A DNA stretch of 35,480 bases, taken from the NCBI GenBank assembly GCA_022729575.1, contig DZAL01000009.1, positions 24,563 to 60,042 on the forward strand, given 5' to 3'. Made by a program: the position numbers and the translations under genes. This DNA comes from Thiomargarita sp. Its GTDB lineage: Bacteria; Pseudomonadota; Gammaproteobacteria; Beggiatoales; Beggiatoaceae. This document shows, in pieces, positions 1 to 35,480 of this stretch (the stretch's first letter is position 1; each line of letters begins with the position of its first letter). The notes beneath the pieces are model-generated. The model was not told where the DNA came from. It ran no database searches and saw only the letters and a program-made list of their open reading frames with translations.

Positions 1-57
1 CTTGATTCGGTTTAGATTTGACAACTTTTCGAAAGTTGTCAAATCTTGATTCGGTTT
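1..57. repeat. Palindromic repeat R1, left-edge copy
   Basis: One full 44-bp unit and the tail of another. The core reads GATTTGACAACTTT, then TCG, then the reverse complement of the first arm, joined by a GATTCGGTTT-type linker. The linker at the very first bases shows that the array continues to the left of the window. The same family occurs at 7932-8143 and 23237-23364, with a diverged copy inside a gene at 10566-10600. Confidence 0.9.
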
Positions 58-64
58 AGCAAGC

Positions 65-152
65 GTAGGGTGCGTTAGCGATAGCGTAACGCACCTCTCA
101 ATATCGACAATGGTGCATTACGGCGCAAAAACACGCGCCTAACGCACCCTAC
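65..152. repeat. Imperfect inverted repeat (GTAGGGTGCGTTAGCG type)
   Basis: The left arm begins GTAGGGTGCGTTAGCG and the right arm ends CGCCTAACGCACCCTAC, about 90 bp in all. It lies 10 bp beyond the stop codon of the leftward gene at 163-3804, so it could act as a transcript end structure, but no U-run is evident on that strand. It resembles a widespread dispersed bacterial repeat type. Confidence 0.75.
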
Positions 153-162
153 ACTAAAATTC

Positions 163-3100
163 TTACTCGCAAACGATTTCCCCATTCTCTTCCTTACAAG
201 AATCCTCTGGCACCGGCTCAATTAACGAGTCAAACTCTAAAACTTCGCGAGCCGCATCTTGCCGCACCAGTCTGGATTTAGTCGCAGTTGGTGCCACCGG
301 TTTCTCATCCAAGGTTATCGTGTAAGTCAAATTGCCAGTAGTGGAATTCAATTGAGCGGACGGCTCAATCTGCTCATCTTTTCCTACCACACGACTCTTA
401 GGACCAAAATTAGGCGTAACCAAATATTTATTGCCTTGATGAGTTACAATAAAAGTGCCTTTCGCATTGAATTGAACGTTTTCAACATCACTAAAAGTAT
501 AACCCAGATTCACCAAAGTATCTGGCGACAACACGGTGGGACGAATGATTTGAGCCGTACCATTGGGATAAACAATCTTTTTACTAGGCACCTCTCTCAC
601 CCGCGTCCCGGTGGACGGAATACTACGGATCCCAGGTTGTGATTCCGGCGGCGCTTGGTCAAAATCGCAGACCGTTTCTCCCGCAATTTCTTGACAATAA
701 TCTTCTGGCGCGGACTCAATCAAAGGGTCAAACATGGCGACTTCTCTTGCGCCATCAGCTTGCCGGGTGCCACTGGGAATTTCCATAAATACATCCCCAC
801 GCTTCCCAATGATTACCGCGCCGCCGCCCAAGGCTTTGGATAAACCAGCGGGGTCTCTGGGAGATGGGATAATTTTAAATTGTTGCGAATCCGGGGTCGT
901 CATTCGGAAAAAACCACCTTCGATAATTTCCAACCCGACCGGGATTTCTTGATCGACCTGTATCATTTCGCCAGCATCGGGAATGAAAGCAAAATTAACC
1001 CCTTCAGAATCCCCCGTGCCACGGACTTGTAAAATTCCTTGCTTATCTTGAGACATGATAAATTGCGACAAATCCACTTGGTCTAAGGTCAACTGCATAG
1101 ACTCTTCCGCACTGGTATCGCCTTCCCCGGCCAAGCCAAAACTGGTCGTTAAATCGGGCAATTCGGGCAACGCCACCGGTGCCACCAAATTAGCGGTCGT
1201 AGTTAACTGCTTAAAGGCTAATACGGTCCCCACGGGAGGAATTAATTGGCCGGTGGTCGGATTCAACTGCCAACTCGCCGGGACTAATGGTGTCATCTCG
1301 TCAATAGTCATGCGGACACTATCGAAATTAGTCAGCCATTTACCAATCTCAGTATTCGGCATCTGTTTAAACTGGTCAGTATTTAAAGCCGCTAGATGCT
1401 CTGGGGTAAATCGACTAATCACCGCCGGGGACAAGCCGACCATATTTTGTGCAATTAACCCACTAAGAGCCGCGGGTGGTAAATACAAAAATTGTGAAGG
1501 TGTCATGGTCGCTAAGGCTTCAGCACTTAAGGCCGCCATCTGCTCGGCAGTTACTCCACTAAAAGATTCCTCGGCGATGGCTACCAATTGCTCACCGGTC
1601 ATGGCGGCTACGGCTTCTTCACTTAAGGCCGTGATTTGCTCCGCGGTTAACTCCGCCAAGGCACCTGGTGGGATTTCGGCCAATTGCTCAGGACTCAAAG
1701 CCGCCAGCGCCTCTTCACTTAATTGGGCTAATTGTGCAGCCGATAATCCCGCCAACGCCTCTGGTGGAATTTGGGCTATGTCTAACGCACTCAATAAACT
1801 TAACGTTTCCAGTGACAGATTACCCAAAGTTTCAGCATCTAAATTACTGAGCTGACTACTAGACAAAATACCCGTATCTTCCGGCAACGTGACTCCAGGT
1901 CCGAGGATGACATTCTCTGGTATTTTCACCGGTGGCAGCAAAGTGACATAAGATAGTTTGGTCCCCGGTGCAATGGTGGCTTGAGTGATGGTGGCTGGTG
2001 CTTTCGGGTCACCTTGAATCGTGCCAGCTAAAGTGCCGCCCTTGATTTCGGTGCCAGGCGCCAACTGCACATCTTTTAAGACACTATCGGCGGCCAGTGT
2101 CATGGTGCCGCCCACTTTGCCGCCTTGTAAAGTGGTTTGCGGCGCCAACGTCACATCATGAATGATACCGCCAATTTTGCTGTTATTGGTAATGCTCCCC
2201 GATAAGGTCCCGCCAGACAGGGAAGCACCGATAAAGTTGAAATCCGAAAGAGTGCCTTGATTATTGATAGTACCGGTCAAACTGCCTCCCGTTAAAGTGG
2301 ATCCAGGTAAGAAAGTCGAATTACCGATTAAACCTTCATTGGTGACATCTCCGGCAAAAATTGCATTGGACAGACTTCCAGCCGGCAGCAACTGCACATC
2401 CTCCTCAATCACCTTATTTCCTAAGTCTAATACTTGAGCAATGGGGCCCGTGGGTATCGGTGAAGTTGACACCGGTTCAATTACCGTTGGAGTGGTAGAA
2501 GTCCCCGGCGTAGTGGTCGTATCAGGCGTAGTGGTCGTATCAGGCGTGGTGGTCGTATCAGGTGTAGTGGTAGTGCCAGGCGTGGTGGTCGTCTCTCCAG
2601 TCGCTGGCGGAATGACGGGTGCGGTATCGTCAACAATGCTCACTGCGGCAGTGTCAATGACACTTTTGCTACCATCTTCTAACCAGCGACTCAGGAGGAG
2701 AATAACCGAAGTATTACCGATGGCGGTTGGCAATAAATTGACGGTAAAAATTTTGGCCCCACTTTCACCACTGGCCCAGTCAAAAGTACCACTGACGGCT
2801 TGATAATCTTGACCGGCAAAAGCCGTAGCATCTAATGATTCATAATTGATGGAGGTCGCTCCTTGAGTACCTGGGCGATTCACGGTAATAGTTACTACAC
2901 TGGCCGATTTGGTGACACTATAGCCTTTAGTGGCAAAATTGACGGCGGAATCTATAGTCGGGGTGACGACTACAGGGTCATCTGTAATAGTGACCTCGGC
3001 GGAGTCAATGGTCAAAGACCAATTAGCCGCTTGATTATTGGTGATTCGCAAATTAGACAACATAACGTTGAAACGACTACCCACCGTAGCCGTAGCCAAT

Positions 3101-3804
3101 AAAGGTACCGTAAAAGTTTTATCCCCACGTTCATTGTCCGCCCACGATAAGGTCCCCGTAGTCGTTTGATAATCACGACCGGCAATGGCATCGAAACCGT
3201 TACTGGTGATATAATCGACCGCTAACGCGCCTAAGATACCATCACGATTGACTGTAATAGTGGCTATTCCAGTTTGCCGGGAATCTTTAAAACTGCGACT
3301 GGAAAGTCCCACAAAATTGTCGATGAGGACCGTAGGTGGAGGGGGGGGTATCACGGTGCTCTGGTCGGTAATAGTGACCGTCGCATTATTAATGCCCAAG
3401 GTCATATTGCCCCCATTACCGGCCAAATTGCTTAAAGTCACGGCAAACATTCTTCCCAGCGTAGCCGTGCTTAACAACGGCACCGTAAAAGTTTTATCGC
3501 CGCGCTCGGTGTCGGCCCAATTTAAAGTACCCGTCACCGTTTGATAATCTTGACCCGTAATGGCGGTGTTATCTCCTACCGAATAATCGACCGTCAACGC
3601 CCCTAAGATGCCAGTACGAGTAACGGTAATCGTCGCTACCTGGTCTTGAGTAGAAGCCGTATAGCTCTTGGTAATCAAACCGATGACGTTATCATAATCG
3701 TCATCACCTCCCATACCAGCCGCGCCTACTGCTATTGTAGGTAAATTTATAACTAAAGAAAATACACTAATGAATAGATACTTTAAAATAGATGAGGTAC
3801 ACAT
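163..3804 (-). CDS. Secreted Calx-beta / beta-solenoid / octad-repeat surface protein
   Basis: 1213 residues, probably exported: an N-terminal hydrophobic stretch (about residues 7-28) looks like a signal peptide. Three Calx-beta domains follow (about 39-147, 162-276, 286-393), each with the VTITVxRxG and GTLxWA pattern; Calx-beta domains typically bind calcium and occur in adhesins. Then come a Thr/Pro linker of TTTTPD hexapeptides (405-436), a Gly-rich module with GGTLxGxI turns likely to form a beta-solenoid (about 455-640), twenty octapeptide repeats (657-816) and a C-terminal region. Two related Cys-containing motifs (REV-x2-FD, then PED-x-C) occur in the last 200 residues, the second forming the extreme C-terminus. 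AGGA lies 8 nt before the ATG. No LPXTG or transmembrane anchor is visible. A paralogous solenoid module ends the window (34975-35480). The exact role is unknown; adhesion or matrix function is inferred. Confidence 0.85.
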   Translation of the reverse strand: MCTSSILKYLFISVFSLVINLPTIAVGAAGMGGDDDYDNVIGLITKSYTASTQDQVATITVTRTGILGALTVDYSVGDNTAITGQDYQTVTGTLNWADTERGDKTFTVPLLSTATLGRMFAVTLSNLAGNGGNMTLGINNATVTITDQSTVIPPPPPTVLIDNFVGLSSRSFKDSRQTGIATITVNRDGILGALAVDYITSNGFDAIAGRDYQTTTGTLSWADNERGDKTFTVPLLATATVGSRFNVMLSNLRITNNQAANWSLTIDSAEVTITDDPVVVTPTIDSAVNFATKGYSVTKSASVVTITVNRPGTQGATSINYESLDATAFAGQDYQAVSGTFDWASGESGAKIFTVNLLPTAIGNTSVILLLSRWLEDGSKSVIDTAAVSIVDDTAPVIPPATGETTTTPGTTTTPDTTTTPDTTTTPDTTTTPGTSTTPTVIEPVSTSPIPTGPIAQVLDLGNKVIEEDVQLLPAGSLSNAIFAGDVTNEGLIGNSTFLPGSTLTGGSLTGTINNQGTLSDFNFIGASLSGGTLSGSITNNSKIGGIIHDVTLAPQTTLQGGKVGGTMTLAADSVLKDVQLAPGTEIKGGTLAGTIQGDPKAPATITQATIAPGTKLSYVTLLPPVKIPENVILGPGVTLPEDTGILSSSQLSNLDAETLGNLSLETLSLLSALDIAQIPPEALAGLSAAQLAQLSEEALAALSPEQLAEIPPGALAELTAEQITALSEEAVAAMTGEQLVAIAEESFSGVTAEQMAALSAEALATMTPSQFLYLPPAALSGLIAQNMVGLSPAVISRFTPEHLAALNTDQFKQMPNTEIGKWLTNFDSVRMTIDEMTPLVPASWQLNPTTGQLIPPVGTVLAFKQLTTTANLVAPVALPELPDLTTSFGLAGEGDTSAEESMQLTLDQVDLSQFIMSQDKQGILQVRGTGDSEGVNFAFIPDAGEMIQVDQEIPVGLEIIEGGFFRMTTPDSQQFKIIPSPRDPAGLSKALGGGAVIIGKRGDVFMEIPSGTRQADGAREVAMFDPLIESAPEDYCQEIAGETVCDFDQAPPESQPGIRSIPSTGTRVREVPSKKIVYPNGTAQIIRPTVLSPDTLVNLGYTFSDVENVQFNAKGTFIVTHQGNKYLVTPNFGPKSRVVGKDEQIEPSAQLNSTTGNLTYTITLDEKPVAPTATKSRLVRQDAAREVLEFDSLIEPVPEDSCKEENGEIVCE
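1357..1836 (-). repeat. Twenty in-frame 8-residue repeats (24 bp) in surface protein
   Basis: Residues 657-816 of the leftward protein divide without gaps into twenty octads of the form x-E-x-L-x-x-L-S, for example EEALAALS, PEQLAEIP and AEQITALS. Many alternate between an E-A and an E-Q second-position pattern. Ser, Thr or Pro usually closes each octad. The Leu/Ala spacing suggests short helix-turn units, but no fold is assigned. Confidence 0.85.
2501..2593 (-). repeat. 18-bp coding tandem repeat (TTTTPD linker)
   Basis: A short tandem repeat with an 18-bp period encodes TTTTPD/TTTTPG hexapeptides between the Calx-beta domains and the solenoid module. Copy number could vary by slippage in frame, changing linker length without breaking the gene. 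Confidence 0.85.
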
Positions 3805-3907
3805 AAAAATTTTCCTGAAAGTGATAAATAATGAATAATTATAATTACAATTATAACACTTTGTTTAAAATTTTATATAGCACTTTAGAGCTATACGTCA
3901 TTTTTTA

Positions 3908-5827
3908 ATGAAATTTTTAATTCCGAGAATCAATATGAACCATTCTCAAACGTTTACGATTACTCAAGCCATTGAATTGGCCAAACAATATTATAAAACT
4001 GGCCAATTGGCTAAAGCGGAAAACATTGCCCGACAAATTTTGCATTCGCAACCACAACAACCGGAGGTACTTCATTTACTTGGGGTGATAGCGGCACAAA
4101 CGCAACGTCATGAGGAGGCCATAAAATTTATTAACTCCGCCATTGCCATCCAACCGACTTCCCCAGCACTTTATAATAGTTTAGGCCAGGTCTTTTGGCA
4201 ACAGAAACAATTAGAGGCCGCTACCCAATGCTATCAACAAGCGTTAGCACTCAATCCAACTTTTGCCGAGGCTTATAATAATTTGGGAATTATTTGGGGC
4301 GAACAAAATCAACTGGAGTCGGCAATCAACTGTTTTCAACAAGCTATCGCGCTTAATCCTCAGGATGCCAAAACTCATTATAATTTGGGGTTAGCATTTA
4401 GTAAATTAGGTCAGTTAACTTCGGCCATTGCTTGTTATCAAACCACTTTGCAACTGAATCCAAACTATGTAGAGGCTTATAGCAGTTTGGGCAAAGTGTT
4501 AAAAGACCGCGCTTTAATTGAGGAGGCGATTGAGTGTTATCGGCAAGCCTTGCGGTTGAAACCCACTTATGTCGAGGCGCATAATAATCTGCTCTATACC
4601 CTGAATTTTTCCTTGCACTTTGACCGGCCGGCGATGTTTGTTGAGCATCAACAGTTTAATCGACAACAGGCACTGCCGCTGGCGGGTCAATTGCGCGGAC
4701 CTTATTTAAATGCCAAAAATGCCAAAAAGGACCCACTGCGGCGGCTAAAAATTGGTTATATCTCCCCAGATTTTAGAAAGCATTCGTTGACCTATTTTGT
4801 GGAGCCGATATTGGCCCACCATGACCATCAGCAATTTGAAATTTTCTGTTATTATAACAACTCTAAAATCGACGCAGTGACTCGCCGCTTGCAAAGTTAC
4901 GCCGACCACTGGCAGACGGTTTGCACTCTTTCGGACGAGGCTTTAGCGGAACAAATTCGCCAAGACCGGATCGATATTTTAGTGGACTTAATGGGACATA
5001 CGGCCAATAATCGCCTGCTGGTCTTTGCTAGAAAACCTGCGCCGATTCAAGTATTTAATACCATTGGCTATTCTAATACGACCGGCTTAACCGCGATAGA
5101 TTATCGCATCAGTGATAGCTGGGTGGACCCCGTGGGCCTGGCGGACCAATATAGCTCCGAGAAAATCATCAGAATGCCAGCCAGTTACTATTGCTATCGT
5201 CCCAATGCAGACAGTCCGCCGGTCAATGAGTTACCGGCCCAGCATAATGGTTATCTCACCTTTGGTTCATTTAATAGCTATGCTAAATTGAATCACTACA
5301 CGTTAGCATTGTGGGCCCGGGTGTTACAAGCCATACCTAATTCCAGATTAGTGATATTAACCAGAGCCTTGCAGGACCCGGTGTTGCAACAGGAATTGCA
5401 AGAGCATTTGCAACAATGGTCTATCGCACCATCACGGTTAACTTTGGGATATGCGGCTTCCACGGAAGAAACTTTGAAACGGTATCACGAGATAGATTTG
5501 GCTTTGGACACTTATCCTTTTACTGGTGCCACTACTACCTGTCAAGCCCTCTGGATGGGAGTCCCGGTGATTACCTTGGTCGGTAAGACCCCCGCCGCCC
5601 GCGCGAGTTTAAGTATTTTGGCCGCAATAAATTTAACTGAATTAGCGACTTACACGCAGGAGGAATATTTAAACTGTTGCGTTAACTTAGCTAATCAGTT
5701 ACCTTATTTACAACATTTACGCGCTCAATTGCGGACGAGAATGCAACAATCCCCATTAATGGACGAGGTCAGTTTTACGCAATATTTGGAAGCGCAATAT
5801 CGGAAGATATGGGAAAACTTCAGATAA
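3908..5827 (+). CDS. TPR protein with glycosyltransferase-41 (SPINDLY/O-GlcNAc transferase-like) domain
   Basis: 639 residues. The first 230 or so are TPR units of 34 residues (motifs such as AYNNLGIIW and AIALNPQ). Residues about 275-635 form the GT41 catalytic region: IGYISPDFRKHS (the DFxxH motif), DRIDILVDLMGHT, ARKPAPIQ, LDTYPFTGATTTC (about 533-545), QALWMGVPV, and a C-terminal YRKIWENFR. Family knowledge suggests transfer of a sugar from a nucleotide donor to protein Ser/Thr, in the cytoplasm. The usual GYPxTTG sequence is changed to GYSNTTG, and the usual Lys after the beta-strand (LLLK) reads ILTR here, so donor use may differ. An in-frame ATG at 3935 is preceded by GAGA and is an alternative start. 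It is followed by a similar gene at 6087 after a repeat-filled gap, suggesting tandem duplication. Confidence 0.88.
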   Translation: MKFLIPRINMNHSQTFTITQAIELAKQYYKTGQLAKAENIARQILHSQPQQPEVLHLLGVIAAQTQRHEEAIKFINSAIAIQPTSPALYNSLGQVFWQQKQLEAATQCYQQALALNPTFAEAYNNLGIIWGEQNQLESAINCFQQAIALNPQDAKTHYNLGLAFSKLGQLTSAIACYQTTLQLNPNYVEAYSSLGKVLKDRALIEEAIECYRQALRLKPTYVEAHNNLLYTLNFSLHFDRPAMFVEHQQFNRQQALPLAGQLRGPYLNAKNAKKDPLRRLKIGYISPDFRKHSLTYFVEPILAHHDHQQFEIFCYYNNSKIDAVTRRLQSYADHWQTVCTLSDEALAEQIRQDRIDILVDLMGHTANNRLLVFARKPAPIQVFNTIGYSNTTGLTAIDYRISDSWVDPVGLADQYSSEKIIRMPASYYCYRPNADSPPVNELPAQHNGYLTFGSFNSYAKLNHYTLALWARVLQAIPNSRLVILTRALQDPVLQQELQEHLQQWSIAPSRLTLGYAASTEETLKRYHEIDLALDTYPFTGATTTCQALWMGVPVITLVGKTPAARASLSILAAINLTELATYTQEEYLNCCVNLANQLPYLQHLRAQLRTRMQQSPLMDEVSFTQYLEAQYRKIWENFR

Positions 5828-6105
5828 GTAGTTGGAGTCCGGAATTCATTCCGTCTTCAGTTTTGACCGCAGGGTGAAGACGGAATAAATTCCGGACTCC
5901 AACTACTTATGATACCTCAACTCATAACACAGATAAGTAGTTGGAGTCCGGAATTCATTCCGTCTTCAGTTTTGACCGCAGGGTGAAGACGGAATAAATT
6001 CCGGACTCCAACTACTTATGATACCTCAACTCATAACACTTTAACAGCGGGGTGAAGACGGAATAAATTCCGGACTCCAACTACTTATGATACCTCAACT
6101 CATAC
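5821..6105. repeat. 109-bp tandem repeat carrying duplicated gene start; each unit a long hairpin
   Basis: Two full copies begin at 5821 and 5930 and a partial third spans about 6048-6105. Each full unit contains a near-perfect 32-bp inverted repeat (AGTAGTTGGAGTCCGGAAT with its complement, separated by a short loop). Each unit also contains ATGATACCTCAACTCATA, the first 18 bases of the gene starting at 6087. Decoy ATGs therefore lie at 5909 and 6018. The unit also includes the last bases of the upstream gene (CAGATAAG). Confidence 0.95.
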
Positions 6106-7967
6106 AACAAGCCATACAACACATAGAAGCCGGTGAATTATCAGCGACCGAAGACCTATGTCAGCAAATTTTAGAGCTTGACCCCCAAAACAGTGATGCT
6201 TGGCATTTATTAGGCGCGGTCAATGCGCATCGTGACCAGAATGAAATTGCCCTGGAAAAAATTCAGCAAGCCATCACGCTGAATCCCAGCGCTTATGATT
6301 ACTACAATAGCTTAGGCAACGTCTTGACCAGCCTTAAACGTTTTACCGAAGCGGTCGAATGTTATCGCCGGACCGTACAATTGTCTCCTCAGTTTGCCCA
6401 AGGCTATCAAAACTTAGGCATTGCACTCATTGAACTAAAATGTCATGCCGAAGCGGTCACCTGTCTGCGTCGAGCGTTAACTCTGGAACCGCAGAATACT
6501 GCTATTCACCAACCTCTGGCACTGGCACTCAGAGGAGATGAGAAAATCTCAGAGTCAACGGCAACCCTCGAATTGGCCTTATCTATAACGCCAGATGATG
6601 CTGACCTCTATTATCAGTTGTCTATAAACAAGATGGTTTACCAAGGACAAGTGGAGGAGGGAATCGTACTGGCTAACCAGGCACTAGACCTCAACCCTTA
6701 TCATATCAGCGCACATCAACACCTGTTAATGACTTTAAATTATTCGTTACGAGAGAATTCTAGCATTTTCAAGGAATATCAAAAATTTGATGAACAACAC
6801 GCGATGCCGTTAGCGACTTTGATTCAGCCGCCTTTAAATCCTCGTACTCCCACTAAACGTTTGAACATCGGTTACGTTTCCGGGGATTTTTACAAACATT
6901 CGGTGGCTTATTTTCTGCAATTTTTAGCTCACCATGACCACACCAACTTTGAAATTTTTTGCTATCATACTCAACCCCATGTTGATGACATTACCAAGGG
7001 CGTACAAGGATGGATTGATAACTGGTGTCAAGTTGAAGATTTGTCGGATGACGCTTTAGCGGCTAAAATTAGAGCCGACCAGATTGATATTCTGGTCGAC
7101 CTGTCAGGACATACCAATTATAATAGACTGTTGACGTTTGCCCGCAAACCCGCGCCAATCCAAATCAATTATTTGGGTCTGCCTACTACCACGGGAATCC
7201 GGGCCATAGATTATCGTCTCACCGACAATTATGTCGACGTAGCGGGACTCAACGATAATCTCAGTGCCGAAGAGCCGCTACCTATGCCGGCTTCACTCTT
7301 TTGTTATCAACCAAATCCAAAAAGTCCTGCCATTAATGAGCTACCGTCTCTTAGTACGGGCCAACTTACCTTTGGTTGCTTCAATCATTCGGTCAAATAC
7401 AGTCTTCCACTACTGACTTTATGGGCCAAGATTTTGAACAGCATTGACCAAGCCAAACTCTTGCTTAAACTCAATCACGAGGCGGATGCAGTGACTAAAC
7501 AAGAACTAACCCAACGTTTTCTTGACGCTGGCTGCCAACCTTCGCAACTCATTTTTGAAGCGCGTGGGCCAGCCCCAGACTATTTAAAAACTTATCATCA
7601 AATCGATATAGCCCTCGATACTTACCCCTTCAATGGCGGCACCACCACCTGTGAAGCCCTGTGGATGGGAATCCCCGTGGTCACTTGGGTCGGCACCCGA
7701 CAAGTCTCACGGTTAGGATTAAGTATTTTATCAACCATCGGCTTAACTCAATTAATTGCACACTCACCAGAAGAATATTTGCGCATCTGCATAGACTTGG
7801 CCCAGAATCCCACTCAGTTACAAACGCTCCGGGCCACGATGCGAGAACGAATGCAAAATTCTCCGCTCATGGATGCACCGACCTTTACCCAACAGTTAGA
7901 ACTGCGTTATCGGAAAATCTGGGAAAAATTCAGATTTGACAACTTTTCGAAAGTTGTCAAATCTTGA
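6087..7967 (+). CDS. TPR protein with glycosyltransferase-41 (SPINDLY/O-GlcNAc transferase-like) domain
   Basis: 626 residues, a diverged paralogue of the preceding gene. TPR units occupy about 1-240. The GT41 region carries IGYVSGDFYKHS, DILVDLSGHT, ARKPAPIQINYLGLPTTTG, LLLKL (the Lys missing from the neighbour), LDTYPFNGGTTTCEALWMG and RKIWEKFR. The paralogue stops right after the equivalent NFR. This one runs on for FDNFSKVVKS, which is entirely the palindromic repeat at 7932 read through to the TGA inside it. The start at 6087 continues into the conserved TPR. The two upstream ATGs in the repeat are copies of this start and lead to short dead frames. Likely a cytoplasmic protein O-glycosyltransferase; substrate unknown. 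Confidence 0.88.
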   Translation: MIPQLIQQAIQHIEAGELSATEDLCQQILELDPQNSDAWHLLGAVNAHRDQNEIALEKIQQAITLNPSAYDYYNSLGNVLTSLKRFTEAVECYRRTVQLSPQFAQGYQNLGIALIELKCHAEAVTCLRRALTLEPQNTAIHQPLALALRGDEKISESTATLELALSITPDDADLYYQLSINKMVYQGQVEEGIVLANQALDLNPYHISAHQHLLMTLNYSLRENSSIFKEYQKFDEQHAMPLATLIQPPLNPRTPTKRLNIGYVSGDFYKHSVAYFLQFLAHHDHTNFEIFCYHTQPHVDDITKGVQGWIDNWCQVEDLSDDALAAKIRADQIDILVDLSGHTNYNRLLTFARKPAPIQINYLGLPTTTGIRAIDYRLTDNYVDVAGLNDNLSAEEPLPMPASLFCYQPNPKSPAINELPSLSTGQLTFGCFNHSVKYSLPLLTLWAKILNSIDQAKLLLKLNHEADAVTKQELTQRFLDAGCQPSQLIFEARGPAPDYLKTYHQIDIALDTYPFNGGTTTCEALWMGIPVVTWVGTRQVSRLGLSILSTIGLTQLIAHSPEEYLRICIDLAQNPTQLQTLRATMRERMQNSPLMDAPTFTQQLELRYRKIWEKFRFDNFSKVVKS

Positions 7968-8143
7968 CGCGGTTTAGATTTGTGGTTTAGATTTGACAAC
8001 TTTTCGAAAGTTGTCAAATCTTGGGCCCGGTCAGATTTGACAACTTTGCGAAAGTTGTCAAATCTTGGGCCCGGTCAGATTTGACAACTTTGCGAAAGTT
8101 GTCAAATCTTGGGTCCGGTCAGATTTGACAACTCCAGATTTGG
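7932..8143. repeat. Palindromic repeat R1 array, 44-bp period
   Basis: Full units begin at 7932, 7989, 8033 and 8077, with a half unit at 8121. The last steps are exactly 44 bp. Each unit is a GATTTGACAACTTT palindrome with a 3-nt centre (TCG or GCG), and the linkers (GGGCCCGGTC type) are only 9-10 bp. The first copy lies inside the end of the upstream coding region. Confidence 0.95.
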
Positions 8144-8220
8144 GAGGCATTAAAATTCAATTCACTCACCTTACATATTCACTATTAAAAATAGTATATT
8201 ATTAACTAATTTACGACTTG

Positions 8221-8249
8221 TTGACCCTATCACTAAAAAAAGGTACAAT
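8221..8249 (+). promoter_or_regulatory. Sigma70-type promoter for two-component cluster
   Basis: TTGACC (8221-8226) and TACAAT (8244-8249), each one base off consensus, are separated by exactly 17 bp. Transcription would begin near 8256, leaving about 175 nt of leader before the kinase start at 8430. The leader includes a five-codon frame (8423-8440, MKNVE) overlapping the start codon. I see nothing else in the 8144-8429 spacer except short common repeat ends. Confidence 0.55.
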
Positions 8250-8429
8250 ATTTTTGCTAAAAACTCTTAGGACTTACGCAGTAATTTGTATAACTATTTG
8301 ATGTTACAGAAACACCCATAACACACAGTTACCAGGAAAGGGAAATAAAAACTCTCTCTGGTGGAGGGCAACTTAAAATGCCTCGATCTGGCGAAAAAAT
8401 TTTTACTCCCCAAAGTGAGATCATGAAAA

Positions 8430-9932
8430 ATGTTGAATGAACATATTAATAAACATATTGAAATCCCAACTTCTTATTTCGAAAAATGGCAGAAAACTGT
8501 AGATTTGATGGCACATATTTTTGATGTACCTGCGGGTCTGATTATGCGAATTTTACCGCCAGAAATCGAGGTATTCATTAGCAGTCATACTGATAATAAT
8601 CCCTACGAAGAAAACGAAAAGGCGAAGTTAAACACCGGCTTATACTGTGAAACGGTCATGGCGAAACGAGATCTGTTACAGGTCCCTAACGCCTTAGAAG
8701 ACCCAGTCTGGCAAAATAATCCCGACGTTAAGTTAAATATGATTTCTTACTTAGGGGTGCCTTTAATCTGGCCCAATCAGGAGATTTTTGGCACCATCTG
8801 CGTTTTAGACAGCAAAACGAGACACTACGCCTCTCTTTACCAAGCCTTATTATGGCAATTTAAAGAGATTATTGATGGTGATCTCCGATTACTCGTCAGC
8901 GAACGCGAATCCCAACAACGTGCGCAGGAACTTGCGCAAACCCTAGAACACCTAAAGACCACTCAAACCATGCTAGTTCAATCTGAAAAGATGGCTGCCT
9001 TAGGACATTTAGTGGCTGGGATTGCCCACGAAATCAACACACCTCTCGGTGCCATACGCTCTTCCGTAGGTAATATTGCCGAATTTTTGAAGCAGAGCTT
9101 ACCACAGTTGCCTACCTTTTTCAAGTCATTGTCGGCAGACCACGAACGAGACTTTTTCGCCCTGTTACAAAAAATCACCAGCGACCGACCGTCACTCTCT
9201 ACTCGAGAAAAACGCCAACTGAAAAAATCGTTGACGGAACAGTTAGAAACTCAGGGTATTAATAATGCCAAAGCGGTGGTTGACAAGCTGATCAGTATTG
9301 GTATCAATGAAGAAATTTTAGATTTTTTACCGCTCTTAAGAACCCCGGAAAGTGCCTCTATTTTAGAGATGGCTTATCAACTGGCGGTTTTGCAGAAGAG
9401 CACCGACTCTATTCTCACTGCTTCCGAGCGTGCCACCAAGACCATCTTTGCCCTGAAAAGTTTTGCCCGCTTTGATGTCTCTGGAAAACCAGTTCAGGCT
9501 AATCTTATTGAAGGTATTGAGACCATCTTAATACTTTATCAAAGTCAATTGAAACAAGGTGTGGAGGTGGTTAAACAGTATGTCGAGTTACCTCTAATTT
9601 GGTGTTATCCAGATGAACTGAATCAGGTTTGGACCAATTTAATTCACAATGCCCTACAGGCCATGAAGAACAAGGGAATCCTGACGATTTCTACCCAGTT
9701 ACTGGATAATCAGATTGCCGTTAGTATTGCCGATAATGGGTCTGGTATTCCAGAGGAAATTCAACCCCGAATCTTTGAACCATTTTTTACCACTAAACCT
9801 GCTGGTGAAGGTAGCGGTTTGGGACTGGACATTGTTAGAAAGATTATTGACAAACACCAAGGTGCTATTGAGGTTAACAGCCAACCGGGGAAAACCATCT
9901 TTACGGTCTTGTTACCGATGGTGAGAACGTAA
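8430..9932 (+). CDS. GAF-domain sensor histidine kinase
   Basis: 500 residues, no membrane segment, so a cytoplasmic sensor. An N-terminal GAF domain (about 20-155; contains SYLGVPLI and GTICVLD) is followed by a short coiled coil (about 157-190) and the kinase core. The H-box GIAHEINTPLG places the phosphorylated His at about residue 200. The N-box is LIHNALQAM, G1 is IADNGSGIPE, the F-box is FEPFFTTK, and G2 is GSGLGLDIV. About 120 residues with SLSTREKRQLKK and LLRTPESA lie between the H-box and the ASERATKTI helix; such an extended dimerisation region is known in some kinases. The start has GTGAGA about 10 nt upstream. First gene of a cluster with two receiver proteins; the signal is unknown. 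Confidence 0.9.
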   Translation: MLNEHINKHIEIPTSYFEKWQKTVDLMAHIFDVPAGLIMRILPPEIEVFISSHTDNNPYEENEKAKLNTGLYCETVMAKRDLLQVPNALEDPVWQNNPDVKLNMISYLGVPLIWPNQEIFGTICVLDSKTRHYASLYQALLWQFKEIIDGDLRLLVSERESQQRAQELAQTLEHLKTTQTMLVQSEKMAALGHLVAGIAHEINTPLGAIRSSVGNIAEFLKQSLPQLPTFFKSLSADHERDFFALLQKITSDRPSLSTREKRQLKKSLTEQLETQGINNAKAVVDKLISIGINEEILDFLPLLRTPESASILEMAYQLAVLQKSTDSILTASERATKTIFALKSFARFDVSGKPVQANLIEGIETILILYQSQLKQGVEVVKQYVELPLIWCYPDELNQVWTNLIHNALQAMKNKGILTISTQLLDNQIAVSIADNGSGIPEEIQPRIFEPFFTTKPAGEGSGLGLDIVRKIIDKHQGAIEVNSQPGKTIFTVLLPMVRT

Positions 9933-9963
9933 TTAACACGGCTTTACGGCCACTTTACTGGTT

Positions 9964-10060
9964 AACCACCCCTAGCCCCTCCTTGCTAAGGAGGGGAATA
10001 CTCCCCATGATTCAGGTGGTGTTTACTCCCCTCCTTACCAAGGAGGGGCTGGGGGTGGTT
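9964..10060. repeat. Inverted-repeat element R4 (AAGGAGGGG type)
   Basis: A 97-bp element with AACCACCCCTAGCCCCTCC at the left and its near complement at the right, each arm carrying a small AAGGAGGGG hairpin. A second copy lies at 22838-22977. It occupies the spacer between the kinase and the receiver gene. It is translatable in the receiver frame, which makes an artificially long start possible. Confidence 0.9.
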
Positions 10061-10071
10061 GAAAGATATAT

Positions 10072-10075
10072 AGGA
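10072..10075 (+). promoter_or_regulatory. Ribosome binding site deciding the receiver start
   Basis: AGGA lies 6 nt before the ATG at 10082 and only 3 nt before the ATG at 10079. Both follow the R4 repeat, so the upstream in-frame start at 9983, which would translate the repeat, is unlikely. Confidence 0.6.
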
Positions 10076-10081
10076 AATATG

Positions 10082-10477
10082 ATGACTACACGAGTGATTA
10101 TCTGCGTTGATGATGAGACCCTAGTCTTAGAAAATCTGGAGATTGAACTACAAAAAGCGTTTGCGGATGCTTACGACTACGAATTTGCAGAAAGTGCCGA
10201 GGAGGCACTAGAAATTATCGATGAGTTACTCAATGAGAAGATTGAGATTCTAGTCGTAGTCTCCGATTGGTTAATGCCGGGCATGAAAGGTGACGAATTT
10301 TTGGTTCAAGTCCACCAAAAATTACCTAACACCATTAAAATCATGTTGACCGGCCAAGCCGACCAACAAGCGATTGAACGGGCGCAACAGGAAGCGAATT
10401 TGCATCGTTGCCTATTTAAACCTTGGAGTAGTAAAGAATTTATTGACGTGATACGATTAAGTTTGGCCACTCTATGA
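10082..10477 (+). CDS. Single-domain response regulator (receiver)
   Basis: 131 residues, one CheY-like receiver: acidic pocket D10/D11, phospho-acceptor D62 in VVVSDWLMPG, T90 in MLTGQ and K113 in LFKPW. No output domain, so it probably relays phosphate or acts by protein contact. The in-frame extension back to 9983 would only add R4 repeat sequence, so I choose 10082. It overlaps the next gene by 4 bp (ATGA at 10474), indicating translational coupling. The GAF kinase upstream is the natural phosphodonor; the FKPW motif is common in receivers linked to hybrid kinases. Confidence 0.88.
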   Translation: MTTRVIICVDDETLVLENLEIELQKAFADAYDYEFAESAEEALEIIDELLNEKIEILVVVSDWLMPGMKGDEFLVQVHQKLPNTIKIMLTGQADQQAIERAQQEANLHRCLFKPWSSKEFIDVIRLSLATL

Positions 10478-11718
10478 ATCAAATAGCGATTATTTGCGTT
10501 GACGATGACGCTTCCATTTTAGATAGTTTGGAAATAGAACTCCATAAAATTGTTAAGAGTGAAACCGATTTAACAACTTTTGAACAGTTGTCAAATCTCA
10601 CCCACGATGAGTATCTGATTGAGATGGTAGATAACGGCGAAGAATGTTTAGAACTTTGTCAAGAGTTATTGGCCAATGGTGATGAAATTGCATTAGTGAT
10701 TTCTGACTGTATCATGCCTCAGATGAGAGGAGATGAATTACTCAAACAGGTTCATACGCTATCCCCCAACACGCTTACCATCATGTTAACCGGTCAAGCC
10801 GAATTTGAAGCGTTAGGCAATGCGATCCGTTATGCCAAATTATATCGTTACATTTCCAAACCTTGGGAATTTGAAGATTTTAAATTAACGGTCACCGAAG
10901 CCTTACACAGTTATCATCAAGAACAGAAATTAATAGCATTTTACGCCAACTTAGAGGAAAAAATTGCCCAACGGACTCAAGAGTTACAGCAAAAAAATAC
11001 GGCATTACTAAAACTGGATCAGGAGAGAAAGGAATTTTTAGCGATTGCCGCCCATGATTTAAAAAATCCACTGTCAGCAATTCAAGGGCTGGCCGATCTA
11101 ATTATCGGTGACTATGATACGCTAGCTAAGAGCGAGGTCACGGAAATGGTGAATATGATTCTCATCAGTTCCAAACAAATGTTTGAGATAGTGAATAATC
11201 TGTTGGAGGTGAATCTTATTGAATCCGAGAACATGAAAGTTTCTCTTCAAGAATTGGATATTTTGCCCATACTACAGGTTTTGGTGAATCGCTATGTGGT
11301 GCCGGCGCAGGCGAAAAACATTACTTTAAATTTTAAGCCTAAGCCAGAGTCATATTACACTTTGGCTGATGTTTATCTTATTCAACGAGTTTTTGACAAT
11401 CTGCTCTCCAATGCGGTTAAATATTCTCCTTTTGATAAAACTATCTATATCCGGTTAACTCAGTTGGCAAACACGGTCCGTTGTGAAATACAAGATGAAG
11501 GGCCTGGCTTAAGTGAAGCAGATCAGAACAAGTTATTTGGTAAGTTTAGTCGTTTAACGCCGGCACCTACGGGACAAGAAAATTCTACGGGATTAGGTTT
11601 GTTTATTGTGAAAAAATTAGTGGAGGCAATGAAAGGTAAAGTATGGTGTGAAAGCCAATTAGGGAAGGGTTCCTCATTTATTGTAGAATTTATTGGTAAT
11701 TCAGAAACTCGTGCATGA
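10474..11718 (+). CDS. Receiver-histidine kinase hybrid protein
   Basis: 414 residues: N-terminal receiver (D10-D12, acceptor D78 in VISDCIMPQ, T106 in LTGQ, K129 in SKPW), a coiled-coil linker (about 148-187), H-box IAAHDLKNPLSA (His about 194), N-box DNLLSNAVKYS, G1 IQDEGPGLSE and G2 STGLGLFIVKK. No membrane segment is present. Relative to the neighbouring receiver, all post-insertion landmarks are shifted by exactly 16 residues (D62 to D78, T90 to T106, K113 to K129). The extra segment contains DLTTFEQLSNL, encoded by a diverged copy of palindrome R1. The insertion falls between the first helix and the acceptor strand. It is co-translated with the preceding receiver; the two may pass phosphate to each other. 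Confidence 0.9.
   Translation: MNQIAIICVDDDASILDSLEIELHKIVKSETDLTTFEQLSNLTHDEYLIEMVDNGEECLELCQELLANGDEIALVISDCIMPQMRGDELLKQVHTLSPNTLTIMLTGQAEFEALGNAIRYAKLYRYISKPWEFEDFKLTVTEALHSYHQEQKLIAFYANLEEKIAQRTQELQQKNTALLKLDQERKEFLAIAAHDLKNPLSAIQGLADLIIGDYDTLAKSEVTEMVNMILISSKQMFEIVNNLLEVNLIESENMKVSLQELDILPILQVLVNRYVVPAQAKNITLNFKPKPESYYTLADVYLIQRVFDNLLSNAVKYSPFDKTIYIRLTQLANTVRCEIQDEGPGLSEADQNKLFGKFSRLTPAPTGQENSTGLGLFIVKKLVEAMKGKVWCESQLGKGSSFIVEFIGNSETRA
10566..10600 (+). repeat. Diverged R1 palindrome inside a coding region
   Basis: 35 bases match the R1 unit at 28 positions, including GATTT, ACAACTTTT and AGTTGTCAAATCT. They are read in frame as residues about 31-42 of the receiver-kinase. The frame used has no stop in R1 copies generally. 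Confidence 0.8.
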
Positions 11719-12080
11719 TATAGTAATAATATTCCTCCATTCTTATACACCACCACAGTCCCAATATCATTAAGTTAATCCTAAGTGCCTATACTGAAAA
11801 TCTTCTCGTTCCATGCTCCGCGTGGGAATGCCGATTCGGGAGACGCTCGGCATCCCGTGCTTATGCACGACACCGAGTGTCTAGGCGGCATTCCCACGCG
11901 GAGCGTGGAACGAGAAAAAATCTGGCAGAGGCTTAGGTTTCCTAAGCCTTCGAGGCTTAGGAAACCTTAGACTCGGTATAACTCTTTGACTTTTAAGACC
12001 TCCATTAATTTGGAGGAACTACCCCGTGTACGGGTCTCTGAGAATAATGAAGTACAAGAGTAGATGAATATTACTATATC
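11717..12080. mobile_element. Composite non-coding element with TATAGTAAT-type terminal inverted repeats
   Basis: The left end GATATAGTAATAATATTC is answered at 12066-12080 by GAATATTACTATATC, its inverted form with a 3-nt gap. Inside lie an inverted repeat of the TCTCGTTCC / GTGGGAATGCC family (11804-11915) and a perfect nested hairpin built on GCTTAGGTTTCCTAAGCC (11929-11970). There is no coding capacity, so a non-autonomous element or repeat cluster. Its left end overlaps the stop codon of the preceding gene. Similar ends recur at 22722-22837 and 34428. Confidence 0.55.
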
Positions 12081-12106
12081 TTGAGACACCACTGCCTGGT
12101 GACTCA

Positions 12107-12568
12107 CTACCAAAAATATTTTCCTACCGTTGCTACCACGGTAGTAATTACTCCCAATGACAAATTGACCACGATAACTTGGCGAATGACCGCCAAAGAT
12201 GACCCGGCTTCTGGAAAATTTTTGCTCACAATTGCTTGTTTCAATTTGGGAAATGGCACAAAAAAGATAAACATAAATAAAACAGTCATCACCAGAGCAA
12301 TCCCCGACATGAGATGGACCGAGATAGCCACTTTTCCCATACCACCATAAAAACCAAAAATTACCCACAGCCCAGAACTCCACAGCAAACCAATTGCTAC
12401 CCAGACACCAGAGAAAAAACGACCCAAAATAGCCGCCATCAAAGGGAGCCGTTGAGGAGGTTCTAGTAACTCATTAGCCGCCGGGCGTAATGCCATATGA
12501 GCGAAAAACATTCCGCCTACCCAGATAATTACCGATAGGAAGTGAAGTGTCATAGCCAGTGCCATCAT
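12107..12568 (-). CDS. CopD-like small integral membrane protein
   Basis: 153 residues with four hydrophobic segments (about 2-25, 43-72, 80-105, 127-150). The pattern LHFLSVIIWVGGMFF near the N-terminus, LRPAA, EPPQRLPL and a late VIRQVIVVNLSLG segment match small CopD-type membrane proteins, whose conserved His residues are thought to contact copper or haem. His in the LHFL, FAHMALRP and ISVHLMSG motifs are candidates. Metal role is inference. Stands alone between repeat-filled spacers; AAGGA lies about 10 nt before the start, with two adjacent ATGs. Confidence 0.7.
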   Translation of the reverse strand: MMALAMTLHFLSVIIWVGGMFFAHMALRPAANELLEPPQRLPLMAAILGRFFSGVWVAIGLLWSSGLWVIFGFYGGMGKVAISVHLMSGIALVMTVLFMFIFFVPFPKLKQAIVSKNFPEAGSSLAVIRQVIVVNLSLGVITTVVATVGKYFW

Positions 12569-12617
12569 TGTAGTTGTGTCCTTTAAGTTGAAAAGTTGAA
12601 AATTAGTTACTAATCAT

Positions 12618-13050
12618 CTCGTTCCCACGCTCCGCGTCAATGCCATTAAGTTAAGCCGGCCAAAGAAACCTGGAAGGTCTAAAACCAGACCTTCAAGGTT
12701 AAAACCTGACCGCGGGATTCCTTAACTTTTACCTCGTTCACACGCTCGGCGTGGGAATGCCGTGGAGACGCTCGGCGTCACTGCCATTAAGTTAAGGAAT
12801 CACCCATTTAACGATCGGAGTCCCAACACACGTTTTGGGCGGCGGTGGTCCAACACGTCTCGTCCAAAACGTGTTTTTTCTCGTTCCCACGCGCTTACGT
12901 CCATGATACTTTAACTCTCGTTACCACGCTCTGCGGTCATCCTTATACACAAGCCCGTGTAGTTTCGCTACTTCGCAAAATGGTGGGCAACGATAAACCT
13001 GTGGCCCTACCTGGCTACCTGGCTGGAGGAATTGTTAAGGGTGACAGCGG
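12618..13050. repeat. Spacer of mixed dispersed repeats
   Basis: The 560-bp gap 12569-13130 holds no convincing gene. It contains CTCGTTCCCACGCTCCGCG fragments (about 12618, 12732, 12879), a TGCCATTAAGTTAAG element with a GAAGGTCT/AGACCTTC hairpin (12638-12730), an ACACGTTTTGG/CCAAAACGTGT stem followed by a T-run (12828-12879, terminator-like on +), a copy of the TTCGCTACTTCGC repeat R8 (12960-13020) and an ACTCACCTTACGCA end (about 13062). Confidence 0.8.
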
Positions 13051-13130
13051 ATAATGGATAACTCACCTTACGCAACGGTATCAAAGGTGCCTGTTTCGGG
13101 AATGAGCAAAACGAATTCCCGAAACCACAA

Positions 13131-14302
13131 TTAACAACGAATGCGTTCTAAAGCACAACACCATGCCAATAGTTCCTCGGTTAATTCTTTCAAGGACTCA
13201 TCTTGAAAGTCAAAGAATTTTTTTGCTAGGTTGTGGTAGTTATGTTTACCAAAATATTCAATTACTTGAGAAAGAATTTCATCCCCTAATCCTTCCCATA
13301 ACAGACATTCACAATCTTTACGTTTAGCACAGCTAGTTCCATTTTTACATCTTTTTTTAATTTCAAACTTTGTTGGCCCACCATTACCATAAATTCTGAC
13401 CAACATTTTTCTGATAGAGAGCCTTTTTGCCAATGCAAAACATCATAACCACGTAATCCCTTTTTCAGGTCAATAAATTTTCGCCATTCTTCTGGACAAT
13501 CTTTTGAACCATGTTCCTCCCAATTTTCCAGCGCATAGACTCTATTGGACATAGATTTTGGAAGGGCCTCTCGAATCAGGCGAGTCGGAATTAGGTTTTC
13601 AATTTCTCTCACCTTTAAAATTATCACTTTAACTAGATTTGACTTGCCACTTCTCTCCATACAGTGCCAACCTGATTGGTCTTGCCAACCTGATTGGACA
13701 CGTTTGGCAGTCTCCCCAAGTGCATCATCAGGGCCATAGCGATCATTATCAACGATACTCAAACAAAACGTTTTGGAATGACATTGTTGGTCAAGTTCCG
13801 ATTTTATATTATTTCCTCCAGCCCCACGAGTAGAGGCTTCTACACGAATTTCAAAGTCAACTTGGTTAGTGGTGAGATAGGCTTCAAGTAAGTGAATATA
13901 TAATTTTGCATCCTCTTGGTTTTCGGTAAGTAAAATAGTTTTTTGAATCGCTTCAGTATCTCCGAAATACCAAATTGGTACTTCAACGATAGTCTGTTGA
14001 TTTTTCCTAATAATTTCTATTCCAGTTCGAGAAGGTTCTACTATTTGGAGGTAACTGGCTACCTTATCTCGTAATCCGCCATATTGTGGAAACTCGTCAA
14101 AAATTTTTTCTAAGGCGATTTCTGCACTTTTACAAAGATGGAGGTTCGAAAGAGAGGGGGAAATTTTCCCTGAATTTGCCAGGACAATATGTTTACCCTC
14201 AAAACGTGCTTTCAGGATATTCTCCAGACAGTTAATTAGTGCAGAAAGGGTATAATTCGAAATCCCCTTTTCCAAAGCCTTCTCCGTGAGAACCATCAGC
14301 AT
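13131..14302 (-). pseudogene. TOPRIM-like nuclease partner of AAA ATPase, interrupted by a -1 frame change
   Basis: Reading starts at 14302, 4 nt after the ATPase stop. The first frame runs 338 residues to 13286. A second frame, -1 relative to it, is open from before 13433 to 13131 and encodes a Cys cluster (CKNGTSC, CEC) and an ordinary-looking C-terminus. Joined, they would give about 390 residues. The central part looks TOPRIM-like: LLTENQEDAK (candidate Glu127), EASTRGAGGNNIK, then LSIVDNDRYGPDD with D185/D187 as the metal-binding DxD. TOPRIM proteins next to overcoming-lysogenisation or DUF3696-type ATPases act in phage defence, usually cutting nucleic acid. An A7 run on the coding strand (13352-13358) lies in the overlap and is a plausible slip or indel site. 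It may be a true frameshift mutation, programmed or transcriptional slippage, or an assembly error. Family assignment is by motif only. Confidence 0.6.
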
Positions 14303-14306
14303 AAAT

Positions 14307-15941
14307 TTATCTCAAGTGGGGCAGAAAAAAGCCATAAGGCCAATCAATTAAACAGCCTTCGTCATCATAAGTAGTGGTACGAACTTTAGTTCCTCCCTGA
14401 TCTTTATCAGGTTCAAATAACACGATTTGCACATTCGCAGGAGACAAGTCACCCCGTTGAATGAGTTGACCAAGACGATTGATGATGGTTTCACTATGAG
14501 TCTCAATGAGAAGACGAAACGCAGACGATTTGCGCTTATCACTCGGTTTTACCAAGTAAGCAAACACGTCAGCTAATTGTGCTTGTAGTCGGGGATGTAA
14601 ATGCAATTCCGGTTGTTCAATAGCAATCAAAGATGGAATGGGCTTGGTCCATGGGGAACGTCTTAGATTTTGAGAACGCAACGACCATAATTGTACCATC
14701 ACCGGCAACAATTGCGAATAGCCAAAGCCCACATCCACCAAATTTTTCAGTTGCGGGTGATTTTGTTCCTTAACCTGAATCGCTAATTGTCCCCCCTGCT
14801 TTTTTATATTTACCTGGATTCCAAAATATTGGTTTGACCATTCCGCAAACTCATTTCTTTGAGACTCAGAAAGAGAATTGAGGTACATAGGCAAGTTTTC
14901 ACCTCGATGATCGATTTCTTCCACCGCTAGATTTTGCAGACGATAGTATCTTTCGGCCTTCACACGAAGGGGTCCTAGATACTGAACCTTATCGGCAAAG
15001 TACGCCAGGCGCTGGTCAGCAGATACGAGTAGATTTGGGATATGGCAGGCAAAGAAGACATCACGAATTTGTTGCAAGATGTTACTGTCTTCGGTTAATT
15101 CGGATACCTGCCGGTTCCATATTTCGGGGTCATGAAATTCCCCAAAATTTGATAAAAACGTCTCTCTACTGCCACCTATTCCTATCTTTGAGGCAACAGG
15201 TAGGACTTTCTCAATTAGATTTGTGGAGTCGTGCAACAGGTTTTTTAAACTTTCCAAAAGATTTCTCTGATACTCGCTCTGAGTGGTATTATACCCAAAC
15301 GTTGTTCCCATAGCCATCCTTGTTCCGATAACTATTCTTTGTCTTCTATACACCGTGTTTCTTTCCGGTGAAATTTCTTCAGACCATTCCAGAATGGATG
15401 GCAAAAAGTTAGCCGTTCTGTACATTTGCAGTGATTTAAAAAGTCTCGTAAAAGGACGTGTATTAACCTCAAAATGGGTTATTTTACCCGACTTGTCAAA
15501 CTCAAGAATGGCTTTATCGATTCCCAAACTGATGGTTAATTTGGCGACCTGATTATCTAATTCATTGTTGTCACGAGAGGTTAATTCCATGCCAACACGC
15601 AGTTGATTATCTGCAACTACTACATAGGTTTCCTCATGAGACAAACTTCTACTTTTTTGTTTGTTGGTGTTCGCTTCTAAGTTAAAGTTGAATTCAAAGG
15701 AAACCTCTTTCGCGGAAGTACGAATCGCTTCTTCTATGGAACCAAAGTCCACACCATCTTGTTTATACCAGAGTATTGGGTTGTTCGTAGCAGTTTCGAC
15801 ACTTTGACGCAACAACGGAAAACTACGCAAAAAGGTACTTTTGCCCGTGCTGTTAGCACCCACTAAAATGGTTAAGGGTTTGATGGGAATGTCGCCGGTG
15901 TCTATGATACTTCTTAAATTCTTGATTCTTATGGAGTCCAT
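14307..15941 (-). CDS. AAA/ABC-type ATPase, DUF3696 family (OLD-like, defence-type)
   Basis: 544 residues. SMC/RecF-like ATPase: IRIKNLRSI opening, Walker A GANSTGKST (28-36), a signature-like FGYSQLLPV (about 408), Walker B SLIAIEQPELHLHP (about 445), H-loop LLIETHSETIINRL (about 485), and a C-terminal YDDEGCLIDWPYGFF that is typical of DUF3696. The long middle (about 60-390) is family-specific. The family is expected to hydrolyse ATP and to license a partner nuclease on DNA or on invader cues. It is followed 4 nt later by the TOPRIM-like gene and preceded 66 nt upstream by the Panacea-linked pair, all on one strand. AGG lies 9 nt before the ATG. All ATPase motifs are intact. Confidence 0.85.
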   Translation of the reverse strand: MDSIRIKNLRSIIDTGDIPIKPLTILVGANSTGKSTFLRSFPLLRQSVETATNNPILWYKQDGVDFGSIEEAIRTSAKEVSFEFNFNLEANTNKQKSRSLSHEETYVVVADNQLRVGMELTSRDNNELDNQVAKLTISLGIDKAILEFDKSGKITHFEVNTRPFTRLFKSLQMYRTANFLPSILEWSEEISPERNTVYRRQRIVIGTRMAMGTTFGYNTTQSEYQRNLLESLKNLLHDSTNLIEKVLPVASKIGIGGSRETFLSNFGEFHDPEIWNRQVSELTEDSNILQQIRDVFFACHIPNLLVSADQRLAYFADKVQYLGPLRVKAERYYRLQNLAVEEIDHRGENLPMYLNSLSESQRNEFAEWSNQYFGIQVNIKKQGGQLAIQVKEQNHPQLKNLVDVGFGYSQLLPVMVQLWSLRSQNLRRSPWTKPIPSLIAIEQPELHLHPRLQAQLADVFAYLVKPSDKRKSSAFRLLIETHSETIINRLGQLIQRGDLSPANVQIVLFEPDKDQGGTKVRTTTYDDEGCLIDWPYGFFLPHLR

Positions 15942-16007
15942 AATATTTACCTGTTCAAGGAGTGTTCTTTCCTCATCAACACGTTGGTGTAATGAACAAC
16001 TACCTGA

Positions 16008-16442
16008 CTATTTTTTCTCACCATAAAGTCGGTGATCAGGGTCTAACCAAACTATGTAAGCTGTATTTTCAACAAAAAAATCATGTACTCGGCCTTTATT
16101 TAAAGAGACTTCAAACAACTGATAGGGAGTACCCACCAACTGCTCTTCAGAGGGGATTCCAAAACCTTTTTCCGTAGTTTCTTCCCAGGTGATACGATGA
16201 CAACGAAGACTGTCACTACGGCTATTGACTATTTCGTTGTACGTCCATTTTGAGAGGTCCCGGAGTCTGTTCAATAACGAGAGAAAATATTCAGCATCTT
16301 GACCTTTCACCGAAAATTTGTCATTTTCAGTGTAATATTTGAAGGAAAATCTCAACAACCCCTCTAGTGCTAGGGAAGATGGTCTGATGTTGGTTAACTG
16401 GGTTGACGAAATGGGAATTTTTTTAATCTTGTTCTTGGACAC
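16008..16442 (-). CDS. Probable toxin partner of Panacea antitoxin
   Basis: 144 residues, beginning with GTG and overlapping the 3' end of the Panacea gene by 20 bp, so translation is coupled. Features are a central basic/aromatic part (LLRFSFKYYTENDKFS) and a C-terminal RVHDFFVENTAYIVWLDPDH motif. I recall this ending from small proteins encoded beside DUF4065/Panacea genes. No catalytic motif is recognised, so the toxic activity, if any, is unknown. Toxin assignment rests on position and size. Confidence 0.6.
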   Translation of the reverse strand: MSKNKIKKIPISSTQLTNIRPSSLALEGLLRFSFKYYTENDKFSVKGQDAEYFLSLLNRLRDLSKWTYNEIVNSRSDSLRCHRITWEETTEKGFGIPSEEQLVGTPYQLFEVSLNKGRVHDFFVENTAYIVWLDPDHRLYGEKK

Positions 16443-16887
16443 GATCTTTGTAATAATTTCTCATAGATGATTTGGAAATAATCGCCTGTGAAGGAGCATC
16501 CATCTGCAATTCTCCTCTCGCTTTTAACCACGGTTCTTCATGGTGAGTCATCCGTTCTAAATCAAAGGCATCACAACTAAAATAGACTTCCGTCACTTCT
16601 TGCAAAAAAATTTGCAAAGTTTCGGGAAAGTTTGGCGTGGACACCTCTTTCAAAATAGGTCGCCAGCCGAATAATCGGTACTCCCCATATAAAGAAGGAA
16701 TCACCGGCCCATGTACCCACGCCTCGAAATCTTCTTCAAACAGCGGGGCATCATACAGTGCCAAATGCCATGCCTGGGCATAATACACCAATTTTTGTAA
16801 ATTGAGATTGCTGAGATAAGAACCCGTTTCATTAGCGACATGAATGAAATAGTTGGCAATTTGATTGGCAGTAGTTAAAGTCATCAT
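16423..16887 (-). CDS. Panacea-domain (DUF4065, SocA-like) antitoxin
   Basis: 154 residues. ANQIANYFIHVANE near the N-terminus, LNLQKLVYYAQAWHLAL, DFEAWVHGPVIPSLYGEYR, and a late FSCDAFDLERMTHHEEPW match the Panacea/DUF4065 domain almost throughout. This domain neutralises diverse toxins and is found in SocA. Two adjacent ATGs lie at 16887 and 16884; AGGAGA is 3 and 6 nt upstream, so 16884 is the better-spaced start. First gene of the probable four-gene operon running to 13131. A promoter with overlapping TATAAT boxes lies just upstream. Confidence 0.85.
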   Translation of the reverse strand: MMTLTTANQIANYFIHVANETGSYLSNLNLQKLVYYAQAWHLALYDAPLFEEDFEAWVHGPVIPSLYGEYRLFGWRPILKEVSTPNFPETLQIFLQEVTEVYFSCDAFDLERMTHHEEPWLKARGELQMDAPSQAIISKSSMRNYYKDRVQEQD

Positions 16888-16928
16888 AGTTCTCCTGGGC
16901 TAACCAGTAACTAGGTTTGGTTGATTAT

Positions 16929-16957
16929 ATTATAGCAGTATCAATGACTATTTGCAA
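16929..16957 (-). promoter_or_regulatory. Promoter of the Panacea-ATPase-TOPRIM operon
   Basis: On the minus strand TTGCAA (16952-16957), a 17-bp spacer and TATAAT (16929-16934); a second TATAAT overlaps at 16924-16929. Three AACCGTC direct repeats lie just upstream (16964, 16973, 16985) and could bind a regulator. Apart from this, I see nothing convincing in the 16888-17137 spacer. Confidence 0.5.
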
Positions 16958-17137
16958 GTAGAGAACCGTCGTAACCGTCGCAAAAACCGTCAAGGTGTCA
17001 AATACCACTTCTCTCTTTGATTTCAAAAAAGTATCGGAATTATTGAGGGAGTATTCTATCCTTGTCAACACGTAAGAATGAAAGGCGATGGCAGTTTGTT
17101 TTACCAACACCTCCTTTCGTATTTTCTTACGGTCTCA

Positions 17138-17780
17138 TTATAACCGCCTAAATACCAACGCCGCATTAGTTCCTCCAAACCCAAATGAATTAGATAACAC
17201 TACCTCCATTTTCATTTCTCTGGCATGATGAGGCACATAATTCAATCCTTCACATTCAGGGTCAAGGTTAAACAAGTTGGTAGTAGGAGGAGCCACTTGG
17301 TCGCGGAGGCTTAAAATAGCAAAAATAGCTTCCACACTACCAGCAGCCCCTAGTAAATGGCCTGTCATAGATTTAGTGGAACTAACGGCTAATTTGTTCG
17401 CATGGTCACCAAAAACTTTTTTAATCGCTAAAGTTTCAACTTTATCTCCCATCTGAGTAGAGGTGCCATGGGCATTAATATAATCTACTTGGTCAGGATT
17501 TAACCGGGCATTGGTGAGCGCATTCACAATACAACGTCGTGCGCCATCGCCATCTTCGGGAGGAGAAGTCATGTGGTAAGCGTCGCCGCTCATGCCATAG
17601 CCTATCAACTCGGCATAAATTTTAGCACCACGTCGTTTCGCGTGTTCATATTCCTCTAACACCACTACCCCAGCACCGTCGCCAAGCACAAAACCATCAC
17701 GGTCTTTATCCCAAGGACGACTCGCCGTGTGTGGAGAATCATTGCGCGTGGAAAGCGCACGAGCTGCTGCAAAGCCTCCT
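17138..17780 (-). pseudogene. fabF: Truncated 3-oxoacyl-ACP synthase II (FabF) remnant
   Basis: Only the C-terminal half of a KAS II is present. The frame is open from the edge of repeat R8 (about 17780) with [13 protein letters not shown], then [11 protein letters not shown], the catalytic His in NAHGTST and the second His in [10 protein letters not shown], to [12 protein letters not shown] at the C-terminus. A full enzyme has about 410 residues. Here the first 210 or so, with the active-site Cys, are missing. The only start inside is an ATG at 17689 with no reason to be functional. The truncation point coincides with repeat sequence also present at 12961, 28268 and 28800, implying recombination or insertion at the repeat. 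It cannot condense acyl chains. Confidence 0.88.
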
Positions 17781-18176
17781 AGTTTCGCTACTTCGCAAAA
17801 TGGTGGGCAACGATAAACCTGTGGCCCACCCTACCTGGCCTACCTGGCCTGGTGAGTCTAAGTGTCGTAACGCCGAGCGTCACGGCGGCATTCCCACGCG
17901 GAGCGAACGAGAGGATTAGACTAGAAAATTTCGGCCCCCCTACTTATGTCCCAATGCCATTAAGTTAAGCCTGCGAAAGAAACCTTGAAGGTCTAAAACC
18001 AGACCTTCAAGGTTAACACCTGACCAGGAGATTCCTTAACTTAATGGCAGTGAGGCTTTAGCCGGTTGGAGTAGAGGCTTTAGCCGCAATGCCATTCCCC
18101 GGTCTGGTTTTAACCTTGAAGGTCTGGTTTTAGACCTTCAAGGTTTCTTTGGCCGGCTTAATTTAATGGCATTGAT
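17780..18176. repeat. Repeat-filled spacer: R8, CTCGTTCC family and AGGTTAAAACC elements
   Basis: Holds R8 (17780-17850; TTCGCTACTTCGCAAAATGG), a GGCATTCCCACGCGG fragment (about 17888-17915), and a TGCCATTAAGTTAAG element in direct (17952-18050) and inverted (18089-18174) orientation, each with a GAAGGTCT...AGACCTTC hairpin. The two copies could fold together into one long stem just downstream of phaC. No gene is seen. Confidence 0.8.
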
Positions 18177-18178
18177 AC

Positions 18179-19243
18179 TTATGTCCTCGCTTCCAACCAT
18201 CTACTAATGGTGGCCGGAACCTCTTTTTGCGCTCGCCGACTGACATAAATTCCAATATGTCCGCCGTTAAACGGGGCTTCAGTATAATCCTCCGTCCCCA
18301 CATACTGTTTTAACGCGGTAGAGGCTTCTGATGGCACCAAATGGTCTTCCGTGGCATAAATATTTAACACCGGCATGGTTACATTTTTTAATTCCACTCG
18401 ATGCTCTCCCAACATCACTTTATTTTTAATCAGCGCGTTTTTTTGGAAAAACTCCTTAATAAATTGACGAAACGCTTCACCGGCCTGGTCCGGACTGTCA
18501 AAAATCCATTTTTCCATTCTTAAAAAATTTTTAGCCGCTTCTACGTTGCCTAAACTGTCGATCATGTCCAAATACTTTTGGCCCGTAAGACGAAATGGCT
18601 TGAGCGATAAAAAGGTCCAATTAAGCAACTCGCCGGGAATATTCCCGACCGTATCTACTAACAAATCAATATCGACTTGTTGCATCCAATGACTGAGTAA
18701 ATTAGACGGTGTTTTAAAATCCACCGGAGTTACCATAGTAATCAAATTGCGAACATTGGAGGGATAAATCGCACTATAACACAAGCTAAAAGTTCCTCCT
18801 TGACAAATGCCCAGGAGATTAATTTTCTCCAAGGTATGTCGTCGGCAAATCGCTTTCACACAACGATATAAATACCCATTGATATAATCATCTAAGGTAA
18901 GATAACGGTCCGCACCATCGGGATAGCCCCAGTCAAGCAAGTACACATCTTGTCCCACTTCCAATAAATTTTTTACCAGGGAGCGGTCTGGTTGTAAATC
19001 CACCATGTACGGTCGATTGACCAGTGCATAAACGATTAATAATGGTATGGGACTAGGGTTACCAACAATTGGCCGGTAACGGTATAACACTAATTTATCT
19101 TCTTGATAAACGGCTTCGCGGGGAGTTATCCCCACATCGATTTGGCCAATCTGAGTCAACGTTTTAAGTCCCTCGGCGAGTTTTTGATTAAACTCTAGCA
19201 TTTCCTGAACGGCTTGGTCTGGACGGATTTGGAATGGTAGCAT
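18179..19243 (-). CDS. phaC: Class III poly(3-hydroxyalkanoate) synthase, PhaC subunit
   Basis: 354 residues, the usual size of a class III PhaC. Alpha/beta-hydrolase fold with nucleophile C147 in LLGICQGG (the lipase-box-like GxCxG), D300 in YATEDH and H329 in FNGGHIG; these three form the polymerising triad. The enzyme makes polyhydroxybutyrate-type storage polymer from 3-hydroxyacyl-CoA at the granule surface, and needs PhaE. The phaE gene is immediately upstream on the same strand (39-bp gap). AGGA lies 9 nt before the ATG. No phaA, phaB or phasin gene is in the window. Confidence 0.95.
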   Translation of the reverse strand: MLPFQIRPDQAVQEMLEFNQKLAEGLKTLTQIGQIDVGITPREAVYQEDKLVLYRYRPIVGNPSPIPLLIVYALVNRPYMVDLQPDRSLVKNLLEVGQDVYLLDWGYPDGADRYLTLDDYINGYLYRCVKAICRRHTLEKINLLGICQGGTFSLCYSAIYPSNVRNLITMVTPVDFKTPSNLLSHWMQQVDIDLLVDTVGNIPGELLNWTFLSLKPFRLTGQKYLDMIDSLGNVEAAKNFLRMEKWIFDSPDQAGEAFRQFIKEFFQKNALIKNKVMLGEHRVELKNVTMPVLNIYATEDHLVPSEASTALKQYVGTEDYTEAPFNGGHIGIYVSRRAQKEVPATISRWLEART

Positions 19244-19282
19244 GAGATGAATTCCTAATATGAAAATGAGAAAACCGGATGA

Positions 19283-20422
19283 CTATGAAGCAGAAGTGGG
19301 CGGGCCGGGAGGCGTTTCTTTGGATAACGTCTTTTTCGTCCGACTGGACGCTTTTTTCGACGAAGTTTTGAGAGTATTCAGTTCCGCTCGTAAGGCTTCC
19401 ACTTCTTTTTGCAAAGCGGCGAGGACGGCACTATGATCAGGCACTGACGGTAAGGGTCTGGCTCTTAATTCTCGCCGCATTTGTTGCATTCGATAGACCA
19501 GCGTATCAAAGTCTTTACGGGTGGGCATATTTAAGGCGCTAAGTAATTCATCCATCAGTTGACGTTCATGTTGTTTCAGTGCCATTAACGCATTGATAAG
19601 GTTAGCATTATTTTTTCTATATTCGTCGCTACTGGCTATTTTAGCATAAGCGATTTCGCCACAATCTATCCACAAGTCATAAGTCGCCCGTAAATTATTG
19701 ACCGATTGACCTTGCAGACCCAATTGGATAATTTTATCGCGTAGCAAGTCCACGGTGAGAATGCCGATTTTACTAAAGAGGCTGATATATTGCTCATGTG
19801 CTTGTTGATAATTAAGCCATAGTTTGGCCCGTACTTGATAACGAGTTTGCCAATTTTGTAAGTGTCCCACGCCAGGAATGGAAAACCAACGTTCCCATTC
19901 GTGACTAAAGCATTGCTGTCCTTTCGTCAGCGCCTCCGTTTGTAAGTGTTGAAGCCAATCGCTGGGGAGATTAAATAAGCTCGACCAGGTACGTTGCCAA
20001 TTTTCTAACGGCAATTCCCAAAAACCCAGACCAGTTTTGCCGTCATTGAGTAAGCGATTAAAATGGTCTTTTAATTCAACGAAACTATTCTCCCACAATT
20101 GTTGCCAATCCTGCTCCGCAGTGGGATGATTGTCAGAAAGAGTTTGTAAAATCTTTAAAAATTCTTGATTGAAGCCAAAATAAATTTTACCTTGGTCAAT
20201 AAATTTTCTAAACACCGCATGATGGTCGTTATCAACCTTTGGGGCCAAGGCTTGCCACCATAATTCTAAGGCATCGCCCCAGGGAGAAGTGGCTGACATC
20301 TTATTTAATTCACTTGCTGGCAGATTAAACAGTTGTCGCGTTAAGGTTAACCAATGTTCCCAATATTGTTGTTGTAAATGAAGCCAATCTTGGTTGGTGG
20401 AGGTAGTAGAATGGTCGGTCAT
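19283..20422 (-). CDS. phaE: Class III poly(3-hydroxyalkanoate) synthase, PhaE subunit
   Basis: 379 residues. Tryptophan-rich N-terminal half (WLHLQQQYWEHWLTL, SPWGDALELWWQAL), DLWIDCGEIAYA in the middle, MPTRKDFDTLVYRM near residue 300, then a heptad-rich C-terminal helix and a basic Lys/Ser/Thr tail. This order matches PhaE, which binds and activates PhaC. It sits directly upstream of phaC, with acs further upstream, so carbon from acetate can feed storage polymer. Confidence 0.92.
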   Translation of the reverse strand: MTDHSTTSTNQDWLHLQQQYWEHWLTLTRQLFNLPASELNKMSATSPWGDALELWWQALAPKVDNDHHAVFRKFIDQGKIYFGFNQEFLKILQTLSDNHPTAEQDWQQLWENSFVELKDHFNRLLNDGKTGLGFWELPLENWQRTWSSLFNLPSDWLQHLQTEALTKGQQCFSHEWERWFSIPGVGHLQNWQTRYQVRAKLWLNYQQAHEQYISLFSKIGILTVDLLRDKIIQLGLQGQSVNNLRATYDLWIDCGEIAYAKIASSDEYRKNNANLINALMALKQHERQLMDELLSALNMPTRKDFDTLVYRMQQMRRELRARPLPSVPDHSAVLAALQKEVEALRAELNTLKTSSKKASSRTKKTLSKETPPGPPTSAS

Positions 20423-20471
20423 AACTGTTTAGTGGAAAATTAGGAATTAACAATTCGGTAGTCCGTGGTCC

Positions 20472-20585
20472 GTAGGGTGGATTAAGCGAAGCGTATCCAC
20501 CATTCAGGCCGATAAACTTCGTCGAACAAACGACCCGTGAGGTTTAGCACCAGATGGTGGATACGCTTCGCTTAATCCACCCTAC
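20472..20585. repeat. Inverted repeat (GTAGGGTGGATTAAGCG type) between acs and phaE
   Basis: Arms of about 30 bp, GTAGGGTGGATTAAGCGAAG and its complement, enclose about 50 bp; smaller GTCCGTA/TACGGAC flanks extend the symmetry to about 20457-20612. It is a known kind of dispersed bacterial repeat. It ends about 15 bp past the acs stop and may separate acs from phaEC transcription. Confidence 0.85.
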
Positions 20586-20626
20586 GGATTACTACGGATT
20601 ACGGACTGCCGGTGGCTACACTATCC

Positions 20627-22567
20627 TTACTTCTTATTCGCACGATTTTGTATTAAGTTATCTACCACCATTGGATCCGCCAAAGTGGAGATATCTCCTA
20701 AGCTATCCAACTCGTTGGCCGCAATTTTACGCAAAATTCGGCGCATAATTTTACCGGAGCGCGTTTTGGGTAAACCAGGAGACCATTGAATCACGTCGGG
20801 CGTGGCAATGGGGCCAATCTCTTCTCGCACCAACTTAATCAAATCTTTGCGTAATTCTTCACTGGGTTCCACGCCCGCCATCAAAGTGACATACGCATAA
20901 ATGCCCTGACCCTTAATATCATGCGGATAGCCGACCACGGCGGCTTCGGCAACGGCTTCATGCAATACCAATGCGCTTTCCACTTCGGCGGTACCCAAAC
21001 GGTGACCAGACACGTTAATCACATCATCGACTCGTCCAGTAATCCAGTAGTAACCATCGGCATCACGCCGCGCCCCGTCACCGGTAAAATAGTTACCGGG
21101 GTAAGTTTTGAGATAAGTGTCGATAAAGCGTTGATGGTCACCATAAATCGTCCGCATTTGACCCGGCCAAGCCTGCGTAATCACTAAATTACCTTCGGCC
21201 ACACCTTCGAGAATTTCTCCTTCATTACTGACCAAAGCTGGAATCACCCCGAAAAATGGACGAGTCGCCGAGCCTGGTTTGAGCTTGGTGGCACCGGGTA
21301 AGGGAGTAATTAAAATACCACCGGTTTCGGTTTGCCACCAAGTATCGACAATGGGACACCGCTCATCACCGACGACGCGATAATACCATTCCCACGCTTC
21401 GGGATTAATCGGCTCCCCAACACTACCCAGTACACGAATACTCTGGCGGCTAGTGGATTTGACTGGGCCATCTCCTTTCCCCATTAAAGCACGAATGGCG
21501 GTAGGAGCCGTGTAGAAAATATTAACTTGGTGCTTATCCACTACTTGCCAAAATCGACTGACATCTGGATAGGTGGGAATTCCTTCAAACATCAAGGTCG
21601 TCGCCCCATTGGCCAGCGGCCCATAAACAATATAAGAGTGCCCCGTTACCCAACCGACATCGGCAGTACACCAATAAATATCGCCATCGTGGTAATCAAA
21701 GACATATTTATGAGTCATGGCCACATAAACCAAATAACCACCCGTGCTATGCAACACACCTTTAGGTTTGCCGGTGGAGCCGGAGGTATATAAAATAAAC
21801 AAAGGAGATTCAGCATCCATTGGCTCTGGCGGACAGTCAGTGGAAACCTTGGCCACTGCTTCATGGTACCACAAGTCGCGTCCATCTTTCCATGGAATCT
21901 CATTACCGGTATGTTTGACCACAATGACTTTTTTCACCGAAGGACATTGAGTCAATGCTTTATCGACATTGGTTTTCAATGGCACGGGTCGTCCACCGCG
22001 TAATCCTTCATCTGAAGTAATCACCACTTCGCAGATGGAATCTTGGATGCGGTCTTTTAAGGCTTCTGGCGAAAAACCACCAAACACCACGGAATGAATA
22101 GCACCAATGCGAGTGCAAGCCAACATAGCGACCGCCGCTTCTGGAATCATCGGTAAATAAATACAGATTCTATCTCCTTTCTTCACGCCTTGTGCCTTCA
22201 GGACATTGGCTAGGCGGCAGACTCTTTCATACAAGTCACGATAGGTAATTTTTTTATCTACTTTGGGATCATCACCTTCCCAGATAATCGCCACTTGGTC
22301 GCCACGAGTGCTTAAATGGCGGTCCAGGCAATTATAGGAGACGTTCAATTTCGCGCCGTCAAACCATTGAATTTTGCCTTCGTAATAGTTACAGTCTTGG
22401 ACCTTATCCCATTCTTTAAACCAAGTCACAAACGTCTTGGCTTGCTCGGCCCAAAAACTGGCCGGAGCCGAAATCGATTGCGCATACATTTGTTGATATT
22501 TGTCTTCGGTAATATGCGCCATCTTGGCTATTTGGGGTAATACTTCATAGACTTTAGCATCAGACAT
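20627..22567 (-). CDS. acs: Acetyl-CoA synthetase (AMP-forming)
   Basis: 646 residues, full length. Activates acetate with ATP to acetyl-AMP, then acetyl-CoA. [11 protein letters not shown] (260-270) is the phosphate-binding motif; [18 protein letters not shown] and [20 protein letters not shown] are the adenylation and hinge motifs. [11 protein letters not shown] carries the catalytic Lys (about 606), which is normally controlled by acetylation. Start ATG at 22567 with AAGGAG 9 nt upstream; an out-of-frame ATG 5 nt earlier is ignored. Lies upstream of phaE-phaC on the same strand, separated by an inverted repeat. The product can enter the TCA/glyoxylate routes or PHA synthesis. Confidence 0.97.
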
Positions 22568-22603
22568 CTCATGTCTCTCCTTAAATATGTTGATCTTAAT
22601 TTT

Positions 22604-22635
22604 CTTAATTAATTTAATTATTAAAATTAATTAAG
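22604..22635 (-). promoter_or_regulatory. AT-rich perfect palindrome upstream of acs
   Basis: CTTAATTAATTT (22604-22615) and AAATTAATTAAG (22624-22635) form a perfect 12-bp inverted repeat, 37 bp before the acs start. It could be an operator or a hairpin in the leader; no regulator can be named. Confidence 0.4.
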
Positions 22636-22721
22636 ATAATTTATTGTTTCTATTTAGTCCAATTTTTCAACTGCTGAAATATAAATTCTTATTGAAAAAT
22701 TCTTTTATCAAGTTGGTTATT

Positions 22722-22837
22722 TATAGTAATACTCACCTACTGTTGTACTTTTCGAGGGATAACACCCCTTCGAGGGGTGTTATCCCTGCTGGCTGGCCAA
22801 ACTCATTATGGGACAACTGGATAAGGATATTACTATA
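22722..22837. mobile_element. Short element with TATAGTAAT terminal inverted repeats
   Basis: TATAGTAAT (22722-22730) is mirrored by ATTACTATA (22829-22837). The interior holds a palindrome AGGGATAACACCCCTTCG plus complement (22755-22787), a family also found at 34687-34714 and 34930-34962. Non-coding, about 116 bp, compatible with a MITE-like element. Confidence 0.5.
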
Positions 22838-22977
22838 ACTCACCTTACGCATAACCACCCCCGGCCCCTCCTTGTTAAGGAGGGGAGTATACGTCAACTG
22901 AGTTGGCATGGTGTACTCCCCTCCTTAACAAGGAGGGGCAGGGGGGGGTTGAGTTAACCGTGCATAAGGTGAGTTAT
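22838..22977. repeat. Inverted-repeat element R4, second copy with ACTCACCTTA ends
   Basis: AACCACCCCCGGCCCCTCC (from 22853) and its complement (to 22950), each arm with an AAGGAGGGG hairpin, match the copy at 9964-10060. Outer ends AACTCACCTTACGCAT and its inverted form ATGCATAAGGTGAGTT-like sequence enlarge the element. The rest of the spacer, 22978-23236, is AT-rich with no feature I can support. Confidence 0.85.
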
Positions 22978-23236
22978 TTAACAGTTTGAATTAACTTTAT
23001 TTTTTTATAATAGCGGACGGGCTAAAAAAATTCAGTTAAAATTCTTATAGTTTAATAAATTTAATTATAACATGAAAAGATTGAAATAAAGAAGTGAGGG
23101 CAAATTGTTTAAATTAAATAGATAGAATTTCAGATAAAATATAGGTGTTAATAACGTTTATGTTTCAAGTGATTTTAATTAAAGTCTCCTCTTGAGAAGG
23201 AATTTTAGATCTGTTAATATTCACCTTATAAGTTTT

Positions 23237-23364
23237 AGATTTGACAACTTTTTTAAAGTTGTCAAATCTGGAGTTTAGATTTGACAACTTTTTTAAAGTT
23301 GTCAAATCTGGAGTTTAGATTTGACAACTTTTTTAAAGTTGTCAAATCTGGAGTTGTCAAATCT
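23237..23364. repeat. Palindromic repeat R1 array, 40-bp period
   Basis: Three full units start at 23237, 23277 and 23317, followed by a half unit (GTTGTCAAATCT) ending at 23364. The centre is TTTAAA-like rather than TCG and the linker is GGAGTTT, so this array has a 40-bp period. It immediately precedes a small membrane-protein gene and is open in that gene's frame. Confidence 0.95.
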
Positions 23365-23379
23365 ATAAATACTTACACC

Positions 23380-23625
23380 ATGACCGAGTTCGAATTTTTT
23401 CTCTGGATTATATTCATAATGTTATTTTCACTGGTGCCATTGAAACCTCTCGGCCATTTCTTATTGGAACAACTCGGCTTGAAAATACCGAAAAACACGA
23501 CTCCTTTTTTATATGAAGCCAGTGATTATGAATACCATTATTCTCAACTTTACCGCCCCGGCGACCGTAAGTATGAGGAAATTAATAAACTCTGTCAACG
23601 TGCTAAAGTGATTAACTCACTCTAA
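23380..23625 (+). CDS. Small single-pass membrane protein, unknown function
   Basis: 81 residues from the ATG at 23380. An N-terminal hydrophobic helix (about 5-25, FFLWIIFIMLFSLVPL) is followed by a charged, Tyr-rich soluble tail (YEASDYEYHYSQLYRPGD) and a C-terminal helix. The frame stays open upstream only because the R1 repeat has no stop in this phase, so I start it after the repeat. No family recognised and no clear ribosome site. It lies 113 bp before the DUF4139 gene on the same strand. Confidence 0.5.
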   Translation: MTEFEFFLWIIFIMLFSLVPLKPLGHFLLEQLGLKIPKNTTPFLYEASDYEYHYSQLYRPGDRKYEEINKLCQRAKVINSL

Positions 23626-23726
23626 TCGCCCTCACCTCCGGCCCCTTTCCCAGAAAGAAAGTGGAGGATGGCGGCGGCTGTTATTACTACCCAAGGCACT
23701 ACTACCAAAATTTACCAAAAAATTAC

Positions 23727-23730
23727 AGGA
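23727..23730 (+). promoter_or_regulatory. Ribosome binding site deciding the DUF4139 start
   Basis: AGGA is 8 nt before the ATG at 23739, where the conserved sequence MLPLKKVVLFKHGVG begins. The alternative in-frame start at 23661 adds 26 low-complexity residues. Confidence 0.6.
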
Positions 23731-23738
23731 AACCAAAT

Positions 23739-25733
23739 ATGCTCCCTCTCAAAAAAGTCGTCCTCTTTAAACATGGTGTAGGTCATTTTGAACGCGAAGG
23801 TCAAATCAGTGGTGACACTTCGTTAGACCTCCATTTTCGTACCTCTGAAATGAATGACGTGCTGAAATCACTTACCGTCTTAGATTTGGATGGCGGCTTA
23901 ATTACCAGTATCAGTTACGATTCCACCATCTCCCTCGCTGACCAATTACGAGAGATCGCCATTGAATTACCCAACACGGAGGTCATGAGTGGTTTATGGT
24001 CTCAATTACAAGGTGCTCAAGTGGCGGTAGAAATAGGACCAAACACCGTCACCGGCCTAGTGATGGGCACTCAAATCCTCAAACAGGCTTGGGGTAAAAA
24101 GGAGAGAGAAAGTTTCCACCTCTCGCTCTTAGTCAATGGTAACACCTTGCAATCGTTTGATTTTATGGAAATCAAACAACTGACCTTATTGGATGAAAAT
24201 TTAACACAAGATATACAACACCTCCTAGCAGTGTTGATTAACACCAAGAAACCAGATTTGAAAAAACTGACTGTGTTTTTTAAAGGTAAAGGCGAGCGGA
24301 CGATTAACCTCAGTTACATTATCGAAGCCCCCATTTGGAAAACCTCTTATCGGTTACTATTAAATGAAAATTCACCCTTGATTCAAGGCTGGGCCTTGGT
24401 CGATAATACCCAAGATGAAGACTGGGAAAATGTCAATTTATCCTTGGTCGCCGGTTTACCCGTATCCTTTACCCATGATTTATACTCTCCGCGTTACCAA
24501 CCGCGCCCCGTAGTCCAAGTGAAAACCGAACTGGCCTACGCACCTCCGCTCTCAGAACCCGCGGTAGAAACTTACCAAGGATTAGCCGACGAGGACCTCT
24601 TATTGGATGATTTAGAAGACGCTGAACTCTTAGATGACCTGGGCGACTATTCGTTGGAGCTGGACCTATCTTCAGACCGAGAACCACCACTGAGAAAACG
24701 GGCTATCAAACCAGCCGCCTTAGAACATTCGATCCCCATTCACACCCGGACCGTAGCCGTCGGCGACCTATTTCAATACCAAATTAGCCACCCGGTCACC
24801 GTGAAGCGGCAACAATCCGCCTTAGTGCCCATTTTACAAACGCACTTTAGTGGCAAACGAGTAGCGATTTACAATCGTGAACTCTGTGCCCACCATCCCA
24901 TGTCAGCCGTGCTCTTCCACAATACTACCGATTTAACTTTAGAACAGGGACCTCTCACGGTCTTTGAACATGAAACGTATTTAGGAGAAGCCATGCTCAA
25001 TACCCTGACACCAGGGGCCGAACAATTAGTGCCATTTTCAGTAGAACTGGGTTGTGTTATTAGCATTGAACCGCACAGTGACCAACAGGAAGTGCATCAA
25101 GCCAGAATTCGGTACAGCAATCTGTATCTGCATTACTACGAGGAGGAACTGAAAACTTATGTCATCCAAAATAAGACCGAACGGGATTTAGATTTGTTTA
25201 TAGAACACCGTTTTAACCCTGGGTGGGAACTAATAGACACACCAGAACCGATAGAACGCACGGCACACTTTTATCGCTTCCGAGTGGAGGTACCCAGCAC
25301 CTCAAGACAACGATTTACCGTGACTGAAGGCATTGAGCGGAAAACGATTTACGCGCTCCGCAACACTTCACGCGATCAGTTAAAATTATGGCTGGAGAAG
25401 AAATATATTGATAAGAAAACTCTGCGGTTGTTAGAAGGCATCAGCAATTTGCTCGAGCAAATCAATCAATTCCAATTAGAGATTAACCTGATTGAACAAG
25501 ACCTCAACACGATATTCAAAAATCAAGAACGTCTTCGCCAAAATTTACAAGTGTTGGGAAGTACTCAAGAGGAACGTAGCTTACGCGAACGTTACCTCAC
25601 CGCGCTGGCTGCTGAAGAAGATAAACTGGCACAATATCAAATCGATATTCAGTCTCTACGCACTCAAAAAGACACCTGTGAGAAAAATTTACAGGCTCAA
25701 TTGAGCAGTATTGAATTGAACGTGAAATTATAA
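23739..25733 (+). CDS. DUF4139-domain protein (mucoidy-inhibitor-like)
   Basis: 664 residues from 23739. The N-terminus (KKVVLFKHGVGHFEREG, then LRTSEMNDVLKSL-like sequence) and a central ITYIIEAPIWKTSYRLLL-type segment (here LSYIIEAPIWKTSYR) with QDEDWENVNLSLVAG are the DUF4139 hallmarks. The second half continues the beta-rich domain (NRELCAHHPMSAVLFHNTT). An acidic insert of Asp/Leu (about 305-345) separates the halves. The last 90 residues form a coiled coil. No signal peptide is seen, unlike many family members, so it may act in the cytoplasm. Function of the family is unknown. Confidence 0.8.
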   Translation: MLPLKKVVLFKHGVGHFEREGQISGDTSLDLHFRTSEMNDVLKSLTVLDLDGGLITSISYDSTISLADQLREIAIELPNTEVMSGLWSQLQGAQVAVEIGPNTVTGLVMGTQILKQAWGKKERESFHLSLLVNGNTLQSFDFMEIKQLTLLDENLTQDIQHLLAVLINTKKPDLKKLTVFFKGKGERTINLSYIIEAPIWKTSYRLLLNENSPLIQGWALVDNTQDEDWENVNLSLVAGLPVSFTHDLYSPRYQPRPVVQVKTELAYAPPLSEPAVETYQGLADEDLLLDDLEDAELLDDLGDYSLELDLSSDREPPLRKRAIKPAALEHSIPIHTRTVAVGDLFQYQISHPVTVKRQQSALVPILQTHFSGKRVAIYNRELCAHHPMSAVLFHNTTDLTLEQGPLTVFEHETYLGEAMLNTLTPGAEQLVPFSVELGCVISIEPHSDQQEVHQARIRYSNLYLHYYEEELKTYVIQNKTERDLDLFIEHRFNPGWELIDTPEPIERTAHFYRFRVEVPSTSRQRFTVTEGIERKTIYALRNTSRDQLKLWLEKKYIDKKTLRLLEGISNLLEQINQFQLEINLIEQDLNTIFKNQERLRQNLQVLGSTQEERSLRERYLTALAAEEDKLAQYQIDIQSLRTQKDTCEKNLQAQLSSIELNVKL

Positions 25734-25838
25734 CCCGAAGTTCAAGTTAGTTCGTAACTCAGTAAAGATACTAAACTCGTCTGGATTCTCTAAAGGAAGA
25801 AATTAAGGGTAATGCCATTTTGCTGGAGTCCAAGTCTT

Positions 25839-26169
25839 CAGCCGTAACATTACTAACAGTCTGACGTTTTAGTAGTAAAGCCACCGGCTAGTAATGAAAC
25901 TCTCGGCCAGACCTCGGAGGTCTTCGAGACCTCGGAGGTCTAACTCGCTAATCCGCCATTTTCTGTTCCACCAGCCGCCAAATTTGGTCAGCCGTAACAT
26001 TACTAACAGTCTGACGTTTTAGCAGTAAAGCCACCGGCTAGTAATGAAACTTTCGGCCAGACCTCCGAGGTCTTCGAGACCTCGGAGGTCTAACTCGCTA
26101 ATCAGCCATTTTCTGTTCCACCAGCCGCAAAATTTGGTCAACCGTAACATTACTAACAGTCTGACGTTT
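25839..26169. repeat. 150-bp tandem repeat made from the 3' end of the FG-GAP gene
   Basis: Units begin at about 25839 and 25989; a third partial copy (26139-26169) lies inside the gene. Each unit carries CCGTAACATTACTAACAGTC, a GACCTCGGAGGTC double hairpin and a copy of the gene's last codons with its stop. The copies differ by silent and Leu-to-Trp changes, so they are not recent identical duplicates. The remaining spacer 25734-25838 shows nothing else. Confidence 0.95.
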
Positions 26170-28152
26170 ACCGGTGGGCCAAACGACCACCATAGAATTG
26201 ATTTGAGTGTTGGCACCCAGCCCAAAATGAAGACGGTGCTGATTTTGACCACTAATATGATTACCCCCATCTTGCATTCGCACTTGAACTTTACCATCGG
26301 GCGTGTAAACTAATACTTTTGCACCAATAGCATCCCGGTTGGAAACCGTACCTTGTAAATCAACTTGTAGCCAGTGATTACCATTTCCTTGGTTTTTAAA
26401 CAGATGCGTGGGCGCCCCTACCGAAAAGTGTCCATTTTCCAATTTGGACTCTTCCACCGCCACCAAAATATCCAGAAAGCCGTTATTATCGTAATCCGCC
26501 ACCGCCATAGGTGGACCAATATCAAAACTTCTGATACCTTCCCCAGGACCACGAATTTTTATCAAAGCACCTCTAGCATCAGCTACCTCCACAAAAGTAC
26601 CGTCACCTTGATTTTCATAATAAACCGACTGTAATGGCATACCCTTTGCGTCAGCCGAGCTAGCTTGTCTGATATAAATATCTTGGTCCATATCATTATC
26701 AAAATCTCCTGCTACCACCGAATAACCGATAAGTGGATAGATAAAACCTGCTTCGGCACTACGGTCAACGTATTCATCCACGGAGGGGTCATACTCTAAA
26801 TAAATGGGCAATTTAGCACTTCTACTGTTTCTCGGTGCCACCGGCATAAAATTAATAGGCGTTATGTCCGAAAAATCACTGTTGGCAGTGACAATCAGAA
26901 CTTTTTGTAGCAGACGCTCGTCGGAAGGATCCGCCACCATTATGGCTGACCATACTCTCGTCGTTTTATCATAGTTAATATAGGTGCCATATTTAGTTTG
27001 ACGAGCTAACCCATTCACTATCGGGTCCGTAGCCGATAAGGTAAATGAACTGCTATTTTTACCTTTCGGGGAAAGTTTATGCGATCCGATAAAAATTGGA
27101 GGAAGACACTTGCTACAATCGAAAGTGACTTTGGTGTTTGGCGTTTTAAAACTCACGCCAGGTTTTTGCTCGCCACGCAACACCAAGCGTGCCTGAAGGT
27201 AACCGCTACCAGTGGGATGAAAGAGGGTAGCCTCTTGAAATAAATTGCCATCCACGATAAAAATGTCGGGCACACTGTCTTGGTTAAAATCCGCCACCAC
27301 TGCATCTCTGCCGCCGACCACGGGGAATCGGTTAGAAATATCTTCTAAATCAACTGTTTCATTGCGATAGACCCGCACCAGAAAACTGGGTTGGTTGGAA
27401 CTACCATCAAAAACGATCAGATCTGGAACATCATCCCCAAATAAATCACTCACTACTCCAAACCGAGTTGAATCCACATCATCATCGGCTTGCGGATTTA
27501 AAATAAAACCTGTTGGCAAACTAACCTCCACAAATCCAGTTGCCGTTTGGGCAAAAAGTTGAGACGGATGGACTGCATTATTGTTCCAGGCTCGCTTAAA
27601 TAAAGCAATGTCGAGTAATCCATCTTTGTCCCAATCAAACCACAAAGCTGATCGGCCACTGCCATAGCCTGGACTTAGTCCCAATGTGGTGGCTTGCTCG
27701 ACCAGATGACCATGGTCATTCACCAGCAAGACTCGTCGATAACTTTCAGTGGGATCCGCTTTGCCGGCTTCGGCTCCTGCATTGATATAAACATCTGGGT
27801 CGCCATCATTATCAAAGTCCGCCCAAGTTGAGCAATGCAAATCTCCACGCCCCGGTTTAGTATCGATGATATTGGTAAAACTACTGCCCGCTTGATTAAT
27901 AAACAATTGAGGAGGTGGACCAAAAAAGGCATGGTGTGAGGCCCATAAATCCGGAAAACCATCAGAATTGAAATCCGGCCACGCCACCGTAAAGATACCA
28001 TAAGGGTCCCCCTCCTTCCAAGTTAAACCTACTTGATCACTAACCTCTTGAAACAGCGTTTGTGACCAACAAGGTCCACTGGTGGTTAAGATTATTGCTA
28101 CCATGGTGGTTGACACGCCTCGACACCAACGACGAAAAGCTCTTTCTTTCAT
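26098..28152 (-). CDS. Secreted FG-GAP/VCBS-repeat protein with ASPIC/UnbV C-terminal domain
   Basis: 684 residues from the ATG at 28152. Signal peptide about 1-31 (basic start, hydrophobic core, cleavage near CWSQ). At least six FG-GAP-type Ca-binding loops of DxDxDGxxD form: DFNSDGFPDLW, DFDNDGDPDVY, DWDKDGLLDIA, DFNQDSVPDIF, DFDNDMDQDIY, DYDNNGFLDIL. Together they suggest a beta-propeller. The last 120 residues (NHWLQVDLQG, GAKVLVYTPDG, RLHFGLGAN, VVVWPTGKRQTV) match the ASPIC/UnbV domain. Exported, cell-surface or extracellular; ligand unknown. GGAGGA lies 6 nt before the chosen start; an 18-residue upstream extension has no ribosome site. Its 3' end has been duplicated into the downstream spacer, and an internal 71-bp piece has been copied to 28703. 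Confidence 0.88.
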   Translation of the reverse strand: MKERAFRRWCRGVSTTMVAIILTTSGPCWSQTLFQEVSDQVGLTWKEGDPYGIFTVAWPDFNSDGFPDLWASHHAFFGPPPQLFINQAGSSFTNIIDTKPGRGDLHCSTWADFDNDGDPDVYINAGAEAGKADPTESYRRVLLVNDHGHLVEQATTLGLSPGYGSGRSALWFDWDKDGLLDIALFKRAWNNNAVHPSQLFAQTATGFVEVSLPTGFILNPQADDDVDSTRFGVVSDLFGDDVPDLIVFDGSSNQPSFLVRVYRNETVDLEDISNRFPVVGGRDAVVADFNQDSVPDIFIVDGNLFQEATLFHPTGSGYLQARLVLRGEQKPGVSFKTPNTKVTFDCSKCLPPIFIGSHKLSPKGKNSSSFTLSATDPIVNGLARQTKYGTYINYDKTTRVWSAIMVADPSDERLLQKVLIVTANSDFSDITPINFMPVAPRNSRSAKLPIYLEYDPSVDEYVDRSAEAGFIYPLIGYSVVAGDFDNDMDQDIYIRQASSADAKGMPLQSVYYENQGDGTFVEVADARGALIKIRGPGEGIRSFDIGPPMAVADYDNNGFLDILVAVEESKLENGHFSVGAPTHLFKNQGNGNHWLQVDLQGTVSNRDAIGAKVLVYTPDGKVQVRMQDGGNHISGQNQHRLHFGLGANTQINSMVVVWPTGKRQTVSNVTVDQILRLVEQKMAD

Positions 28153-28158
28153 AATTAT

Positions 28159-28164
28159 TCCTCC
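28159..28164 (-). promoter_or_regulatory. Ribosome binding site deciding the FG-GAP gene start
   Basis: GGAGGA on the minus strand, 6 nt before the ATG at 28152. It supports starting at the signal peptide rather than 18 codons further upstream. Confidence 0.65.
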
Positions 28165-28195
28165 AATTATATTATTGCATAGTTTGATTGTTTTT

Positions 28196-28801
28196 CTGGT
28201 TCCCACGCCGAACGTGAAAACCAGAATTCCTCTTTTGTCGGAATCAGAATTTACAGAATTTTAGCCCGTGTAGCCCACCTTCGTTTCGCCACTTCGCAAA
28301 ATGGTGGGCAACGATAAACCTGTTGCCCACCCTACCTGGCTTATATAGACTATTGGGCCATGGAAAGTATTAGGGGAAACCCCCAAAAATTTTCTTGCTC
28401 CCCTAGTGAATCAAACCCAACTATTTTCTGTTTAAATTAAATTCTGTGCTTCTTAGTTATAGTTAACGTGATATTTGCCAAAATTCCTCAAATTTATTTT
28501 AAATAAATTTTTTCATCTGTATTTTCAATGAGTTGAAAACAAAAGATGACATACATTTAATCATGATTTAACCCTTCATGACGGACACATTTTTCAAATA
28601 CCTCGCTTCGCGTCTGACACGGGCACTTATATACTCACTTTACGCACTTTGGAGATTTGGTAGGTTGGAGTTCGCTGGCGCTCACTCCAACCTACAACTA
28701 CTTGAATCCACATCATCATCGGATTGCGGATTTAAAATAAAACCTGCTGGCAAACCAACCTCCACAAATCCAGCCCGTGTAGGGTGGGCACCATCAAGTG
28801 T
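28196..28801. repeat. Repeat-rich spacer between FG-GAP and M23 genes
   Basis: Contains a GGTTCCCACGCC/CGTGAAAACC fragment (28198), a GAATCAGAATTTACAGAATT copy of R11 (28236-28260), R8 (28262-28343), an AT-rich block with no feature (about 28400-28570), a GTAGGTTGGAGT/ACTCCAACCTAC hairpin (28660-28696), a displaced gene fragment (28703-28773) and the start of a second R8 copy (from about 28774). No gene is supported. Confidence 0.8.
28703..28773 (-). pseudogene. 71-bp displaced fragment of the FG-GAP gene
   Basis: Matches 27469-27539 in the FG-GAP gene over 71 bp with three mismatches and no gaps (for example GGATTTAAAATAAAACCTG in both). It is in the same orientation, about 1.2 kb away, and is bordered on both sides by repeat sequence. 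Too short to function. Confidence 0.92.
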
Positions 28802-29968
28802 TTATTTGCCCACCTTCGTTTCGCCACTTCGCAAAATGGCGGGCAACGATAAACTTGTTGCCTTCCTATTGGTTGGGTGGAATGCCGCATAAATGGTTCC
28901 CAAGAAATCTTTCGTACCTTCACGATTGCTGATTTTGGCAGTAATCGTCACTGATTGACCTTGTATGATGGGGTTAGGAGTGACGGTGATAGTAGAGTCC
29001 AGTTTTAACAGAGCTGACTGTAACGCCGTGGTGGTTTCTATGAATTTCTGTGGATTAACAAAGCCAAAAGTATTTTGGCAATTTGCCGTGTATCCCTTGA
29101 AAGATGGACTTTTGGTGTTGATGCCGAAATGCAAGTGAGGTATATATCCTTGGCCTCTATCAAAGAGATTAACAACATTAGCAATATGTTGTCCAATGGT
29201 TACTCTCTGTCCAACAGCAATTTTCAAGTTGGTGATATGTCCATACACAGCGTAGAATGGTTGGTTATTTGAGGTAAGGTGTTTCACAACTATCGCGCCA
29301 CCTACTCCCCCATTACTACCATAACCTTTCACACTCATTCCACCATCAACCACTTCACCATCCCAAACGGCATAAACTGGGCTGTCAGCACTTTTCTTAT
29401 AGTCTATACCCAAGTGGCAACCTCTCCATGTACCTATTTTGGCTACACTAAGCCATCCTCTAAATCCGCCTGTACTATTCGTATCAGCAGGATAATACAT
29501 ACCTGTGGCGGTTTGCATAGGGCGTGAGGAACTTCTTACAGTTTCAGAGGCACTGATAGCAGAAGCATTGGTGGTAAATGAGGACGGTTCTACAGGGTTG
29601 TCCGCGTATAGTTGAATCCCTGTGATTTCAGGCAACGCTGGTGGATTCACCTCCTCCACACACGGCACCACCAACTCCCCCGTCTCCAGCGAATAACTCG
29701 CCACACAGTCACTCTCCACCGCCGCCGACAATTCTGCCACTTGCGTCAAGGCAAAACGACCTTCTTCCACCTGTTGCAACAGCGCAGAATAAAGCACGGT
29801 CTCATTTCCCATGACCACTTCCACACAGGGAAGGGTCAAGGTCTGGTCATTTACTGAAAAAGTGGCTAGACAACTCTCTTCAGTGTTATTCTCGCCTGCG
29901 GCCCAGACTCCCAATGGAGTGAACAGAGTTAAGGCGAGTAACGCACCACTGATGATTTTCGTATTCAT
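28802..29968 (-). CDS. Secreted M23 (LytM-type) peptidase, repeat-truncated C-terminus
   Basis: 388 residues. Signal peptide about 1-23 (cleavage near VWAAG). Two Cys-containing repeats (about 33-50 and 88-103, CxxxxS..L.LPCVE) are followed by a linker and the M23 domain: HLGID with H185/D189, YGH at 242-244, and HLH at 278-280. These are the zinc-binding and catalytic residues, all present, so peptidoglycan or protein cleavage outside the cell is likely. After 325 an Ig-like domain begins (ITVTPNPIIQGQSVTI) but stops after about 40 residues; the last 20 (ATSLSLPAILRSGETKVGK) are encoded by repeat R8. The domain therefore appears cut short. Its 5' leader contains no clear promoter that I can support. 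Confidence 0.85.
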   Translation of the reverse strand: MNTKIISGALLALTLFTPLGVWAAGENNTEESCLATFSVNDQTLTLPCVEVVMGNETVLYSALLQQVEEGRFALTQVAELSAAVESDCVASYSLETGELVVPCVEEVNPPALPEITGIQLYADNPVEPSSFTTNASAISASETVRSSSRPMQTATGMYYPADTNSTGGFRGWLSVAKIGTWRGCHLGIDYKKSADSPVYAVWDGEVVDGGMSVKGYGSNGGVGGAIVVKHLTSNNQPFYAVYGHITNLKIAVGQRVTIGQHIANVVNLFDRGQGYIPHLHFGINTKSPSFKGYTANCQNTFGFVNPQKFIETTTALQSALLKLDSTITVTPNPIIQGQSVTITAKISNREGTKDFLGTIYAAFHPTNRKATSLSLPAILRSGETKVGK

Positions 29969-30122
29969 TTGATGAATATCCTCTTGGTTAAATTTGGTCA
30001 GTATCAGTAAGAAGATTTTCCTACTGGCAGTCTATTCCAACGACTTAAATCATTTATCTGCTTGAGGGGGGGCAGCCTCGCTAATCTTGACCATGGTTTA
30101 GGTTTCCTCCTCTGTTTTGTCC

Positions 30123-30222
30123 GAATCAGAATTTACCGAATTTTAAAATTGACAGAATGGATTAACAGAATTAATCGAACAGACCCATTCTGCTAATTCT
30201 AAAATTCGGTAAATTCTGATTC
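30123..30222. repeat. Inverted repeat R11 (GAATCAGAATTTACCGAATT)
   Basis: Arms at 30123-30150 and 30195-30222 are near-perfect complements of 28 bp, with an inner CAGAATGG/CCATTCTG pair. Partial copy at 28236-28260. It lies between divergent genes 28802-29968 and 30536-31669. The spacer 29969-30122 shows nothing else convincing. Confidence 0.9.
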
Positions 30223-30269
30223 AGATAATTTAATCCATAAAATAGTTGCATGATTTGCTTAATGACTTA

Positions 30270-30434
30270 TTGCGTAATGATAAGTTACGTAATACGCAAT
30301 AATCAATAGATAAATTAAATATTTTGAATTAAATTTTTAACTAATTGATAAATAATAAATTATTTATGAATTAAACTATACACGGTGAACAATTAATAAC
30401 CACTTACACTACAATGTTGTTGCGTAATACGCAA
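30270..30434 (+). promoter_or_regulatory. Candidate operators (TTGCGTAATACGCAA) before HTH-NTPase gene
   Basis: TTGCGTAATACGCAA at 30420-30434 is a perfect odd-length palindrome with 7-bp arms. TTACGTAATACGCAA at 30285-30299 differs by one base. TTGCGTAATGATAAG at 30270-30284 directly abuts it and keeps the left half. A weak promoter (TTGCAT at 30443, TATATA near 30468) lies just after the last site. Autoregulation by the HTH protein encoded downstream is inferred. Confidence 0.5.
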
Positions 30435-30535
30435 AAGTAGTATTGCATCTTAGCCATTTATCACCCATATATATACGTAAGAAATTTAGTTTATTTAGAT
30501 TTAAAGTAAATTCACTTATCAATTAAGGAGTCATC

Positions 30536-31669
30536 ATGGCACAAAATCCCTTTCCCGAATTAGTCAAAAAATATATGACGCGGACTGGCTTGACAGATAC
30601 CACATTGTCTGAAAAACTCAGAGTCAAACGAGAAACCGTTTATCGTTGGCGGACCGGGGGTATTAAATCTCCACAGTGTGAAAGGATGATGGAGTGTGCG
30701 AAAATTTTTCAATTAAATCCCTTAGAGACTTATGAATTTTTAACCGCCGCCGGTTGCCCTAATCCGGGAGCGTATCCAACTACCCTTATTCAATCTCCAC
30801 CGGCGAAGGGTCCCTTTAGTGCGCAAAATGGTTTGGTGCCTGTGCCATTAGTACCCGCGAGTATTACGCGCCCGATTAGTCACCCCGCCCAATTTTTTGG
30901 ACATCAAATTTTGTTGGAACAAAGAATTTTTAAAGCCTGGCAACAGATTCCATTGGAACATGTGGTCATCACTGGACCTAAACAGAGTGGCAAAAGTTCG
31001 CTGTTAAACTATGTGAAAATGATTCACCAGTATGACGAACCAGCTTTACGTCAAGGGCAGAAAACACCAAATTTTTCAAAAAATTATAGTTGGGTATTGA
31101 TAGATTTTGAGAATGTGCAATTCCATCGCCCAGAAAATTTATTGCGGTTCTTGCTGAAAGAGCTTGGCTTCAGTTATCATGAAAATAACGATTTGATTGA
31201 CTTGACGGAAAGACTCAATGAACAACTCCAACAACCGACCGTGATTTTGATGGACAACATTGAAAGCGGCTTATGTTCACCGGAGTTGGATGACAGGTTT
31301 TGGGGATACCTGCGCTATTTGGGGAATCATGCCAATGGGCAAGTCGGATTTGGCGTGGCTTCTCGTTATCCACTGGTAGAATTAGAAAAACTGGCAGATG
31401 AACAACGTAAACCGTCACCGTTAGCGAACGTGTTTAGTGAAATTGAACTCGGTCCCTTGAAAGAAGAAGAGGCCCGGGAGTTGCTAAGTTATGTGTCAAT
31501 TCTCCCCGCGGAAGAGGAATGGATCTTGCAACACAGTCAAGGGTGGCCACTGTTGTTACAGGCACTTTGTCAAATCCGTTTAGATTATGAGGGTCGTCCG
31601 GACTGGCAAACGGTAGGGCTGGAGAAAATCAAGTATTATGGTTATTTGTGGCAGACCACTACCAAATAG
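30536..31669 (+). CDS. HTH-AAA/STAND-like NTPase regulator
   Basis: 377 residues. N-terminal helix-turn-helix (about 8-75; DTTLSEKLRVKRETVYRWRTG) is followed by a Pro-rich linker. An NTPase domain then carries Walker A GPKQSGKSS (147-155), Walker B VILMDNIE (236-243) and a sensor-like VGFGVASRYPL. The C-terminal part (EEARELLSYVSILPAEE, GWPLLLQALC) looks like the lid and winged region of ORC/STAND ATPases. Likely a DNA-binding ATPase that senses a signal and controls genes, perhaps its own. AAGGAG lies 5 nt before the ATG. Palindromic sites upstream fit autoregulation. No effector domain is fused, so it is not a complete defence STAND protein by itself. Confidence 0.7.
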   Translation: MAQNPFPELVKKYMTRTGLTDTTLSEKLRVKRETVYRWRTGGIKSPQCERMMECAKIFQLNPLETYEFLTAAGCPNPGAYPTTLIQSPPAKGPFSAQNGLVPVPLVPASITRPISHPAQFFGHQILLEQRIFKAWQQIPLEHVVITGPKQSGKSSLLNYVKMIHQYDEPALRQGQKTPNFSKNYSWVLIDFENVQFHRPENLLRFLLKELGFSYHENNDLIDLTERLNEQLQQPTVILMDNIESGLCSPELDDRFWGYLRYLGNHANGQVGFGVASRYPLVELEKLADEQRKPSPLANVFSEIELGPLKEEEARELLSYVSILPAEEEWILQHSQGWPLLLQALCQIRLDYEGRPDWQTVGLEKIKYYGYLWQTTTK

Positions 31670-31713
31670 GAGTCCTAAATATAGAGCAGTGAGATGACTG
31701 GTAGTCGTGGTTT

Positions 31714-31746
31714 AAACCTGACAGGTCTTTCCGACCTGTCAGGTTT
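31714..31746 (+). terminator. Perfect hairpin after HTH-NTPase gene
   Basis: AAACCTGACAGGTC, loop TTTCC, then GACCTGTCAGGTTT: a perfect 14-bp stem 45 bp past the stop. There is only a weak U-rich tail, so it may be a repeat-family hairpin acting as a transcript end rather than a classical terminator. Confidence 0.45.
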
Positions 31747-31807
31747 GGTTAGGGTTACCACTATCTGGCTGGTGCCTCACTACCCTTAAACGAGAAGCAA
31801 ATAATAT

Positions 31808-32281
31808 ATGAACCTCATTGAAGAACCACAATCCATAACGATTGAAGAATCAAAGCGCGTCTATTTACAACGGGTGAATCAGTTGTATCAAAATATTCAA
31901 GACTGGTTAAAGAATGATGACCTGGTCCGTACCCAAAGTAAGATAGAAATTGCGGAAACACTGGGCGAATACGTGGTGCCGACACTAGCTATTCAAACCG
32001 CCGCGGGTGAAGAGTTAGCAACATTGAAGCCGGTGGGGGCCGATGTACTTTTGGTGGAAGGAATGATTGAGGTGACGGGCTGGTTAGACCATGACTATGT
32101 TTTATACCTACTGGCGGGTGGACCAACCTTCCTTGATCCGACGAGAATTAAGCATCCGTACTATAAAGGTATTGGTGAAGAGGGTTGGTATTGGATCAAC
32201 CGTCTCAATACTCATCCCCTGCGCCTCAATAGCTCCTCCCTGCTACAATTGATTACTTGGGTAAGTGACCATGAATTTTAA
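31808..32281 (+). CDS. Hypothetical protein, unknown function
   Basis: 157 residues, soluble, acidic. A first helical half (IEESKRVYLQRVNQLYQNIQ) is followed by VVPTLAIQTAAGE, GADVLLVEGMIEVTGWLDH and a late PYYKGIGEEGWYWINRL. I do not recognise a catalytic motif or named family. It overlaps the frame of the next open region by 17 bp and precedes a toxin-antitoxin pair in the same direction, so an accessory role there is possible but unproven. GAGAAG lies about 10 nt before the ATG. Confidence 0.6.
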   Translation: MNLIEEPQSITIEESKRVYLQRVNQLYQNIQDWLKNDDLVRTQSKIEIAETLGEYVVPTLAIQTAAGEELATLKPVGADVLLVEGMIEVTGWLDHDYVLYLLAGGPTFLDPTRIKHPYYKGIGEEGWYWINRLNTHPLRLNSSSLLQLITWVSDHEF

Positions 32282-32417
32282 TCCGCTACCACCTATCAAA
32301 CAGGCTTATGATACGGCGCAAGATAGCTTTAGAATTGCGGCGGCGGACGCACCCTACACGAGGGTGCCACACCAGGGGGCCACTAAACTTTATTATCAAT
32401 CAAATGGGGAACTTACT

Positions 32418-32906
32418 ATGGATGCTATAACCACCACTCAAGCCAGCCAGAATTTAGATGCTTTAATTAACCGTGTGATAGTTGACCTCGAACCTACCAT
32501 CTTATGTAATGACAAAGGTCAACAGGCCGTGTTGATGTCACTGGAAGAATTTAATTCTTGGCAAGAAACTTTAGATTTGGTGTCTAAACCCACCCATGCT
32601 AAACCCACCAAATGGTCAAAAATCGTGCAGAGTGCGCAAACTGATTCTATCCATTTGGGTAAACAAACTTCTAAAGAAATTGTCCAAAAACTCAAAATTG
32701 GTTTATTTCTTCTCGCTTATTTAAAAGCGGAACTTAGCCTGGGAGAATTTGCGGAACTGATGAATATGGAGTATCTGGAAGCCAGAGAATGGTTAACTCA
32801 TTTAGGTATCCCTATGATGCGTCAGAAATCACCTGAACTAGAATCAGTGATGCAGGATAATTTGCAAAAATTCATGCAACGGCGTGGCCTGAATAGGGGT
32901 GAATAA
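32418..32906 (+). CDS. Composite antitoxin: Phd/YefM-like N-terminus plus UPF0175-like C-terminus
   Basis: 162 residues from the ATG at 32418. Residues about 1-50 (TTTQASQNLDALINRV, GQQAVLMSLEEFNSW) follow the Phd/YefM fold that binds operator DNA and a toxin. Residues about 95-150 (LAYLKAELSLGEFAELM, EYLEAREWLTHLGIPM) look like UPF0175, the usual antitoxin of DUF3368 toxins. Carrying both in one protein is unusual. A GTG at 32265 would add 51 residues that look non-conserved, so I prefer 32418, which has GGGGA 8 nt upstream. The DUF3368 toxin follows after 3 bp. Confidence 0.75.
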   Translation: MDAITTTQASQNLDALINRVIVDLEPTILCNDKGQQAVLMSLEEFNSWQETLDLVSKPTHAKPTKWSKIVQSAQTDSIHLGKQTSKEIVQKLKIGLFLLAYLKAELSLGEFAELMNMEYLEAREWLTHLGIPMMRQKSPELESVMQDNLQKFMQRRGLNRGE

Positions 32907-32909
32907 ACT

Positions 32910-33380
32910 ATGAAGGATATTGCGGTCTGTGATACTTGTGCGCTTATCCAACTACGAAAAGGAAACATACTTGATTGTCTCAGTGAACTGTTTGAGGAAG
33001 TTTATATTCCGACGGCCGTGGCAATGGAATGTAAGGACCAAAAAACCGTTGCCGAAGTTAACCGGTTGAAATTTAAAGTATGTGCCGTTAATCATGTTCT
33101 ACCTATCGGATTGGGCGCAGGTGAAAGGGAGGCTATCAGTCTAGTTAGTGAATTAGGAGGTCATGCGGTGCTGATTACCGACGACGAGAAAGCCCTCCGT
33201 AAGGCTAAAAATCTTGGACTTACGGTATTTGAGACCAGCTATATTATTATCTTAGCGAAGTACGCTGGTCTGGTGCCTTGCGCAAAAGCGATTTTGGATC
33301 GAATGAGAGAACACGGTGAAGGTATTCAAGACCAAGTTTATCTAAAAATTTTACAACAGACGGGTGAAACTGGAAATTGA
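32910..33380 (+). CDS. PIN-like toxin, DUF3368 family
   Basis: 156 residues. VCDTCALIQLRKGNIL near the start carries the first acidic residue; YIPTAVAMEC, then LGAGEREAISLVSE and LITDDEKALRKA provide the further acidic residues of a PIN RNase. The order matches DUF3368 toxins paired with UPF0175 antitoxins, which cut RNA and stop growth. The usual Ser/Pro after the first Asp is Cys-Ala here. Starts 3 bp after the antitoxin stop, so co-translated. Likely active because the acidic residues are present. Confidence 0.8.
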   Translation: MKDIAVCDTCALIQLRKGNILDCLSELFEEVYIPTAVAMECKDQKTVAEVNRLKFKVCAVNHVLPIGLGAGEREAISLVSELGGHAVLITDDEKALRKAKNLGLTVFETSYIIILAKYAGLVPCAKAILDRMREHGEGIQDQVYLKILQQTGETGN

Positions 33381-33402
33381 TAATTGACAATTGATAATTG
33401 AT

Positions 33403-33510
33403 ATGATAAATTCATTTTCTAACCGTTGCGCCGTTGTATTTGTACAGCCAGGAGACAAAAGAGAACGTTGGCAGAATTATAAACACCGTAGCGAGAATAT
33501 CAACGCATGA
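33403..33510 (+). CDS. Possible 35-residue peptide coupled to HEPN gene
   Basis: ATG at 33403 opens a 35-codon frame (CAVVFVQPGDKRERW in the middle) whose stop overlaps the HEPN start as ATGA (33507-33510), the arrangement typical of coupled genes. It is strongly polar at its end and has no recognised family. It could be a leader or the surviving tail of a decayed gene. Upstream, AATTGATAATTG direct repeats (33376-33402) replace any clear ribosome site. Confidence 0.3.
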   Translation: MINSFSNRCAVVFVQPGDKRERWQNYKHRSENINA

Positions 33511-33905
33511 TTACAACCAAAGATTTAAAACTTCTGGCAACCGCTAGACTAGCCGATTCAGAACTGTTATACTCACATCAACGATATGATGCCGCTGCCT
33601 ATTTATGTGGCTATGCGGTGGAATTGGCTTTGAAAGCCCGAATTTGTAAAACCTTGAAATGGCCTGGTTTTCCTGAAAGCAATAAAGAATTTCAGGGGTT
33701 TCAGTGTTTAAAAACCCATGATTTAGCCGTTCTATTAGATTTTTCTGGGATTAAACCAAAAATTCAAACCCAGTGTCCTGCGCAATGGTCTACCATTAGT
33801 TCATGGAGTCCCGAAGACCGCTATCAACTCGTCGGCTCCTTTAGCAAAGACTTGGCACAAGACAGGATAGAGGCGGCTAAAGTCCTGTTAAAATTCATCA
33901 AATAA
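33507..33905 (+). CDS. HEPN-domain protein
   Basis: 132 residues, all helical. LLYSHQRYDAAAYLCGYAVELALKARI is a typical HEPN N-terminal helix pair, followed by CLKTHDLAVLL and a C-terminal helix with DRIEAAKVLLKFIK. The clear RxxxxH RNase motif of HEPN toxins is not evident, so it may be a structural or adaptor member. The next gene starts 10 nt after the stop and is probably its partner. Confidence 0.7.
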   Translation: MITTKDLKLLATARLADSELLYSHQRYDAAAYLCGYAVELALKARICKTLKWPGFPESNKEFQGFQCLKTHDLAVLLDFSGIKPKIQTQCPAQWSTISSWSPEDRYQLVGSFSKDLAQDRIEAAKVLLKFIK

Positions 33906-33915
33906 GGAGACTCTA

Positions 33916-34341
33916 GTGGATATTGAAACTTTAAACAACTTAAAAAAGTTGATTCGGATTATCGAAAAAGAGAAGGGAAAGGTTCATTTCTTTGGCGTGT
34001 TTGAACGAGAACGGCGTCAAGGAGAGTGGGATATTCTTTTATCTGCCGATGGCCTCGTCCCAGGCACCTTGAAGTCAATTGGGTATGTGTTTGACAAACT
34101 CAAACCCTTGGTCGGCGGTGAACAAGGGCTGTTGGAAATTGCCAAGGTGGTGTTATTTGACAAAGATGAGTATTTCGTCAATGAAGTGAGGAACATATTG
34201 GAGATGGAACAGACGACCTTGATAAAAAATGAAATCATCGGGGATGTGTCGGTGAAGAGAGGGTTTATTTTAAAATCGCCGGTGTTGAAGAAAACTCGTT
34301 CCAGTTCGCGAACGAGTCGGACGAAACGGGAAACAGGTTAG
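33916..34341 (+). CDS. Hypothetical partner of HEPN protein
   Basis: 141 residues, GTG start with AAGGAG 6 nt upstream. A compact N-terminal region contains VHFFGVFERERRQGEWDIL; the Trp-Asp strand could be part of a nucleotidyltransferase-like fold, but the GSxAxGxxxxxSDxD motif of MNT antitoxins is absent. The C-terminus is a Lys/Arg/Ser-rich tail. Pairing with HEPN suggests a toxin-antitoxin-like module; this is inference from position. Confidence 0.5.
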   Translation: MDIETLNNLKKLIRIIEKEKGKVHFFGVFERERRQGEWDILLSADGLVPGTLKSIGYVFDKLKPLVGGEQGLLEIAKVVLFDKDEYFVNEVRNILEMEQTTLIKNEIIGDVSVKRGFILKSPVLKKTRSSSRTSRTKRETG

Positions 34342-34427
34342 TTAGTTTCTACTCGTTTCTAAAATACGTGGGTATAATGAGTGAGGATAACGGATTGGTA
34401 AAATAAACGGATTAAGTCTTGGTGAGC

Positions 34428-34830
34428 GATATAGTAATAATATTCCTCTACTTTGGCTGGGATTCTGGGTAGTCCCTACCAACCAATGGAGGTATTGAAA
34501 CTCAAGGTGTTACGAGAATTTGGGTAGTCCCTCTAAATTAATGCAGGTCTTAACCTGCAAGGAGTTACCCAGGTTCCAAGTTTCCTAAACCTCAAAGGTT
34601 TAGGAAACTTAGCACTTGCCAGGTTTAGAACTCTTAGCACTCAGCGGTTAATACCTCCATTGGCTAGTAGGGACTACCGGATTCTGAGGAATAACACCCC
34701 TTCGAGGGGTGTTAAGTACTGAAGTAGAAATTTTTCGGTATTTTCGGTCGCCCCTCGCCCTCTGGGGTGAGGGAAAATACCGCAGAATTTATGCTTCAGT
34801 ACTTACTGGTGGCTAAGGCCAACCATTTTA
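34428..34830. repeat. Nested hairpin region with three inverted-repeat layers
   Basis: Opens with GATATAGTAATAATATTC (as at 11717). The outer stem is 34468-34496 with 34650-34678 (27 of 29 matches, GGTAGTCCCTACCAACCAAT side). Inside lies a perfect AAGTTTCCTAAACC hairpin (34578-34610). Next come an ATAACACCCCTTCGAGGGG palindrome (34687-34714) and a 32-bp inverted repeat (34714-34745 with 34773-34804, AAGTACTGAAG ends). No gene is supported between 34342 and 34974. Confidence 0.85.
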
Positions 34831-34929
34831 CTTTGGGTATCCACTGTTGAAGTGGTTTTTGGAGTTGATGAGACATAATTTAAGTTCTCCGATTATTTAT
34901 TGTTACTTAGGGATAATATCCCTTAATTC

Positions 34930-34962
34930 AGGGATAACACCCCTGCGAGGGGTGTTATCCCT
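34930..34962 (-). terminator. Palindrome just beyond the right-edge gene
   Basis: AGGGATAACACCCCTGCG and its complement form a near-perfect 15-bp stem, 12 bp beyond the stop of the leftward gene. It is the third member of the palindrome family seen at 22755 and 34687. Placement fits a transcript end, but there is no U-run. Confidence 0.4.
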
Positions 34963-34974
34963 CAGTTCCCGGCT

Positions 34975-35480
34975 TTATTGTTCTACCACGACTCCCTTCT
35001 CCAACTTTACATTCTTCCCTAACTTCACGCCAGACCATTTACTTCCCTTCTTCACTCGCACATTTTCCAACACTGCGGGAGACTTCTTATCTCCTTTAAT
35101 CGTCCCCTTGAGACTGCCGCCAGTAATCTTGGTACCGGCCAACAAGGTGACATCTTGGAAATAACCACCCACTTTGCTAGTATTGCGAATGGTCCCGCCC
35201 CGGGTGCCACCAATAATGGACATCCCTTTGAAGTCAAAGTCTAGCATCACCCCAAAGTTTTTAATATAACCCGTCACCACACCACCAGTCAATTTACCTT
35301 TAATGGTAATGGTGAAATTGGAGATCCAGCCAATATTAACCATGGTGCTGGATAAAACTCCATTGGAGACCATGCCCTGAGTTTGAATATCTAACTCAGT
35401 CACGAGTCGACCGCCATAGTTGCAGACTTGATTAATGGTGCCGGTGGTCTCGCAGGAGGAGGAGGCACCACCAAGTATCA
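34975..35480 (-). CDS. Partial beta-solenoid repeat protein (5' end outside window)
   Basis: 168 residues of C-terminus; the frame is open to the right edge with CETTGTINQVCNYGG upstream of the first internal Met, so the gene starts outside. Repeating Gly turns (GGVVTGYIKNFG, GGTRGGTIRNTSK, GGSLKGTIKGDKKSP) match the solenoid module of the 163-3804 protein (GGTLSGSITNNSK, GGTLAGTIQGDPKAP) in order and spacing. It ends where that protein continues into octad repeats, so it is a paralogue or truncated relative. Likely secreted; function unknown. Confidence 0.75.
   Translation of the reverse strand, partial: ILGGASSSCETTGTINQVCNYGGRLVTELDIQTQGMVSNGVLSSTMVNIGWISNFTITIKGKLTGGVVTGYIKNFGVMLDFDFKGMSIIGGTRGGTIRNTSKVGGYFQDVTLLAGTKITGGSLKGTIKGDKKSPAVLENVRVKKGSKWSGVKLGKNVKLEKGVVVEQ

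Follow-up and report, generated by a model that had tools for sequence, protein, structure and literature searches.

A REP-like palindrome inserted in frame into the receiver domain of a histidine kinase in Thiomargarita sp.

Background

REP sequences located inside the genes of subclass 2.4 TnpAREP transposases have already been published (Quentin et al. 2018, PMC6006769), and REPs of the GTAG/CGTC type are read in frame in many genes, singly or in clusters, where they encode tens of residues (Di Nocera et al. 2013, PMC3733652). Rickettsia palindromic elements encode peptide inserts in unrelated proteins, according to the summary of the work of Ogata et al. (2000/2002) given in PMC10969869. 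The DNA analyzed here is a 35,480-bp window (contig C98:24563-60042) from the draft genome of Thiomargarita sp. (6.57 Mb in 451 contigs). A preliminary description of it had proposed that a palindromic intergenic repeat, R1, was inserted in frame into a receiver domain, and had called such repeat-derived protein segments rare. Given the intragenic REPs reported from several genera (PMC3733652) and in TnpAREP subclass 2.4 genes (PMC6006769), such segments are less exceptional than was supposed.

Results

The host of the insert is a receiver-kinase of 414 aa (10474..11718, + strand), the translation of which contains the Pfam domains Response_reg, HisKA and HATPase_c. The stand-alone receiver next to it (10079..10477, + strand) was used for comparison and carries no insert in the alignment. 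It has exactly 16 residues fewer than the kinase receiver, as described before, and the earlier numbering of D62 against D78 holds provided that this first receiver starts at its second ATG. When the kinase receiver was aligned with 20 other sequences, comprising at least 15 orthologous receiver-kinases together with neighbouring receivers from related genomes, the same 16 columns were missing from all of them and thus unique to this receiver-kinase. The named homologues were from Parabeggiatoa, Thiomargarita, Thioploca and Marithrix, and on their basis the genome was taken to belong to the Beggiatoaceae.

The closest orthologue, L025, comes from a Thiomargarita sp. MAG, shares 80% identity over the receiver and also has the two-receiver arrangement. 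Its kinase frame seems broken further downstream; the receiver is intact across the insert site. No R1 was found in the L025 genome at up to 3 mismatches. L025, about 25% diverged at the DNA level around the insert, provides the one empty site resolved in DNA, and no clear target-site duplication was visible there. Compared with it, the kinase gene carries a 48-bp insertion, SETDLTTFEQLSNLTH, with a boundary ambiguous by a few nucleotides and a best placement at 10558..10605 (+ strand; codons 29-44). Its length is a multiple of three, and it consists of 8 nt, AGTGAAAC, followed by the R1 copy and CACCCAC.

The R1 core palindrome (10566..10598, + strand) is read as DLTTFxxLSNL. It is identical to the consensus at 27 of the 30 constrained positions, with 3 mismatches, and to the commonest copy at 28 of 33, whereas shuffled sequence gave no match to R1 even when 8 mismatches were allowed. 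The R1-like repeat in the reading frame of the receiver domain is therefore real. The preliminary description had assigned 35 bp to R1; the match stands, but the inserted piece is longer. The CACCCAC tail (10599..10605, + strand) is common to a subfamily of R1 copies, and it stops where the insertion stops. A CACCC(A) tail was present on 16 R1 copies besides that of the kinase in the DNA examined (17 listed with the kinase). No Rfam family was found at the locus of the kinase insert. The insert departs from the CACCCAC subfamily at about two positions (TTG to TTA, which is synonymous, and K to Q), against a divergence of about 25% between the surrounding gene and L025. The insertion is therefore younger than the split from L025. 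Judged by this sequence comparison, it is a recent, lineage-restricted event.

An AlphaFold2 model of the receiver was built on 26 sequences from the window and the fetched loci (mean pLDDT 89.4). All five strands and the helices of the receiver fold were intact in the model, and D10, D11, D78, T106 and K129 are conserved in the insert-bearing receiver. Residues 33-46 came out as a loop connecting alpha1 to beta2, and pLDDT fell below 50 at residues 36-44. In CheY-like receivers, the loop that joins these two elements is situated at the opposite end of the sheet from the active site. The model accordingly places the insert in a predicted disordered surface loop of the alpha1-beta2 connection, at a distance from the active site.

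R1 is a 33-bp perfect 15+3+15 palindrome, AGATTTGACAACTTT-NNN-AAAGTTGTCAAATCT. It occurred at 2,030 places in the genome at up to 3 mismatches, and the same pattern read backwards, used as a control, at none. The second genome of the same genus contained 66 copies; searches of 38 further relatives (up to 3 mismatches) and of the remaining 368 genomes in a sample of the class (up to 2 mismatches) found no R1. R1 can be read through in two of its three frames, as DLTTFxKLSNL and RFDNFxKVVKS, and the third is closed by TGA, in line with the earlier statement that R1 is open in the kinase frame. The sequence of R1 was not found in the literature searched.

Pattern search of the window gave perfect copies starting at 14, 7932, 7989, 8033, 8077, 23237, 23277 and 23317, in addition to the kinase copy at 10566 with its 3 mismatches. 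The copy at 14..46 is single. That at 7932..7964 (+ strand) lies at the 3' end of a TPR/glycosyltransferase-41-like gene (6087-7967) and supplies its last 11 codons, RFDNFSKVVKS*, with the TGA stop directly after R1 (7932-7967). Three intergenic copies with 44-bp spacing are found at 7989..8109 and three with 40-bp spacing at 23237..23349. Other repeats were also observed in the window. A tandem 109-bp repeat with 36-bp inverted arms (ATAAGTAGTTGGAGTCCGGAATTC...) lies at 5821-6107 and has the motif GGAGTCC in common with palindromes beside another Y1 transposase (L180). At 25838-26169 there are 150-bp direct repeats of 97-100% identity, in two copies and part of a third.

R1 has the features of a REP in being a short hairpin-forming palindrome (within 20-50 bp) present in hundreds to thousands of copies, most of them intergenic. 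The conserved GT[AG]G 5' foot of REPs was absent, no flanking base being dominant across 713 R1 copies; a GTGG-like foot occurred in the CACCCAC subfamily only. Coding R1 copies had the same number of broken stem pairs as other copies, which ruled out weaker hairpins in coding copies.

The position of R1 relative to genes was surveyed in 1.64 Mb, about a quarter of the genome, with genes called by a simple hexamer model of our own. Among the 715 copies surveyed, 501 were intergenic and 79 overlapped gene ends. The intergenic character ascribed to R1 in the preliminary description is thus correct for most copies, but R1 also lies in genes and is tied to a Y1 transposase gene. Besides the kinase, at least 16 genes in the 1.64 Mb had an internal R1 with an open frame and coding signal on both sides, a count not to be extrapolated, as the contigs were partly picked for R1 hits. 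The hosts include FtsI, an ArnT-like transferase, TIR, NlpC/P60, CHAT and GH57 proteins, a helicase, a methyltransferase, three further histidine kinases (two on C353 and one on C369) and the transposase on C294. In other cases, for example RuvB and a Mur ligase, R1 forms a C-terminal tail. A further candidate host at C87 47549 was discarded, as it was a match with 7 mismatches.

In FtsI, four R1 copies account for about 80 residues at a place where the transpeptidase segments of orthologues and of solved structures join directly, and the segment was missing from the FtsI orthologues of 24 relatives that span the site. The ArnT-like transferase contains six R1 copies, and ArnT orthologues lack the segment. 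In the same-genus genome, at the 3' end of L184 (G001:C114), the FtsI frame continues at the R1 site into another palindrome (...VVALTPDPSPRGRGE), where the contig stops; the FtsI loop may thus have served a second repeat in that genome as well.

The spacing within R1 arrays was a multiple of three in 27/27 cases inside genes compared to 99/293 between genes, and arrays with only such spacings made up 10/10 in genes compared to 25/106 intergenic ones (P = 2e-6). The definition of an internal copy demands an open frame and so favours this result; a shift to the other open frame passes it and a shift to the closed frame fails. At internal R1 loci the DLTTF frame was used 15 times and the other open frame twice (P = 0.002).

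A candidate transposase for R1 was recognized on C294 (18875-19498) from its motifs and the flanking R1. It is a Y1/HUH protein of 208 aa with the motifs INHFHLLV ... YIHANP. Upstream of the gene there are four perfect R1 copies, of which the last ends 28 bp short of the start; six copies follow downstream, beginning 10 bp past the stop, so that the gene stands between R1 arrays as RAYT/TnpAREP genes stand between REPs. One perfect R1 is also present in frame within the gene, 10 residues past the start of the HUH motif (NHFHLLV). It is read as PDLTTFRKLSNL, in the frame used in the kinase. The gene was missed by Pfam PF01797 (no hit at E 0.01) and came to light through the gene survey. It is identified by the HUH and Y motifs and by a paralogue from this genome, 46% identical to it, that passes the PF01797 cut-off. 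In its motifs it resembles subclass 2.4, with NHFH, YIHANP and 208 aa against the reference NH[IFV]H, a YIxNNP-type motif and about 194 aa. The in-frame REP between the HuH and Y motifs that is a feature of this subclass was found in the C294 transposase and in homologues. The first five Y1_Tnp hits were rejected as the transposase of R1, as there was no R1 in their flanks; three of them adjoin other palindromes. No close homologue of the C294 transposase was found in the same-genus genome with 66 R1 copies or in the L025 genome.

Homologues of this family carry their own 33-bp palindromes in the same layout. In L275, L276, L277, L283 and C131 the flanking copies are of the same or a nearly identical palindrome as the internal one. 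No internal palindrome was found in L279, L280, L282 and L306-L308, nor in any of 17 class-wide Y1 relatives outside the family, which belong to other, more distant groups. L279, L280 and L307 have a short DLSGL/DLTGL-like stretch at the place of the internal palindrome, which may be what remains of a deleted hairpin.

Two other transposase paralogues in this genome are associated with other palindrome families. The second paralogue, L303 (G000:C131:5470-6244), has three AGGGATAACACCCCT palindromes after the HUH motif, one near the N terminus and more in the flanks; copies of this palindrome are present in the window as well, near 22755, 34687 and 34930. The third, L181 (G000:C144), has ten flanking AAGTTTCCTAAACCT palindromes and none was found inside. 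The AAGTTTCCTAAACCT family, for which L181 is the candidate transposase, has fewer open frames, and none of its 84 copies lies in a gene.

Discussion

The most likely identity of R1 is that of a REP element belonging to a Y1/HUH transposase (RAYT). It lacks the GT[AG]G foot, and REP-like palindrome of a transposase resembling subclass 2.4 is the description that suits it best. It is highly probable, in our judgement, that R1 is a mobile palindrome of the REP type spread by the C294 transposase, and that one copy landed in the kinase and was tolerated. The RAYT/TnpAREP transposase would spread R1 via single-stranded hairpin DNA. A copy of the CACCCAC subfamily would have landed in the kinase gene after the split from the lineage of the closest sequenced orthologue, and the kinase would have stayed intact with the insert as a disordered loop of 16 residues. 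Two open frames in R1, an insert of 48 nt and a site between alpha1 and beta2 opposite the phosphorylation site would explain why the protein remained intact. The preliminary description had anticipated that close orthologues would lack the 16 residues and that a predicted structure would place them in a surface loop, and both were found. The opposite outcome, the same residues in orthologues from genomes free of R1, was not seen, L025 being from such a genome and lacking them. Its interpretation is supported.

It is scarcely credible that the 16 residues represent nothing but the usual lineage-specific expansion of a loop, with a coincidental likeness to R1. Loop length does vary among receiver domains, but the insert matches a repeat of 2,030 copies at 27/30 positions, a likeness that no shuffle reached at up to 8 mismatches, even the CACCCAC flank is that of an R1 subfamily, and at least 15 unrelated proteins contain the same peptide. 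Chance resemblance is excluded by the shuffles and an ancestral loop by the orthologues without the residues; the shuffles together with the genome survey refute the expansion. Several R1 hosts are histidine kinases (this one, two on C353 and one on C369), as might be expected if the insertion had been kept for altered behaviour, such as dimerisation or signalling, and not for being harmless. This we regard as very unlikely, because the loop is modelled as disordered at the sheet end opposite the active site, and the hosts as a whole are functionally mixed, R1 in genes resembling tolerated clutter. Neutral tolerance of the kinase insert rather than a new function is what we infer.

R1 might also have spread otherwise, as a MITE of a DDE transposon, by gene conversion or by replication slippage between palindromes, with the C294 transposase a mere bystander. 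The missing GT[AG]G foot, the 66 copies in a same-genus genome without a close homologue of this transposase, the many unrelated genes also interrupted by R1 and the tandem arrays, which show that local duplication operates too, all point that way. We nevertheless consider it unlikely, since four upstream and six downstream copies lie directly beside the transposase gene, homologues repeat the layout with different palindromes flanking and inside the same protein segment, and the two paralogues in this genome go with palindromes of other families. Mobilisation of R1 by the C294 transposase is therefore the preferred reading, and a further step may be added to it, although we lean against it at present. 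As R1 resides in the transposase as coding sequence, selection on that gene might keep the DLTTFxxLSNL frame open, and daughter copies would leave the source already adapted as harmless peptides. The frame bias (15 vs 2) and the absence of AAGTTTCCTAAACCT from genes fit this idea, in small numbers. If the frame is so maintained, the REP/RAYT class would be a standing generator of in-frame loop insertions, even in essential host proteins.

The case documented here is one of mobile DNA recently inserted into working proteins, in a bacterium with a large genome that is apparently free-living. The corresponding sites are empty in relatives, there is a candidate for the transposase, and the hosts include a division protein that is essential (FtsI). 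Together these genes make up a natural set of in-frame insertions that were tolerated, and they offer a direct test of whether palindromes resident in transposases are a frame-selected source of new protein segments.

Among the known systems, TnpAREP subclass 2.4 (PMC6006769) is like the C294 transposase in its NHFH and YIxxNP-type motifs, its length of about 200 aa and the palindrome-in-transposase layout; the text of that study makes no mention of Beggiatoa or Thiotrichales. R1 differs from subclass 2.4 REPs in having neither the conserved GT[AG]G foot, which in canonical REPs stands next to the palindrome, nor three G-C pairs at the stem base. It also forms a perfect 15+3+15 palindrome, is present in about 2,000 copies and has invaded many host proteins. 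In-frame reading inside genes is common to R1 and the GTAG/CGTC REPs (PMC3733652); the sequences differ, and for R1 empty sites in orthologues, a frame preference and multiple-of-three spacing are shown in addition. As described in PMC10969869, the first Rickettsia palindromic elements are about 150 bp long and belong to reduced intracellular genomes, which sets them apart from R1, with 33 bp, a 6.6-Mb genome and a candidate transposase. Candidatus Thiomargarita nelsonii (PMC4853749) is likewise a giant sulfur bacterium with abundant palindromic repeats, but its MITEs exceed R1 in length, carry direct repeats and interrupt genes destructively (hupL), whereas R1 preserves reading frames. Placed beside these systems, R1 is not a new category but a large new example of intragenic REP-like palindromes.
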